Below the pieces are notes generated by a model. The model had not been told where the DNA came from. It did no database searches and saw nothing but the letters and a program-made list of their open reading frames with translations. A stretch of DNA of 64,000 nt from Clavibacter sp. Lineage in GTDB: Bacteria > Actinomycetota > Actinomycetes > Nanopelagicales > Nanopelagicaceae. Below are positions 1 through 64,000 of this stretch, piece by piece (positions within the stretch are counted from its first letter, which is position 1; every line of letters begins with the position of its first letter). The DNA lies in NCBI GenBank assembly GCA_003569145.1, contig BGOH01000004.1, positions 1 to 64,000 on the forward strand, in the 5' to 3' direction. Made by a program: the position numbers and the translations under genes.

Positions 1-1172
1 GAGGTGAAACTACGAACCGAACCTGCCTGTGGGGTTGCAAGCCAAGGATATGGATAGAGCGCAGCTAACTTTTTAAATTTCTTAAATGAAGGCACTGGAG
101 CATAGGTGACCGCTACTGCGTTCTCTGCAGCAAACTCATAGGGATCTCCTAGATAAACCCGCACCTCGCGCCGCTTGCTCAAGTCTTGGAGTGTCTGCAG
201 ATAGAAGGCAATTCGTCTTGAACTGAGCTGCAATTTAGCCAGCGCCGCTTTGTTAAAGATAAAGAGAGCTATCAGATCAGGGTGTGCGACAAGTGCTGGA
301 TCAGCATCACCTAGTGAATCGATGGTCAATAGAACATAGCCAGGTGCGCCATTAACGACAGGCTCAAGAGGTCCTCTTGTTGTAGCTAGATCTGGATCAT
401 TATCAAGAAGCGGATCCTTATCCAATTGATGCGGCGTAATCTCATCAGGAAAGTTCTGGATCGGACAGGCTTTCTTAAGTGCACACTTAAAACACAACCC
501 AGGTGCACGCTTTTCCACCTGCCATCGCGCAAAACCATATGGCTTTCCAGTTCCAGCGCCAACGCTCCACTGCCACCCTAGAAGATTTGCAGCACGTGAA
601 CCATCTAGTAGCTCTCGGTGCATTCGCTCTTGTCCATGCAACCAACCTTTATCTGCGCGCACCGTCCACTGCGATGCCAGCCACATCCGGGTTTGATTGA
701 CCAGCCAAGCATCGCTCTCCAATTCACTAAGCACAGTGTCGATACATAACATGCTGCGATCCCAGCCATCACCTTCGCTGCTCCAGTTGGCTTCATATCT
801 AAGATTTTCAAATAAGCGAACACCTATCCGTGCATATAAATGGCGGGCATACTCCTGCCAGTAAAGCTCATCGCGGAATTTCTCACGATCTTTAAATGGC
901 GCATCCTTAACCGCTTTGTAGACCTGAGTTAACGTCAAGAGGTTATGTCGGATATATGGAGATAAGACAGTTGCTCCACGGCGTTCCAATGGCAACACCT
1001 CGGAGCGATCCTCGGCGTAGCGAGTGATATCCAAATTGGCCAAGGCCATATTCGCCGCGCTCTGACCACCTGCAATAGAGCTAATACCAAGAGCGCCAGA
1101 GTAAAGGCCAGCAAAATCGCATCCGATGATCTCTAATACATCGCGATTTAAGTCAATAATCTGCAGCTCCAT
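1..1172 (-). CDS. Photolyase/cryptochrome-family protein, apparently circularly permuted (partial)
   Basis: The open frame starts at ATG 1172 and runs off the left edge after 390 codons. Residues about 1-240 look like the helical FAD-binding half of photolyases: LSPYIRH, ELYWQEYARH, NQTRMWLAS and LDGSRAANLLGWQW, with the Asn equivalent to E. coli N378 retained and D374 replaced by Ser. Residues about 277-390 look like the alpha/beta (antenna) half that normally comes first: SLGDADPALVAHP, then SSRRIAFYLQTLQDL, then VYLGDP. The order is therefore reversed in one uninterrupted frame. Cys143, Cys227, Cys230 and Cys236 resemble the spacing of the FeS-type bacterial cryptochromes/photolyases. The likely role is light-dependent DNA repair or light sensing. 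Family assignment is strong; activity is unknown and the C-terminus is missing. An in-frame stop lies four codons upstream of the start, and no clear ribosome binding site is seen. Confidence 0.85.
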   Translation of the reverse strand, partial: MELQIIDLNRDVLEIIGCDFAGLYSGALGISSIAGGQSAANMALANLDITRYAEDRSEVLPLERRGATVLSPYIRHNLLTLTQVYKAVKDAPFKDREKFRDELYWQEYARHLYARIGVRLFENLRYEANWSSEGDGWDRSMLCIDTVLSELESDAWLVNQTRMWLASQWTVRADKGWLHGQERMHRELLDGSRAANLLGWQWSVGAGTGKPYGFARWQVEKRAPGLCFKCALKKACPIQNFPDEITPHQLDKDPLLDNDPDLATTRGPLEPVVNGAPGYVLLTIDSLGDADPALVAHPDLIALFIFNKAALAKLQLSSRRIAFYLQTLQDLSKRREVRVYLGDPYEFAAENAVAVTYAPVPSFKKFKKLAALYPYPWLATPQAGSVRSFT

Positions 1173-1264
1173 AGCGACTAAATCTACTAGTTAAGAGAGT
1201 TAAAGATTCAGGCAGTAGCCCACAAAACTATTTTCAGGTAGCAAGACAATGAATAACGTCTTGC

Positions 1265-1573
1265 TTACTCCCCCAAGCTCCACTCATATTGCCTATCAAC
1301 CTTAACTACCTGGATCTCATACCAGCTATAGAAGAGCTCTCTTCCTAGCCTTTGAACCTCTTTATGCTCTGGGTTTTCTCGCCAGGTTTTAATTGCTTCA
1401 AGGCTTTCAAAATAAGAGATTGTTACTCCAGATCTAGAGACTGGATCTCTATGGCTGTAGTGAGAGATATAGCCAGGGGTGGCCTTTACTAACTCCGCCA
1501 TATTTTCAGAGTGGCTCTCATAGAGCTCGCTATGCTCATTAGTTCTAATGGAGCGAAAGATCACGGCATACAT
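1265..1573 (-). CDS. Antibiotic-biosynthesis-monooxygenase (ABM) domain protein
   Basis: A 102-residue single-domain protein. It has the ABM ferredoxin-like pattern: an N-terminal strand MYAVIFRS, a helix with a TPGYISHYS turn, a second strand ending ISYFESLEAIKTW, and a Trp/Glu-rich C-terminus. Members act as small cofactor-free or heme-binding oxygenases, or simply as fold-conserved stress proteins, so a precise reaction cannot be given. It is cytosolic with no signal peptide. It lies alone on the minus strand between the photolyase-like gene and a small plus-strand ORF. The size fits the family and nothing is truncated. Confidence 0.75.
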   Translation of the reverse strand: MYAVIFRSIRTNEHSELYESHSENMAELVKATPGYISHYSHRDPVSRSGVTISYFESLEAIKTWRENPEHKEVQRLGRELFYSWYEIQVVKVDRQYEWSLGE

Positions 1574-1624
1574 AGGAAAGTAATAATAGTTCGGTATTTG
1601 CCTTATCTAGGTGATAATTGGGAT

Positions 1625-1702
1625 ATGGAACTTGTTATTGTGGCAGTAGCCATACTTGTAATTCTTCTTGTTGCTAAGAATGGCTCAAGTAAGAGGAAGT
1701 AA
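1625..1702 (+). CDS. Possible 25-residue single-pass membrane peptide
   Basis: From ATG 1625 the frame encodes a very hydrophobic stretch (about residues 3-16, LVIVAVAILVILLV) followed by a basic tail ending SSKRK, then TAA. This is an ideal N-out/C-in single transmembrane peptide. AGGTGA lies about ten bases before the ATG. The frame is open further upstream but there overlaps the ABM gene antisense, so the short form is more credible. A stem-loop follows 40 bases downstream. No function is known and chance remains possible. Confidence 0.4.
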   Translation: MELVIVAVAILVILLVAKNGSSKRK

Positions 1703-1741
1703 GGCTTTATCTTTTGGCTTTTTTTCTTATAGCAAATAGTT

Positions 1742-1767
1742 AGGGGCCACCTACTTAGATGGCCCCT
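1742..1767. terminator. Stem-loop, probable bidirectional terminator
   Basis: AGGGGCCA (1742-1749) pairs perfectly with TGGCCCCT (1760-1767) around a 10-base loop. T-rich sequence lies on both sides: GTTTCT to the right, and a run of A (T on the minus strand) around 1718-1730. It sits after the catabolic-island genes on the minus strand and after the small ORF on the plus strand. Confidence 0.7.
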
Positions 1768-1861
1768 GTTTCTATCCCTGGAGTAAAACACTTGCAAATA
1801 ATTGCCGTGCTCGTACAGATTTAGGTGATCAGACTTTCTCTGCTCTGACTTAGCAAGAGAA

Positions 1862-2869
1862 CTAATTACCTGATGAGAAAGCAGCGTCGAAAGCAGCCTT
1901 TGGTGGCTCGATTGCACACATTCTGCGGATAAATTCCAGAGACTCTGGTCCGCCGATTAGACGGTCCATGCCGGCATCTTCCCATTCAACCGAGATCGGG
2001 CCGTCATAGCTGATGGCATTTAACATACGGAAACATGCCTCCCATGGAACATCTCCATGTCCAACCGAGACGAAGTCCCACCCGCGACGTGGATCTGCCC
2101 AGGCTAGATGTGATCCAAGGCGACCATTGCGACCATTGAGTTGCTTCTTCGATTCCTTACAATCAACATGATAGATGCGATCTTTGAAGTCCCAGAGGAA
2201 TCCGACGGGATCTAAGTCTTGCCAGATAAAGTGGCTTGGGTCAAAGTTAAGTCCGAATGCAGGGCGATGATTGATTGCTTCGAGTGTACGAACAGTGGTC
2301 CAATAGTCATATGCAATCTCTGATGGGTGGACTTCGTGTGCAAATTTCACGCCCACTTCATCAAAGACATCCAGAATTGGATTCCAACGATCAGCAAAGT
2401 CTTTATAGCCGGCCTCAATCATTGATGGTGGCACTGGTGGAAACATTGCAAGGGTGTGCCAGATAGAGGAACCGGTAAAGCCCACAACTACCTTGACACC
2501 AAGCTTTGCAGCAGCACGCGCAGTGTCCTTCATCTCCTCCGCACAACGTCGACGCACTCCCTCAGGGTCGCCATCGCCCCATAGACGTGATGGCAATATT
2601 CCTTTATGGCGCTCATCAATTGGATGATCACATACTGCTTGCCCCACAAGGTGATTTGAGATTGCGAATACCTTGAGGTTGTATTTCTTTAGAATCGCAT
2701 GGCGTCCCTCGACATATCCCGGCTCATTGAGAGCGCGATTTACCTCGAAATGATCACCCCAGCATGCGATTTCAAGTCCGTCATAGCCCCATGATGAAGC
2801 TAGACGACACATTTCTTCAAAGGGCAGATCTGCCCATTGACCGGTGAAAAGTGTTACTGGACGTGGCAT
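1862..2869 (-). CDS. Sugar phosphate isomerase/epimerase-like TIM-barrel protein
   Basis: A 335-residue xylose-isomerase-like/AP-endonuclease-2 fold protein. Seen are [37 protein letters not shown] at the N-terminus (in part), the barrel metal-site segments [18 protein letters not shown] and HVDCKESK, and a final VEWED. Such proteins isomerise or epimerise sugars or inositol derivatives, as in IolE/IolI and related enzymes; the substrate here is unknown. AAGGAG lies seven bases before ATG 2869. It is the last gene of the catabolic island, 12 bases after the Gfo/Idh/MocA dehydrogenase, and the two probably act in sequence. The length is typical. Confidence 0.85.
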
Positions 2870-2881
2870 TGCTTTCTCCTT

Positions 2882-4048
2882 TTATTTGACCTGCGTGAGT
2901 TGAGAGTTGTTTCCTGCACTTACTTCGACAGCATCGAGTACTTCCTGAACGTAGAGACCATCGTTGAACGATGGTGATGGATTCGTTCCGTTCTTGATTG
3001 CAAGAACAAAGTCATAGATCTCATGAGTGAAGGTATGTTCATATCCGATGATGTGTCCTGGTGGCCACCATGCACCTACATAGGGTTGGGCGCCATCGGT
3101 GGCAAGAATTTTTCGGAATCCTGCCTCAGATGAAGGATCGGTGTGATCGTGATAGAGCAGTTCGTTCATATCTTCAAAGTTAAAGTAGATACTCCCCTTA
3201 GACCCATTTACTTCAATAGACATCGCATTTTTTCTTCCTGCCGCAAAACGAGTGGCCTCGAAAGTCCCGATAGCCCCATTATCGAAATTTGCTGTAAACA
3301 CCGCAGTGTCATCGACTGTCACAGTGCCACGGCCGTTTGATGTTCCAGCTGTCAGTCCAGTATATGCACCAGGTAACGGACGCTCCTTAATGAAAGTCTT
3401 AAGTTGTCCGCTAACAGAAGTGATCTTTGAACCCGTGAGAAAGTATGAAGCGTCAATAATGTGAGCAGCGATGTCGCCTAAAGCGCCAGAGCCCGCAGTC
3501 TTCTTATCAAGGCGCCAGACCAGAGGGAATTCGGGGTCAATTATCCAATCTTGGAGATAATTGGCACGTACGTGGAAAATCTTTCCAATCTTCCCACTTT
3601 CGATAAATTGTTTAGCAACGGCCAAGGCTGGAACACGACGATAGTTAAAAGCGACCATCGATTTCACAGAATTTTTCGCAGCATGGTTTGCGGCCTCGGA
3701 CATTGCCCTGGCCTCCTTGGAATTATTTGCCAGTGGCTTTTCGCAGATCACATGCTTACCAGCCTTGAGGGCTGCAATGGCAATCTCTTCATGCGTATCG
3801 CCTGCGGTGCAGATATCGACGATATCGATATCGCTGCGAGAGATTACTTTTTTCCAATCTGTCTCTGCCTCATTCCAGCCAAAGGTGACTCGAGCACTCT
3901 CTAACGCATCCTTGCTTCTTCCGCAGATCACCGTCATCTCCACCTGTGGGGCATCGGGGAAAAAGTGGTTGACGCTGCGCCAGGCATGGGAGTGAACCTT
4001 TCCCATGAAGCCATATCCGATCATTGCTACTCGTAATGTCTTTGACAT
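2882..4048 (-). CDS. Gfo/Idh/MocA-family NAD(P)-dependent oxidoreductase
   Basis: A 388-residue protein with an N-terminal Rossmann fold (GYGFMGKVHSHAW, residues about 11-23), the family EKPLANN motif near residue 100 that carries the catalytic Lys, and the C-terminal alpha/beta substrate domain including GALGDIAAHIIDASYF. Members oxidise a hydroxyl of sugars, inositols or sugar acids with NAD(P). GGAAGGATG precedes ATG 4048. The gene follows livF-like by 12 bases and precedes a sugar isomerase, so it belongs to the imported-substrate pathway of this island. The exact substrate cannot be read from sequence; myo-inositol-type or keto-sugar substrates are possible. Confidence 0.9.
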   Translation of the reverse strand: MSKTLRVAMIGYGFMGKVHSHAWRSVNHFFPDAPQVEMTVICGRSKDALESARVTFGWNEAETDWKKVISRSDIDIVDICTAGDTHEEIAIAALKAGKHVICEKPLANNSKEARAMSEAANHAAKNSVKSMVAFNYRRVPALAVAKQFIESGKIGKIFHVRANYLQDWIIDPEFPLVWRLDKKTAGSGALGDIAAHIIDASYFLTGSKITSVSGQLKTFIKERPLPGAYTGLTAGTSNGRGTVTVDDTAVFTANFDNGAIGTFEATRFAAGRKNAMSIEVNGSKGSIYFNFEDMNELLYHDHTDPSSEAGFRKILATDGAQPYVGAWWPPGHIIGYEHTFTHEIYDFVLAIKNGTNPSPSFNDGLYVQEVLDAVEVSAGNNSQLTQVK

Positions 4049-4060
4049 GTTACATCCTTC

Positions 4061-4756
4061 CTAAGCTACGCCTAGATACTTGTTTTGTAACTCCGCACTA
4101 GAACTCAACTCTTGTGCAGTAACTTTCGCCTGAATCTCACCACTGGAGAGGATGATGATTTCATCACAGAGCGTGGAGGCGAATTTTAGATTTTGTTCGA
4201 TTAGAAGAATTCTCTGGCCTAGCCTTACAAGCTCTTGAAGAGATTTAGCTAGATGTTCAACAATCGCTGGTGCTAGTCCCTCAGATGGTTCATCCATGAG
4301 CAACAATGTTGGATTGGTCATCAAAGCTCGCCCAATAGCTAACATCTGTTGTTCGCCTCCCGAGAGCATCGCACCACCATTATTCTTGCGCTCACCTAAT
4401 CTGGGGAATAGTTCATAAACTTTTTTTATAGTCCAATCACTGTTTCGCTTTTGTAGAATTTTTAGATGCTCTTCGACCGTCAGCGATGGGAATACTCTCC
4501 GACCTTGAGGGACATATCCGACTCCTGCCTGCGCAATCTTTGTTGTAGACAGGCCAGTTAGGGTCACATCACCGTATCTAATCTCCCCAGAAAAAGTGGG
4601 ATTAAGTCCCATGATTACCTTTGCTAACGTGGTTTTCCCCATTCCATTTCTACCCATAAGTGCTACTGGCTTTGATGAAACTGACAGGCTTACTCCATGC
4701 AAAACCTTCACACTCCCATAGCCTGATTCGATATCAGTAATTGATAAGTCACTCAC
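4061..4756 (-). CDS. ABC transporter ATP-binding protein, LivF-like
   Basis: A 231-residue ATPase of the branched-chain-amino-acid importer family. It has Walker A GRNGMGKTT, signature LSGGEQQMLAIGRAL, Walker B LLLMDEPSEGLAP and the H-loop replaced by the LivF-type IEQN sequence. The start is GTG 4756, overlapping the end of the livG-like gene by eight bases. It pairs with the LivG-like ATPase to energise import through the two membrane subunits at 6875-8694. The substrate is defined by the binding protein at 5529-6761 and is not known. Confidence 0.93.
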   Translation of the reverse strand: MSDLSITDIESGYGSVKVLHGVSLSVSSKPVALMGRNGMGKTTLAKVIMGLNPTFSGEIRYGDVTLTGLSTTKIAQAGVGYVPQGRRVFPSLTVEEHLKILQKRNSDWTIKKVYELFPRLGERKNNGGAMLSGGEQQMLAIGRALMTNPTLLLMDEPSEGLAPAIVEHLAKSLQELVRLGQRILLIEQNLKFASTLCDEIIILSSGEIQAKVTAQELSSSAELQNKYLGVA

Positions 4757-5522
4757 CGGAACTCCCTAGGTATAACTCTCTCACTGATTTACTATTGCGA
4801 ATTTCATCAGGTGAACCATGCAGAAATATCGAACCCTCATGCATAACCACCACTTCGTCTGCAACTGATAGCGCCACTGACATGTCATGTTCAATAAGTA
4901 TCAAGGTAATTTCTTTATCTAACTCTTTTAACAATTCAATCAAGCGTCCACGTTCATTTGGACTTATTCCTGCCGCCGGCTCATCTAGCATCAGGATTTT
5001 AGGTTTCATCGCCAATGCCATAGCCAGCTCCAGCTGACGCGACTCACCATGAGAAATATCCGAGACTAAGACCTCTGCTTTCTCCAGCAAATCTACTTTC
5101 CTTAGGATCTCCACGCTCTGTAATTGGAGATCTTCTGATGCTGAGGGATTTGCAAGCCAACCAATCTTCTTTATGCCAAGCGCCTGCCTTAGCGCTACAA
5201 ATATGTTTTCTCGCAGAGTCAGGCCCTGGAACAATTTAGAGGTTTGAAAAGTTCTAGCAACACCTAATTGGGCTCTGTTATGCGCAGGTTGATTTGAAAC
5301 ATCCTGATCAAAGATTTTGATTAATCCACTACTTAGGGGATACATACCGGTGATCAGATTAAATAACGTTGACTTACCAGCACCATTAGTTCCAATGATT
5401 GTAATTCTTCGTCCGTGGCTAACATCAAAGGTGATGTCAGCCACGGCACGAATTCCACCAAAATTACGCGAAACAGCGCTTAGTGATAACGCGCAGTTAG
5501 TAGTAACAGTGGTGGTTGACAT
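4749..5522 (-). CDS. ABC transporter ATP-binding protein, LivG-like
   Basis: A 257-residue ATPase. It has Walker A GTNGAGKST, the LivG-type ARTFQTSKLF segment after the Q-loop, signature ISHGESRQLELAMAL (a degenerate LSGGQ) and Walker B ILMLDEPAAGISP followed by IEHDM. It starts at ATG 5522, six bases after the binding-protein stop. It overlaps the livF-like start, which suggests translational coupling. It is the second ATPase of the importer. Confidence 0.93.
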   Translation of the reverse strand: MSTTTVTTNCALSLSAVSRNFGGIRAVADITFDVSHGRRITIIGTNGAGKSTLFNLITGMYPLSSGLIKIFDQDVSNQPAHNRAQLGVARTFQTSKLFQGLTLRENIFVALRQALGIKKIGWLANPSASEDLQLQSVEILRKVDLLEKAEVLVSDISHGESRQLELAMALAMKPKILMLDEPAAGISPNERGRLIELLKELDKEITLILIEHDMSVALSVADEVVVMHEGSIFLHGSPDEIRNSKSVRELYLGSSGE

Positions 5523-5528
5523 GTTTAA

Positions 5529-6761
5529 CTACTTAGCGTCTGCGCAAGAGTTAACACGACCATACACTGTTGTACCTTGAGCAACTTTATCCTGGCGCTT
5601 GAGGGCTTTAGTCTTAAAGCCACCTGCACCATCTGAAACAATCTGATAAATAAAGTTAGAAACAATTGCGTTTCTATTCTTATCCATTGAAAGTGGTCCA
5701 GTTGGTGTGTTCCACTTCAAAGTTGATAAGGCTTGGCGATACTTGGCGTGATTGTTTGAAAGGTCACCCTTCACAGCCACAAGACCTGCCAGCATTGACT
5801 TAGCTGAGACGTAGCCAAGTACGCTGAAAATGTTTGGTCCGGTGCCAGCGGCGGTTAACTGTTTCTTGAACTTATCCCACTCAGGAGATGAGTAGGAGTC
5901 ATCAGGAACTGGTCCGCCACCAATTGTGTTAAGTGCGGCATCACCGATCTCAGCTTTCGCGCCAAGAACTGTTCCATCAACCAGGATTGCTCCACCAATC
6001 AGTGGCTTCTTAAGTCCAAACTGATTTGCTTGCTTCAAGAACTGAACTGCGTCAGCTCCACCAAGTCCAGCATAAATTGCATCTATATCCTTTGGAAGAG
6101 CTGCAATCTGTGATGAGTAATCCTTAGTTCCAAGTGCAGGCCACTGGGCAGCAACAATTACGCCACCTGCTTTACAGAAGCCTTTAGCAAAGCCTCCTGC
6201 GTTTGCATAAGGGAATGAGTAATCATCAGCGATGATTGCAACTCTCTTATAGCCAAGCACGTTGTATGCAATTTCACCAACGCCTCCAGACCACTGTGCG
6301 GCATCGCCGTGGAAACGGAAGAAGTTCTTTGATGGTTGCTGGTTAGTGGCTTCTGATGCAGAAGCTGTTGTGTTAACGAAAGTTACCTTGGGATACTTCT
6401 TTGATAGACGTGCTATCGCAACGCCCTCATCTCCAGATAAAGGTCCAAACAGAATATCTACTTTATCTTTTTCAATGAGCTTTTTGGCTTTCTCTAGAGC
6501 AAGTGCAGGTGTTGCATCTGTTGCCTCTTCAAGAATTACTATCTTCTTGCCAGCAACCATGCTCTTAATTTCGCCAAGTGCAATGTTCAAACCAATTGTG
6601 ATCTGTGGTGCTCCACCAGCAAACGGTCCAATCGTTGCATTCAAGTAACCGATTTTGATCGTACTAGCGGCTTGGCTCGAGGGTGCTATAACCAAGCCAG
6701 CTACAAGTACTCCTGCCACAACGCCTGCTAGAGCGTTACGGCGTATACGTTGTATTTTCAT
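5529..6761 (-). CDS. Periplasmic-binding-protein type 1, Liv-type solute-binding protein
   Basis: A 410-residue secreted binding protein of the Peripla_BP_6 family. It has an N-terminal positively charged region, a hydrophobic core and a signal-peptidase-I-like SSQAA site near residue 32. The mature part begins IKIGYLNATIGPFAGG, the usual first strand, followed by a VDILFGPLSGDEG segment and a DDYSFPYANAG segment. There is no lipobox Cys, which is unusual for a monoderm bacterium's importer. AGGGAG lies close before ATG 6761. It sits between the permease and ATPase genes of the same importer and is preceded by two strong palindromes. Ligands in the family include amino acids, amides, urea and aromatic acids. 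Confidence 0.9.
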   Translation of the reverse strand: MKIQRIRRNALAGVVAGVLVAGLVIAPSSQAASTIKIGYLNATIGPFAGGAPQITIGLNIALGEIKSMVAGKKIVILEEATDATPALALEKAKKLIEKDKVDILFGPLSGDEGVAIARLSKKYPKVTFVNTTASASEATNQQPSKNFFRFHGDAAQWSGGVGEIAYNVLGYKRVAIIADDYSFPYANAGGFAKGFCKAGGVIVAAQWPALGTKDYSSQIAALPKDIDAIYAGLGGADAVQFLKQANQFGLKKPLIGGAILVDGTVLGAKAEIGDAALNTIGGGPVPDDSYSSPEWDKFKKQLTAAGTGPNIFSVLGYVSAKSMLAGLVAVKGDLSNNHAKYRQALSTLKWNTPTGPLSMDKNRNAIVSNFIYQIVSDGAGGFKTKALKRQDKVAQGTTVYGRVNSCADAK

Positions 6762-6781
6762 CTATCTCCCTGTTCTTTGCA

Positions 6782-6800
6782 GTTGAGGAATTTCCTCAAC
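6782..6800. promoter_or_regulatory. 19-bp perfect palindrome before the binding-protein gene
   Basis: GTTGAGGAA (6782-6790), one central T, then TTCCTCAAC (6792-6800). It lies 21 bases upstream of the binding-protein ATG on the minus strand. It could be an operator dyad or an mRNA hairpin protecting or regulating the downstream message. Confidence 0.6.
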
Positions 6801-6836
6801 CTTTGTGTCGGAACCGCCTTCGCTAGTTCTGAACAA

Positions 6837-6860
6837 TTCTGTTCTCATAAAAGAACAGAA
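6837..6860. promoter_or_regulatory. 9-bp inverted repeat with 6-base loop in the liv-type operon
   Basis: TTCTGTTCT (6837-6845) and AGAACAGAA (6852-6860) are perfectly complementary around CATAAA. The repeat lies 15 bases after the permease stop codon on the minus strand. As RNA it would form a clean stem-loop between the permease and the binding-protein cistrons, suited to differential mRNA stability or partial termination. It is A/T-rich and lacks a following U-run, so full termination is not expected. Confidence 0.6.
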
Positions 6861-6874
6861 ACTTAGCCTCTTGC

Positions 6875-7834
6875 TCATTTTGCTACCCTTACTTTTTTCG
6901 CTCTCGCGTTACGAATCTGCGTACTTACCCCCATGAGGCCCTGTGGCGCCAGCATTAGAACAATTATGAATAGGGCTCCTGTAGCTGCGACATAGTATTG
7001 TGTGAAATCTTGCACTATCGCCTCAAAAACCACGATGAGTGCTGCTCCCACAAATGCGCCGCCTAAGTAAGTTGCACCTCCAACGACAACAATTACCAAT
7101 AAATCGATGGATCGAATCAGGCCTACGCTATCTGGTGAAATATTTGTTACATAAAATACACCCATTACCCCTGCGATTGAGGCGATCAGCGCAGAAAACA
7201 CAAAAGCGATCATCTTTAATGTCATAATGCGATATCCCATTGCGATCATACGTTCTTCGTTATCACGTACACCCTTGAGGGCTATACCAAATGATGTGGA
7301 TTCTAAGAACTTACAAACTGTAAAAATCACAATCGCAATCAAAAGGAATAAGTAATACATTGGCTTCGTATATGCAAAGTCCATCCCAAAAATAACTGGA
7401 CTTGGAATGCTGTTGATACCTGTGTGCCCACGAGTAATTTCTTGGGCTGAGTTTGCAAATGAATATAAGCCCAAAGTCACCGCCAGGGTGAGCATCAAGA
7501 AGTAAACGCCCTTTGTCTTTAGGGCAATAAAGCCAATAATGACCCCTGAAAGTGTTCCCGCCAGAATTGCTAAGGGGACCGATGTCCCGAATTTAACACC
7601 GTAGGTAACTGAGCTGATTGCCACGATGTAGCCAGAAACACCAGAGAAGAAGAGTTGTCCTAGCGACATTAAGCCCAGATTTCTATTGAGAAATGACATG
7701 CTTAAAGCCGTAACGCCCAGCCACAATGCACGTGAACCACCGCTTGAAACCCAGAAATCTGGATCTGGCACCAAGAAAGGAAAGGTCAGTGCGGCTGCCA
7801 GAATTATTAGATACAGACTCCTCTGTCTAGTCAT
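6875..7834 (-). CDS. Branched-chain-amino-acid-type ABC permease, LivM-like
   Basis: A 319-residue membrane subunit with about eight to nine hydrophobic segments. It has the LivM-type motif GVRDNEERMIAMGYRI (around residue 195), which contacts the ATPase, and the late VVVGGATYLGGAFVGAAL segment. Start ATG 7834 overlaps the livH-like stop (ATGA). It is an inner-membrane partner of the LivH-like subunit. Confidence 0.93.
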   Translation of the reverse strand: MTRQRSLYLIILAAALTFPFLVPDPDFWVSSGGSRALWLGVTALSMSFLNRNLGLMSLGQLFFSGVSGYIVAISSVTYGVKFGTSVPLAILAGTLSGVIIGFIALKTKGVYFLMLTLAVTLGLYSFANSAQEITRGHTGINSIPSPVIFGMDFAYTKPMYYLFLLIAIVIFTVCKFLESTSFGIALKGVRDNEERMIAMGYRIMTLKMIAFVFSALIASIAGVMGVFYVTNISPDSVGLIRSIDLLVIVVVGGATYLGGAFVGAALIVVFEAIVQDFTQYYVAATGALFIIVLMLAPQGLMGVSTQIRNARAKKVRVAK

Positions 7835-8694
7835 CGTATCTTCCCCAATATTCCTTGAGGGCGGAATGCCAGGATAAGAACTAGCATTGCAAAAGTTATG
7901 ACTCCTGAGAGCGTTGGGTAGTAACCAACTGCAAATTGCCCAATTACTCCGACCAATATCGAGCCAATGGCGACGCCCCCAATGGAGCCTAACCCGCCAA
8001 TAATGACTACTTGTAGAGAAAATAGAAGATAGTCGCCATCAGTTCCCATACCAAATGAATTAGTAGTCGCACCAATAGACCCTGCAAAGCCAATTAGTAC
8101 TGAGCCTAAAAAGAATATCCAGATAAATACTGCTTGAACATTGATTCCGAGCGCTGAGACCATAGCGGTGTCATCCACGCCCGCTCGAATAATTGCTCCA
8201 TAGCGAGTCTTTGAAATGAAAATCCACAAACCAAAGGCAACAACTACGGCAAGTAGTAGGACTAGGATTCTAAAAAATGGGTATGACAAATCAAGGCCCG
8301 GAATAGGAATAGATTGCGAGAGATTTTTAGGAATACTTGTTTGGTAATACTCTCCCCCAAACAAGGCGAGCATTCCCTGAGCAAGCATCAGCGATACACC
8401 TAAAGTGATTAGAGCAACCCGTAGCTCTTCATATTGAAACTTTCTCAGCAAAGTCAGATAAATAAAGGTGCCAAAAATACCCAGTGCAATTGCGCCCACA
8501 ATTGCGCCGAGGAACCAATTGTCGGTTTTATCTACTACGTTCCACGATATGTAGCCCGCTAGCAGGTAAAAAGCTCCATGCGCTAAGTTGATAACCCGCA
8601 TAAGACCAAAAATTAAAGTAAGGCCGCTTGCAACCAGAAAATATAAACCTGCCAGAGTTAAACCATTAAGGAGGGTAAAGATGAAGCGCGTCAA
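7831..8694 (-). CDS. Branched-chain-amino-acid-type ABC permease, LivH-like
   Basis: A 287-residue polytopic membrane protein. It has the LivH hallmarks INLAHGAFYLLAGY near residue 35, GVDDTAMVSALGINV near residue 170 and IIGGLGSIGGVAIGS near residue 230. The start is TTG 8694, with a GGGGG element about eight bases upstream. It is the first importer cistron after the GntR regulator, separated by 103 bases that contain a 7-bp inverted repeat, so an internal promoter is likely here. Confidence 0.93.
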   Translation of the reverse strand: MTRFIFTLLNGLTLAGLYFLVASGLTLIFGLMRVINLAHGAFYLLAGYISWNVVDKTDNWFLGAIVGAIALGIFGTFIYLTLLRKFQYEELRVALITLGVSLMLAQGMLALFGGEYYQTSIPKNLSQSIPIPGLDLSYPFFRILVLLLAVVVAFGLWIFISKTRYGAIIRAGVDDTAMVSALGINVQAVFIWIFFLGSVLIGFAGSIGATTNSFGMGTDGDYLLFSLQVVIIGGLGSIGGVAIGSILVGVIGQFAVGYYPTLSGVITFAMLVLILAFRPQGILGKIR

Positions 8695-8762
8695 AATAGG
8701 CCCCCTGGCGAGTTGATTTCCTCGGTCTTTATCTGGAAATCAAAGCAAAGATAGGGCTTGTT

Positions 8763-8790
8763 AGTCAATGAAAAAGTACAGTAATTGACT
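8763..8790. promoter_or_regulatory. Inverted repeat between gntR and livH-like gene
   Basis: AGTCAAT (8763-8769) and ATTGACT (8784-8790) are perfectly complementary, with centres 21 bp apart, about two helical turns. The repeat lies just after the regulator stop codon and about 70 bases before the livH-like start. Such spacing fits a dimeric regulator's operator. A weak hairpin at the end of the gntR message is the alternative. Confidence 0.45.
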
Positions 8791-8797
8791 GCGTTAC

Positions 8798-9535
8798 TCA
8801 TTCGTTATACTCCCCACTCTTGAAAAATACTGCGGTGGACTGCACGATTTTGTGCATATTTGCCCGCAAGTGGGCTAGGTGAGCCTCTACTAAGCTGCTA
8901 ATGGCAAGAAAATCCTTATTTAAAATACTTTGAGCAATATCTAGGTGCTCATCAGAGCAAGCAATCAGATCATGGGCGCCAGAGAGAGACCTTGCCCAGA
9001 ATCTCTGGATTCTTCTACGTGTCACCCTAGAAACTTCTGTAATTATCTCATTGTTTGCAGCTCGCATTGCTACTTCATGAAAGATACTGTCATGCTTCAT
9101 CCAGTTTTCTCTATCACCGATTGACGCAAAATGGGCCATTTTTTCTGCTGACTCTTTGAGTAGCTTCGAGTCCACAACGTTAATATTTTCGGCCGCTCGC
9201 CGAAACATATAGGTATCACACAAAAGTAACAGATCAATGGCTTCATCTACATCTTTTGTGGTCAGCATGGCAACGGTAAAGCGACCAGCCTCTCCTTTTT
9301 TGATCAACCCTTCACTTTCTAGTCGTTTTAGGGCCTCTCTAACTGGTGTGCGACTTACGCCTAACTCTGTAGCGAGTTTATTTTCTGAGATTTGGCTATT
9401 CGTTGGAATTGCAAAAGAGGTAATGGCAGCAACCAACCACTCATAAGCATCATCACTTAGAGACTCCGAAGTTTTGGATTTCATCTTCGTTTTGAAGCGA
9501 GTCTCTGCCTTGGTGGTTGACTTTAATGTGCTCAT
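8798..9535 (-). CDS. GntR-family transcriptional regulator (FadR/FCD subgroup)
   Basis: A 245-residue regulator. Residues about 25-95 form the winged helix, with ISENKLATELGVSRTPVREALKRLESEGLI as a typical GntR recognition region (quoted in part: GVSRTPVREAL). Residues about 105-235 are helical with FCD-type ligand/metal residues, including DSIFHEVAMRAANN and the late CSDEHLDIAQ His. The first 25 residues are rich in Lys/Thr/Ser and may be a later-start artefact. The ATG overlaps the creatininase-family stop by one base (TAATG). It is the likely controller of the whole island; its ligand should be an acid metabolite of the pathway. Confidence 0.93.
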   Translation of the reverse strand: MSTLKSTTKAETRFKTKMKSKTSESLSDDAYEWLVAAITSFAIPTNSQISENKLATELGVSRTPVREALKRLESEGLIKKGEAGRFTVAMLTTKDVDEAIDLLLLCDTYMFRRAAENINVVDSKLLKESAEKMAHFASIGDRENWMKHDSIFHEVAMRAANNEIITEVSRVTRRRIQRFWARSLSGAHDLIACSDEHLDIAQSILNKDFLAISSLVEAHLAHLRANMHKIVQSTAVFFKSGEYNE

Positions 9536-10455
9536 TAAACTCGATTCACAAACTCTCTGTTTTTGATACTTACCGGCATTTTCATTAGTTCCAAAACACC
9601 CTTGGCCACATGGGTGCTATAGCGATGAAAAGCCTCTTCACCTTTAGCTTTCGAAGCTCGCATTGGATTACCAATGATTCCGTTCTCTACGAATTCATGA
9701 TGATCCATTGGGAATTGGAAGTATTGGTAACCTTCAAACTCAACATCTGGCATACCATCGTTTTTTGAGAATGATTTAGGTAAAAAAGCTGGCGTGTGAG
9801 CGCGAGTATCAACAGCTCGCTCCATTCTTACCAGGTTCTCATTCCAAGCCATATCTTGCGAAGTCTCCAACTCGCTGGAGTGCCAACCTGGAGTTTCCTC
9901 TGGCGGATTCTCCATTAATCCAGCCAGAATCCCGGTGTATCGCTCCATATAGGGCTTAACGAAACCTATGAGCGCATTAGTCTCATAACGGAGTTTTCGT
10001 AGAACTGGATCGACAACCTTGATGTTGGAACCATGACCGTTCACGAAGATGATTCGATTAAATCCATGATGAATCAAGGAACGGGCGACGTCATACATCA
10101 ATGCATTAAGGGTTTCGGCGCGGACGGTTATGGTGCCACGGCCCTGGCCTGCGCCATACATATGCTGCGGTGAATATCCAGTCCATATTGGTGGTGTGTG
10201 AAGGATGCCGATTTGTTCTGACACTCGAGCAGAGACTTCAATCGCTGTGATTGTGTCGGTGTATAACGGAAGATGCGGGCCATGTTGCTCAGTGCTTGCC
10301 ATGGGCACCAGGACAACATCTTTAACGGCTAGGTATTCATTGATGTCGACATAGGAGAGATCACCAAGGTTCCAGGAACGGAACTTTTTGCGAAAGTCCT
10401 CATCTCCTGTGGTTATGTGCGGAACTTTTCGTGGTGGTGTTATGTAGCTGCTCAT
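9535..10455 (-). CDS. Creatininase-family metal-dependent amidohydrolase-like protein
   Basis: A 306-residue protein with the creatininase-fold metal motif STEQHGPHLPLYTDT (Glu, His, Asp ligands, residues about 53-67), FVNGHGSN near residue 140 and HSSELETS near residue 195. Family members hydrolyse cyclic amides or act in cofactor or peptide maturation (creatininase, ArfB, MftE). AAGGGGAGAG precedes ATG 10455. It sits between the UPF0261 gene and the regulator in the same transcript, so it likely hydrolyses an intermediate of this pathway. The exact substrate is unknown. Confidence 0.88.
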   Translation of the reverse strand: MSSYITPPRKVPHITTGDEDFRKKFRSWNLGDLSYVDINEYLAVKDVVLVPMASTEQHGPHLPLYTDTITAIEVSARVSEQIGILHTPPIWTGYSPQHMYGAGQGRGTITVRAETLNALMYDVARSLIHHGFNRIIFVNGHGSNIKVVDPVLRKLRYETNALIGFVKPYMERYTGILAGLMENPPEETPGWHSSELETSQDMAWNENLVRMERAVDTRAHTPAFLPKSFSKNDGMPDVEFEGYQYFQFPMDHHEFVENGIIGNPMRASKAKGEEAFHRYSTHVAKGVLELMKMPVSIKNREFVNRV

Positions 10456-10475
10456 CTCTCCCCTTTATTTTTTGT

Positions 10476-11708
10476 CTAGGCAACTTTGGATTTAACAAGA
10501 TTTAGAAACTCATGGGCTGCAACGACGCCAAACTCTGGTGAGTTGGCATGCATCGCATAACTAGTAATAGGAATTGTTGGGTTCAACTTAGCTCGGAGGC
10601 AAGATTCAAAGAGTGCATCTGCTTCGCGATCCCAAAAGACTCCACCTGGAGTATTCGGAATTGAGAAACCTAAGCTAGGAATAAGAATCTTTATCGGACC
10701 ACGTGAGGTATTAGCGCATTCAGCAAAGTACTCACCGATTCGACCCATCTCATCTCTGGTGCAACGAGCTAGGGCGAACTCTGGGTTATGGTCATATATG
10801 GGACGCTTTTTCATTTCCTCAGGTATTGAGGTGGTGTGGTGCACTGAGAAATCAACACATGCAGGTACGAGAATTTGTGGGATTGCTAGAGGGCCAACTC
10901 TTTTCATTCGTTGCGCTCCACCATAATGAATTCCTCCGACGAGGGTTCCAACAATTTCAGATGGGGTGAAGTCAATGACGCCCACAAATTGGCCCGCTTC
11001 GGCCAGTTCCTCCATTGCAGGACCACCAACGCCATTTGCATGAAAGGTCACCACCTCATAGCCAGAATTCTGTAGTTCTTTTTGTAGCGCCATCACAGAT
11101 GTTGTCGTATTTCCTAACATCGTTACTGCAACATATTTACTTCCTACCGGTGGTGCCGTGAGTTTGTGGCCATGTGATACCAATCCAGCCATAGCAGCAA
11201 CAGCGTTATCATAAATTGTCTTGGAGATGTGGTTTAGGCCCAAGATATCGATGATCGTATGCATCACGAGCATGTCACTTGTGCCAACAAGTGGACCAAA
11301 TTCGTGACGACCAGATGCAATAGGAGATAGAACTAGTTTTGGAACTCCGATCGGAAGTTGCATTAATGCACCAGCTGACATAACCGAACCCTCGGCGCCA
11401 CCAATCCCAATGGCGCCAAGGACGGTACCTGCATCTGATAGCTCCTTCACTTTTGCTATGACATAACTTCTCATTCGCTCTACAGCGCGACCACGCGTTC
11501 CCGAATTTTGCAATTCTTGCAGTGTTAAGCCACCGCAAGCTGCAAGTTCCTCATGGCTGATATCAGGAATAATTCCCAGGGGCTCACCCAATATTCCAAT
11601 ATCAATGACTGTAGTTCTTACCCCTAGTCTGTTTAATCCATCTCGGATGTAAGCAGCCTCAGGTCCCTTAGTGTCTAAGGTGGCGATTATGAGTACGGAT
11701 TTGGTCAC
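10476..11708 (-). CDS. Tm-1-like ATP-binding domain protein (UPF0261)
   Basis: A 410-residue protein of the UPF0261/Tm-1-like family. It opens with SVLIIATLDTKGPEAAYIRDGL, the family's N-terminal nucleotide-site signature (quoted in part: ATLDTKG). It continues through GIGGAEGSVMSAGAL, a glycine-rich loop, and GNTTTSVMAL to the C-terminal Gly-rich segment HANGVGGPAMEEL. Start GTG 11708 follows the isomerase stop by about 20 bases. The biochemical role is not established for bacterial members, which often occur in sugar-acid or aromatic catabolic clusters. Its place here supports a catabolic, ATP-dependent step. Confidence 0.9.
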   Translation of the reverse strand: MTKSVLIIATLDTKGPEAAYIRDGLNRLGVRTTVIDIGILGEPLGIIPDISHEELAACGGLTLQELQNSGTRGRAVERMRSYVIAKVKELSDAGTVLGAIGIGGAEGSVMSAGALMQLPIGVPKLVLSPIASGRHEFGPLVGTSDMLVMHTIIDILGLNHISKTIYDNAVAAMAGLVSHGHKLTAPPVGSKYVAVTMLGNTTTSVMALQKELQNSGYEVVTFHANGVGGPAMEELAEAGQFVGVIDFTPSEIVGTLVGGIHYGGAQRMKRVGPLAIPQILVPACVDFSVHHTTSIPEEMKKRPIYDHNPEFALARCTRDEMGRIGEYFAECANTSRGPIKILIPSLGFSIPNTPGGVFWDREADALFESCLRAKLNPTIPITSYAMHANSPEFGVVAAHEFLNLVKSKVA

Positions 11709-11729
11709 AACAATTGATCTCTTATTTGG

Positions 11730-12632
11730 TTATGAGATCAATGGAAGGAGAGTCTTGGCGTTTTCTTCAACCAACCAGTCATAGAAGGATTCGGTCAAGA
11801 TACTCGAGCCGTGATCGATAATGAATTTGAGTTGCTCTGGCGAGATCTCAACGTTATCAAAGTTGGTTTCTAGCGCATTCTTGTAGTGGTTCGCAGGAGT
11901 GCGATCAATTGGCGCAACGAATTCGGCGGTTAGGGCTCCGTCATAACCGATACCAGAGAGAGTGGATACGACCTTCTTCCAGTCATAGTCACCATGCCCT
12001 GCCGGCATACGGTTGTTATCTGCTACATGGAAATCAAAGAGTTTCCCCTTTGTGGAACGGATCGCTTCATATAGGTCAGCCTCTTCTATATTTATGTGGA
12101 ACGCATCAAGGCAGACGCCGCAGTTTGGACCCGTTGCCTCAGCAAGCGCCAAGGCTTGTTCCGCACGATTAATAAAATATGTTTCAAAGCGATTGAGCGG
12201 TTCAATTGCTAGGCGAACGCCAGCTTTCTCGGAGTGCGCGTAGATCTCACGCATACTCTCAACAGCCCATTTCCACTCTTCGTCAGGAGTTGCATCAGGG
12301 ACTATCTTTCCTACGGTTGCAGGAACGATTGTCATCTCTTGGCCGTTTAATTCTTTGACCATGGTGATGCAATCTTTAGTGTATTGAACTGAAGCTGCAC
12401 GCTTCTTAGAGTCCGCAGCTACCAAATTCCGCTCCCCGAGCATCAGGGTTACTGAACCCCAACACTTCATGCCGTAGTCATCAAGTAGCTTCTTTGTATC
12501 TTTACTGCCATTGAGTCCGTATTGCTCTGGTTCACCGCTGATTTCGATGCTCTTGTATCCGTACTTTGCGAGACGAGCAACAGTTACCTTAAGCGGCTCG
12601 GCGCGCATCCAGTTATGCATTGATAGATGCAT
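11730..12632 (-). CDS. Sugar phosphate isomerase/epimerase-like TIM-barrel protein
   Basis: A 300-residue xylose-isomerase-like fold protein. Metal-site elements are RLAIEPLNRFETYF (Glu), GVCLDAFHINIEE (Asp, His), FHVADNNRMPAGHGDYDW (His, Asp) and LTAEFVAP (Glu). These match the tagatose/psicose-3-epimerase-like and hydroxypyruvate-isomerase-like groups. AAAGGAG precedes ATG 12632. It follows the FAD oxidase gene by about 36 bases. It is the second isomerase of the island and is only distantly similar to the one at 1862-2869, so two separate isomerisation steps are likely. Confidence 0.88.
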   Translation of the reverse strand: MHLSMHNWMRAEPLKVTVARLAKYGYKSIEISGEPEQYGLNGSKDTKKLLDDYGMKCWGSVTLMLGERNLVAADSKKRAASVQYTKDCITMVKELNGQEMTIVPATVGKIVPDATPDEEWKWAVESMREIYAHSEKAGVRLAIEPLNRFETYFINRAEQALALAEATGPNCGVCLDAFHINIEEADLYEAIRSTKGKLFDFHVADNNRMPAGHGDYDWKKVVSTLSGIGYDGALTAEFVAPIDRTPANHYKNALETNFDNVEISPEQLKFIIDHGSSILTESFYDWLVEENAKTLLPLIS

Positions 12633-12668
12633 GATTCTCCTTTCAAAAAGAATCGTTGGTTTTTTTCA

Positions 12669-14192
12669 TCAACGCATGTTCTTTGGCGGACCGAATCCAA
12701 GTTTCCCTGGATTGAGGATTCCGTCCGGATCCCATGCGTTTTTTACTCCGAGGAGTAAATCGAATGCGGCGCCATGCTGTTGTCGCATGAAGCGTCCGAG
12801 TTTTAGTCCAACCCCATGGTGCTCATTTAGTGAGCCACCATTGTCCAGACTCGCTTTGATTGCTGCGTCCCAAACTCGATCATGTAGCGCGATTGCCTCG
12901 AGTGGATCCTCTGGACCGTTATCTATATAGAAACGGTCATAGATCATGCCACCCCAAGGGAACCAGTGTGAGAAATGAGCGGAATATCTCGCTTTATACT
13001 CCGAAAATCCCTCTTCAATGGCTTTCTTCTTAGCCCAATAAATCTTCTCCAGATCTTCGAAGCGTGCACAAGTGTCGGTGGTTCCGAAAATCTGCGGCGG
13101 TGCTGGGATATTTCCATGTTTGAATGGCTCGTACTTGCCATCCCACCACGTCTTACCAATCTCTGGGCCGTAAGATTTTCCACCAACTGTCTTGCATAGC
13201 TGGGCAATTTCAGAAGTTTCCAAGGCCGTCAATTCTTTGGTGCCATCGCACATAATTACAAGGAGCACGCCTTCGATGCCGAGATTAAGCCACTTCGAAA
13301 GCTTGGCAGTATCTGCTTCGTCGTAGAGGCGAATTACGGCCGGACGCCAACGATCTGTCATGATCCGGCGAGCAGCTTCGATTCCTTCTGAAATATTCTT
13401 AAATCCGTAGGATAAAAACTCAAGCGACTCTGGGATCCTCTCGATTCGCATCGTGGCTTTTGTAATAATGCCTAAGGTTCCCTCTGATCCCACAATCGCT
13501 TGAATGATTCCAGGTCCTGATGCGTGACTTGGGACTTTCATAGTTTCAATAAGTTTTCCAGGTGGTAACGCAGCTTGTAATTGAAGTACTAAATCTTCTG
13601 CTTTGCCATACTTGGTGGAGACCACCCCAGAACCACGTGCTGCAAGATATCCACCCAATGTTGCACCAAAATGGAACGATCCTGGATAGTGCGGCATCGT
13701 AAATCCTTTTGCGTTAAGGACCTTTTCTAATTCTGGGCCCTCGATTCCAGCCTCTGCTGTGACGACCATGCTGACTTCATCGATATGAAGCACCTTGTTG
13801 AGCCGTCGCAGATCCATCGCAATGCCACCATAAATTGCAAAGGTTCCGCCTTGGGTACCCGAGCCACCTCCGCGAGGAATGACCGGCATCTTGTATTCGC
13901 AGGCGATTCGAAGGACTTCGGCAACCTCTTCGGGAGTTCCAGGGCGAACATAGAGATCGGCAGTTGGGAGGGGCAATGATTTATAGCGAAGGTACTGAGA
14001 AATCCACGACCAATCAGCTGATTGTTCATGCAATAGGTCGCTATCCGTATTTACATTCTCAGCTCCCAATACTGCGGCAATCTCACGCTGAATCTGCGCA
14101 ACTAAATATTGGTCACGAATAGCGCTCTGGTTTAACTCTCGCTGCTGATACAACTCTGTTCTCTCTCTATTCGTATTCGAACCTGTATACAA
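12669..14192 (-). CDS. FAD-linked oxidase, GlcD / D-lactate-dehydrogenase-like
   Basis: A 507-residue flavoprotein of the VAO/PCMH family. The FAD-binding domain (residues about 75-260) has PRGGGSGTQGG and the HYPGSFHFGATLGGYLAARGSG segment (in part). The C-terminal domain ends in NEHHGVGLKLGRFM and the family tail WDPDGILNPGKLGFG. Such enzymes oxidise 2-hydroxy acids to 2-keto acids. The frame opens at TTG 14192, six bases after a TAGTAT -10 box, so the message may be leaderless. A second TTG at 14153 is the alternative start. It heads the transcript running through the isomerase, UPF0261 and creatininase genes. Confidence 0.9.
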   Translation of the reverse strand: MYTGSNTNRERTELYQQRELNQSAIRDQYLVAQIQREIAAVLGAENVNTDSDLLHEQSADWSWISQYLRYKSLPLPTADLYVRPGTPEEVAEVLRIACEYKMPVIPRGGGSGTQGGTFAIYGGIAMDLRRLNKVLHIDEVSMVVTAEAGIEGPELEKVLNAKGFTMPHYPGSFHFGATLGGYLAARGSGVVSTKYGKAEDLVLQLQAALPPGKLIETMKVPSHASGPGIIQAIVGSEGTLGIITKATMRIERIPESLEFLSYGFKNISEGIEAARRIMTDRWRPAVIRLYDEADTAKLSKWLNLGIEGVLLVIMCDGTKELTALETSEIAQLCKTVGGKSYGPEIGKTWWDGKYEPFKHGNIPAPPQIFGTTDTCARFEDLEKIYWAKKKAIEEGFSEYKARYSAHFSHWFPWGGMIYDRFYIDNGPEDPLEAIALHDRVWDAAIKASLDNGGSLNEHHGVGLKLGRFMRQQHGAAFDLLLGVKNAWDPDGILNPGKLGFGPPKNMR

Positions 14193-14227
14193 GCCAGAAT
14201 ACTAAGTTGACCCAACAAAGGCGTCAA
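14183..14227 (-). promoter_or_regulatory. Promoter with overlapping TGTATACA operator-like palindrome
   Basis: On the minus strand, TTGACG (14227-14222), a 17-base spacer and TAGTAT (14204-14199) form a near-consensus housekeeping promoter for the FAD oxidase operon. Immediately downstream lies TTGTATACAG (14192-14183), whose 8-base core TGTATACA is a perfect palindrome. Palindromes of this type are bound by several GntR/FCD regulators. Its position at the presumed transcription start would allow repression by the island's GntR protein. Confidence 0.6.
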
Positions 14228-14343
14228 GGGTTTTAAGGTGGGGATTTATCGTCTAGCCGGCAGGCTCCAGGCTAAACCCGCCAAGGCTAGCCAAGCACAC
14301 CTGCATTCGAGGTTCGCTCGACTTTGATATCTAGATAGGAGCC

Positions 14344-14559
14344 CTACTTGGGGATGTAGAGACTATGCAGCCCACTATCGACAGCGAGAATCGTTCCAGT
14401 TGTCGATTTCTGCTCTGGATGCGCCAGATAGATGATGGCATTGGCTACTTCGTCGGGAGTAATGAGACGACCGATCGGTTGGCGCGCTTCTAATGCAGCT
14501 TGCTGCCAATTCCTATGCCAATCCAGAGCGAGGATGGCAGCGCATGTATATAGATCACG
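14344..14559 (-). pseudogene. C-terminal remnant of a short-chain dehydrogenase/reductase (SDR)
   Basis: The minus-strand frame open from 14559 to TAG 14344 reads into RQPIGRLITPDEVANAIIYL, then a TGTILAVDSG stretch, the classical SDR C-terminal signature. The upstream NAD-binding and catalytic SxxxYxxxK parts are absent and an in-frame stop lies at 14560-14562. No start codon or ribosome site suits the fragment. It is a decayed gene, consistent with past rearrangement between the FAD oxidase and the BenE-like transporter. Confidence 0.8.
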
Positions 14560-14639
14560 TTAACCAAGCAGATAAGGGAGCAGACCTAGATTTCTTAGTC
14601 GGTTCTAGTGGTCCTGACGTGACTCGCGAATCTCATTAA
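14493..14639 (+). pseudogene. Unidentified coding-like remnant, opposite strand to the SDR fragment
   Basis: A plus-strand frame from ATG 14493 to TAA 14637-14639 (48 codons) reads like the C-terminus of a real enzyme. It contains NPERGWQRMYIDHVNQADKG (residues about 14-33), then ADLDFLVG. I do not recognise the family. It overlaps the SDR remnant antisense over 14493-14559, and its end runs past the stop codon of the BenE-like gene. It is probably the tail of a lost gene; chance is less likely given the charged, balanced composition. Confidence 0.35.
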
Positions 14640-15849
14640 ATCTATAGATTGCAAGCCCTGCCAATAGCCCCCAAAATGGCGAACCAATACTCAGACCAGA
14701 AACTCCAGATGCCGTGACAAGAAATGTCACCACGGCAGAATCATGAAATTTTCGCTGCTCAAGGGCTTCCACAAGTGAATTTGTAATGACAGGAAGTAAT
14801 GCCAGTCCAGCCAAGATCGCGGTCAATTCAATTGGAAAGGCGCCATAAAGTGCTGAGAAAATCCCTGCGAATAGAGCTGCAATACAGTACGCAATCCCTG
14901 CGCTAACACCTGCGACGTATCGAGTCTTGGGATTTGGATCGCTATCTGGAGATATTGCAATTGTGGCAGTCATGGCAGATAGATTCACGCCCGCGCCGCC
15001 AAATCCCGCTCCTAGCAATGAGAGAGCTCCACCAAAATGAACTAGTTGGTTAACTGGTGCATGGTAATTAACAGCTTTTAGCAGGGCGATCCCCGGGGCA
15101 TTCTGCGTAGTCATCACCATCAGAAATATTGGGATTGTGAGAGTGAAAAATGCACCTATGGAAAATGTGGGATTAGTCCATACCGGTTGGACTGGTGAAA
15201 AATTCAAGGTTGGGAAGTCAGTTTTTTTCTGTAGCAAGACCACAAACAAGCCTGTGAAGAAAGAAACTAGGACTGGTGCCCGCCACTTGAGCGCTCTGCC
15301 TAAGAAATAGACTGCAATCATCGCAAGACCCAAAAGTGGATTCACTCGAGAAGATGTAAATATTTTCAATCCAAACATGAAAAGAACTCCTGCAAGCATA
15401 GCCATGATGATGGAATGTGGGATTACCTGCATGATGCGATTGAAAACACCTGTTATGCCAACGAGTATCAAAAGTATTGATGCTCCAAAGTAAGCACCAA
15501 TTACATCAGAAAACTTGTGATCAACTAAACCAGTCACAAGTAGTGCTGTTGTCGTAGCCGCCCACGAACCAACGATTGGTATCCCAAATCTCAAACTTAG
15601 TAATAATCCAAAGAGTCCAGAACCTAGAAAGACGGCAAAAAGCCAAGAGTTGGTTGTTTCCACCGGCAATTCCCCCGCCTCTGCTGCTTGATAGAGGATG
15701 GCAATTGGTCCTGTTGTGGAGACGAAGACAATAAGTATCCCTGAAAAAAGTGCTGTCCATGTAAAAGCTTTGGGAAGATTACGAATATTTTGGATTATTG
15801 CTTTTGCACTCGAAAGATTGCTCGTGCCGGACTCTATTTCAGAGTTCAT
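14605..15849 (-). CDS. BenE-family benzoate/H+ symporter-like transporter
   Basis: A 414-residue polytopic protein with about 12 hydrophobic segments and BenE-type features: [25 protein letters not shown] early, an [18 protein letters not shown] segment, [12 protein letters not shown] near residue 245 and [18 protein letters not shown] near residue 290 (each quoted in part). BenE proteins take up aromatic or related carboxylates with protons. ATG 15849 overlaps the stop of the upstream FMN oxidase (ATGA), so the two are translationally coupled. The transporter probably supplies, or exports a product of, that oxidase. Confidence 0.88.
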
Positions 15850-17090
15850 AACGAAAGTGATTGAATCACTTTGACATGAGAGGGTCGCAATTCTGAGATG
15901 GACCGGACTCCGAGAAGCTTCATGGTTCGAAGAATCTGAGTGCTCAAGATTTCAATTGCTCGGTCAACGCCATCACGGCCACCTGCCATCAAGCCATAAA
16001 GGTAAGCGCGGCCAATCCAGGTGAAATCGGCGCCCTGGGCAAGTGCAGCAACGATGTCGGCTCCGTGCATAATTCCAGAATCAATATGAATTTCAGCCTT
16101 ACTGCCAATTTTCTTCTTAACCTCAGGAAGTAACAAAAAGGGAACAGGTGCACGATCTAATTGTCGACCTCCATGGTTAGAGAGAATAATTGCATCCGCA
16201 CCGGCAGTGACTGACATTTTGGCATCATCAACATTTTGAATTCCCTTGACAACTAGTTTGCCTTTCCAATTCTTACGAATCCACTTCAAATCATCGAAGG
16301 TAATAGTTGGGTCAAACATTGAATCAAGTAATTCCGCTACTGTTCCATTCCACGTGTCCAATGAAGCAAATTTTAAGGGATCGGTAGTTAAGAAGTTCAG
16401 CCACCATGCTGGCCTTGGAATCGCGTTTATGATTGTTCTAGAGGTTAAAGATGGAGGAATGGTCATTCCATTTCTAACATCGCGCAATCGCGCCCCTGCT
16501 ACCGGGACGTCAACTGTTAAAACAAGGGTGTCAAAACCAGCGCTCTTTGCTCTATCAATTAAAGAAATAGAACGATCGCGGTCTTTCCACATATAGAGTT
16601 GAAACCAATTTCTGCCATGCGAAGCAGCAGATGCGACATCTTCGATAGAGCGTGTACCCATCGTAGAAAGCGTGTAAGGAATACCGATGTCGGCTGCAGC
16701 TGTGCAACCGGCTATCTCTCCCTCTGTATGCATCATTCGCGTGAACCCTGTTGGGGCTATGCCAAAAGGAAGTGAGTGCTCAACGCCCAGCATCTTTATC
16801 CGTGAACTCACATTTGAGACATCACGAAGAATGTTTGGTGAAAACTCAATTGCCTCGAAAGTTCTCCGAGCACGAACCAGAGATAACTCTTGATCTGCTG
16901 CTCCATCGGTGTAGTCGAAAGGAGCCTGAGGGGTTCTACGCTTGGCGATATCTCGTAGATCGTAGATGGTGAGTGCACGGCTCAGACGTCGGCGTTTGGC
17001 GCTTAAGATTGGTTTACGAAATCTTAGGAGTGCAGCTAACTCGCTAGGTCGTGGGATCCGACGTTTAACCACCACTGAAGTCTTAGCCAT
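15846..17090 (-). CDS. FMN-dependent alpha-hydroxy-acid oxidase/dehydrogenase (LldD / glycolate oxidase family)
   Basis: A TIM-barrel FMN enzyme of about 414 residues. Seen are the [11 protein letters not shown] opening, [33 protein letters not shown] with the flavin Lys, and SNHGGRQLD with the catalytic His and Arg. The usual phosphate-site motif DGGIRxGxD reads DSGIMHGAD, so its Arg is Met. Substrates in the family include L-lactate, glycolate and mandelate. I prefer ATG 17090, which has GAGGAG five bases upstream, over the in-frame GTG 17096 that overlaps this site. It is the first gene of the island's upstream transcript and overlaps the BenE-like gene. Confidence 0.9.
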
Positions 17091-17277
17091 GGACACTCCT
17101 CAATTATTTGAGGGCACTCTAATGCAGTATCCATAGATTTACTATGAACTTTCCGAAAAAGTAATAATCGTTGAAGCCTAGAAAGAAGCTATATTCCTAA
17201 ACCTTGTGGCTAAAGTTACCGGCAAATTTGAATGGGCTTTGGATGCCTTAGGCTTCTGTCCTGGGGTTAAATCCCCG

Positions 17278-19010
17278 CTAGCACTGATAGCTCTTTAGAA
17301 TTCGTTCTTCCACTCTTGATTGACCCTGACCGCGCTTTTCTGTAAAGAACATGCTCATCACTCGAAGATCCACGCCACAAACTAGGCCAGTCATCTTTAC
17401 TACCAGGGGATTTGCAGTCGAATCAACTTTATCTGATTCAAAATAAACTTTCTGAAAGTCATCTGTTGCCGTGACATAGACTCGATAAGACTGATAGTTG
17501 GTTGGGTTCCAGCGAATCTCAGCACTTGTTGCGCTGTTTCTAGTGAATTCACCACCAGTAAGGCCAATGGGTGAGTCTGGTTGTCTAGGTCCTTGGTTAT
17601 TTTGCTTGATTACTGGCGCTACATAGGCCTTGCCAGATCCTTTACTAACTTCAAGTAATAAACCATCTTTACTTGTCTCCAGAACGTTAAATTTCCAATC
17701 AAATAACTCTTTTGACTCACCAGCTTTTAGAAGAGTATTAAGTGATCTAAGTGGACCCTGGCCATGGCTGATGTTGGTATCAATTACATATAAAGAAGTC
17801 TTTGGGTCTCTCCCCAGATTCTTGATTCAGCTGCCAGGCTCACTCCTGGAGCGAGATTGATAAGGAGTAATTGAGGTTGACCTTTCTTTGTGAAGTCAGA
17901 GAGATAGTGAGTGGATTGGCTTTGATCAGTAAGGCAGCGAATCTCTGAATCAGTAATCCATCCCATCAATAGGCGATTCCAGTTAGAGAGAGTTTCTAAC
18001 TGAGCATTGGCCATCAGATCCCAACTCAATATAGGTGTGAGCTCAGATGGCAACCACTCTGCCTTATTTTCACTGGAGAGATAGAGATCCTCTAGACCAA
18101 ACATGGAGTGGCCCAGTTCATGGAAATACAGTGATGAGCTAGACCAGCCCTGAGTCATTAAGACGAGTTTATTTGCTTGACCCTTACTGGTTTTTACCTC
18201 AGTTGAGTAAGTTGCTTGGGCTACAGGTGGAATAGGTGCACTGAGAGTAGAGACAAAGACATAAGAATCGTATTTTTCAAAATCAATCTTGCCGTCATTT
18301 TTTTGGATCATCTTCTTGATTGGTCCAAAGTTATCTGTCATTGGTGTTGAATCAAAGCTCAATTCTGGATCAAGAGTTAGCCATTCACTCTCTGGAAGTA
18401 TTGATATTTCCATTTCAAATTTGCCGGCAGATAGGCGCTTTACTAGCTCCTCGACCTCTTTGTTTACTTTTTTGATCGCATCAAGATCTGTCACCGTTCT
18501 ATTGGTGATAGGTGGCAATTTGGTAATGAAGGGATATGTTGTATAGGTGAAAGGAATTACAAGAACCTTTGTCTTGCCAGAGGGATAGGTCGCCTCTTTA
18601 GGGCGAGGAAATCCATTGCGAGATATTGTTACTCCGAAAGGAGCATAATCAGGGGTCTTATCTATTGTTTTGCAGATTGAAGCTGGCGAAAGAAGTGAAT
18701 CTTTAGAAATTCTTGGATCCAAACTTAAAGAATCTACCTTTGCCTCTGCAGCAGGAGCGCTTGCCGCAGGAGTTGGTGATGGAGAAGTGGCAGGGGTCGC
18801 ACTTTTTATGGCAACGCCCTTTGACCAAACTAACTTATTGCCCTTTTTGATGCAGGTATAGGTTTTGTTCTTGTAATCAACTTTCTTGTTTAGGCCCTTA
18901 CAAGTGGCGCCCGCTGTAATCTTTTGAGCCGAGTAAGAAGTGGGAATAAATAAGGAGAGAAGTAAAGTAAAGACGACTGATAAAACTGCGCCTTTACTTC
19001 TATTCTTCAT
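17278..19010 (-). CDS. Secreted M6-family metalloprotease, frameshifted
   Basis: Starts at ATG 19010 with a signal peptide (about 29 residues). A short Cys module, CKGLN...YTCIKKGNKLVW, and a Pro/Ala/Ser linker follow. The zinc protease domain has YFHELGHSMFGLED near residue 297, the M6/immune-inhibitor-A type HExxHxxxGxxD. The frame stops early at 17784. Adding one base near 17804 (a CCC run on the minus strand) continues as SLYVIDTN for about 175 more residues to TAG 17278. This restored part contains a fibronectin-III-like domain (SPIGLTGGEF, then IRWNPTNYQSYRVYVTA). Full length would be about 577 residues. It is likely a secreted or surface protease; the break is probably a sequence error. 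Confidence 0.8.
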
Positions 19011-19024
19011 ACACTCATTTATTT

Positions 19025-19624
19025 TTATTGATTAAAGAGCTCTGTGACCTTGTTCCAATTAACTACATTCCACCATGCTGCAAGGTATTCCGGTCTTCTA
19101 TTCTGGTATTTGAGGTAATAAGCATGCTCCCAGAGATCATTTCCTAGAAGTACTTTCTTTCCCTCACTTACTGGGCAATCTTGATATGGGGTGGTGGTTA
19201 TTGAAAGCTCACTTCCATCTTGAATTAACCAGACCCAACCAGAGCCAAAGCGGCTCATTCCTGCTGCTTCAAACTCTTCCTTAAACTTTGCAAAGGATCC
19301 AAACTTGGCATTAATTGCCTCTGCTACTTTTCCAGTTGGCTCCCCGCCGCCAGTTGGGCTCATCCACTGCCAAAACAAGGAGTGGTTGTAATGGCCGCCG
19401 CCATTATTTCTAACTGCTGCTTTGATTTTATCTGGCACTTTATCAAGTGAGACCATGATTTCATCGATGCTCTTTGATTCCCATTCACTTGCTGCAATCG
19501 CTGCATTTAATTTATCAACATAGGCCTGATGATGTTTGCCATGATGAATCTTCATTGTGGCCTCATCGATATGAGGCTCTAGAGCGTCATAGGAGTAAGG
19601 AAGTGGTGGGAGTGTGAAAGCCAT
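19025..19624 (-). CDS. sodA: Superoxide dismutase, Fe/Mn family
   Basis: A 199-residue enzyme, normal family length. Metal ligands are in [12 protein letters not shown] (His), [10 protein letters not shown] (His) and [11 protein letters not shown] (Asp, His). The family NQD motif reads YQD, keeping the Gln that in Mn-type enzymes hydrogen-bonds the metal-bound water. Mn or cambialistic use is therefore likelier than strict Fe, and the symbol sodA is tentative on this point. It is cytosolic, without signal peptide. The start ATG 19624 has a GGCG element some nine bases upstream. It lies alone between the protease and a membrane protein gene. Confidence 0.95.
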
Positions 19625-19703
19625 TTTAATTTTCGCCTTTCAATGGGAGTAAAGTCAAGGTTAGTTTAGCCCTGGCTGCTTAAAGAGCAAGATAAATCAA
19701 GGC

Positions 19704-20081
19704 CTAGCTATATAAATAGAGTAGGAGCGCAACAAAGTTAAAGGTGCTCATCGCCATAAAGAGAAGGGCAAGGGCCTTTAATTGAGAACCTGATTTCATT
19801 ATTGATGAACTAAGAGCTGAGACAGATTTAAGAGCTTTTAGTGAATCAATCACAGAAAGGCTATCTCTAACTGCTGCCACCATAGCTGTTACTGAGAAGA
19901 CTCCCCCTGAGGCAACAAGACCAACTAGAAAGAGCTTTAGATATTGATTGCTATCGCTAGTAATAGCACCTGTCGCGCAGAGCGCAAATACTGCTGAGAG
20001 AAGAACTGTGGGAGCTAATTGAGATTTGACTCTAATAGCTCTTTGTTGATTCCAAGAATTAATTAGATTGTTTTCATCCAT
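19704..20081 (-). CDS. Small membrane protein, paralogue of the one at 28849-29223
   Basis: A 125-residue protein with three to four hydrophobic segments and the N-terminus MDENNLINSWNQQR. It shares with 28849-29223 the pattern MDE..L...WN..R, an Ala-Pro before the first membrane segment, a Gly-rich turn, an Ala..Arg helix and a final hydrophobic pair. Function is unknown. A TATTAT hexamer ends seven bases before ATG 20081 and no ribosome site is visible, so a leaderless message is likely. Confidence 0.7.
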   Translation of the reverse strand: MDENNLINSWNQQRAIRVKSQLAPTVLLSAVFALCATGAITSDSNQYLKLFLVGLVASGGVFSVTAMVAAVRDSLSVIDSLKALKSVSALSSSIMKSGSQLKALALLFMAMSTFNFVALLLYLYS

Positions 20082-20117
20082 AGGCTAGATAATACAAGGG
20101 GTAGTTAGAGAAGTGCC

Positions 20118-20798
20118 TTAATTAAGCTCTTTTGCTTGGGAAGGTATTACTAGAGCAGGTTTATTACTCTCAAGGGCTTTAATCTCATCTTTAATTGTCT
20201 TAATCGTTGCCTCAAGGCCTTCTTCATAGCAGTAGAGGGCCATCCCAAATAGCCTTGCAAAGTATGGCCCATCAACTTTTGAGAATCTAAGACCAGATGT
20301 CTTCTTTCTACTTGAGACTCCAAGGAGAAAGTCATTGCCATCTTCTGTTCTAACAGCTGAAAGTAATTTAGAGAAGGCCCACTCTGTTGTGGTGATGGAG
20401 CCTGAGAAGATCAGTCTTTGATTAGTTAGCTTTACCAAGCCCTGATCTTTATCTAGCTGCATCTCCTCACCTGGCACCATATGACCGCGAAATGATCCAA
20501 CTCTTACTCTAATTCCAGCAACGACCGGAACTGAAAAGCCAGTGGAGCCACCAACGTATTTAGAAGGAGTTCTTCCTGCTTCGTGATAAACCGCAGATCC
20601 AGTCCAGAGCACCAACTCACCAGCTTTTTGAACAAGACCCTGATCTGATGGCTCTTCCCCTTTTGAGGCATCGTTAAAGATCTCAAGTGCTCTGCTTAAT
20701 AGCTCGCTTTCATAGTTATATTCAGCAAGCTCTTTCTCATAGAGCTTCTTAGCTCTCTTTGCAGCTCTCTTTGCTTTGAAGTTCTGGAAAAAACTCAT
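20118..20798 (-). CDS. Protein with a coiled basic N-terminus and PH/GRAM-like domain
   Basis: A 226-residue cytosolic protein. Residues 1-40 are strongly basic and helical (KAKRAAKRAKKLYEKELAEY). The middle and C-terminal part has beta-rich segments with GEEMQLDKDQGLVKLTNQRLIFSG (in part: LTNQRLIFSG), characteristic of bacterial PH-like/GRAM-like domains, then ISRKKTSGL-type strands and a final helix. Such domains bind lipids or proteins at membranes. The exact role is unknown. It is 25 bases downstream of the 89-residue membrane protein gene and probably co-transcribed with it. Confidence 0.6.
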   Translation of the reverse strand: MSFFQNFKAKRAAKRAKKLYEKELAEYNYESELLSRALEIFNDASKGEEPSDQGLVQKAGELVLWTGSAVYHEAGRTPSKYVGGSTGFSVPVVAGIRVRVGSFRGHMVPGEEMQLDKDQGLVKLTNQRLIFSGSITTTEWAFSKLLSAVRTEDGNDFLLGVSSRKKTSGLRFSKVDGPYFARLFGMALYCYEEGLEATIKTIKDEIKALESNKPALVIPSQAKELN

Positions 20799-20823
20799 GG
20801 TTGATTATCCCTTGAAATTACTC

Positions 20824-21093
20824 TTACTCAATCTTTCCTTGGCCAAAGAGATCATCTGGAGTCTTAATCTTTCTAAGCTCTCGCTTCATATTGATCTCAC
20901 CTGCAAATTTAAGGATTGATTGGGGAAGCTCTTGCCTTGGTTTTTTCTTCATGAGAAATAGAGGGATTAAGCACCAGAATTGAAAGAGATAGGCCCAGAA
21001 GGCCCAGATGAAAGGATTTCTTCCAAAGGCAAAGGCGGTAAAGGAAACTATTGGCATAGCCATTACTGTCAGTATCACTTGCTCAAGATCCAT
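20824..21093 (-). CDS. Small membrane protein of unknown function
   Basis: An 89-residue protein with two hydrophobic segments (residues about 5-22 and 28-48) followed by a basic cytoplasmic tail rich in Lys/Arg. No family is recognised. TAGATT lies six bases before ATG 21093 with no ribosome site, indicating a leaderless transcript divergent from the trypsin-like protease gene. It is followed closely by the PH-like domain gene. Confidence 0.6.
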   Translation of the reverse strand: MDLEQVILTVMAMPIVSFTAFAFGRNPFIWAFWAYLFQFWCLIPLFLMKKKPRQELPQSILKFAGEINMKRELRKIKTPDDLFGQGKIE

Positions 21094-21099
21094 GGCTTT

Positions 21100-21157
21100 A
21101 ATCTAGAGGTGGGTGGGGACAAAGATAAGGGCCCTTGTCAGATGCAAGCCCTAGGCT
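21100..21157. promoter_or_regulatory. Divergent -10 hexamers for two leaderless genes
   Basis: On the minus strand TAGATT (21105-21100) ends six bases before ATG 21093. On the plus strand TAGGCT (21152-21157) ends seven bases before ATG 21165. Both spacings put transcription start at the start codon itself. Confidence 0.5.
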
Positions 21158-21164
21158 CAGCGCT

Positions 21165-21929
21165 ATGAATAGATCCGAGAATCCCTTTATAGCTTTTCTG
21201 GTAATCATCACAGCCCCCATTGCAGCAGGGGCACTCTTATTGACCTGGGCTCCTTCAAATCACTTCTTTGATTTCTCTCCTAAATATGATGGTTATGTAC
21301 CAGCTAGAGATATTTCAACAACTGTAGATACCGTTCAAGATGCAACTCTTACCGTCTTTTGTGATCAGAGCGCAGATCGAGGATCTCTTGGAACCGCTTG
21401 GGCAATTGATAAAGAGGTTTTGCAAATTGAGTCAGCAAAAGCTCTTCTTGTTACCAATCATCACGTCATTGAAGATTGCATCAAGCCTGGATCTAAGTTA
21501 AGCGTTGCTAAGCTATTTGGTAAGAAACGAGATGCAAAGCTTCTGATCTATGATAAAAAGAATGATTTAGCCTTATTGGAAGTTGATATGAAGCTAAAGC
21601 CCTTAGAACTCTCTGACGCTTTTATGAATTCCGGGTATTGGGTGATGAGCCTTGGAAGCGCAGCAGGGTATGAAGGTTCGGTCTCCTTTGGAAATATCAT
21701 TAACACCACCTATGACGAAGTCTTATTCACTAACAATATCTCTGAAGGAAATAGTGGTGGGGCGCTCATTGATAATGAAGGTAAAGTTGTTGGCGTAATT
21801 ACTTGGGGCGTGAATAATGAGCGGGAGCAATATAACGGCGCTAAAAGCCTTGATGCTCTATGCCTAAAAATTATTAAGTGTGAGTATCAATATGATGGTG
21901 AAAAGACTTGGTATAACTGGAACGATTAA
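21165..21929 (+). CDS. Membrane-anchored trypsin-like serine protease
   Basis: About 254 residues from ATG 21165. The first 28 residues contain an uncleaved-looking signal anchor (FIAFLVIITAPIAAGALLLT). The protease domain carries the triad in LVTNHHVIEDC (His), KNDLALLEVD (Asp) and SEGNSGGALID (Ser). There is no PDZ domain, unlike the HtrA-like protein at 51553-52662. The start is chosen because TAGGCT lies seven bases upstream. A longer TTG-started frame from 21135 would add ten unlikely residues. It acts outside the membrane on unknown substrates. Confidence 0.85.
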   Translation: MNRSENPFIAFLVIITAPIAAGALLLTWAPSNHFFDFSPKYDGYVPARDISTTVDTVQDATLTVFCDQSADRGSLGTAWAIDKEVLQIESAKALLVTNHHVIEDCIKPGSKLSVAKLFGKKRDAKLLIYDKKNDLALLEVDMKLKPLELSDAFMNSGYWVMSLGSAAGYEGSVSFGNIINTTYDEVLFTNNISEGNSGGALIDNEGKVVGVITWGVNNEREQYNGAKSLDALCLKIIKCEYQYDGEKTWYNWND

Positions 21930-22169
21930 CTACAGCGAAGCAAGCTTTTCTTGAACTTGTTTTGCTGATGGGTTAGTCATGGCGCTGCCATCTGAGAAAA
22001 CTAGGGTTGGAACGGTTTGATTTCCCCCGTTTACTTTCTCAACAATCTCAGCCGTTCCGGCAACCTCTTCGATATTGATCTCTTCAAAGCTAATACCAAG
22101 GTCTGCTAATTGCGATTTTAGCCGCTTGCAATAACCACACCAGGAGGTTGAATACATAACAAATGACAT
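21930..22169 (-). CDS. Mycoredoxin/glutaredoxin-like thiol oxidoreductase
   Basis: A 79-residue thioredoxin-fold protein with the redox motif WCGYCKRLK at residues about 10-18. CGYC is the mycoredoxin-1 type used with mycothiol in actinobacteria. It retains the cis-Pro segment QTVPTLVF and a late DGSAMTNPS segment. It reduces mixed disulfides in the cytosol. It lies 35 bases downstream of a 37-residue Pro/Glu-rich small gene and converges with the protease gene, the stop codons being adjacent. Confidence 0.9.
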   Translation of the reverse strand: MSFVMYSTSWCGYCKRLKSQLADLGISFEEINIEEVAGTAEIVEKVNGGNQTVPTLVFSDGSAMTNPSAKQVQEKLASL

Positions 22170-22204
22170 CTATATCCAGCTTCTTTATCTCTTAGAAGAA
22201 AACT

Positions 22205-22318
22205 TTATCTGCCGGCAGGTTCAAGCTCTGGAGTTACTACTGGAGTGGGGGGGCTAATTGCGGGCTCAAGCTCTCTTTCGCGGCGAACTACGCGATCTGG
22301 TTCTCCAATTTCAGCCAT
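22205..22318 (-). CDS. 37-residue Pro/Glu-rich small protein
   Basis: From ATG 22318 the frame reads MAEIGEPDRVVRRERELEP and ends with a Pro/Thr/Val-rich tail (about 37 residues). AAGGAAG lies seven bases upstream, one of the better ribosome sites in the window, which argues for real translation. Short proteins opening with an EIGEP.R-type motif are familiar to me from other actinobacteria, but I know no assigned function. It is probably co-transcribed with the mycoredoxin gene that follows. Confidence 0.6.
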   Translation of the reverse strand: MAEIGEPDRVVRRERELEPAISPPTPVVTPELEPAGR

Positions 22319-22427
22319 AACCACTTCCTTCGTTCTTGACTTATAAAAGGTGAGCCTATCAACCTACTGGCTTTGAGCAAGATGAATTTCTTAGGGCGTA
22401 GATAGAGAGGCGAAGTTAGCTAAGTAG

Positions 22428-23215
22428 GTGTTAACTGCCGATATGAATCTGGCCAGAGTTAAACGCCGGCTGATAAAAGCTATCCGCCTCTATCCCATTT
22501 TGGCCCTTGCTGTCTTAGCCCTTGCCTATTTTCTTGGTGCATTTACTGAGCAGGAAGATCCGCTAGTTCCTCAGAGCGCCTTAATCACTGGGCTCTATCT
22601 CTTTGTTGGTCTAGTGCCACTTCTCTTTATTATTGGATTTATTATTTTGGGAGGAGCTACTGATAGAGAGTTTAAGAAGATGGGCTCAAAGAGGGAGAAT
22701 CTTCTTACCTCAGATCCTTTTCTGCTTCCAAAAGAGGAGATGTTTGGCTATAAATTAGCCCTCATTACCAATCGCCCTCCGACTCTTACCGGTCTTACGG
22801 GGATTCGTATCGAGCAGATGATGCAGCCAGTTGTGATTTAGATCCATCTCATATCCCTCCTGTGATCGACTGTGAATGTGGCTTCTATGCATATAAGGAA
22901 TTTGATGATGCTAAATTTGAATTAACCTTAAACCCAGGATGTTTCTTAATTGATGTAGATCTATTTGGGATTGGTTTTATCTATAAGAGAGGGTTTAGAG
23001 CTGAGAGCCAGGTGGTAAGAAAACTTCACCTACCTAAAAGATGTATGAGATGCCATATCTTTCCCGCTAAGGTCTTCGTCTCTAAATATAAATTAGGTTA
23101 TTCCTCAACGCCTTGGTGGCAATGGCAGATCTATTGTCAATTCTGTAGTCGAGGATTTGAAGCTGAACATCGATTAGAGATCGCTGAGATGGTTAAGGCT
23201 CTAGAAATTAAGTAA
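22428..23215 (+). CDS. Membrane protein with C-terminal Cys-rich domain, frameshifted
   Basis: Two frames appear to be one gene. The first (22428-22841) encodes two transmembrane segments (residues about 20-40 and 55-80). The second, without its own start, continues after a one-base loss somewhere in 22754-22795. It reads YRADDAASCDLDP, then VIDCECGFYAY and two later Cys pairs (CMRC, CQFC). A Cys-containing CxCGFYA module is known from other actinobacterial proteins. Joined length is about 262 residues. GTG 22428 or ATG 22443 may be the start. Function is unknown; metal binding by the Cys pairs is plausible. Confidence 0.6.
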
Positions 23216-23228
23216 TTTAGATTACGAG

Positions 23229-23957
23229 TTATTGACTCTTTAGCGTAAATTTCGCACCTGGTTTTAGTCTTTCAGGGTTAGCCCCAGAGAGTATGTGCAC
23301 TGATGCCTCTCCTTCGACTGTAAAGAAGTCATCGTCGCTGCGCTTAACTAATGCTGTTAGCTCATCGATTCCTATCAAGATTGTGTCATCAGGTGAACTC
23401 ATTAATACCTTTGCTGCGCTCTCTGGAATCCATCTAAAGAAGCGGTCAAAGTGAGGAATTACTCTTACTTTAGGCAGAAAGTTAAAGCCTGGGGTTGGGC
23501 TCTTTTTACTAAATCTAAAGTTTGGAATCTGAGTTGAGAGCGCCATTGCACCTGCGCTGCAGCCAGCAAGTGATGAACCGCTAGCCCAGCCTTGATAGAT
23601 GGCGCTAAGTACTGGGGTGCCAACTAGTGAATCTGCTAGATGATGTGGATCTCCTCCAGAGAGATAGATGAGGGCGCTATCTGCAATCACAGATGCCAGC
23701 TCTTTATCTTGCGCATCTTGCTTACTTAATATTTCTAGGAATTCAACCTCTACCCCTACCCGCTCGCCTTGCGCTCTTCCAAGCTCTTTCCAATACTTGA
23801 TGCGATCTGCGCTCTCTTGTCCTGCAGCAGTTGGGATTTGAATGAAGCGCGCCTTCTTGCCATTTTTAACACCATCTTGGATAAGAGATTGCTCTAAAGA
23901 GGCCATCGCTGGCAAATATTCGCCAGAGCCAACTAGCGCTAGAGATCCCTTAGGCAT
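23229..23957 (-). CDS. Peptidase S51-like / cyanophycinase-type serine hydrolase
   Basis: A 242-residue class-I-glutamine-amidotransferase-like fold protein. It has the start GSLALVGSGEYLPAM, the IYLSGGDPHHLADSL loop and the nucleophile elbow LAGCSAGAMALS (Ser). The family includes dipeptidase E and cyanophycinase. AAGGAG lies nine bases before ATG 23957. The C-terminal 40 residues form a small beta extension. The substrate is unknown; an intracellular peptide hydrolase is the cautious call. Confidence 0.8.
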   Translation of the reverse strand: MPKGSLALVGSGEYLPAMASLEQSLIQDGVKNGKKARFIQIPTAAGQESADRIKYWKELGRAQGERVGVEVEFLEILSKQDAQDKELASVIADSALIYLSGGDPHHLADSLVGTPVLSAIYQGWASGSSLAGCSAGAMALSTQIPNFRFSKKSPTPGFNFLPKVRVIPHFDRFFRWIPESAAKVLMSSPDDTILIGIDELTALVKRSDDDFFTVEGEASVHILSGANPERLKPGAKFTLKSQ

Positions 23958-23998
23958 CCTTTATCACTCCTTGATTCTTTTTAATTAGCGTGGTGCTA

Positions 23999-24466
23999 CT
24001 AAAGAGTTGGATCGATTTTATTCTCGACAATTGTGGCAGCATCCACGCCCCATTGCCCATCTACTTTTGAGAGAACATATTGCATGGTAAAGCTTTTATT
24101 TTTATTATCGATTAAATCCACCTGAAATACATAACCTTCATTTATTGCAACGCAGCGGCCAATATCAAAGCTCTTTAGAGTTAGTAAAGCGCTATATTGG
24201 CCAGAGATTATTGCAACAAAGTTTTCTAGGGATACACCTTGTCGAAATTGCTCTGAGGCAAAATTATAAGCAGCACTTGGATCATCGCTACCAAAGGCAT
24301 TTAATTGACCAGTAATCCAAGCAGCGCCGCCAGCGATCTCTTCCTGGCTACATTGATTTGCTTGTGAATTAGATTCATCTTCCCGATCTGGCTCACTCGA
24401 ACAAGCTGAGAGTAATAAGGATAGAAGAAGTAATAGCTTTGTTAGGCCAAAGCCTTTAGAATCCAT
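23999..24466 (-). CDS. Putative lipoprotein, NTF2-like size, unknown function
   Basis: A 155-residue protein with a lipoprotein signal (LLLLLSLLLSACSS, Cys at about residue 22) followed by an acidic linker. The mature part has a helix-strand pattern (AAYNFASEQFRQGVSLENFV, then strands to the end) resembling DUF4864/NTF2-like small domains. TAACCT ends six bases before ATG 24466, suggesting a leaderless start. It would be anchored outside the membrane. Confidence 0.65.
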   Translation of the reverse strand: MDSKGFGLTKLLLLLSLLLSACSSEPDREDESNSQANQCSQEEIAGGAAWITGQLNAFGSDDPSAAYNFASEQFRQGVSLENFVAIISGQYSALLTLKSFDIGRCVAINEGYVFQVDLIDNKNKSFTMQYVLSKVDGQWGVDAATIVENKIDPTL

Positions 24467-24510
24467 GAAACAAGGTTACTGCCCACTTGCGCCTTTTGTG
24501 TATTGAGACT

Positions 24511-25191
24511 TTAGATAAATTCACTTCTTAGATCAGAGCTAATCGGGCTATTAACTAATATGGCAGTGACAATGATTAAGAGCATAAAAATGATAAGTAT
24601 TGAAACTCTTTTGCCAACTCGCTGCGGAAGGCCCCCAATCTTGCTATCTCTATCTTCGCCTAGATCTTTTAAAACATTGGCAAAGTGAAATGCAACTCCA
24701 AGAAGAGAGCTAGTTGCCAAGACCCAGAGTGGAGGATCTCTATCAACAGCATAGAAAATACTTGCTGGAAGCGCTGCAAGGGCGATGAAGTAAACCAGAG
24801 GAGAGGTAATGCGGAATTTAAAATAGAAGTTATAGGCAATACCGCAGCCAACACCTAGAAGATAGACCGCGCCACCTTTAAGCCCAAGTGGTCCAAGTAA
24901 GTTAGCAAGCAGCGCAATGGGTAGGAGGATAAATGTGGCCTTCTTTAGATCTTCAACCTGTAACTGGCCACTTACTAAAGGTTTATTTACTCGGTTATGT
25001 TTTAGGTCATCTTGATAGTCATAGATGTCATTACTCCAGCCAATTAGAAGCTGGCCTAGAAAGACGGTGAAAGCAATTAGATAGGCCGGCCCCTCCCACC
25101 AGAGCCGCGCAGCAAGAAGGAAGGAGATAGAGGTAATAAGCATTGTTGGGCCGAAGTGAGCGGCTATGGCATATGCCTTCAGCGATTTCAT
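24511..25191 (-). CDS. UbiA-family prenyltransferase
   Basis: A 226-residue membrane enzyme with about seven hydrophobic segments. The first Asp motif is SNDIYDYQDDLKHNRVNKPL (residues about 53-72) and the second is DLGEDRDSKIGGLPQRVG (about 172-189). Both are diagnostic for transfer of a prenyl group from a diphosphate to an acceptor. It is somewhat shorter than the usual 280-300 residues. The acceptor (quinone, chlorophyll-like, lipid) is not readable, and no quinone or carotenoid genes flank it. Start ATG 25191. Confidence 0.85.
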   Translation of the reverse strand: MKSLKAYAIAAHFGPTMLITSISFLLAARLWWEGPAYLIAFTVFLGQLLIGWSNDIYDYQDDLKHNRVNKPLVSGQLQVEDLKKATFILLPIALLANLLGPLGLKGGAVYLLGVGCGIAYNFYFKFRITSPLVYFIALAALPASIFYAVDRDPPLWVLATSSLLGVAFHFANVLKDLGEDRDSKIGGLPQRVGKRVSILIIFMLLIIVTAILVNSPISSDLRSEFI

Positions 25192-25248
25192 TTCCTAATA
25201 GTGTCATATAAGTTGGCTCTTCTTTGATATGGGGTTAGATTCTCTATT

Positions 25249-25694
25249 GTGATGAAGGTTAGGCAGATCGCTAGCTCTGATTACGACCAATGGCTGAATT
25301 TATGGTGTGGATACTTGGAGTTCTATAAATCTGAAGTAAGTGATGAAATAACAGCTAATACTTGGCGTGAACTAAATGATTCAAAGAGTTTAATTACAGG
25401 ATTTGTTGCAGAAATTGATTCCACAGTTTGCGGGATAGCCCATTGTTTTCTCAGACCATCTACATGGCACAAGGTTGGCTATCTATATCTAGAAGATCTC
25501 TTTGTTGATCCAAAGTATCGCGGGTGGGAGTTGGTAGAGCGCTTCTGGAAAAGGCTGCAGAATATGGAAGAGAAATTGGAGCTGAGAAGCTTTATTGGAT
25601 TACTAAGGAAGATAATACTCAGGCTAGAGCTCTATATGATTCATTTGTAAAAGGTGCATCAAGTGGGTTTATCCAGTATGAATACCCATTATGA
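25249..25694 (+). CDS. GNAT-family N-acetyltransferase, frameshifted
   Basis: The frame starts at GTG 25249 (or ATG 25252), seven bases after TAGATT, so it is likely leaderless. It encodes the GNAT core up to LYLEDLFVDPKYRG. One base is missing near 25523, in a GGG run. With it restored, the acetyl-CoA loop reads RGxGVGRALLEKAAEYG and continues LYWITKEDNTQARALYDSF to TGA 25694, about 148 residues. The uncorrected frame stops at 25650 with a nonsense tail. The acyl acceptor is unknown. Confidence 0.85.
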
Positions 25695-25708
25695 AATCGG
25701 TTAATTAA

Positions 25709-26776
25709 TTGGCAAATCTATTTGATCCATTAACGCTTCGAAGCGTAACTTTTCAAAATAGAGTCTGGGTCTCCCCTATGTGTCAGTACTCAGCAAATGA
25801 TGGGCTGATTTCTCCTTGGCACCATGGCCATTTAATGGCATTCGCTACTGGAGCACCTGGCTTAGTAATGGCTGAAGCAAGTGGTGTGGTTATGGAGGGG
25901 AGAATCTCTATTGGTTGTCCCTCACTTGAAAGTGATGAGAAGGTAAATGCCTTTAAACCTATTAATGATTTTGCAAAATCTTTAAATGTGAAGATGGGAA
26001 TTCAATTAGCTCACGCTGGACGCAAAGCTTCAACGATGCTTCCTTGGGATGATCATCGAATCGCATCCATTGAAGAAGGTGGCTGGACTCCAGTCTCAGC
26101 ATCTCCGCTTGCCTATCACGGCATGCTTGAGCCCCATGAACTAACAGTTGCTGAGATAGCAGAGCTAGTTAAGGCGTTTGCAAGCGCTGCAAAAAGATCT
26201 GTGGCAGCAGGCTTTGATTTAGTTGAAATTCATGCCGCCCATGGCTATCTATTTCATCAATTCTATTCGCCTCTTTCTAATCAAAGAAGTGATATCTACG
26301 GCGGCTCTTTTGAGAATCGAATCAGATTCTTACTTGAAACAATTAAGGCAGTAAGAGCAGTGATTCCTGATTCCATGCCGTTATTTGTTCGCATTAGCGC
26401 AAGTGATTGGGTTGAGCAGGGCTGGAGTATTGAGGAATCTATTGAACTCTCAAAGCTTATGAAGGAGCTAGGTGTTGACCTGGTTGATGTTTCAAGCGGT
26501 GGAAATCTTCATAACGCGCCAATAAAGGCAGTTCCTGGTTTTCAAGTTCCTTTTGCGCAAGCAATAAGGCAGGGAGCAGATATTCCAACATCAGCAGTTG
26601 GATTGATAACCGGGGCTAAACAAGCAGATGAGATCATCTCATCAGGAAAGGCTGATGCAGTATTTCTTGCAAGGGCGATGATTAGAAATCCGAGATGGGC
26701 AATGGCAGCAGCTGAGGAACTCGGGGTAAAGATTGACTGGCCGTTGCAGTTTGATCGGGGAAGAACGCTTACTTAA
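25709..26776 (+). CDS. Old-yellow-enzyme-family NADH:flavin oxidoreductase (YqjM/NamA-like)
   Basis: A 355-residue TIM-barrel FMN enzyme. YqjM-class features are VWVSPMCQYSA near residue 20 (redox-sensing Cys), QLAHAGRKAS near residue 95, EIHAAHGYLFHQFYSPLSNQR near residue 175 (in part) and late SAVGLITG and ADAVFLARAMIRNP. It reduces activated C=C bonds of enals, enones or nitro compounds with NAD(P)H. The start is TTG 25709, directly after an in-frame TAA, with no better codon nearby. It follows the acetyltransferase gene by 14 bases. Confidence 0.93.
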   Translation: MANLFDPLTLRSVTFQNRVWVSPMCQYSANDGLISPWHHGHLMAFATGAPGLVMAEASGVVMEGRISIGCPSLESDEKVNAFKPINDFAKSLNVKMGIQLAHAGRKASTMLPWDDHRIASIEEGGWTPVSASPLAYHGMLEPHELTVAEIAELVKAFASAAKRSVAAGFDLVEIHAAHGYLFHQFYSPLSNQRSDIYGGSFENRIRFLLETIKAVRAVIPDSMPLFVRISASDWVEQGWSIEESIELSKLMKELGVDLVDVSSGGNLHNAPIKAVPGFQVPFAQAIRQGADIPTSAVGLITGAKQADEIISSGKADAVFLARAMIRNPRWAMAAAEELGVKIDWPLQFDRGRTLT

Positions 26777-26778
26777 AG

Positions 26779-27246
26779 TTAGCGATTGCGGTGCGCTGAT
26801 TTAGATAAGAAGATTGCAAATACCAAGGCCACCACAATTAGTGCATTAAGGCCCATTTCAAAGATTGATCTTTCAAATGCAGTGTCACTCTTTCCAGATT
26901 CCAGAGTAAGAGATGCGCCGACAGTAAGAATGTGCCGGACAGCGGCGATGACTCCAATAATCAAGAACTTATCTAATTGATATACGCCATCTGTGAAGCG
27001 AGAAATAACAGTCCTTAAAATCTCAAGAATAATTACGATAAATAGAATGTCATTTACGCCTTGAATCATTCCATTTGGGAAGAAAGGCTGAGTTTCAATT
27101 AGCCTCTTGCCGCTATAGAAGAATGCGCCTATCCCAATTCCTAGAAGCGATATTGCCAAGATCGCGTGAAATACATCTTCAACTACATCTACATACTTGG
27201 CAGGGATTATTGATTTTTCGCCATCTTGTGATTCATTTTGAGCCAT
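26779..27246 (-). CDS. PsiE-family membrane protein
   Basis: A 155-residue protein with four transmembrane segments. It has the PsiE family pattern: VVEDVFHAILAI, IVIILEILRTVI, and FLIIGVIAAVRHILT with its conserved Arg/His. The family is named for phosphate-starvation induction in E. coli, but its biochemical role is unknown. It is divergent from the heliorhodopsin gene with a 95-base gap. TAATAC lies eight bases before the start. Confidence 0.8.
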   Translation of the reverse strand: MAQNESQDGEKSIIPAKYVDVVEDVFHAILAISLLGIGIGAFFYSGKRLIETQPFFPNGMIQGVNDILFIVIILEILRTVISRFTDGVYQLDKFLIIGVIAAVRHILTVGASLTLESGKSDTAFERSIFEMGLNALIVVALVFAIFLSKSAHRNR

Positions 27247-27341
27247 AGCAAACTGTATTACTGCTCATTGATGATGTCACCTCTATTTCGTGATTTTTAG
27301 GCGGCGTGTATGCCTGCGCCACTTAAACTAGAGAGTAACTT

Positions 27342-28115
27342 GTGCTTATGAGTAAAGAGATAACAATGCAGGGACTTCGTAAGGTAAACATCTTGGCAGG
27401 CCTACTCCATCTATTTCAGATGGCAGCTGTTCTTGCCCTAAGTAGTGATTTCGCACTTCCAGTAACAGCTACCTATATGGCAGGTCCTCCAGGATCTTCA
27501 TTTGCACCTTCAGTGATCTTATTTGAGACACCAATTGGGCTAACAGTTGCAATATTTCTTGGTTTATCTGCGCTAGCTCATTTCATTGTGGCTAGCCCTA
27601 AATTCTTTCCTCGCTATAGCGCAGGCCTTCTTGCCCAGCGTAATTACTTCAGATGGGTGGAGTACTCAATTAGCTCATCGGTAATGATTGTTTTGATTGC
27701 TCAAGTCACCGGAATTGCTGATATCACATCATTGATTGCAATATTTGGTGTTAATGCCTCAATGATTCTCTTTGGTTGGCTTCAAGAAAAATATGAAACC
27801 CCAGGAAATGGTGGTTGGTTGCCATTTATCTTTGGTTGTATAACTGGAATTATTCCTTGGGTTGCGCTGCTGTTTTATGTATTTTCAATTGGTGGGGTTG
27901 GCGAGACCTCCGCCCCAGCCTTTGTTTATGGAATTGTCCTAACTATCTTCTTATTCTTTAATTCCTTTGCTCTAGTGCAATGGTTGCAATATAAGAAGGT
28001 TGGTAAGTGGAGTGATTACCTAAGAGGTGAGCGCAGCTACATCACGCTCTCACTGATTGCTAAATCAGCTCTGGCTTGGCAGATCTTTGCCAACACGTTG
28101 ATTCCACCTATGTAG
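27342..28115 (+). CDS. Heliorhodopsin
   Basis: A 257-residue seven-helix retinal protein. Counting from GTG 27342, the key residues are His23 (AGLLHLFQ), His80 (LSALAHFI), Glu107 counterion (FRWVEYSIS) and Lys241 retinal Schiff base (IAKSALAWQ). This is the same numbering as the founding heliorhodopsin 48C12, and it favours the GTG over ATG 27348. TAGAGA lies seven bases before the GTG, so the message may be leaderless. The topology is inverted relative to type-1 rhodopsins (N-terminus inside). No pump motif is expected; a light-sensing or regulatory role is the family view. Its stop abuts the convergent DUF2256 gene. Confidence 0.97.
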   Translation: MLMSKEITMQGLRKVNILAGLLHLFQMAAVLALSSDFALPVTATYMAGPPGSSFAPSVILFETPIGLTVAIFLGLSALAHFIVASPKFFPRYSAGLLAQRNYFRWVEYSISSSVMIVLIAQVTGIADITSLIAIFGVNASMILFGWLQEKYETPGNGGWLPFIFGCITGIIPWVALLFYVFSIGGVGETSAPAFVYGIVLTIFLFFNSFALVQWLQYKKVGKWSDYLRGERSYITLSLIAKSALAWQIFANTLIPPM

Positions 28116-28253
28116 CTATTTGCCTGCTTTGCAGCGCTTAGAGCAATATTTAACACTGGACCAATCCCTGGCCCACTTCTTCCGCCATTCAAACTCAAGG
28201 CCGCAGCGTTGACATATCTTTGGCGGGAAACCGTTCTTGATCTTTGCTTTCAT
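28116..28253 (-). CDS. DUF2256-family small zinc-ribbon-like protein
   Basis: A 45-residue protein from ATG 28253. It has [21 protein letters not shown] followed by VKYCSKRCK (each in part), the DUF2256 pattern of CxxC and CxxxC around a basic Trp-Lys-Lys-Trp core. Four Cys suggest one zinc. The function is unknown. In my recollection the family is often found next to photolyase/cryptochrome genes. Here it lies tail-to-tail with heliorhodopsin, with no base between the stop codons. Confidence 0.9.
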
Positions 28254-28328
28254 GGCGCAACGATTATGGCAGTTCCAATTTGAAGAATCCACTTAAAATA
28301 CTTCTTAGATTTGTGCTTTAATTCAATT

Positions 28329-28718
28329 ATGGAAAATGAAAACCTGGATACTCCAACTCCTGCCTCTGAGCAATTAGCTTCAGTTCAGGCACGCTTTGGC
28401 GCAGCTCTACTTGATGCCGCTCTTTTAGTGGTGACCTTAGTTATTGGCTGGGTGATCTGGAGCTTATATACCTGGCAAACCGGACAGAGCCCTGCCAAGC
28501 GGATCTTGAAGCAAGTAGTTGTTGATGCAAGTACTGGAGAGCGTTTCACTTGGGCAAGAATGGCGCTACGTGAATTTGCCGTTAAAGGCCTTGCTGGTCA
28601 ACTTCTCTCAGGTGCAACTAATGGAATTACTTTTGTAATTGATAGCTTATTTATATTTCGTAGTGATCGAAGGACCGTTCACGACTTAATCGTTGGAAGC
28701 AAAGTCATCCAACTCTAG
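28329..28718 (+). CDS. RDD-family membrane protein
   Basis: About 129 residues from ATG 28329. Features are ARFGAALLDAALL with its Arg/Asp, a transmembrane helix, TGQSPAKRILKQVVVD and a late FIFRSDRRTVHDLIVGSKV. These match the short single RDD domain proteins. RDD proteins are linked to ion exchange or membrane stress tolerance, but the role here is unknown. The frame is open upstream to 28311, but ATG 28329 gives the better family N-terminus. Confidence 0.85.
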   Translation: MENENLDTPTPASEQLASVQARFGAALLDAALLVVTLVIGWVIWSLYTWQTGQSPAKRILKQVVVDASTGERFTWARMALREFAVKGLAGQLLSGATNGITFVIDSLFIFRSDRRTVHDLIVGSKVIQL

Positions 28719-28720
28719 TT

Positions 28721-28846
28721 CTACTCGTTAAAGTCCCCGCCGCGGCCAGTAATCTTTGGCCCACGCTTAGTTGGGTGATCAAATCTGAATATGACCACGC
28801 CAACTAAGAGTGTGAATATCAAGAAGATCGCTACCGCTATCTCCAT
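28721..28846 (-). CDS. 41-residue single-pass membrane protein, coupled to the gene upstream
   Basis: From ATG 28846 it begins MEIAVAIFLIFTLLVGVVIF (one transmembrane helix), followed by RFDHPTKRGPKITG and an acidic end. The ATG lies two bases after the stop of the 124-residue membrane protein gene, so translation is probably coupled. The helix-then-basic-tail architecture and the coupling support a real gene. No family is recognised. Confidence 0.65.
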   Translation of the reverse strand: MEIAVAIFLIFTLLVGVVIFRFDHPTKRGPKITGRGGDFNE

Positions 28847-28848
28847 AT

Positions 28849-29223
28849 TTAAACCATTACCGCCCAAATAACTAGAGCGAAAATTGCTAGTCCAAGACCG
28901 ATAACTGCAATTGCTGTTAGTGATAGGAAGTCTCTTGATGAAGCAATCTTCTTTGTTAGGGCTGATGGATCTTTAACCTTACCCATATCAAGAAGTAGGG
29001 CCTCTGCCTCACGAATAACTGCATACTGGGAAACAATTGCAAGAAATCCAGTCACTGCTGCTACTGCAATTGTGAGATAACCAGCTGCATCGCTAGCTGT
29101 TGCAAAGGTTCCTTGGGCAGCAAGAACAAATACTGCAATTAATACTAAGGCTGGAGCTACTTGAGCCATGATTATCTGCATGCGCTTTTCGTTCCAGAGC
29201 TTTAATAGGGCTTTCTCATCCAT
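28849..29223 (-). CDS. Small membrane protein, paralogue of 19704-20081
   Basis: A 124-residue protein with four hydrophobic segments opening MDEKALLKLWNEKRM. It matches the protein at 19704-20081 in length, in the MDE..L...WN..R start, in an Ala-Pro before helix one, and in a central Ala-Val-x-Arg/Ala-Ala-x-Arg helix. A purine-rich AAAGAAG element precedes ATG 29223. The function is unknown; the 41-residue gene follows in the same transcript. Confidence 0.75.
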   Translation of the reverse strand: MDEKALLKLWNEKRMQIIMAQVAPALVLIAVFVLAAQGTFATASDAAGYLTIAVAAVTGFLAIVSQYAVIREAEALLLDMGKVKDPSALTKKIASSRDFLSLTAIAVIGLGLAIFALVIWAVMV

Positions 29224-29354
29224 ATTTTTCTTCTTTCTCTTTATTCAGGCTAGAGCCTGCTAGAAGCAGAGCCTAAGGCAGATTGCTTGAACGCGCAGAT
29301 ATTTTGACCCTGATGAGAGCGGCAATTAAATGCGTTTCAGCACAACCTGCTTAA

Positions 29355-31853
29355 TTAAGCGGTTGGAGCCTCTGCTAAATCTTCAGGAGAATCAGGAAGT
29401 GCTTCGCGGGCCACGCCTTTGAAGGTCAAAGTCTCTTTGCCTTCTTCTCCCTCAACATCGATAAGGATTATCTGGCCGCTCTTGATCTCACCAAAGAGAA
29501 TCTTCTCTGACAAGACATCTTCGATCTCTCGTTGAATTGTTCTACGAAGTGGACGAGCACCTAGCACTGGGTCATACCCGCGGTGGGCAAGTACTGCCTT
29601 TGCCTTTGAAGTCAATTCAATTCCCATATCTTTTGCCTTAAGGCGCGTCTCAAGGTTTGTAATCATCAAATCAACAATCTGAACAATTTCAACTTCAGAT
29701 AACTGGTGGAAGACGATTACATCATCGATGCGGTTGAGAAACTCTGGGCGGAAGTGATTCTTAAGCTCATCTTGGACCTTGTTCTTCATCCGCTCATAAT
29801 TTCCTAGAGCATCATTTACATTGGTAAATCCAAGAGCTAAGGACTTGGAGATATCGCGAGTTCCAAGGTTAGTTGTCATGATGATTACAGTGTTCTTGAA
29901 ATCCACTTGACGACCTTGGGCATCAGTTAGACGACCCTCTTCTAATACTTGAAGCAGTGAGTTGAAGATATCTGGGTGAGCTTTTTCAATCTCATCAAAT
30001 AGCACCACAGAAAATGGACGGCGACGAACCTTCTCAGTTAATTGGCCGCCCTCGTCATATCCAACATATCCTGGAGGAGCGCCAAAGAGGCGAGATGCGG
30101 TGTGCTTTTCAGAATACTCTGACATATCAAGTGCGATTAGTGCATCCTCATCACCAAAGAGGAACTGTGCAAGAGTTCTGGAAAGTTCTGTCTTACCAAC
30201 TCCAGATGGACCTGCAAAAATAAATGAGCCACCTGGGCGTTTAGGATCTTTGAGCCCTGCACGAGTGCGGCGAATAGCTTGAGAGAGAGCTTTAATTGCT
30301 TGCTCTTGGCCAATAACGCGCTTATGGAGTTCATCTTCCATCCGCAGCAAGCGAGATGTTTCAGCTTCAGTTAGCTTAAATACTGGAATTCCTGTTGCAG
30401 TTGAGAGAACTTCAGCAATTAACTCTTCATCAACTTCTGCAACTACATCGAGATCTCCGGCTTTCCAAGATTTTTCGCGCTCAGATTTCTCAGCCATTAA
30501 TTGCTTTTCTTTATCGCGCAGTGATGCCGCCTTTTCGAAATCTTGGCCGTCAATTGCTGATTCTTTCTCTTTTCTAACATCAGCAATCTTGTCATCAAAG
30601 GCGCGTAGCTCAGGAGGCGCGGTCATGCGACGAATACGTAGGCGAGATCCAGCCTCATCGAGAAGATCAATGGCTTTATCTGGCAAGAAACGATCTGCGA
30701 TGTATCGATCTGCAAGTGTTGCAGCAGCGACAATTGCATCGTCATTTATTGAAACTTTATGGTGTGATTCATAGCGATCACGAAGGCCTTTTAGAATTTC
30801 AATGGTGTGAGTAAGTGATGGCTCAGCTACTTGAATAGGCTGGAAGCGGCGCTCTAGCGCAGCATCTTTTTCCAAGTGTTTGCGATACTCATCAAGAGTT
30901 GTTGCACCAATTGTCTGGAGCTCACCGCGGGCAAGCATTGGCTTGAGGATGCTAGCTGCATCAATTGCGCCCTCTGCGGCTCCTGCGCCAACAAGTGTGT
31001 GAATTTCATCGATAAACAAAATAATGTCGCCTCTGGTGCGAATCTCTTTTAATACTTTCTTTAAGCGCTCTTCAAAATCACCGCGATAGCGAGATCCGGC
31101 AACTAGGGCGCCTAGATCTAGTGAGTAGAGCTGCTTGTCCTTTAGCGTCTCTGGAATATCGCCTTTAACAATGGCTTGAGCTAAACCTTCAACAACAGCA
31201 GTCTTTCCAACGCCTGGCTCGCCAATTAGCACTGGATTATTTTTTGTACGGCGGGAGAGAATCTGCATTACGCGTTCAATCTCTTTTTCACGGCCAATTA
31301 CTGGATCTAGCTTTCCTTCGCGCGCAGCAGTAGTTAGGTTACGACCAAATTGATCAAGGATTAAAGATGTGGATGGAGTTCCCTCTGCTGGTCCTGCCGC
31401 AACAGCTTCTTTTCCTTGATAACCGGAGAGTAATTGAATTACTTGTTGACGAACTCGATTGAGATCTGCACCAAGTTTTACTAGAACTTGCGCAGCAACG
31501 CCTTCTCCCTCGCGGATAAGGCCAAGAAGAATATGTTCTGTTCCAATGTAATTATGTCCAAGTTGAAGAGCTTCACGAAGTGATAGCTCAAGAACTTTCT
31601 TAGCTCTTGGAGTAAAAGGAATATGACCTGATGGTGCTTGCTGTCCCTGGCCAATAATTTCCTCAACTTGAGAACGAACTGCTTCAAGTGAAATTCCTAG
31701 AGACTCTAAACCTTTTGCAGCAACGCCTTCACCTTCATGGATAAGGCCAAGGAGGATATGTTCGGTTCCGATGTAATTGTGATTGAGCATGCGAGCTTCT
31801 TCTTGCGCCAGAACAACAACGCGGCGGGCTCGATCGGTAAAGCGCTCAAACAT
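29355..31853 (-). CDS. clpC: ATP-dependent Clp protease ATPase subunit ClpC
   Basis: An 832-residue AAA+ unfoldase. It has two N-terminal Clp repeats ([13 protein letters not shown] appears twice, at about residues 25 and 100), AAA-1 with Walker [14 protein letters not shown], and a UVR/middle segment with [19 protein letters not shown] (in part). AAA-2 has Walker [13 protein letters not shown], and the C-terminal D2-small domain is present. It delivers proteins to ClpP. AAGGAG lies nine bases before ATG 31853. As in other actinobacteria it lies downstream of the lysS region. The full length is intact. Confidence 0.97.
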
Positions 31854-32013
31854 CAGTTCATCTCCTTATCGGACTTGCTAAAACGGACTGGCTCTAGCGT
31901 ATAAGAAGGCCTGAAACGATGCGACATCTATTTTCCTGCCCCCAAATCAGCGCTAGATATGGGAATCCACAGGGGCTATAACCGCCATATTTAGGTTTTT
32001 ATGCCCGAAAAGA

Positions 32014-32510
32014 TTAGAGAATCTTGAGCATTCTGGTGTTACCCAGGGTGTTGGGCTTCACACTCTCAAGGTCTAGAAACTCAGCAATACCTTCATCATA
32101 GGAGCGCAGCAGTTGCTGATAGACATCTGCCTCCACCGGAGTTCCTTGAATAACTTTAAAGCCATGTTGCGCAAAAAACTCTGTTTCAAATGTCAAACAA
32201 AATAATCTCTTCAAGCCTAGTGAATTAGCGCGATTAGTAATGGCTTCAAGAATCTGATTGCCAATCTTTTGTCTTCTAAATCCTTCATCAACTGCAACAG
32301 TTCTAACCTCTCCTAAATCCTCCCAGAGAACGTGAAGCGCTCCGCAGCCAATTACTTTTCCATCACTTTCTGCAACAAAAAACTCTTGAACATCTTCATA
32401 GAGCTTTACTGTATCTTTTGAAAGCAGGCGGCGCTGCAGAGCGTATTGATCAATAATCCTGCGAACAGATTTAACATCTGTTGTTCTTGCCGGCCGACAA
32501 TCACGCTCAT
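32014..32510 (-). CDS. argA: Amino-acid N-acetyltransferase, actinobacterial ArgA type, frameshifted
   Basis: The ATG at 32510 follows the lysS stop directly (TAAATG). One base is missing near 32497, after about five codons. The rest, in a single frame, reads RPARTTDVKSVRRIIDQYA, then QEFFVAES, GCGALHVLWEDLGEVRTVAV, LFCLTFETEFFAQHGF and SYDEGIAEFLDL. This is the single-domain GNAT N-acetylglutamate synthase known from mycobacteria, the first step of arginine biosynthesis. It is about 165 residues, the normal size. Without correction no in-frame start codon is available, so a sequence error is likely. Confidence 0.9.
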
Positions 32511-33997
32511 TTAATTATCTTCCGGCTTAACTAATGGAAAAAGAATTGTCTCTCGAATACCAAGGCCAGTTAAGGCCATCAGTAGTCGATCAATTCCCAT
32601 TCCAACTCCTCCCATAGGAGGCATGCCATGTTCCATAGCGCGAAGGAAATCTTCATCAACTTGCATTGCCTCTAGATCACCTTTTGCTCCGAGTTTTGCT
32701 TGTTCTATTAGGCGATCTCTTTGGATAACCGGATCAATTAATTCGCTATATCCAGTGGCTAATTCAAAGCCATCGATATAAAGATCCCACTTCTCAGCAA
32801 TTCCTTTAACGCTGCGGTGTTCTCGAACCAGAGGTGAGGTATCAACTGGAAATCCCATAACAAAGGTTGGGGTATTTAACTTGCCGCTATAGAAGTGTTC
32901 AAAGATCTCCTCAGCTAACTTGCCATGAATCCATGCTGGATCAACTTTTAGACCAGCTTTTTCAGCAATCTTTACTAGCTCTTCTCGGCTCGTTGCCGGA
33001 GTAACAGTTAAGCCTGCAGCATCTGAGATGGCGGTATAAAAATCTAGCTCTCTCCAATTCCCACCTAGATCACTAATTCGTCCATCATGATGTTCAACTT
33101 TATGGGAACCAAAGATGGCAAGAGCTGCGTTCTGGACTATTTCTTGGGTTAGAGATTTCATATTCTGCCAATCGGCATAGGCCCAATACATCTCAAGCAT
33201 TGCAAACTCTGGAGAGTGGCTTGAATCAGCTCCCTCATTTCTGAAATTTCTATTTATTTCAAAGACTTTTTCAATGCCACCTACCACGCATCTTTTCAGG
33301 AATAACTCAGGAGCAATTCTTAGATAAAGATCCATGTCATAGGCATTACTAAAGGTTTTAAAGGGCCTTGCTGCAGCTCCCCCATGCATGACTTGAAGCA
33401 TTGGAGTCTCAACTTCAATAAAGTCATACTTATCAAAGGTATCTCTTACTGACTTAAGAACTTTTGGCCTAATTCTTGCATTCGCTCTTGCTTCAGGTCT
33501 GACAATTAAATCTACATATCTTTGGCGAACCCGAGTCTCTTCATTGAGCGGGTTATGCTCATTTGGAAGTGGGCGTAGGGCTTTGGAGGCTAATTGATAA
33601 GAATTGGCAAGAATTGATAACTCGCCACGCTTTGAAGTAATTACCTCGCCAGTGACACTCACGATATCGCCTAAATCAATATCACTCTTCCAACTCTCTA
33701 GAACAGCTTCGCCAACTTTATCTAGCGAAAACATTGCTTGTAGCTCTGTGCCATCACCTTCGCGAAGAGTTGCAAAACATAACTTTCCGGTATCGCGTTT
33801 AAAATTATTCGCCCAGCTACGCTCTCGATTACTCCAGATGGGCTATCTGTTGCTAGATCTTTAAATCTCTCGCGGATTTCTTTTAATGAGGCTGTTCTAT
33901 TAACTGATACGGGATATGGGGCTATGCCACGGCCAAGCAATGATTCGCGTTTTTCGCGTCTAATTCTTAACTGCTCAGGAAGGTCATTTTCGGACAT
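32511..33997 (-). CDS. lysS: Lysyl-tRNA synthetase, class II, frameshifted
   Basis: The start ATG 33997 (MSENDLPEQ) lies 14 bases after the coaX stop. The N-terminal OB-fold frame breaks near 33798 after AGRIIL. Adding one A restores KRDTGKLCFATLREGDGTEL and continues through motif 2 (FEINRNFRNEGAD) and motif 3 (GMGIDRLLMALTG) to 32511, about 496 residues. The enzyme is essential, so the break must be a sequence error unless another copy exists. The actinobacterial coaX-lysS order is kept. Confidence 0.95.
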
Positions 33998-34010
33998 AGT
34001 GCCGATAAGT

Positions 34011-34784
34011 CTAACCATTCCTCTCGTGCACAAGACGTAGGCCAATCAGGGTTAAATCGGGTTGGTGATAATCAATTGTCTCTGAAATTCCCAGCACCAA
34101 TGGCGCTAAACCACCAGTTGCTATCACTGAGATCTTCTCGTTATCTGGATAGAGCGCATCTAGCTCATCACTAATACGAGCAACAAGGCCATCTACTTGG
34201 CCTGCAAAACCATAGATAGTTCCGGATTGAAGCGCCTCTACAGTGTTTTTGCCAATCACTGACTTGGGTTTAACTAATTCAACTTTTCTTAACTGCGCAG
34301 CCCTTGATGCAAGAGCCTCAACAGAGATCTCAATTCCTGGAGCTAACGCCCCACCTAAGAACTCACCCTTTGGTGAGACGACATCAAAGTTAGTAGAGGT
34401 TCCAAAATCAACGACGATACATGCGCCCTGGTTATAAAGCGTATGAGCAGCAAGAGTATTTACGATGCGATCAGCTCCAATTTCCTTTGGATTATCAACT
34501 AGAAGCGGTACTCCAGTCTTTACTCCTGGCTCAATAATGGTTGTTGGTAGATCTTGAAAGTGGCGATTAATCATCGATCTTGCTTCCCTAAGTACTGAGG
34601 GAACTGTGGAGCAGATTGAAAGGCCGCTTAACTCATAGCCAGTAATTAGAGAGCGATATTGCAACCATAATTCATCGGCAGTATCTCTAGCATCAGTCTT
34701 AACTCGCCAAGTATCAATCATCTTTTCTTTGGAAAAGATTCCAAGAACGGTATTGGTATTGCCGATATCAATAGTTAATAGCAT
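34011..34784 (-). CDS. coaX: Type III pantothenate kinase
   Basis: A 257-residue ASKHA-fold kinase. It opens with LLTIDIGNTNTVLGIF (phosphate-binding Asp) and has IGADRIVNTLAA, IVVDFGTSTNFDVV and GGALAPGIEIS, the three CoaX motifs. It phosphorylates pantothenate, the first step of CoA synthesis. ATG 34784 directly follows the nadC stop. The preceding panC supplies its substrate in the same operon. Confidence 0.96.
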   Translation of the reverse strand: MLLTIDIGNTNTVLGIFSKEKMIDTWRVKTDARDTADELWLQYRSLITGYELSGLSICSTVPSVLREARSMINRHFQDLPTTIIEPGVKTGVPLLVDNPKEIGADRIVNTLAAHTLYNQGACIVVDFGTSTNFDVVSPKGEFLGGALAPGIEISVEALASRAAQLRKVELVKPKSVIGKNTVEALQSGTIYGFAGQVDGLVARISDELDALYPDNEKISVIATGGLAPLVLGISETIDYHQPDLTLIGLRLVHERNG

Positions 34785-35651
34785 TTAGAAATCCAATCCG
34801 ATATCTAGTACTGGGGCTGAGTGGGTTAACGCACCAACTGCTAAGTAATCAACACCTGTTGCAGCATAGGCAGCAGCATTTTCCAGTTTTAGGCCACCTG
34901 ATGATTCAAGTTTGGTGTTTGATCCTCTAGCAATTTCAACAGCTGCTTTAGTCTGCTCAATACTCATATTGTCTAGCAGCACTATTTCAACGCTGCATTG
35001 CAGAGCTTCTTTTAACTGTTCTAAGGTATCAACCTCAACTTCAATAAGAGCACCTGGCGCAGCTTTTTTAACCCGATTAATCGCCTCACTAACTGAGCCA
35101 GCTGCAGCAATATGGTTATCTTTGATTAAAGCTTGATCACTAAGGTTCATTCGATGATTTAAGCCGCCGCCCATACGAACTGCATATTTCTCAAGCTCCC
35201 TAAGCCCTGGAGTGGTTTTTCTAGTGTCGCGAATAGCAGTTTTACTTGATGAAACTTCTTTGACCCAGAGGTTAGTAATTGTTGCAATACCGGAGAGATG
35301 AGAGAGAAAGTTCAGAGCAGTTCGCTCTGCTTTAAGTATTGCTCTGGTTTCTGCCTTTAGGCGGATTAACTCAGTATTAGCTCTAACTTCCTGGCCATCT
35401 TTAACTAATAACTCATATTCACTAATCCCGCATTGCTCAAGAACAGCTGCAGCAACAAGGCAACCAGCAATTACTCCACTCTTTCTTGTAACAAAGCGGG
35501 CATCACTTACTTGAGATTGGTTAATTGTTGCCTGACTAGTTAAATCATCGGTAATTGAGTCCTCAGATAATGCTTCACTTACCTTGCTATTGATTGCATC
35601 AGGATTTAACCCTTGATCAGTTATTAACTTACTTAACGATTGTGAGATCAC
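34785..35651 (-). CDS. nadC: Nicotinate-nucleotide pyrophosphorylase (carboxylating)
   Basis: About 288 residues from GTG 35651, which overlaps the nadB 3' end by 23 bases; a longer frame to 35690 exists but is less likely. QAPRTase features are DDLTSQATI, RKSGVIAGC, LNFLSHLSGIAT, RDTRKTTPGLRELEKYAVRMGG (in part), NRMNLSDQALIKDNH and the ESSGG phosphate loop. It converts quinolinate and PRPP to NaMN. It forms the de novo NAD pair with nadB. Confidence 0.95.
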   Translation of the reverse strand: MISQSLSKLITDQGLNPDAINSKVSEALSEDSITDDLTSQATINQSQVSDARFVTRKSGVIAGCLVAAAVLEQCGISEYELLVKDGQEVRANTELIRLKAETRAILKAERTALNFLSHLSGIATITNLWVKEVSSSKTAIRDTRKTTPGLRELEKYAVRMGGGLNHRMNLSDQALIKDNHIAAAGSVSEAINRVKKAAPGALIEVEVDTLEQLKEALQCSVEIVLLDNMSIEQTKAAVEIARGSNTKLESSGGLKLENAAAYAATGVDYLAVGALTHSAPVLDIGLDF

Positions 35652-37256
35652 TATTAACCTCCATAATCGTTGAGCTCCAAGTGCCATCACTTGCTAGCTT
35701 TTGAGTAATTCTCTTTAGCCATGCATTTGCACTCTCTGGATAATCCTGGCGGTAATGAGAGCCTCTAGATTCACACCTTTCAAGTGCCGAGCGAGCAATC
35801 GCAGTTGCAAGAAGATATAAATTAGTGGTCTCCCAAGCATCAACGCTGGCATAAATTGTTGCAGCGCCTTTTAGTCGCTCTAAAGTTTTTAAAGTTTCCT
35901 TTAGTGATGCCTCACTTCTTACTACTCCAGCCCCCTTTGACATAGCTCTCTGTAGCTCGCCGCGAATAGATGGGGAGAGGAGAAAGTCATATGAATCCTG
36001 AGCAACGGGCTGTTCTTGAGGTAGTTGGTTTGCAGCAATATCTTCAGCAATTCGAGCTCCAAATACCAAGCCTTCAAGAAGTGAATTTGAAGCTAGGCGA
36101 TTAGCCCCATGCGCCCCAGTACAAGCAGTTTCACCAACTGCATAAAGGCCAGCAACTGAGCTATGACCATTTAAATCTGTTCTAACCCCACCAGAGGCAT
36201 AGTGCGAGGCAGGAGATACTGGAATCAAATCATTTGCTGGATCAATTCCAATCTCTTTGCATGAGGCATAAATTGTTGGAAGCGCTCTGAGAATTCTTTT
36301 ATTCCTCTTGCATCAAGCCAGACATGTTGGCTATGAGTAATCTCCATCTGGCGTGAAATTTCTTTAGCAACAACATCGCGAGGAGCAAGATCGGCAAGTT
36401 TGTGAACATCGCGCATAAATCGCTCGCCGCGATTATTAACTAGAAATGCTCCTTCGCCCCTAAGAGCCTCTGAAATTAGAGGCTGCTGACCTTTTGAACC
36501 TTCGCCGATATATAGAACTGTTGGATGAAACTGAATAAATTCCACATCAGAGACCTCTGCTCCTGCTCTTAAGGCAAGTGCAACGCCATCACCAGTTGAT
36601 ACTGATGGATTGGTAGTTTGAGAATAAACCTGACCCAGCCCGCCAGTTGCTAGCACCACAGCTTTTGCTAACACTTCGCCAACGCCATCTCGACTACCTT
36701 CGCCAATAACGTGCAAGGTAACGCCGCAAACTCTTCCACTATTACTCTTTAATACATCTAAGACCAGAGCATGTTCGATAACTTCGATTCCAAGATCATC
36801 AGAGACTGCAGCAAGGAGAGCTCTTGATACCTCAGCCCCCGTTGCATCTCCTCCAGCATGAAGGATTCGATTTCTTAAGTGACCACCTTCTCTAGTTAGG
36901 GCAATCTCGCCAGTTTCTGACTTATCAAAGACAGCGCCTCTTGCAATTAATTTTCTTACCGCCTCTGGCCCTTCACTTACCAATACTTTTACTGCTGCTA
37001 GATCACATAGCCCTGCACCAGCAACAAGAGTGTCTTCTTCATGCTGGCTTGGTGAATCTCCTGGTCCTAGCGCTGCAGCAATTCCACCTTGCGCCCATTT
37101 TGTTGAGCCAGCATCAATGGATGATTTAGTTACTAGCAATACTGAGAGATTATGTGCTCGAATCTGAAGCGCAGTAGTAAGTCCTGCAACACCAGAGCCA
37201 ATAACTACAACATCGGCCTGGGCTCTCCAGCCAGGAAGTGGCGCTCTAAGTCTCAT
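35629..37256 (-). CDS. nadB: L-aspartate oxidase, frameshifted
   Basis: ATG 37256 overlaps the panC stop (ATGA). The FAD domain starts [14 protein letters not shown], followed by [12 protein letters not shown]. The frame breaks near 36279 after KEFSERF. Adding one C gives [31 protein letters not shown] (in part), the family's active-site region, and it continues to 35629 for about 542 residues. It oxidises aspartate to iminoaspartate for NAD synthesis. The break is probably a sequence error. Confidence 0.94.
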
Positions 37257-38061
37257 GCGCCCACCAGTGAGTTCTGCATCGCCATATTATCGATCAATCT
37301 AACGCCCTCAATCCACCCAGCAATAATTACTCGAGTCTTAAGACTTGATTCATCTGCCACTTGAAAGCTCTCTTCATCAATTATTTCAGCATAATCCAAA
37401 GTAAATGAACCATGCTTTTCTATCTGCTTCAAAGCTTGGCGCGCGCTGGTAAGACTTGATTCGCTGCTTGCCGCTCTTAGTACTTTTGAAATAACTTCAG
37501 CACTTTCAAGGCCCTGACTACTTAATCTGACATTTCTTGATGAGAGAGCAAGGCCACTGTTATCTCGAATAGTTGGCGCAGCAATTATCTGAATCTCTGG
37601 ATGGAGTCTTGCTGCCATCTCTCTAATGAGAAAGAGTTGCTGAAAATCTTTCTCACCGAAGATTGCATATTTTGGTCGGCATAATTCAAAGAGGCGATTA
37701 ACTACGGTTAATACCCATCAAAGTGACCTGGGCGATGAACTCCTTCAAAGCTTCTTCCAATCTCACCTGATGAGAGCTTCTTAAATTCACCTGGATAAAT
37801 ACTTTCATAACTTGGTCGCCAGAGAATTGTTGCTCCGGCCTCGCTGGCTAACTCGCTATCGTGTTTTGGAGTAGTTGGATATTTAGCTAGATCATCTTTA
37901 TTTTCAAATTGCAGTGGATTAACAAAAACAGATACGGCAACCTCATCTGCTAATTCGCGGGCGCGCCTAATTAGTGATTGATGACCAGCGTGAAGCGCTC
38001 CCATGGTGGGAACAAATGCGCATGGGTTATTAAGGTCGCTTAAGACTTCAACTTCTTTCAC
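37253..38061 (-). CDS. panC: Pantothenate synthetase, frameshifted
   Basis: The start ATG 38061 encodes [18 protein letters not shown] (ATP HIGH-like motif), FVNPLQF and RPGHFDG. The frame breaks near 37714 in a GGG run. Adding one G restores [27 protein letters not shown] (in part) and the following [12 protein letters not shown] to 37253, about 269 residues. It joins pantoate and beta-alanine. panD, which often follows in related operons, is absent here. Confidence 0.94.
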
Positions 38062-38115
38062 CTTATTTACAGCTCCAGTCCGTTAGTGGTACCAGGCGAT
38101 GGCAAGTCTACTCCG

Positions 38116-38564
38116 CTAATTAAGGGCTGCCAAAAGCTCTTTAACCGCTCCAAAACCAGTTAATTGCGCCTCTGGATCTATTTCTATCCAAGGCCGCAGC
38201 ACAAACTCCCGCTCAAAGCCCTGGGATGAGGCAGAGTTAAGTTCTCACTATTTATTACCATTCCTTGATAATCAATAATATCTAGATCAATTAAGCGAGC
38301 AGCGTTAATAGTGCTTCGCTTTCTTCCAATGCGCTCTTCAATAGCTAGAAGCTCTTTCATTAATTGCTCAGCTTCTACATTAGTTTCACCAATTAATACT
38401 GCATTTATGTAGTTGGGCTGTTCTTCATTAACTTTAAATGGTTTAGTTTCATAAAAGGAAGAGATTGCTTCAATCTTAATTACTTTTCTAAGCACCTCTA
38501 TTGCCTCTTCTAATTGCGCTCTAGGCTCCCCAAGGTTTGCGCCAAGTGCAATAACTACTCTCAT
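38116..38564 (-). CDS. folK: 2-amino-4-hydroxy-6-hydroxymethyldihydropteridine pyrophosphokinase, frameshifted
   Basis: ATG 38564 overlaps the folB stop. HPPK motifs are ALGANLGEP, SSFYETKPF and ARLIDLDIIDY. The frame breaks near 38216, where adding one T gives LPHPRAFEREFVLRPW and a C-terminal helix to TAG 38116, about 149 residues. Uncorrected it stops at 38184 with an altered tail. It carries out the step before folP in folate synthesis. Confidence 0.93.
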
Positions 38565-38923
38565 CGCTTTACTTTTATGCTCACCGAGACATCTGTAAAG
38601 CTGACCTCTATTGGGGCTTTAGGTTTATGAACCGTAACTTTTATCTCATCTATCTCCTTAAACGTTTCCAAAGCTTTAACACCAATTCGATGAGCCAAGC
38701 TTTCAATTAGATTTACTGCAGGACCCGTAATTTCACTATGAATCAGAATAGCAAGAGCGTTGTAATCAACACTTTTTTTAATATTGTCATTTTTTGCCGC
38801 TTCAGATAAATCCAGCTCTACCTCCGCATCAACAACAAAGAGTTGACCGTTTTTTCTCTCATCTTCTAATAGGCCGTGATAGCCCAGAGCCTGTATGCCT
38901 GTTATCAAAATCTTGTCGCTCAT
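38561..38923 (-). CDS. folB: Dihydroneopterin aldolase
   Basis: A 120-residue tunnelling-fold protein. It has ILITGIQALGYHGLLEDERKNGQ (in part: GYHGLLEDE, catalytic Glu and Tyr), SVDYNALA, LIESLAHRI and VTVHKPKAPI with the catalytic Lys. The length is standard. It overlaps folP and folK by four bases at each end, so the three folate cistrons are coupled. Confidence 0.95.
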   Translation of the reverse strand: MSDKILITGIQALGYHGLLEDERKNGQLFVVDAEVELDLSEAAKNDNIKKSVDYNALAILIHSEITGPAVNLIESLAHRIGVKALETFKEIDEIKVTVHKPKAPIEVSFTDVSVSIKVKR

Positions 38924-39728
38924 GTTGAAACCCTACCTTTAGCAAATGAGTTAACAGTTGCGATTGCATCTTTATGAGGCTTAACCGAATGAGTACGAAC
39001 CGCCCAAATGTTCTGCTTTGCAACCATTGCAGTTATCGCAATTGAAGCTGCCTCCCGATCCTCGGTATTACTTGAACCGGTAAGTTCTCCTAAAAATCGC
39101 TTTCTTGAGGCTCCAATTAGTATCGGATAACCCAGAAGTGCAAGTCGATCAAGGTTTCTCAGTAACTCCCAATTGTGCTCGGCTAGCTTTGAAAAACCGA
39201 TACCGGGATCAATTATTAATTGATCAGGGTTAACACCGGCTGCAATAGCTGATTCGACTCTATTTTCTAGCTCTTCTTTTACTTCCTTAACTACATCAGT
39301 GTATTTGGCATGCTCTTGCATATTTTTGGAGTGGGCTCTCCAATGCATTGCAATGTATTGCACCTTAGGATTTTCAGCAATTACCTTATACATCTTCTCA
39401 TCTGCTAAACCTCCGCTTACGTCATTAACATATTCAACGCCTAGTTTGATTGCTTCTTTAGCGATATTAGATCTGGTAGTGTCAATTGAGAGAGCTACTT
39501 CTTTCTTTACTAACTCACTTATTACTGGAATAACGCGTTGTCTTTCTTCGTCTTCGTTATTCGCTCTGCTCCAGGTTTTGTTGATTCCCCGCCAATATCA
39601 ATTATGTCTACTCCCTCAGCAATCATTTCTTCTGCTCGCTTTAAGGCATCTTCTATTCTGAAGTGCATGCCGCCATCAGCGAAGGAATCAGGGGTGATGT
39701 TTAAAATCCCCATTACTAAGGTGCTCAT
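38920..39728 (-). CDS. folP: Dihydropteroate synthase, frameshifted
   Basis: ATG 39728 shares its A with the folE stop (TAATG). The N-terminus holds MGILNITPDSFADGG and IIDIGGESTKPGAERI. The frame breaks near 39550 after ITKT. Adding one base gives EERQRVIPVISELVKKEVALSID and LGVEYVNDVSGG, joining the downstream part with IDPGIGFSKL and GASRKRFLGEL to 38920, about 269 residues. It condenses the pterin with p-aminobenzoate and is the sulfonamide target. Confidence 0.94.
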
Positions 39729-40300
39729 TATTTACCAGTAATTAAACTCATTGCCTCAGCTCTAGTTGCTGGATCTCTTAACATCCCGCGAACAGCGCTA
39801 GTAACCGTTCTTGCTTGCGATTTTCTGACTCCGCGCATTGACATACATAGATGCTCACAATCGATAATGACAATTACACCACCTGGTTGAAGAATTTCAA
39901 CCATTGAATCTGCAATCTGAGTTGTTAGCCTCTCTTGCACTTGAGGTCGTCTGGCATAGAGATCTACGAGCCTGGCTAGCTTTGATAGTCCAGTCACTTT
40001 TCCTGATTCTCCTGGGATGTAACCAATATGGGCTACGCCAAAAAAGGGCGCCAGGTGATGCTCACAATGTGAGTAAACCTCAATATCTTTCACGATTATC
40101 AGCTCTTCATGGCCTAAATCAAAGGTGGTAGTTAATACATCTTTTGGATCTTGATAAAGCCCTTGAAAGTTTTCCTTTAGAGCTCTTGCTACTCGCTTTG
40201 GAGTATCGCGTAGGCCATCGCGTTCAAGGTCTTCGCCAAGGGCTGCAAGTAGTTCACTTATTGCTCGCTCAGCTCTATCCTGATCAAAGGATTTACTCAT
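39728..40300 (-). CDS. folE: GTP cyclohydrolase I
   Basis: A 190-residue enzyme with zinc-site motifs [19 protein letters not shown] (in part) and [11 protein letters not shown], and the [22 protein letters not shown] segment (in part: [13 protein letters not shown]). It is the first step of folate synthesis. ATG 40300 follows the ftsH stop by a few bases. Confidence 0.97.
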
Positions 40301-40304
40301 TTAA

Positions 40305-42332
40305 CTACGCTTCTTTCGAAGATGGCTTTTTCTTTCGTTTTACGCCTTCATCGCTTTTGCCATTTGCTCTCGGCTTTATTGCAACCGGAGGAATTCGAGA
40401 GGGAATGCGTGAGGACGATCCAGTCCAAGCTGGCCTCTTTGGTCTTGAAGCAACGTGCTTGAAAATTACCGCAATTTCTTCCTTCTGCAAGGTTTCCTTT
40501 TCTAACAGCTCTTCAACCAAAGCATCAAGAATCGAACGGTTTTCAATCAAGATTTCATAGGCTTCTTGGTGGGCTTGTTCAATTAAGGTTTTAATCTCTT
40601 GATCAATTGTTGCTGCTAACTCCTCTGAATAATCTCTTTGATGTCCGTAATCTCTTCCCATAAATGGAGCAGCATCACCGCTTCCTAACTTAATAGCGCC
40701 TAACTTCTCAGTCATTCCATATTGAGTGACCATTGCGCGAGCAAGGGTGGTTGCTTTCTCAATATCGTTAGAAGCTCCAGTAGTTGGATCATGGAAAACT
40801 AATTCCTCGGCAGCTCTTCCGCCCATTGTGTATGCAAGTTGATCAAGCATCTGATTTCTGGTGGTGGAGTATTTATCTTCATCGGGCAAGACCATGGTGT
40901 AACCAAGTGCTCGCCCTCTAGGCAAAATTGTTATCTTGTGAACTGGATCTGTGTGAGGTAGTGCGTGCGCAACGAGCGCATGACCGCCTTCATGATAGGC
41001 AGTAACTCTGCGCTCTTCCTCGCTCATAAGCCTTGATTTACGCTGCGGCCCAGCCATCACGCGATCAATGGCTTCATCGACATCAGTTGATGAAATAACT
41101 TTACGGTTTTCTCTAGCAGTTAATAGAGCTGCTTCATTTAAAACATTTGCTAAGTCTGCTCCAGTAAATCCTGGAGTCCTTCTAGCAATAGCCAAGAGAT
41201 CAAGGTCTTTTTCTAAAGGCTTATTCTTAGAGTGAACTTTAATTATTGCCTCACGGCCCTTTACATCTGGCCGATCCACGCCAATTTGGCGATCAAATCT
41301 TCCAGGACGAAGAAGTGCTGGATCTAAAATATCTGGACGGTTTGTTGCTGCAATAAGAATTACCTGTTCATGAGCTTCAAAGCCATCCATCTCAACTAGT
41401 AATTGATTCAAAGTCTGTTCGCGTTCATCATGACCGCCGCCCATTCCTGCGCCGCGATGACGACCAACTGCATCAATTTCATCAACAAAGATAATTGCAG
41501 GGGCATTTGCTTTTGCTTGAGTAAATAGATCTCTCACGCGAGCTGCGCCAACACCGACAAACATTTCAACAAAGTCAGAGCCTGAAATGGAATAGAACGG
41601 AACCTTTGCCTCTCCTGCTACAGCTCTTGCAAGGAGAGTCTTTCCGGTTCCTGGAGGGCCAAATAAAAGAACTCCCTTAGGAATCTTTGCGCCAATTTCT
41701 TGATATTTCTTTGGCTCTGCAAGGAAATCTTTTATTTCTCTAAATTCCTCTATTGCTTCATCAGCTCCTGCAACATCTGCAAAGGTAACTTGCGGCACTT
41801 CATTGTCATGAAGCTTTGCCCTAGAGCGGCCAAAGGAAAATACTCTTGATCCTCCTTGAGATTGGCTCATGAAGAACAAAAGTAAAAATGCTAGAAGAAG
41901 AATTGGGCCTAAGGTAAAGAGAATTGAGACCAAAATGTTGGTCTTAGGAACCGTTACATCCCACTCTTTCGCAGGCTGATTTGCAGTAAGTAAATCAATC
42001 AGAATTGGCTCTTGCCCTGTGACATAGGAAGCCTCAACCTTGGTGGCCCCGTTAATTGCCACCCCAGGTTTGAGAATTAATTGAATCTTCTGATCTCGGT
42101 CAACGATGTTGGCTGATTCCACATCGCCTCTAGTAATTGCAGCCATTGCCTTTGAGGTATCAATCTTGGTGAATTGATTGCTGCCAGATGAAATCTGACC
42201 AAAGATAGTTACGCCAACAATTGCAACTAAAATCCAAAATAACGGTCGCTTAAAGAATTTTTGAGGTGCTGCCTTCTTACCAGATTTAGCAGGAAGTTTT
42301 GAAGGCTTAACTTTTACTTTCTTATCGGCCAT
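40305..42332 (-). CDS. ftsH: ATP-dependent zinc metalloprotease FtsH
   Basis: A 675-residue membrane AAA protease. It has transmembrane helices at about residues 28-48 and 128-150, Walker [15 protein letters not shown], Walker [16 protein letters not shown], the second-region-of-homology arginines, zinc site [12 protein letters not shown] and a basic C-terminal tail. It degrades membrane and regulatory proteins. It heads the folate cistrons and follows hpt by two bases. Confidence 0.97.
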
Positions 42333-42334
42333 GT

Positions 42335-42886
42335 TTACTCATACATATGCTTAGCAAGCACGGCAATAAAGGGAAGGTTTCTATACTTTTCATTGAAATC
42401 TAGTCCATAGCCAATAACAAAGTCTTTTGGAATATCAAAGCCTACATATTTGACTGCCACTTCAACTTGAGCAGAATCTGGTTTTCTAAGAACAGTCATT
42501 ATCTCAACGCTCTTTGCTCCGCGGGATTTAAGATTGGCGCTCAACCAATCAAGTGTTAGGCCAGTATCAACAATATCTTCAACGATTAATACATTTCTTC
42601 CAGTAATGTCTTTATCCAAATCTTTCATAATTCTTACAACGCCAGATGACTTTGTTCCAGAGCCATAGGATGAAACAGCCATCCAATCCATATCTAGGTG
42701 TCTATTGATATAGCGCGATAGATCAGCCATCACCATCACTGCGCCTTTTAATACGCCAATGAGTAATAGATCTTGATTTTTATAATCTGCTTCAATCTGG
42801 GCAGCTATCTCTTTTAGACGGGCTTGTAATTGTTCATCAGTTACAACTACTCGTTCAATCTCGCCCTTAACTGATTCCAGATCCAC
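42335..42886 (-). CDS. hpt: Hypoxanthine phosphoribosyltransferase
   Basis: A 183-residue purine salvage enzyme with the PRPP motif VLIVEDIVDTGLTL (residues about 100-113), LLIGVLKGAVMVMADL and VGFDIPKDFVIGYGLDFNEKYRNLP (in part). It converts hypoxanthine or guanine plus PRPP to IMP or GMP. It sits between tilS and ftsH, the standard actinobacterial order. Confidence 0.96.
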   Translation of the reverse strand: MDLESVKGEIERVVVTDEQLQARLKEIAAQIEADYKNQDLLLIGVLKGAVMVMADLSRYINRHLDMDWMAVSSYGSGTKSSGVVRIMKDLDKDITGRNVLIVEDIVDTGLTLDWLSANLKSRGAKSVEIMTVLRKPDSAQVEVAVKYVGFDIPKDFVIGYGLDFNEKYRNLPFIAVLAKHMYE

Positions 42887-42910
42887 TATCGCCCTCTCGC
42901 CTTGTATTAA

Positions 42911-43888
42911 CTATCCCTGCCCACCGCTTTTAGAGAGCGAAAGTCTGCCCGAAATTCGAGCCACGGTCACACCACCGGGAAGTGAGATAGGACCTTGCCC
43001 CTTCCAGGCTGTGATGAGAGCCTCAACAGGCTCAATGTGCTCAGCTGAAAGTGAGCCCTGCGGGGCTCCAGCCAGATAAATAGCTTTCCTTAGGATTCTA
43101 GTTCTAATAGCCCGGGGCTGTGACTCAAGCTTTGAGATTTCTAGCGATGCTGGCTCTAACTTAGAGAAAATCTCATCACTTAAATAATCCAGCGCATCGG
43201 CATCATCTCGTAGCAACTTAGCTGATCTTGCAAGAGCATCACTAATGCCAGGGCCAATCTCTTTCTCCATTGTCGGAAGCACTACTTCGCGAACTCTCAC
43301 TCTTGTAAATTCCATTGATTGATTATGTGGATCTTGCCAGAACTTAATTCCAGCTTCCTCACATGCTGCCTCTGTTTGCGCTCTAGTGATTGAAAGAAGT
43401 GGTCTGCGATAGCGATCAACTCTTGATGCCATTCCAGATAGCGAGCGTGATCCAGATCCTCGCGCAAGACCAAGTAGCACTGTCTCTGCCTGATCGTCTT
43501 TTGTATGTCCAAGAAAAACAGCAACTGCGTTATGAGAGTTAGCTACATCATTTAATGCTTGATAGCGCGCTCTTCTTGCTGATGCCTCTAGGCCATCAGT
43601 GATTTGAACAGTGACTCGTCTAATCTCAATATTTTCATAACCAATTTTTGTCAGCGTTCTCTTTGTTTCATGGGTGACATCTGCCGAGTTCTTCTGCAAG
43701 CCATGATCAATAATTAATGCAATTACTTTAATTGACTTTGTTTTACACTCTAGTAACAAAGCTGCAGCAAGAGCTGATGAATCAGCACCTCCAGAGGCAG
43801 CAACCAAAACGCTATCGCCTGCAGCAATATCTTCTAATTCAGATCTAACAGCAAGACGGATCTGATAGAGCGGGGTGGTTTCGGCCAT
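42911..43888 (-). CDS. tilS: tRNA(Ile)-lysidine synthetase
   Basis: About 325 residues from ATG 43888; an upstream in-frame ATG at 43924 overlaps the NlpC/P60 gene. It has the N-type ATP pyrophosphatase motif VAASGGADSSALAAAL and the LGHTKDDQAETVLLGLARGSG segment (in part), plus RPLLSITR. It makes lysidine at position 34 of the AUA-reading tRNA-Ile, which is essential. The C-terminal substrate domain is short, as usual for actinobacteria. Confidence 0.93.
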   Translation of the reverse strand: MAETTPLYQIRLAVRSELEDIAAGDSVLVAASGGADSSALAAALLLECKTKSIKVIALIIDHGLQKNSADVTHETKRTLTKIGYENIEIRRVTVQITDGLEASARRARYQALNDVANSHNAVAVFLGHTKDDQAETVLLGLARGSGSRSLSGMASRVDRYRRPLLSITRAQTEAACEEAGIKFWQDPHNQSMEFTRVRVREVVLPTMEKEIGPGISDALARSAKLLRDDADALDYLSDEIFSKLEPASLEISKLESQPRAIRTRILRKAIYLAGAPQGSLSAEHIEPVEALITAWKGQGPISLPGGVTVARISGRLSLSKSGGQG

Positions 43889-43907
43889 GAGGCTAAGGGT
43901 AATCGCC

Positions 43908-45113
43908 TTAGACCCGGCCTCCATATGGCATTAATCCCTTAACGCTATAGATATTGGAGAAAAGCAGGCCTTTATCTTTGGAGTTTGCCTCCCACATCAT
44001 TCCGTTTCCGGCATAGATGCTGATGTGATGAATCGTGTTTACCGTTCCTTTGTAGGAATAGAAAAGTAGGTCACCTGGCTCAAGCTGACTTAGCGGAACA
44101 TGCTTGGTGTAACTGAAATAGAGAGATGAATTGAGACGATCCCAATTTGGCCAGCCAAGTCCAGCTGAGCGATATGCGGCATAAACTAAACCAGAGCAAT
44201 CAAAAGTATTTGGACCTTCATCGCCCCAGACATATGGTTTTCTTGCTAGCACTTGTTTCTTAGCAAAAGCCACAGCTTCGGCTCGCATCTCTGGAGTTGA
44301 ACGTGAAGTGCTGCGGCCTTTGAAGCCAATGTCAGGCCAAACCTTGGTGTAAACATTGGTGGTAGTTGCAATATTTGCATTTGCCTCTTCTAATAAGGCT
44401 AGTTGTCTCTGTTGCTCAAGAGTTACGCGGGTCTTTCTTGCAGCGTTTAACTCGTTTAATACCTGATCTTGAATCTTTTGCAGTTTATCAACTTCTTTTT
44501 GCTGGGCATTTCTAGCAGCATCAGCTTCAATTTTAGTTTCTTCAACTTTTTCAGTAGCTACCTCTTGTGCAGCCTTGGCGTAATCCGCAGCTTTCTTGCT
44601 TTTGCTGCCGCCTCTTCTGCTGCTTTAAATCTAAATAGAGCTTGGGTGTTTTGATTTCCTAACGTATCCAGCGTTGAAGGCGATCAATCAAATCTTGTGG
44701 TCCATCAGAGTGAAGAACTGAGTTTAAATCAGTAAATCCACCACCCATGATGTAGGCATTGGTGGCAAGGCGACCAATTGAGTCATGGGCTGCTTTTACT
44801 TCACTAACCGCAACTGCATATGCTGCTGCAGCTGATTCTGCTTCTTTTCTTGCAATTGCTAACTCTCTTTTAGCTGCTTCATATTTAGCTCTTGCTGCGT
44901 TGGCAACTGCAGTTAATTGTTTTAAAGTTAAATTCGCTTTGCTTAATTTGGCAGCCGCGCATCTGCTAATTTCTTTTTCTCAGCTTCAGCTTTCTTTGCT
45001 GCTTCAATTTGAGCAAGAGTTGGCTTAGGAGTCTTTCCATAGGCAGGGCTATGGGCAATTAGAAGTAATAAAGAGGTGGAAAGCGCTATGAAGCGGGCGC
45101 GTTTAGATCTCAA
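43908..45113 (-). CDS. Secreted NlpC/P60 peptidoglycan endopeptidase with coiled-coil, three frame breaks
   Basis: The start is TTG 45113 with AGGGAG eight bases upstream. It encodes a signal peptide (FIALSTSLLLLIAHSPAYG), a long Ala/Lys/Glu coiled coil (residues about 30-270) and the NlpC/P60 domain with NTFDCSGLVYAAYRSAG (catalytic Cys), HHISIYAGNGMMWEA (His) and the GDLLFY strand. Single bases are missing near 44958, 44673 and 44598; restored, the coil reads continuously as ADAAAAKLSKANL, RLxTLGNQNTQAL-type and AKKAADYAKAAQE. Full size is about 402 residues. It resembles RipA-like cell-separation hydrolases. The breaks are probably sequence errors. Confidence 0.88.
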
Positions 45114-45204
45114 TTCGTGGCTCCCTGGGGATTGGGGGTCAGTTGCTTGAGTGAAAGGATAAAGGCCAAGGCTGGGAAATGCAGGAGGAAAGAAGGTGTG
45201 TCAG

Positions 45205-46061
45205 TTAAAAAGTGATGAATATTGCAGCAACCAGGAGAATGGAATAAAGGCTTAAGTAGGTAATTGAGCCATGAAATATCTTTGCTGCAGACTTTTCGAT
45301 TTGTGAGCTTCTAAGGCTAAACATCTGTACTGCAAAGAAAATAGTGAGGACAGTATTTGCAATATAACTCCAGTTTGGCAAACCTGCTGAGTAGAGAGTT
45401 AGGTATGAAGTAGCAAACATTGCGATGGTGTGAAACCACATCTGCTGTTCAACTTTTGCAATTGGCGCAACCACTGGAAGCATTGGAATACCTGCTGCCT
45501 CATAATCATCTTTATATTTAATAGCTAAGGCCCAGAAGTGTGGCGGAGTCCAGAAGAAGATCACCATAAAGAAGAGAACGCTGTTGCGCTCAGAGAATTG
45601 GCAACTGCTGCCCATCCAATTAATACTGGCATGCATCCTGCAATCCCGCCCCAGACTATGTTTTGGGAGGTGCGCCGCTTAAGACCTACGGTATAGCCAA
45701 ATACATAGAAAATGATTGCGCCAATTGTTAGCGCTGTTGCTAGAGGATTAGTAAAAATCCAGAAGATAGAGAGAGATAGAACTGTTAGCGCTGTTGCAAA
45801 GGCAAAAGCTTGATTCTCGCTTACCTCTTTATTAACAATCGGACGCTTTGATGTTCTATCCATTAATTGATCGATATCAGATTCAATAATCATATTGAAA
45901 GCATTAGCAGCGCCAGCCGCCAGAGTTCCGCCAAGTAGTGTTGCAAGGGAAATTCCAAGTGGTGGAACGCCATCTGCTGCAAGAAAGAGAGCTGGAAGGG
46001 TGGTTACTAGTAATAATTCCACTACGCGCAATTTCATTAACGCGATATATGGTGAAATCAT
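45205..46061 (-). CDS. ctaB: Protoheme IX farnesyltransferase (heme o synthase), frameshifted
   Basis: The start ATG 46061 gives a polytopic UbiA-fold protein with NAFNMIIESDIDQLMDRTSKRP (in part: ESDIDQLMDRTSKRP), the first Asp motif. It breaks near 45580 after NSLSATA. Adding one base restores VLFFMVIFFWTPPHFWALAIKYKDDY (in part), the conserved PPHFW loop, and runs to 45205, about 285 residues. It farnesylates heme b for aa3-type oxidases. TAATCT lies six bases before the ATG. Confidence 0.93.
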
Positions 46062-46067
46062 GTCTTG

Positions 46068-46084
46068 AGATTACCCTGTAGATT
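46068..46084. promoter_or_regulatory. Back-to-back -10 boxes for ctaB and the propeller gene
   Basis: TAATCT on the minus strand (46073-46068) ends six bases before ctaB ATG 46061. TAGATT on the plus strand (46079-46084) ends six bases before GTG 46091. The two boxes are five bases apart in a 29-bp gap, so RNA polymerase could not occupy both at once. Confidence 0.55.
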
Positions 46085-46090
46085 GCACTG

Positions 46091-47174
46091 GTGCGTATCT
46101 ACTTGGCGTGGGCTATATCTCTAAACTTTATATTTACCAGCGCAATTCCTACCTCTGCAGAGCCACTATCTGAAAGCTTTAAGTTAAAACTGGAAGCCAC
46201 TATTACTGGTGATATCTCCCCTAAATCAGTGCGCTCCTCTAATACTGGCTTCATCTCAGCTCACAACATGATGTATCGCCATAGCGTGACAATTTATGAT
46301 GCTCAAAGCCTCGAATTAGTGAAATCAATATCAGATCAGGTAAACCTTAAAGATCTCGGTATCAAAGGCTATTCCGGGCTTCATCGCGGCTCCCCAGTTG
46401 AAGGGGCATTTTCACCTGATGGTAAATATCTTTATGTAACAAATTATGCGATGTATGGCAAGGGATTTAACAGAGAAGGTACTGATAAATGTAATCCTGG
46501 CAATAGCTATGACCGTTCATTTCTCTATCGCATCGATACTCAGTCCTGGTCAATTGATGCCGCTTATAAAGTTGGTGTAGTTCCTAAAGTTGTCGAAGTT
46601 AGCCCAGATAATAAATACGTTTTAGTAAGCAACTGGTGCTCCTATGATCTTTCAATAATTTCAACAGAGCTTGGCAAAGTTATAAAGACTTTAAAAATCG
46701 GGGCATACCCAAGAGGAATCACCATCTCTAATGACTCTCAATATGCCTTTGTTGCCCAGATGGGGGGCTCAGTAGTTCATAAGATAAATCTTGTAAGTTT
46801 TGAAAGAGAACTATTAAGTGTTGGTTCAAATCCAAGGGCCTTAGTCCTTTCTCCTGATAACACTTTCTCTTTATGCCACTCTTAACTCTGCAGGACGCGT
46901 CATTGCCTTTGACCTAGCTACAAAAAAAGTTGTGGACTCGGTTAAGACGGGTTCTGCAGCACGAAGTCTTGCTATCTCAGCTGATGGCAGCGCGCTATAT
47001 GTTGTTAATTACACCAGCGACACCCTTGTGAAGGTGCGAAGCAGTGATTTTAAGATTTTGCAGAAGATTAAAGTTTGCAATGAGCCAATAGGCGTAACTT
47101 ATGAGAGATTACAAAAGCGAGTTTGGGTCGCTTGTTATGGCGGATCGATTAAGGTCTTTAGTGATTCCCAGTAG
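46091..47174 (+). CDS. Secreted YncE/40-residue beta-propeller protein, frameshifted
   Basis: It starts at GTG 46091 with a signal peptide (about 23 residues). It is built of propeller repeats with the YVTN pattern: GKYLYVTNYAMYG, NKYVLVSNWCSYDLSII, SQYAFVAQMGGS, then SALYVVNYTSDTLVKV. The frame breaks near 46866; removing one T (or adding two bases) gives DNTFLYATLNSAGRVIAFDL and continues to 47174. Total is about 361 residues. It is the only break in the window needing a removed base. YncE-like proteins bind DNA or ligands outside the cell; the function here is open. Confidence 0.85.
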
Positions 47175-48257
47175 CAATAGTTCCAAGTAATCGATCCATT
47201 GCTGCCCTGGCCTTTTTCCTTCCGCTCAGCGTTGGAGTTATTCCATCGGCCAGAATGGCAAAGACATATTCCTTATCTGCAGACTTGACATAACCTGCAA
47301 GAGTCACGGTATTTCTCAACCAGCCAGTCTTTGCTTTAACTAATCCTGCAGCCTCATAGCCATCTTCAATAAATCTCTTCTTTAGCGTCCCGCTCATTCC
47401 ACCCACAGGAAGTCCTTCATAGATAGCTTGATACTTAGGGTTGTCTTTTATTTTTACTAGAAGCTCAACTACGGTTTGTGCTGACAGGCGATTTGCCTTA
47501 TCTAAACCACTGCCATCTTTTGCTTTTAGACCTTCGCCATTAACTCCGATTTCCTCCAAGGCTAATTTAAAGGTTTGAGTTAGGCCTTTACTTGTTCTCT
47601 CAAATCCAATCTCGCGAGCTGCTGCCATTGCTAGGCGATTTGCTAGGGTGTTATCACTATAGAGGATTGCAAACTTGACCATCTCAGAAAGAGGAAGTGA
47701 AGTTGATGAGGCAATCTCCTCTTTTGCTATCTCTTTAGCTTTAGCTGTATCAACTTTCTTAAATGTGGCCTTAATGCTTTTTCTCTTTAGATTTAGGTTT
47801 AAGTCATATCGATCTTTTTCAAAGAGGCCTGAGTAGTAAATCGTTAAATTCTTTTTATTCTCTGGGTTTGCTTTACTAATAAGTGAGGGCAGATATCTCT
47901 GCCCGTTCTTCTTAGCTAAAGTTAGATTGCTGGTCATCCAGGGATCTAGCGAGCCCTTTATTAGATAGGCATTTTCTTTCTCTGTTGTAAAAATAGTTGT
48001 GACATACCTTCTCTCTCCACCCACGAAGTGAAGTGCTGCCGTTGATGAAACAAGTTTTAGAACTGAGGCTGGAACTCTGAGCGAATCAGGGCATTTTGCG
48101 CAATTATCTGCCCATTTGATGGATTCAGGATTAGGAGACCCGGTTTAGCAAGATGCTTACTATTTACATAATTATCAAGAGAGTGAAGCGCTGATGCCTC
48201 AAGTGGGTTAATGGCTAGCAATAGCGCTAGAAGTAGAGCAACTCTTGATTTAGCCAT
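47158..48257 (-). CDS. dacB: D-alanyl-D-alanine carboxypeptidase, PBP4/S13 family, frameshifted
   Basis: It starts at ATG 48257 (MAKSRVALLLALLLA; an upstream in-frame ATG at 48278 is possible) with a signal peptide. The frame breaks near 48090; adding one base restores APDSLRVPASVLKLVSS with the SxxK active-site Ser. The KTG-equivalent VKAKTGWLRNTVTLAGY appears near the end, and ILYSDNTLANRLA supplies the SxN motif (Ser-Asp-Asn). Full size is about 366 residues. It trims peptidoglycan stem peptides. In relatives dacB often lies next to tilS; here three genes intervene. Confidence 0.92.
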
Positions 48258-48307
48258 GGATGAAAGAGTAATAGTCATTTATCCAACTTGGCTTTAGGCT
48301 TGAGCCT

Positions 48308-49402
48308 ATGCGTACTGGTTATGTTTATCACGAGATATTTGGATGGCATGACACAGGCACATTTGTTGGAGATATGCCTTCAGATCCTGGCGCGGGTCTG
48401 CAGCCATATATGAATTATGAAAATCCTGAGACTAAGAAGAGAATCCATGAATTAATTGTGGTTTCGGGGTTGATTGAACATTTAATTCGAATTCCAGTAC
48501 GAGCTGCAAGCGAAACAGAGTTAGCAACAGTTCACACCAAAGAACATATTGCGCGGATAAAGAAGGAATCTGCTTCAAGACTTGGTGGTGATGGTGGGGA
48601 TTTAACAACGCCATTTGCTAAAGGTGGCTATGAAATTGCTGCTATGGCCGCAGGTGGGGCAATTGAATTATTTGAAGCCGTTCTAAATGGCGATGTTGAT
48701 AATGGATATGCCCTCATCAGGCCGCCAGGTCATCATGCAGTCTCTGAAACTGGAATGGGATATTGCATCTTTTCAAACCTTGCAGTGGCAATTGCAGTGG
48801 CAAAGAAAACACATAAAAAGGATCTTCGGGTAGCTGTAATTGACTGGGATGTTCATCATGGAAATGGTACTGAATCAATATTTTTACATGATCCAAATGT
48901 ATTAACAATCTCGCTTCATCAAGACCAGTTATATCCCCATGACACAGGAAGTGTTGATGTTGTAGGGGTTGGAACCAATATAAATATTCCACTTCCGCCA
49001 GGAACTGGTCATGGCGGTTATTACTACGCCTTTGATGAAGTTGTAATTCCTGCAATTAAGCAATTTAAGCCAGATATCATCGCAGTTGCCTCAGGTTTTG
49101 ATTCCTCGGTTTATGACCCGCTAGGAAGAATGTTAGTTACTGCTGAAGGCTATCGAGTTATGACTAGAAAGCTTATGGATGTGGCTAGCCAAGTTTGTGC
49201 TGGAAAATTAATGATGACCCATGAAGGTGGTTATAGCGCATCATATGCGCCATTTTGTGGGCTCTTTGTTTTAGAAGAGCTAAGTGGGGTTAAGAAATTA
49301 GCTGATCCATTTGCCCATGGAAATAATTATCCAGGTCATGAATTAAAAGAACATGAAAAGAGAATTGTTGATCAGGCAAAGAAGTTGGTAAGTAATCTAT
49401 GA
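48308..49402 (+). CDS. Class II histone-deacetylase-like / acetylpolyamine deacetylase
   Basis: A 364-residue arginase-deacetylase fold enzyme. It has ALIRPPGHHAVSETGMGYC (active-site His pair), VIDWDVHHGNGTESIF (metal Asp, His), ASGFDSSVYDPLGRM (metal Asp) and the late HEGGYS Gly-Tyr motif. It removes acetyl groups from polyamines or protein lysines. TAGGCT (48295-48300) lies seven bases before ATG 48308, so it is likely leaderless. It overlaps the downstream methyltransferase gene by four bases. The polyamine importer at 60-64 kb fits a polyamine role. Confidence 0.93.
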   Translation: MRTGYVYHEIFGWHDTGTFVGDMPSDPGAGLQPYMNYENPETKKRIHELIVVSGLIEHLIRIPVRAASETELATVHTKEHIARIKKESASRLGGDGGDLTTPFAKGGYEIAAMAAGGAIELFEAVLNGDVDNGYALIRPPGHHAVSETGMGYCIFSNLAVAIAVAKKTHKKDLRVAVIDWDVHHGNGTESIFLHDPNVLTISLHQDQLYPHDTGSVDVVGVGTNINIPLPPGTGHGGYYYAFDEVVIPAIKQFKPDIIAVASGFDSSVYDPLGRMLVTAEGYRVMTRKLMDVASQVCAGKLMMTHEGGYSASYAPFCGLFVLEELSGVKKLADPFAHGNNYPGHELKEHEKRIVDQAKKLVSNL

Positions 49403-50040
49403 GTTTGCCGCCAGGTGAAATTGGTCCCGGTGAGTTTTATCCCGTAGTGGGAGTAGGTCCTCATCCAAAACCATGGCCAAGTGATGAACACTTTGATCCT
49501 GAATTACTTGAAAATGGTGATCGCCGTAATGTGCTTGATAAATACCGCTATTGGAAAGTTGAAGCAATTGTCAGTGATCTAAATACCAAGCGACATAGCC
49601 TTCGAATAGCAATCGAAAATTGGCAACATGATTTAAACATTGGCTCAGTTGTAAGAACTGCAAATGCTTTTAATGTCTCTAGCGTCCATATCGTAGGAAA
49701 ACGCGACTGGAATCGACGAGGAGCAATGGTCACAGATAAGTATTTAACAGTGATTCACCACGCAACTATCGCTGAATTCAAAGCTTGGGCTGATGATCAT
49801 AAAGTGGAGATCATTGGGATTGATAACCTAGAGATATCAAAGCCTTTAGAAAGCGCTAAATTACCTAGAGAATGTGTGCTCTTTCTTGGTCAAGAGGGAG
49901 CTGGTATGTCAGATGAGGCGGTAGCAGTCTGCAGCCAAGTTCTATCAATAAAGCAATATGGCTCAACTAGATCAATGAATGCCTCAGCTGCTGGCGCAAT
50001 TGCTATGTATGCCTGGGCGATGCAGCACTTAAATAAGTAA
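49399..50040 (+). CDS. SpoU/TrmH-family RNA 2'-O-methyltransferase
   Basis: A 213-residue SPOUT enzyme. It has the three family motifs: ENWQHDLNIGSVVRTANAF (motif 1 Asn and Arg), VLFLGQEGAGMSDEA (motif 2) and IKQYGSTRSMNASAAGAIAMY (motif 3, in part). It is likely a tRNA or rRNA ribose methylase. It starts by overlap with the deacetylase stop (ATGA) and converges with the phosphatase gene over 12 bases. Confidence 0.92.
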   Translation: MSLPPGEIGPGEFYPVVGVGPHPKPWPSDEHFDPELLENGDRRNVLDKYRYWKVEAIVSDLNTKRHSLRIAIENWQHDLNIGSVVRTANAFNVSSVHIVGKRDWNRRGAMVTDKYLTVIHHATIAEFKAWADDHKVEIIGIDNLEISKPLESAKLPRECVLFLGQEGAGMSDEAVAVCSQVLSIKQYGSTRSMNASAAGAIAMYAWAMQHLNK

Positions 50041-50532
50041 TTGCTTTATTAGCCCATCTGTTGCTTTTTCTACCATCTCTAAAACTTTTTCAAATGCTGA
50101 ATCTGGCAGTGAGTATGGATCTGGAACCTCTAATGAATCAGGACCGCTTGGATCAAATTGTCTTAAGTAATAGATCTTGCGCTCCTCTTCATCGCTTGTG
50201 ACATATTTACTCACCTCGGCGTGATTGTCTTTATCCATAACTAAAACTAGATCAGCTGCTACAAGACGTGAGTAATTAAATTGCGATGCAATATGTTCAA
50301 AGGAATATCCAGCCTTCTCCCAAGTTCTCTTCGAGGGGGGATTTGGTCCTTGGCCAACATGCCAATTTGAAGTCCCTGCAGAATCGACAAATATCTTTGG
50401 ACGCTCTAGCTTTGAAACTTTATTAGATAGAACTGCTGCTGCCATTGGAGAGCGACAGATATTGCCGTAGCAGACCATGGTGATAATTAAATTATCGCGC
50501 CCCTTAAGGTGTGAGAGATCTACTGCGCTCAC
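50029..50532 (-). CDS. Low-molecular-weight protein tyrosine phosphatase
   Basis: A 167-residue enzyme. The P-loop is MVCYGNICRSPMAAAVL (C-x5-R-S near residue 22) and the general acid is in VPDPYSLPD near residue 135. Start GTG 50532 shares its G with the TPR gene's TAG stop. It dephosphorylates tyrosine phosphoproteins or, in some bacteria, arginine phosphate. The P-loop has Tyr-Gly where many have Thr-Gly. Confidence 0.93.
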   Translation of the reverse strand: MSAVDLSHLKGRDNLIITMVCYGNICRSPMAAAVLSNKVSKLERPKIFVDSAGTSNWHVGQGPNPPSKRTWEKAGYSFEHIASQFNYSRLVAADLVLVMDKDNHAEVSKYVTSDEEERKIYYLRQFDPSGPDSLEVPDPYSLPDSAFEKVLEMVEKATDGLIKQLLI

Positions 50533-51470
50533 TAATCTTCAATTACTTCTGAGACTGATTTAATTCTTCGTTCAATTTCAATCGCCTCATCGGAGCGACC
50601 TAGAGTGTGAAGAATTGCTGCAATTCGCCGCTCAATAGAGACTATAAATTCAAAGTCTTTGAGATCAGCCTCGGCTGCGGTATCAAGGACTCGCTCCAAA
50701 GTAGTCAGACCTTCATAAACCTCGCCAGATAGGACTTGGGCTTTGCCCAGTTCAAATGAGGCATAGGTTAAGCGGCGTTGATCATGTGCGGTTGTAAATA
50801 CATCGACAGCCTTTTGGGCTGCAGTTAGCGCAGATTCGGCATCACCAAGTTCGGTATAGCAATGAGCAATTTTCTGATCACACCTTGCTACATGAATTAC
50901 TTCTTTAGCATCTTTGAAATATTTCCTTGCCTCAAAGAATGCTTCTAGCGCTTTTTCATACATCTTCAATTCTCGATAGGCACAGCCAATTAAGTGAAAA
51001 TCAGTTGCTGCTCCAAGCTCATTTCCATCAATTAAATGTTCGCGGGCGCACTCTTGCATGCAATCAATGGTGTTCTGATATTCCTTGGAACTAAACCACC
51101 ATTCACCGAGCGTGCAGGCCAATTCAAGAGCCATTGGTGATTTATTCTCTCGAAGCAATTCCACAGCTTTACTCATAGCAGTTGCTGCTTCATTCATTCG
51201 CTTTAATTGATTTAGGTTATAACCAATTGCTGAATAAGCCTGAGCTAATCCTTCACTAGGGGCTGCGCTTCCAAGCTCTGAGTAAATGTCGCGAGCTGTT
51301 TCGGCAAGAGCTAGAGCTTCATCGTATTGGCCACGAGCATAAATTCGCGCACTTAACTCGTAATAAGTACTGGCTCGATCTACACCTTGAGTTTCAGGTA
51401 TTCGTTCCCACAACATTTCTTCAGTAATGATTTCATCATTAACATCATCATCGTTGTGTTCGTCGGCCAA
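50532..51470 (-). CDS. Tetratricopeptide-repeat protein
   Basis: A 312-residue cytosolic protein with an acidic N-terminus and about six TPR units from residue 30 onward. Examples are STYYELSARIYARGQYDEAL, GLAQAYSAIGYNLNQLKRMN and KIAHCYTELGDAESAL. Start TTG 51470 has GGAGAAG five bases upstream. It overlaps the phosphatase start, so both are one transcript. It is a scaffold or regulator of unknown partner. Confidence 0.85.
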   Translation of the reverse strand: MADEHNDDDVNDEIITEEMLWERIPETQGVDRASTYYELSARIYARGQYDEALALAETARDIYSELGSAAPSEGLAQAYSAIGYNLNQLKRMNEAATAMSKAVELLRENKSPMALELACTLGEWWFSSKEYQNTIDCMQECAREHLIDGNELGAATDFHLIGCAYRELKMYEKALEAFFEARKYFKDAKEVIHVARCDQKIAHCYTELGDAESALTAAQKAVDVFTTAHDQRRLTYASFELGKAQVLSGEVYEGLTTLERVLDTAAEADLKDFEFIVSIERRIAAILHTLGRSDEAIEIERRIKSVSEVIED

Positions 51471-51552
51471 TGCACTTCTCCATTCACTAGTAGCGCTGCG
51501 AGTAAGCCTTAACTTATCAGGTGTTATTTAAGCTGGCCCTTAGAACTCACAA

Positions 51553-52662
51553 TTACTGAGAGTCGGCCCTGCCCAACACCACTGAGAAGGTCTTTGATCC
51601 ACCGCCTGGCATATCAACTGTGATCTTCACGGTATCGCCTGGGGCAAAGGAGCGGACTCTAACAATTGCGGTTATTAGATCGTTGATCTTCTTTCCTTCG
51701 ATCTCTCTAATAATGGCGCCTGCTGGAATGCCAGCTTTATCAGCAGCTTCCCCAGGAACTAATCGCAATACCTTTGCGCCTGTGCCGGTGTAGCTAGTAT
51801 CAAAATTAACACCTAGGAATGGTCTAGATGATTTTCCAGTAGCGATGATTTCATCAACAACTCGCTTGGCCTGATTAATAGGAATCGAAAAACCAAGGCC
51901 AATAGATCCAGAAGTTCCAGAACTTAGCGTTGCAATAGCAGAGTTGATTCCTACAAGCGCTCCTGTTCCATCAACTAATGGACCTCCTGAATTACCAGGA
52001 TTAATCGCTGCATCAGTTTGAATTGCATCGATAAATGATTCGGCGCCAAAGCTTCCAGTTGTAACGGGTCTATTTAGTGCTGAAACAATTCCGCTAGTTA
52101 CTGTTCCTGATAGCCCAAGTGGGGAACCAAATGCCACAACTGGCTCTCCGATTGCTAACTTACTGGAGTTACCAACTGAAATTGCTTTTAGGTTTCCGCG
52201 ATCAATTTTTAGAACTGCAATGTCGTAGGTGCTATCTCTTCCCACAATAGTGGCTTTTTCATAGTCGCCATTATTTAGCTCAACTCTAACGCTGCCACTT
52301 GTTGCTGCTGATTCAATGACATGATTATTTGTAATAATAAAAGATGAAGAAGCATTGGTGCGATAAATAACGCCAGATCCACTACCGCTTCCAGTAGTTG
52401 CGCTAACTGCAATAGAGACCACTGAAGGAGAAACAGCAGAGGCAATACTTTCTACATTAACTCCAGATCCGGCAACCTCCATCAGGGTGCGAGTTTTGGT
52501 GCAACTTCCATTAGTGGCTGAATAAAGGGCTTTGGTTCGATTATCGACACAGACCTTGGTTGGGGGCATATCTGGGGTGACCGCTACAGCCACACTGCCA
52601 GCTACAAATGCGCCCGCAATAAAGCCAACCATTACCTTGCTAAATGTAGATAAATTTTTCAT
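51553..52662 (-). CDS. HtrA/DegP-like membrane-anchored serine protease with PDZ
   Basis: A 369-residue protein. It has an N-terminal signal anchor (KVMVGFIAGAFVAGSVAVAV), a linker with a Cys pair and the trypsin-like domain with triad ITNNHVIES (His), STYDIAVLKID (Asp) and INPGNSGGPLVDG (Ser). The C-terminal PDZ domain includes RPFLGVNFD and EAADKAGIPAGAIIREIEGK. It handles extracytoplasmic protein quality control. It is divergent from the MFS gene with a 76-base gap. Confidence 0.93.
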   Translation of the reverse strand: MKNLSTFSKVMVGFIAGAFVAGSVAVAVTPDMPPTKVCVDNRTKALYSATNGSCTKTRTLMEVAGSGVNVESIASAVSPSVVSIAVSATTGSGSGSGVIYRTNASSSFIITNNHVIESAATSGSVRVELNNGDYEKATIVGRDSTYDIAVLKIDRGNLKAISVGNSSKLAIGEPVVAFGSPLGLSGTVTSGIVSALNRPVTTGSFGAESFIDAIQTDAAINPGNSGGPLVDGTGALVGINSAIATLSSGTSGSIGLGFSIPINQAKRVVDEIIATGKSSRPFLGVNFDTSYTGTGAKVLRLVPGEAADKAGIPAGAIIREIEGKKINDLITAIVRVRSFAPGDTVKITVDMPGGGSKTFSVVLGRADSQ

Positions 52663-52738
52663 GCGCCAAACCTAACCACTATTTTCTTAATGAAGTCTTA
52701 AAGATAATTCAACCTTGACTGAGTAGACTTCGCAACTT

Positions 52739-55368
<2,630 letters not shown>

Positions 55369-55374
55369 AAAACA

Positions 55375-56301
55375 ATGTCTGAAGCCCTTATCTCTGCCCG
55401 TGGCTTAACTAAGCGCTACGGGGATTTCACAGCCGTAGATGCCATCGACTTTGATGTCGCCAAAGGTGAATCATTTGGTCTACTGGGTCCCAATGGAGCT
55501 GGTAAGTCAACAACGATGCGAATTATCGCTGCCACCTCCCAGCGCACCTCAGGAACAATCACCATTTTGGGAAGAGATCCTGAAGAACATGGCCCGCAAA
55601 TCAGGGCGCACCTAGGCGTTGTTCCTCAGCAAGACAATCTAGATACTGAACTTACCGTTACTGAAAACTTATTTATTTATGGACGCTACTTTGGTCTGAG
55701 TAAAAAGTTTATCCGCACCAAAATAGAAGAGCTATTGGAATTTGCGCAATTAGAAGAAAAGCGCGATGTGAAAGTTGATGCCTTAAGTGGTGGAATGAAG
55801 CGTCGATTAACAATTGCTAGAGCACTTGTTAGCGAACCTGACATTTTGATGCTTGATGAACCAACTACTGGCCTTGATCCCCAGGCTCGACACATTCTCT
55901 GGGATAGGTTGTTTCGCCTCAAAGAGTTAGGTGTGACTTTAGTTATTACTACTCACTTTATGGATGAAGCAGAACAACTCTGTGATCGCCTAGTTGTAAT
56001 GGATAAAGGCAAGATCATGGCTGAGGGCTCTCCACTCGAGTTAATCAAGGCCTACTCAACGAAAGAAGTTCTAGAAGTTCGCTTTGGTTCTGATAGGAAT
56101 AAGGAGATTGCTCCAACGCTTAGGGCTATGTGCTCTCGGATGGAGGAATTGCCAGATCGAATCTTGATGTATGTTGAAGATGGCGAAGCTCTACTTGAAG
56201 AAATACTAAACAAAAAGCTTCACCCCACTACCTCTCTGGTTCGTCGCAGCTCACTCGAAGATGTTTTCCTTCGCTTAACTGGAAGAACCTTGATCGAATG
56301 A
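55375..56301 (+). CDS. ABC exporter ATP-binding protein, DrrA-like
   Basis: A 308-residue ATPase with Walker A LLGPNGAGKSTTMR, signature LSGGMKRRLTIARAL, Walker B ILMLDEPTTGLDPQ and TTHFMDEAEQLCDRL. The C-terminal extension (residues about 220-308) is typical for DrrA/NodI-type exporters. It overlaps the first permease gene by four bases. It powers the two ABC-2 permeases that follow; the cargo (drug, lipid or polysaccharide) is unknown. Confidence 0.93.
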   Translation: MSEALISARGLTKRYGDFTAVDAIDFDVAKGESFGLLGPNGAGKSTTMRIIAATSQRTSGTITILGRDPEEHGPQIRAHLGVVPQQDNLDTELTVTENLFIYGRYFGLSKKFIRTKIEELLEFAQLEEKRDVKVDALSGGMKRRLTIARALVSEPDILMLDEPTTGLDPQARHILWDRLFRLKELGVTLVITTHFMDEAEQLCDRLVVMDKGKIMAEGSPLELIKAYSTKEVLEVRFGSDRNKEIAPTLRAMCSRMEELPDRILMYVEDGEALLEEILNKKLHPTTSLVRRSSLEDVFLRLTGRTLIE

Positions 56302-57110
56302 ATTCTGGTATCAACGTTGCTAAGGTGCGAAGCATCGGAGCTATCTATGTAGCAGAGGCACGTATGTCTGCGATGCTTAAATGGAAAGGCATCATTGCAA
56401 TTGTCGCAATTGGCAATCCACTCTTTTATCTAGTTGCAATTGGTATCGGAGTTGGCGTTTTAGTAAGTGAGAATTCGGGAACTTCTGGAACCGGCGGGGT
56501 GGAATATATAACCTTTATTGCACCAGCTCTTCTTGCAAGTGCTGCAATTACTGGAGCTTTGGATGAAGCAATGTTTCCAGTAATGGAGGGCTTTAAGTGG
56601 AGAAAACTCTTTTATGCAATGAATGCCACACCGATTACTGGGCCACAAATTGCACTTGGTGTTTTTATCGCCGCTTTGGCTCGAGTTGCCTTTACAGTGA
56701 TTTGCTATTGGGCAGTGCTTATTGCATTTGGAGTAATGAGTGTTGAACAATCTTGGGATGTCATACCGGTAACGATATTTGCTGCAGGCGCCTTTGCAGC
56801 GATTATCATGGGAATTACCGCCAAAGTTAAAAATGATGATTACTTCATGACTGTCCTTGGGCGCTTAATAATCATGCCGATGTTTCTCTTCTCAGGCACA
56901 TTTTTCCCGCTCAACACAATGCCTATTTACCTGCAGCCTATTGGTTGGATCTCACCGCTATGGCATGCGACAGAACTTGGCAGATACTTCTCATACGGAT
57001 ACTCAATTAGCGCTCAAATGTTGATCATCCACTTCGCATTTCTTCTTGCTCTACTTATCGGTGGTTTTGCTCTAGCTAATAGAACTTTCACAACGAGGTT
57101 GACTAAATGA
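56298..57110 (+). CDS. ABC-2-type permease
   Basis: A 270-residue membrane protein with six hydrophobic segments and the ABC-2 motif region FSGTFFPLNTMPIYLQPIGWISPLWHATEL (in part: LFSGTFFPLNTMP). It overlaps its neighbours at both ends by ATGA, giving a tight three-gene exporter operon. Confidence 0.9.
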   Translation: MNSGINVAKVRSIGAIYVAEARMSAMLKWKGIIAIVAIGNPLFYLVAIGIGVGVLVSENSGTSGTGGVEYITFIAPALLASAAITGALDEAMFPVMEGFKWRKLFYAMNATPITGPQIALGVFIAALARVAFTVICYWAVLIAFGVMSVEQSWDVIPVTIFAAGAFAAIIMGITAKVKNDDYFMTVLGRLIIMPMFLFSGTFFPLNTMPIYLQPIGWISPLWHATELGRYFSYGYSISAQMLIIHFAFLLALLIGGFALANRTFTTRLTK

Positions 57111-57928
57111 GTAACGCAGTTGCAATTGCAGATGCCAGAGCCAACCGTGTTGGTCATCAGCTCTATGCTGGGCGCGCTCGAGCAATCATTGAAAGATCTT
57201 TAATTGCTCTTCGCTCCTCAACCTGGGTTCCGGTAGCAACAGGCTTTGTCGAGCCAGTGCTCTATCTGCTTGCTTTTGGCTATGGAATGGGCGAATTAAT
57301 TGGAAATGTAACTCTGGGAGATAAAACGATTGACTACACAGTTTTTATCGCCCCAGGCTTGCTTGCAACTAGCGCCATGAATGGAGCGATTTATGACTCA
57401 ACCTGGAATGTTTTCTTTAAATTAAACGAGAGCAAGCTCTATCAAGGAATGCTAGCAACCCCGCTTGGGCCACTTGATGTGGCACTTGGTGAAATCATCT
57501 GGGCGCTATTTCGAGGTTTAAGTTATGCCATTGCATTCCTAGCTATTACCGCACCTCTTGGTTTAGTTCCTGGCGTATCAGCAGTTTTAGCAATTCCAGC
57601 AGCAGTATTTATTGCCTTTGGATTCGCCTCATTTGGTATGGCTATCACTTCTTACTTTAAAACCTATCAGCAGATGGGAATGATAAATATCGTTCTGCTG
57701 CCACTATTTCTATTTTCAGGCTCTCTCTATCCAATATCGGTCTATCCAGATTGGTTGGAGTTTTTAATTCAACTAATGCCTTCATGGCATGGAATTGAAT
57801 TAGTTCGTGATGTTTGGTTTGGTAATTTTGATTCAGGAACATTGCTACATATTTCTTATTTTCTAGTGATGATTATTTGTGGACTCTATTTCACAACACG
57901 CAGACTTCGTGATTTATTCATGCGATAA
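57107..57928 (+). CDS. ABC-2-type permease
   Basis: A 273-residue membrane protein with six hydrophobic segments, related to the preceding one (LFSGSLYPISVYPDWLEF against LFSGTFFPLNTMPIYLQP). The pair would form a heterodimeric channel. N-terminal residues 1-35 are cytoplasmic and contain an amphipathic basic helix. Confidence 0.9.
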   Translation: MSNAVAIADARANRVGHQLYAGRARAIIERSLIALRSSTWVPVATGFVEPVLYLLAFGYGMGELIGNVTLGDKTIDYTVFIAPGLLATSAMNGAIYDSTWNVFFKLNESKLYQGMLATPLGPLDVALGEIIWALFRGLSYAIAFLAITAPLGLVPGVSAVLAIPAAVFIAFGFASFGMAITSYFKTYQQMGMINIVLLPLFLFSGSLYPISVYPDWLEFLIQLMPSWHGIELVRDVWFGNFDSGTLLHISYFLVMIICGLYFTTRRLRDLFMR

Positions 57929-57951
57929 ACACGCATGAAAATACCTATCTG

Positions 57952-58041
57952 TTGACGGAGCTTTGGGGTCGGGGGTAGAATTCGGGAAAGTTTGATTAAC
58001 GAATAGGGGCGTGGTACCAACAAATCGGATCTTTTGATCCG
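57952..58041 (+). promoter_or_regulatory. Promoter and structured leader of the aminotransferase gene
   Basis: TTGACG (57952-57957), an 18-base spacer and TAGAAT (57976-57981) give a good promoter with start near 57988. The leader of about 79 bases holds the palindrome TGGTACCA (58012-58019) and a perfect hairpin CGGATC-TTTT-GATCCG (58026-58041). This is one of the few long untranslated leaders in the window. It may be an operator or an RNA switch; I recognise no known riboswitch class. Confidence 0.5.
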
Positions 58042-58066
58042 TATTTGGGAAGTCCAGACCAATCCC

Positions 58067-59461
58067 ATGTTCAATAAAACTCATCACGCAGAAACATTTA
58101 GATCAACTCCTTATAAAACTAAACCCATCTCTGCTGCTCGCATAAATGAGCTCTTGGAAATAGAGAAAGAAAAGTTTGCAAAACTTGCTCCAGAATCTGG
58201 CGTTGAAAATAGGCGCGCCTCGGAAGTAACTCCAAAAGGCGTAGCTTCGAGTTTCCAGCACTGGGATCCATATCCAATTTCAATTGTTGCTGCCAAAGGA
58301 GCCTGGCTAACCGATGTTGATGGTCGACAGATGCTCGATCTCTCTATGGGTTTTGGAGCTCTCCTAGTAGGCCACTTAAATGAAGAGGTAGTAAAAGAGG
58401 CTCATGCCACCCTAGATGTTGGCACCTTATTTGCTACTCCATCTCCGATTACAAGATCTGGCGCTGAAATTATCTGCCGCAGATTTGGTCTAGATATGGT
58501 CCGCTTTGCCAACTCTGGCACTGAGGCCACGATGTATGCCTTAAGAACAGCTAGAGCTGCGACTGGAAAACTTGGAGTAATTAAAATTGAAGGCGGCTAT
58601 CACGGTTCATATGACCCTCTAATGGTTTCAGCTAAGCCAGAGATAGACCGCGCTGGTGATGCCAACTCACCTAATGCAGTTCCTCTTGGAGCAACAGTTC
58701 CAGGCGATGTCTGGGTTGTCCCATATAACGATGCTGAGGCAATTGAGAGAGTATTGAAGAAAGATGCAGATCAAATTGCTTGTGTATTTATGGAGCCAGT
58801 TCTAGAAAATATTGGAATTGTTCTTCCAGATCTTGGTTATTTAGAGAGAGTTCGTGAACTCTGTGATCAATATGGAGTTTTGTTGGTATTTGATGAAGTA
58901 AAAACTGGGCTAACTGCAGGTCCGCAAGGTGCTGCTCAGCGCCTCGGAGTTAAGCCTGATCTAATCGCCATCGCTAAATCAATTGGTGGCGGTATTCCAG
59001 TTGCTGCCTTTGGCGGCAAGAAGGAATATATGGAAGTTGTCGTAAATGGAAAACATAATCATCTTGGAACATTTAATGGTCATTACCTAGCAATGGCAGG
59101 AATAAGAGCAGTTGATCGCCTCTGTACTCCAGAAGCCCTTAAAAGATGTGAAGATTTAAATAGAGATGCTTTAAGTAAAATCGCTGAAATCATTAATGAG
59201 TATGAGATTCCAGCCCATACAGTTGGCTTTGGCGTAAAGGGCTGTATTACCTGGTCTGCCAGCCCAGTTCGAAACTATCGAGATTACAAAGCTACAGACT
59301 TTGATATTGCAGAGCTTTCCTTCTTCTGGTCACTAAATAGAAATGTAATGACCCCGCCAGGACTTGATGAGCAATGGCTCATTTCTCTTGCTCATGGTCA
59401 GCGCGAGATAGACATAATTGTTGGAGATTTCTTAGAGTTTGCTAAAGCACTTCGAGCTTAA
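58067..59461 (+). CDS. Class III aminotransferase (glutamate-1-semialdehyde-aminotransferase-like)
   Basis: About 464 residues from ATG 58067; an in-frame TTG at 58034 would add 11 unlikely residues. PLP fold type I: LDLSMGFGALLVGH, VRFANSGTEATMYALRTARA, FDEVKTGLTAGPQ and AIAKSIGGGIPVAAFGG with the Schiff-base Lys. The family accepts omega-amino groups (GSA, putrescine, beta-amino acids). The neighbouring polyamine-type importer suggests an omega-amine substrate. It converges with the ROK kinase over four bases. Confidence 0.9.
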   Translation: MFNKTHHAETFRSTPYKTKPISAARINELLEIEKEKFAKLAPESGVENRRASEVTPKGVASSFQHWDPYPISIVAAKGAWLTDVDGRQMLDLSMGFGALLVGHLNEEVVKEAHATLDVGTLFATPSPITRSGAEIICRRFGLDMVRFANSGTEATMYALRTARAATGKLGVIKIEGGYHGSYDPLMVSAKPEIDRAGDANSPNAVPLGATVPGDVWVVPYNDAEAIERVLKKDADQIACVFMEPVLENIGIVLPDLGYLERVRELCDQYGVLLVFDEVKTGLTAGPQGAAQRLGVKPDLIAIAKSIGGGIPVAAFGGKKEYMEVVVNGKHNHLGTFNGHYLAMAGIRAVDRLCTPEALKRCEDLNRDALSKIAEIINEYEIPAHTVGFGVKGCITWSASPVRNYRDYKATDFDIAELSFFWSLNRNVMTPPGLDEQWLISLAHGQREIDIIVGDFLEFAKALRA

Positions 59462-60225
59462 GCTCGATAATAGTGTTCTAAGTTCCAAGCCCTAACACCA
59501 CCTGCAACTCCAGCAGTATTTGGCACCACAACTACATCATCACCCATTCGCTCTAAATCTATTGGGCGAATCAATCTTGCATTTCCACCACCAAGATATA
59601 ACCGATCCCACTTAAAAACTGGGCGGAGCTCTTCTACTAAAACTTTAATTCTTCGTGACCAGAATATTGTTCCAAGCCTCTTGCGCTCTTGCTCTCCAAT
59701 CCAAGTGTCATAAGTCGTTGCTCTGCGTACTGTGGCATGAGAGAGTTCAAAATGTGGTGTTAATTTCCCACCGTAGAAAATTGCAAAGCCAAGACCTGTT
59801 CCTAATGTAATTACGACTTCATATCCAGAGCCGGTAATAATTCCTGCGCCATGCACTTCTGCATCGTTTAAAACTAGCGTTGGAACATTTAGTTTTGTTG
59901 AGATTGCTTTTTGTGCATCAAAGCCAGACCAGAGTTCAGCGCTTTCTGGATCAATTTTTGTGCGCGGCCCACTCTTTGTAATGTAGTGCGGGGTAGAAAT
60001 AACAACGCCATTTCTAATCATTCCTGGCATTCCAATTGTGGCTCTATAGGCCTTAGGAAGTCCTGAAGCGATATCAGCAATGGTCTCTACAAATGTTGCT
60101 GGCGGAAGTGGATAAGGAGTTGGAATTCTATTTGGCTTGGAATGCATCGTTCCCGAACTATCAAGGACGCAGCTTTTGAGATAGAGGCCTCCGCAATCAA
60201 TCGAGAGCGTTAGGTTCTCATCCAT
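59458..60225 (-). CDS. ROK-family sugar kinase-like protein (polyphosphate-glucokinase-like)
   Basis: About 255 residues from ATG 60225; a longer frame from GTG 60243 is possible. It opens LSIDCGGLYLKSCVLD, with Cys where ROK kinases have Ile/Leu in DxGG. It has ATIGMPGMIRNGVV, LVLNDAEVHGAGII (catalytic Asp), TLGTGLGFAIFYGGKL and a late RLYLGGGNARLI. It lacks the ROK zinc motif, like polyphosphate glucokinases. It likely phosphorylates glucose or a related sugar. Confidence 0.8.
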   Translation of the reverse strand: MDENLTLSIDCGGLYLKSCVLDSSGTMHSKPNRIPTPYPLPPATFVETIADIASGLPKAYRATIGMPGMIRNGVVISTPHYITKSGPRTKIDPESAELWSGFDAQKAISTKLNVPTLVLNDAEVHGAGIITGSGYEVVITLGTGLGFAIFYGGKLTPHFELSHATVRRATTYDTWIGEQERKRLGTIFWSRRIKVLVEELRPVFKWDRLYLGGGNARLIRPIDLERMGDDVVVVPNTAGVAGGVRAWNLEHYYRA

Positions 60226-60301
60226 ACCCGCATCTTCCCCCACATGGAAATCTTTGCCAAATAGTTATCTTTAAACCCCTTACAAAATGGGTTCGTATGA
60301 G

Positions 60302-60307
60302 TAGGGT
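60302..60307 (+). promoter_or_regulatory. -10 box of the polyamine-type importer operon
   Basis: TAGGGT ends six bases before GTG 60314. A weak -35, TTACAA (60280-60285), lies 16 bases upstream of it. No ribosome site precedes the GTG, so the message is probably leaderless. Confidence 0.45.
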
Positions 60308-60313
60308 TTAACG

Positions 60314-61324
60314 GTGGCCTTGATCGAAATTCGAAATCTAGCCAAGTCTTTTGGCTCCGTAAGGGCCGTGGATGGAGTTGACCTAGATATCAATGCTGGT
60401 GAATTCCTAACGCTTTTAGGCCCCTCAGGATCTGGCAAAACAACTGTGCTTCGCATGATTGCAGGTTTTGAAACGCCAGATTCCGGATCAATAAAACTTA
60501 ACAATATAGATATTACTTATCTGCCTCCTTATGAGAGAGATGTAAATACTGTTTTTCAAGATTATGCACTATTCCCGCATATGGATGTGGCTTCCAACAT
60601 TGAATATGGGCTGCGCGTTAAAGGAATAGATAAAAAAGAACGTCGAACTAAAGCTCTCGAGGCCCTCGAGCAAGTTCGTCTCTCAGGATATGAAAAGCGA
60701 AAGCCAAGTCAATTATCGGGTGGCCAACGTCAGAGAGTCGCTCTTGCCCGAGCTTTAGTGAATCGTCCTTCAGTACTTTTACTAGACGAGCCTCTTGGCG
60801 CACTTGATCTCAAGCTTCGACAACAAATGCAGTTAGAACTAAAAGAACTACAACGAGAGGTGGGAATTACTTTTATCTTTGTAACTCACGACCAAGAGGA
60901 AGCACTCACAATGAGCGACCGTATTGCAGTTTTTGAAAATGGAAAGATTCAACAATTAGATAAGCCCTCAACTATCTATGAAAAGCCCAATAATAAATTT
61001 GTTGCTGGTTTCGTGGGAATATCAAATTTGATTAGTGGAAGTGCAGCTTTAGAAATACTGGGAAAGGCTGGCACTTTTACAGTTCGTCCCGAAAAGATCC
61101 AATTAGGTAAAGCTGGCAAAAATGAGCGCAGCGCTGCTGGTGTAATTAAAGAGGTTGAATACTTAGGGCCTGCTACCAGATTTTTGGTTGAACTAGATGC
61201 TGGGGTGACGCTTATGGCGCTGCGCCAGAACACATCTGAGAGCTCTATTGATGTTGAGGCCTTACGTAATAGCCGGACAGTATTAAGTTGGGATTTGCAA
61301 AGTGAATACCAAGTCCAGGGATGA
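60314..61324 (+). CDS. potA: ABC transporter ATP-binding protein, PotA-like
   Basis: A 336-residue ATPase. It has Walker A LLGPSGSGKTTVLR, signature LSGGQRQRVALARAL, Walker B LLLDEPLGALDLKLR, and a C-terminal TOBE regulatory domain (residues about 240-336, TVRPEKIQLG). The highest similarity by eye is to the spermidine/putrescine importer ATPases. It starts at GTG 60314. It is followed by a hairpin-rich gap and the binding protein gene. The symbol reflects family, not proven substrate. Confidence 0.9.
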   Translation: MALIEIRNLAKSFGSVRAVDGVDLDINAGEFLTLLGPSGSGKTTVLRMIAGFETPDSGSIKLNNIDITYLPPYERDVNTVFQDYALFPHMDVASNIEYGLRVKGIDKKERRTKALEALEQVRLSGYEKRKPSQLSGGQRQRVALARALVNRPSVLLLDEPLGALDLKLRQQMQLELKELQREVGITFIFVTHDQEEALTMSDRIAVFENGKIQQLDKPSTIYEKPNNKFVAGFVGISNLISGSAALEILGKAGTFTVRPEKIQLGKAGKNERSAAGVIKEVEYLGPATRFLVELDAGVTLMALRQNTSESSIDVEALRNSRTVLSWDLQSEYQVQG

Positions 61325-61333
61325 ATCAGGTTT

Positions 61334-61394
61334 CCCGCTCACACGGCGGGATAAACAGTGGAAACTCCACTGTTTGCCACACATAGTTGTGTGG
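61334..61394 (+). promoter_or_regulatory. Three consecutive RNA hairpins before the binding-protein gene
   Basis: Perfect stems follow each other. Stem 1 is CCCGC/GCGGG (61334-61338 with 61346-61350). Stem 2 is the 10-bp AAACAGTGGA/TCCACTGTTT (61353-61362 with 61366-61375, loop AAC). Stem 3 is CCACACA/TGTGTGG (61377-61383 with 61388-61394, loop TAGT). AAGGAGG follows at 61401-61407, before GTG 61412. This is likely an mRNA-processing and stability or translation-control element. Confidence 0.75.
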
Positions 61395-61411
61395 TAGTCG
61401 AAGGAGGAAAA

Positions 61412-62590
61412 GTGCGAGTTATAAAACTTCGCAAATTTGCAGCCCTTATGGCTGCAAGCACCCTTGTCCTCGCTGGTTGCTCGAGCTCTAGCGATGAAGA
61501 AGGAAGTGGTGCATACGCAGGACCAGTCAAAGACACTCCCGGAACTATCAATGTTCTTGCTTGGCCTGGTTATGCAGAAGATGGTTCAACCGATCCAAAC
61601 GTCGATTGGGTAACACCATTCGAGAAAGCAACTGGTTGCACCGTTAATGTCAAGACATACGGAACATCTGATGAAGCAGTTCAGTTGATGCAAGCGGGTG
61701 GCTATGACGTCATCTCAGCATCAGGTGATGCATCGCTTCGCTTAATCTATGGTGGAGATCTTCAGCCCGTAAATCTTGATTTAATTCCAAACTACGCTGA
61801 TATCTTTGATAACTTGAAAGATCGTCCATGGAACACCGTAGATGGGAAGAACTACGGCGTGCCTCATGGTCGTGGTGCAAACGTCCTTCAATACACAATC
61901 GGAAAAGTGAATCCAGCACCGACTTCTTGGTCTGTTGTTTGGGAACCAAATTCACCTGCCAAGGGCAAAGTAACTGCATATGACTCAGCGATTTATATTG
62001 CTGATGCAGCTGTTTACTTAATGTCTACAAAGCCTGAACTTGGAATCACCGATCCATATGCTCTTGATCAGACTCAGTTCGATGCAGCCATGGCTCTTCT
62101 TGCACAACAGAAGCCTCTTATTGCTGAATATTGGGCTGATTACACCAAGTACATTGGTGCAGTTCAGAGCGGCAGCATCACCGTTGGAACTTCATGGCAG
62201 GTTATTGCCAACGTTCTAAATGGCGAAAAGGCAACTGTTGGTGCGGTCAAGCCAGTTGAAGGGGCAACAGGTTGGTCAGATACTTGGATGATTTCATCTA
62301 AGACTGAAGCAATCGACTGCGCTTACAAGTGGCTGAATCACATCATTACTCCAAATGTAAACGCACAAGCTGCTGAATACTTTGGAGAAGCACCTGCTAA
62401 CTCCAAGGCATGTGCATTGACCGCTAATCCAGATCACTGCAAGCTGTATCACGCAGAAGAGACTGACTATTGGTCAAATGTTTACTACTGGAAGACCCCA
62501 ACTGAGCAATGCCTTGATGGCCGTACGGATGCGAAATGCGTTCCATACGCTGAATGGGTTAAAGCTTGGTCAAGCTTCCGTAACTCATAA
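61412..62590 (+). CDS. potD: Spermidine/putrescine-type solute-binding lipoprotein
   Basis: About 392 residues from GTG 61412, which has the strong ribosome site AAGGAGG four bases upstream; a longer frame from 61358 is unlikely. The lipobox is LVLAGCSS (Cys near residue 22). The mature part has NVLAWPGYAEDG, FEKATGCTVNVKTYGTSDE and GYDVISASGDASLRL, typical for the PotD/SBP_bac_8 fold. The C-terminal third has six Cys (for example SKACALTANPDHC), probably disulfide-paired. The ligand is likely a polyamine or a similar amine. Confidence 0.9.
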   Translation: MRVIKLRKFAALMAASTLVLAGCSSSSDEEGSGAYAGPVKDTPGTINVLAWPGYAEDGSTDPNVDWVTPFEKATGCTVNVKTYGTSDEAVQLMQAGGYDVISASGDASLRLIYGGDLQPVNLDLIPNYADIFDNLKDRPWNTVDGKNYGVPHGRGANVLQYTIGKVNPAPTSWSVVWEPNSPAKGKVTAYDSAIYIADAAVYLMSTKPELGITDPYALDQTQFDAAMALLAQQKPLIAEYWADYTKYIGAVQSGSITVGTSWQVIANVLNGEKATVGAVKPVEGATGWSDTWMISSKTEAIDCAYKWLNHIITPNVNAQAAEYFGEAPANSKACALTANPDHCKLYHAEETDYWSNVYYWKTPTEQCLDGRTDAKCVPYAEWVKAWSSFRNS

Positions 62591-62609
62591 AGAAAGTTAG
62601 GTGATATGC

Positions 62610-62638
62610 GGTGGGCGTTGCTTAAAAAGGCGCCCACC
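62610..62638 (+). terminator. GC-rich stem-loop between binding protein and permease genes
   Basis: GGTGGGCG (62610-62617) pairs with CGCCCACC (62631-62638) around a 13-base loop, followed by T-rich CATATTTATTTATA. It lies 20 bases after the binding-protein stop. It probably ends or slows most transcripts so that the binding protein is made in excess over the permeases. Confidence 0.75.
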
Positions 62639-62659
62639 CATATTTATTTATAACCAAAA

Positions 62660-63526
62660 ATGACCACAACTATAAGAGCTAGGCGCTATCTGCACCGTAA
62701 TAGCGGTGCACGTGTGACCGCACTTCTCGCCCTGCCGTTATTCTGGTTAGTCGTTCTTTACATAGGCTCACTTGCAGCCTTGTTTATTACTTCGATATGG
62801 AAAATTGATACTTTCACTAGTAAGGTCGTTAGAGAATTCACCTTTCAGAATTTTATCGATGTCTTTACGGATAAGGCTTATTTCAATGTAACCATTCGTA
62901 CCTTGTTTGTTGCTATCTGCGTAACACTCATCTGTGCTTTTATTGCTATTCCAATGGCATTTTTCATGGCGCGAGTTGCGCGCCCAAAATATCGCCCCGT
63001 GCTCATTGCCCTTGTCATTACTCCGTTATGGGCCTCATATCTAGTGAAAATTTACGCCTGGCGAACTATGTTCTACCCAGAAAAAGGCTTTGTTAATTGG
63101 TTAATTCAACCTCTTGGTGGCTCAAGCCCTGGATTTGGAATTTTTGCTGTAATTATTGGATTGACTTATTTATGGCTTCCCTACATGGTTTTGCCGATTT
63201 ATGCAGGAATGGAAAAACTGCCAGATTCAGTTCTTGATGCCTCTTCAGACCTTGGGGCTAAGTCAGGCCGTACTTTCTTTAGCATTATTTTACCTATTAC
63301 TTGGCCAGCGATAATTGCAGGCTCTGTTTTCACTTTCTCTCTAAGTATGGGTGACTATATAACTGTACAAATTCTTGGTGGCACTTTTCAGATGTTAGGA
63401 AATGTGGTTTATCAGAACTTCTCGCTAAACTTACCTTTTGCTGCTGCAGTCGCATTGATTCCTGTGCTTATTATGATGGTATACCTTGGTAGCATACGAA
63501 AAACGGGAGCACTAGATAATTTATGA
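62660..63526 (+). CDS. potB: ABC transporter permease, PotB-like
   Basis: A 288-residue membrane protein with six hydrophobic segments. It has the EAA loop region ASSDLGAKSGRTFFSIILPITWPAI (in part: DLGAKSGRTFFSIILPIT) near residue 195. It starts at ATG 62660 and overlaps the potC-like gene by ATGA. It forms the translocation pore with the next protein. Confidence 0.9.
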   Translation: MTTTIRARRYLHRNSGARVTALLALPLFWLVVLYIGSLAALFITSIWKIDTFTSKVVREFTFQNFIDVFTDKAYFNVTIRTLFVAICVTLICAFIAIPMAFFMARVARPKYRPVLIALVITPLWASYLVKIYAWRTMFYPEKGFVNWLIQPLGGSSPGFGIFAVIIGLTYLWLPYMVLPIYAGMEKLPDSVLDASSDLGAKSGRTFFSIILPITWPAIIAGSVFTFSLSMGDYITVQILGGTFQMLGNVVYQNFSLNLPFAAAVALIPVLIMMVYLGSIRKTGALDNL

Positions 63527-64000
63527 AGCTCTCTTTTACTGCACGCATAATGCTATTAACTATGATGGGATTTGGTTTCGCCTTTATCTATGTGCCCTTA
63601 ACTCTTGTAGTTATCAATTCATTTAACAAAAATACTTCATTTGCTTGGCCACCAACCGGATTCACTACATCCTGGTGGACTAAAGCAGCATCCAATGAAG
63701 GCGTGCGTGATGCAATCTCTAGATCATTCTTTGTAGCTTTATTTGCCACGCTAATTGCTCTTGTTTTAGGTTCGCTTGCTGCAGCTGCAATTGCACGTTA
63801 TAAATTCTTTGGACGTGACGTAATTTCGCTCCTGTTTGTTCTCCCTATTGCCCTGCCTGGGATAGTTACTGGAATTGCTTTGAATAACGTATTCACTAAT
63901 TTTCTCGGTGAATTGACAATATTTACCATCATTGTTGGACATGCAACTTTTTGTATTGTGGTCGTTTTTAACAACGTCGCCGCTCGCTATCGTCGCTTAA
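63523..64000 (+). CDS. potC: ABC transporter permease, PotC-like (partial)
   Basis: It starts at ATG 63523 and runs off the right edge after about 159 codons. An N-terminal helix (LLTMMGFGFAFIYVPLTLVV) is followed by the PotC-like NSFNKNTSFAWPPTGFTTSWW loop (in part: SFAWPPTGFT) and two further helices with RSFFVALFATLIALVLGSLA and LPIALPGIVTGIAL. The C-terminal EAA loop is outside the window. Confidence 0.9.
   Translation, partial: MKLSFTARIMLLTMMGFGFAFIYVPLTLVVINSFNKNTSFAWPPTGFTTSWWTKAASNEGVRDAISRSFFVALFATLIALVLGSLAAAAIARYKFFGRDVISLLFVLPIALPGIVTGIALNNVFTNFLGELTIFTIIVGHATFCIVVVFNNVAARYRRL

What the first reader, a model, noticed from the sequence alone, without database searches (positions are those of the whole stretch)
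1..1172. Photolyase/cryptochrome with reversed domain order
The helical FAD-binding module (LSPYIRH, ELYWQEYARH, NQTRMWLAS, AANLLGWQW) comes first, at residues about 1-240. The alpha/beta module that normally starts these proteins (LGDADPALVAHP, SSRRIAFYLQTLQDL, VYLGDP) follows at about 277-390, in the same uninterrupted frame. I know of no described circularly permuted photolyase. Domain interfaces, antenna binding and activity could differ from the textbook enzymes.
Basis: partly seen in the sequence, partly recalled or inferred. Interest (0 to 1): 0.82.

Follow-up and report, generated by a model that had tools for sequence, protein, structure and literature searches.

The report
Domain-swapped DNA photolyase, a known type
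An actinobacterium carries a light-driven DNA-repair enzyme whose two halves come in the opposite order from textbook photolyases; the reversed order is real, but enzymes built this way have been described since 2020 (NewPHL, SPL, Phr4-Phr7), so this is a further member of a known type.

Summary
The minus-strand ORF at 3-1172 (390 aa, roughly the last 7-17 residues lost at the contig end) has a photolyase FAD domain at residues 1 to about 250 and a photolyase alpha/beta domain at about 278-390. No N-terminal alpha/beta domain exists: the frame opens only 6 codons upstream. A search with the model of a homologue's C-terminal domain alone returns almost only photolyases and cryptochromes, many aligned to their N-terminal alpha/beta domain. 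The novelty claim fails: reversed-order photolyases are published as NewPHL (2020), SPL (2021) and cyanobacterial Phr4/5, Phr6 and Phr7 (2022). This protein is the iron-sulphur kind: C143, C227, C230 and C236 are invariant in 51 sequences, spaced almost as in Phr4 and in the same alignment columns as the cysteines of FeS-BCP (6-4) photolyases. Its active-site residues, however, are those of CPD photolyases and NewPHLs, not of FeS-BCPs, so I predict light-driven CPD repair. The gene occurs in 26 of 396 sampled Actinomycetota genomes, without a conserved neighbourhood; the window's own genome also has an ordinary photolyase. The actinobacterial clade is well supported; whether all reversed enzymes share one origin is unresolved.

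The parts
3..1172 (-). whole ORF, 390 aa, ATG at 1172, C-terminal end missing at the contig edge
   Evidence: complete homologues continue about 7-17 residues further
453..1172 (-). N-terminal FAD-binding (catalytic) domain, residues 1-240
   Evidence: Pfam FAD_binding_7 at 101-209; fold match of 1-252 to the FAD domain of solved photolyases
342..452 (-). connecting segment, residues 241-277
   Evidence: between the two modelled domains; poorly conserved in the alignment
3..341 (-). C-terminal photolyase-type alpha/beta domain, residues 278-390
   Evidence: secondary structure in the model; fold match of the homologous L039 domain to photolyase residues 2-130; sequence bridge through Deinococcus to PF00875
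744..746 (-). Cys143, predicted Fe-S ligand 1
   Evidence: invariant in 51 sequences; same column as an FeS-BCP cysteine
465..494 (-). Cys227, Cys230, Cys236 (CxxCx5C), predicted Fe-S ligands 2-4
   Evidence: invariant in 51 sequences; same columns as FeS-BCP cysteines; spacing as in Phr4
567..869 (-). active-site stretch, residues 102-202: E102, W105, N159, R162, M163, W177, N196, W200, W202
   Evidence: residues aligned with E. coli photolyase 1dnp; identical to class I and NewPHL rows, unlike FeS-BCP rows

Best explanation
It is an iron-sulphur reversed-order photolyase of the SPL / Phr4-Phr6 / NewPHL kind. The N-terminal domain binds FAD, and the Trp pair W200-W177 (with W130 as a possible third in this lineage) would feed electrons for photoreduction. 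Light-excited FADH- would then split cyclobutane pyrimidine dimers held by E102, W105, N159 and M163. Four cysteines (C143, C227, C230, C236) hold the end of the FAD domain around a [4Fe-4S] cluster. The alpha/beta domain, moved to the C-terminus and without the long canonical linker, packs on the FAD domain as a cap rather than as a strong antenna site. Shown by computation: domain order, folds, cysteine pattern, identity of the active-site residues, spread. Inferred: FAD and cluster binding, CPD rather than (6-4) repair, any preference for single-stranded DNA, a weak or absent antenna.
For: Fold of both halves; no upstream domain; sequence bridge to PF00875; four cysteines invariant in 51 sequences, spaced 84/3/6 against 85/3/6 in Phr4 and in FeS-BCP columns; CPD-type active site; intact in complete chromosomes of IMCC25003 and IMCC26077 and in 26 of 396 Actinomycetota genomes; SPL is reported as a CPD photolyase with an Fe-S cluster and NewPHL as a CPD photolyase on single-stranded DNA.
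Against: No biochemical data on any actinobacterial member. Haney et al. propose (6-4) activity for Phr4/5 and Phr6 and saw no light dependence for phr4/phr5 in E. coli. The C-terminal domain is only weakly matched by sequence and by Foldseek. The tree does not join the actinobacterial clade to NewPHL. Cyanobacterial Phr4/Phr6 and SPL sequences could not be compared directly.
Confidence: 0.75

Rival explanations
1. It is a (6-4) photolyase, as Haney et al. suggest for Phr4/5 and Phr6 from the Fe-S cysteines.
For: The four cysteines share alignment columns with those of FeS-BCP (6-4) photolyases; the best fold matches of the FAD domain include Fe-S PhrB, Z 16.4; loss of phr4 matters after UV-C but not UV-B.
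Against: At the positions equivalent to E. coli E274, N341, M345, W359, W382 and W384 it carries the CPD-type residues, whereas FeS-BCP carries Q, H, L, P, M and A. The Z lead of PhrB over Thermus CPD photolyase (16.1) is a tie. SPL is reported to have CPD activity with an Fe-S cluster.
Confidence: 0.12
2. It is a cryptochrome-like light sensor or a protein without repair activity that kept the fold.
For: The host genome already has an ordinary photolyase; phr4/phr5 protection in E. coli was not light dependent.
Against: All CPD active-site and Trp positions checked are conserved in the 20 actinobacterial rows except W130; no signalling partner gene is conserved next to it.
Confidence: 0.1
3. 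The reversed order is an assembly or annotation artefact.
For: The gene lies at the very end of a contig.
Against: The same order occurs in many independent assemblies, including complete chromosomes CP015603 and CP015606, in 26 of 396 Actinomycetota genomes and on Deinococcus plasmids.
Confidence: 0.005

Closest known systems
Phr4/Phr5 and Phr6 of marine Synechococcus and Cyanobium (Haney et al. 2022, PMC9426592)
   Same: FAD domain first, photolyase alpha/beta domain second; four Fe-S cysteines with almost the same spacing (85/3/6 against 84/3/6)
   Different: Actinobacterial; one fused gene here, while Phr4/Phr5 are two ORFs; the authors infer (6-4) activity, the active site here points to CPD
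SPL, short photolyase-like proteins (Xu et al. 2021, as described in PMC9649867 and PMC9178010)
   Same: No N-terminal alpha/beta domain; Fe-S cluster; reported CPD activity
   Different: Described in the papers read here by what it lacks; whether its C-terminal part is recognised as the alpha/beta domain could not be read (original not held)
NewPHL / Phr7 (Emmerich et al. 2020, as cited in PMC9426592 and PMC13274461)
   Same: Inverted topology; CPD-type active-site residues
   Different: NewPHL-like proteins read here lack the four cysteines and do not group with the actinobacterial clade with certainty
Deinococcus reversed proteins on plasmids (annotated 'FAD-binding domain-containing protein')
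   Same: Reversed order, four cysteines, C-terminal domain matching PF00875
   Different: About 26-31% identity by tblastn; longer C-terminal part; in strain QL22 split into two overlapping ORFs
FeS-BCP (6-4) photolyases (PhrB, CryB)
   Same: Four cysteines in the same alignment columns
   Different: Normal domain order; different active-site residues; cysteine spacing 88/3/13 in the copies read here

Membership tests
Photolyase/cryptochrome superfamily | FAD-binding helical domain of the DNA photolyase fold | tested here: met
   Pfam PF03441 above cut-off; fold match of residues 1-252
Photolyase/cryptochrome superfamily | alpha/beta domain of the DNA photolyase fold | tested here: met
   Fold match of the homologous C-terminal domain of L039; sequence bridge
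Reversed-order photolyases (NewPHL, SPL, Phr4-Phr7) | FAD domain N-terminal, no alpha/beta domain before it | tested here: met
Phr4/Phr6 type | Four Fe-S cysteines, spaced as in Phr4 | tested here: met
Phr4/Phr6 type | Sequence grouping with cyanobacterial Phr4 and Phr6 | not tested
   Cyanobacterial sequences could not be reached
SPL | Fe-S cluster bound and CPD repaired in vitro | not testable with these tools
   Needs purified protein; residues for both are present
NewPHL in the narrow sense (alphaproteobacterial / Phr7) | Grouping with NewPHL in a tree of FAD domains | tested here: inconclusive
   Separate well-supported clades; joining all reversed rows is not rejected, p-AU 0.278
NewPHL in the narrow sense (alphaproteobacterial / Phr7) | No Fe-S cysteines | tested here: not met
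   The window protein has all four
NewPHL in the narrow sense (alphaproteobacterial / Phr7) | CPD repair in single-stranded DNA | not testable with these tools
   Needs a repair assay
FeS-BCP (6-4) photolyases | Normal domain order and FeS-BCP active-site residues | tested here: not met

The most novel reading that the evidence does not exclude
The actinobacterial clade is a separate, uncharacterised lineage of fused Fe-S reversed photolyases with a CPD active site, possibly with its own origin of the domain swap, and would show that the Fe-S cluster and (6-4) specificity are uncoupled in a family whose root is disputed.
Probability: 0.3. Interest if true: 0.5.

Novelty: new member of a known kind. 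Interest (0 to 1): 0.3.

Why it matters
Reversed-order photolyases have been proposed to lie close to the root of the photolyase/cryptochrome family (SPL as ancestor, as reported in PMC9498864 and PMC9649867). The actinobacterial set adds many intact, fused Fe-S members, two of them in complete chromosomes (IMCC25003, IMCC26077), and makes a clear prediction that disagrees with the (6-4) assignment published for Phr4/5 and Phr6: an Fe-S cluster with CPD repair. That can be settled with one purified protein.

Tried and rejected
Narrow profile-profile comparison of the C-terminal domain with class I N-terminal domains from the same bacterial family gave only a weak score (P 0.03), in the right register, because both profiles are shallow; Deinococcus intermediates and the fold search were used instead. 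phmmer of the Deinococcus alpha/beta ORF against PDB sequences gave nothing significant; a photolyase appeared only at E 1.3. The VIA second look with the whole model reports mainly residues 1-252, so the C-terminal domain had to be modelled alone. No viral copy was found in viral contigs, and the phage hits cover only part of the FAD domain. Conserved gene neighbours were sought and not found across the 80 loci. Cyanobacterial sequences could not be reached: guessed plasmid accessions are not held, a plasmid locus is not accepted as centre, the control genomes give no handle. The original NewPHL and SPL papers are not held.

Full report
What is there. The minus-strand ORF at 3-1172 encodes 390 residues and runs off the start of contig C4. 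Only about six codons lie between the ATG and the upstream stop (open frame 396). Complete homologues mostly have open frames of about 390-430 codons and end about 7-17 residues beyond the window's last residue, so the gene is nearly whole and has no N-terminal alpha/beta domain.

The two domains. Pfam FAD_binding_7 matches residues 101-209 above its cut-off; no Pfam model reaches the C-terminal part directly. AlphaFold2 gives pLDDT 93.4 and pTM 0.92. Residues 1-252 superpose on the FAD domain of solved photolyases, best on Fe-S PhrB (Z 16.4), tied with Thermus photolyase (16.1); against A. nidulans photolyase (1owl) the range is 184-472. [quoted passage not shown] residues 2-130 of 6dd6, Z 8.4, rmsd 2.7, 100 residues; 47 of the 50 rows listed are photolyases or cryptochromes. 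Z of 8 is modest, and Foldseek alone is less clear: class II photolyases lead at E 9e-3, followed by other Rossmann folds. By sequence, the window's C-terminal domain matches the alpha/beta ORF of Deinococcus sp. QL22 at E 3e-8 in a small set, and that ORF and its fused Deinococcus relatives match Pfam DNA_photolyase at E 2e-4 to 1e-3, below the curated cut-off. No equivalent of the canonical interdomain stretch (about residues 131-183) appears in either match, which suggests that the linker is missing. The order is truly reversed.

It is already known. Haney et al. 2022 (PMC9426592) describe Phr4/Phr5 and Phr6, in which the FAD domain is N-terminal and the photolyase domain C-terminal, and Phr7, which they match to the photolyases of Emmerich et al. 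2020. [quoted passage not shown] PMC9649867 reports Xu et al. [quoted passage not shown] The 2020 and 2021 originals are not held, so they are cited through these papers.

Which kind. The window protein has C143, C227, C230 and C236, invariant across 51 aligned sequences. Their spacing is 84/3/6; Phr4 of RS9916 has C169, C254, C257 and C263, which is 85/3/6. In an alignment of FAD domains these four fall in the same columns as the cysteines of FeS-BCP proteins taken from relatives in the same family. NewPHL-like alphaproteobacterial proteins lack the set; Deinococcus reversed proteins have it.

Likely function. Positions equivalent to E. coli E274, W277, N341, M345, W359, N378, W382 and W384 (numbering counted on the 1dnp alignment) are E102, W105, N159, M163, W177, N196, W200 and W202, identical to class I photolyases and NewPHL. 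FeS-BCP has Q, W, H, L, P, N, M and A in those columns. I infer CPD repair. This disagrees with Haney et al., who infer (6-4) activity from the cysteines, and agrees with what is reported for SPL. Their data for phr4/phr5 are mixed: the phr4 mutant survives UV-C 20-30 times less well, but in E. coli the protection did not depend on light. W130 is a candidate third electron-transfer Trp (E. coli W306) in the window's own lineage but varies elsewhere.

Relatives and origin. Full-length reversed genes were found in 9 of 101 family genomes and 26 of 396 Actinomycetota genomes, and 80 loci were fetched from public genomes, two of them in complete chromosomes. The host genome also carries an ordinary photolyase. 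No gene neighbour is conserved across the loci, as expected for a stand-alone repair gene, possibly moved horizontally (inference). In the FAD-domain tree the actinobacterial rows form one clade (100/99), NewPHL another (100/99), and Deinococcus joins NewPHL at 91/88; class I and FeS-BCP are separate. Holding all reversed rows together costs 0.50 log-likelihood units, p-AU 0.278: one origin is neither shown nor excluded. Several long branches meet in this tree, so deep joins are unsafe.

Verdict. It is a new actinobacterial member of the reversed-order, iron-sulphur photolyases, most likely a CPD repair enzyme.

Noticed in passing
L113:2872-4163 (Deinococcus sp. QL22 plasmid, NZ_CP097153.1): The reversed photolyase is split into two ORFs, FAD domain (257 aa) and alpha/beta domain (173 aa, annotated hypothetical), overlapping by 4 bases, much like cyanobacterial phr4/phr5; other Deinococcus plasmids carry it fused.
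   Followed up: partly
L048:268-5185, L059:267-5185, L062:2-4017: A class I-type photolyase ORF lies about 2.3 kb from the reversed one, with a transcriptional-regulator-like ORF and an SDR-like ORF between them, in several related genomes (L044 shows the same pattern).
   Followed up: partly
L150:1204 onward (Persicobacter sp. JZB09 plasmid, CP012852.1): An unannotated protein of a Bacteroidota plasmid looks like another reversed-order photolyase: FAD domain first, an alpha/beta-like part after it, without the four cysteines; it joins NewPHL in the tree on a long branch.
   Followed up: partly
L095:4001-5167 and L104:4001-4771: Broken copies: in L095 the frame stops after 45 residues although the match runs on to residue 390; in L104 the match ends at residue 245, so the alpha/beta domain is not encoded in frame.
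   Followed up: no
window 1265-1573, minus strand: A 102-residue ORF just upstream on the same strand looks, by eye, like an antibiotic-biosynthesis-monooxygenase-type protein; it was not searched against a family library.
   Followed up: no
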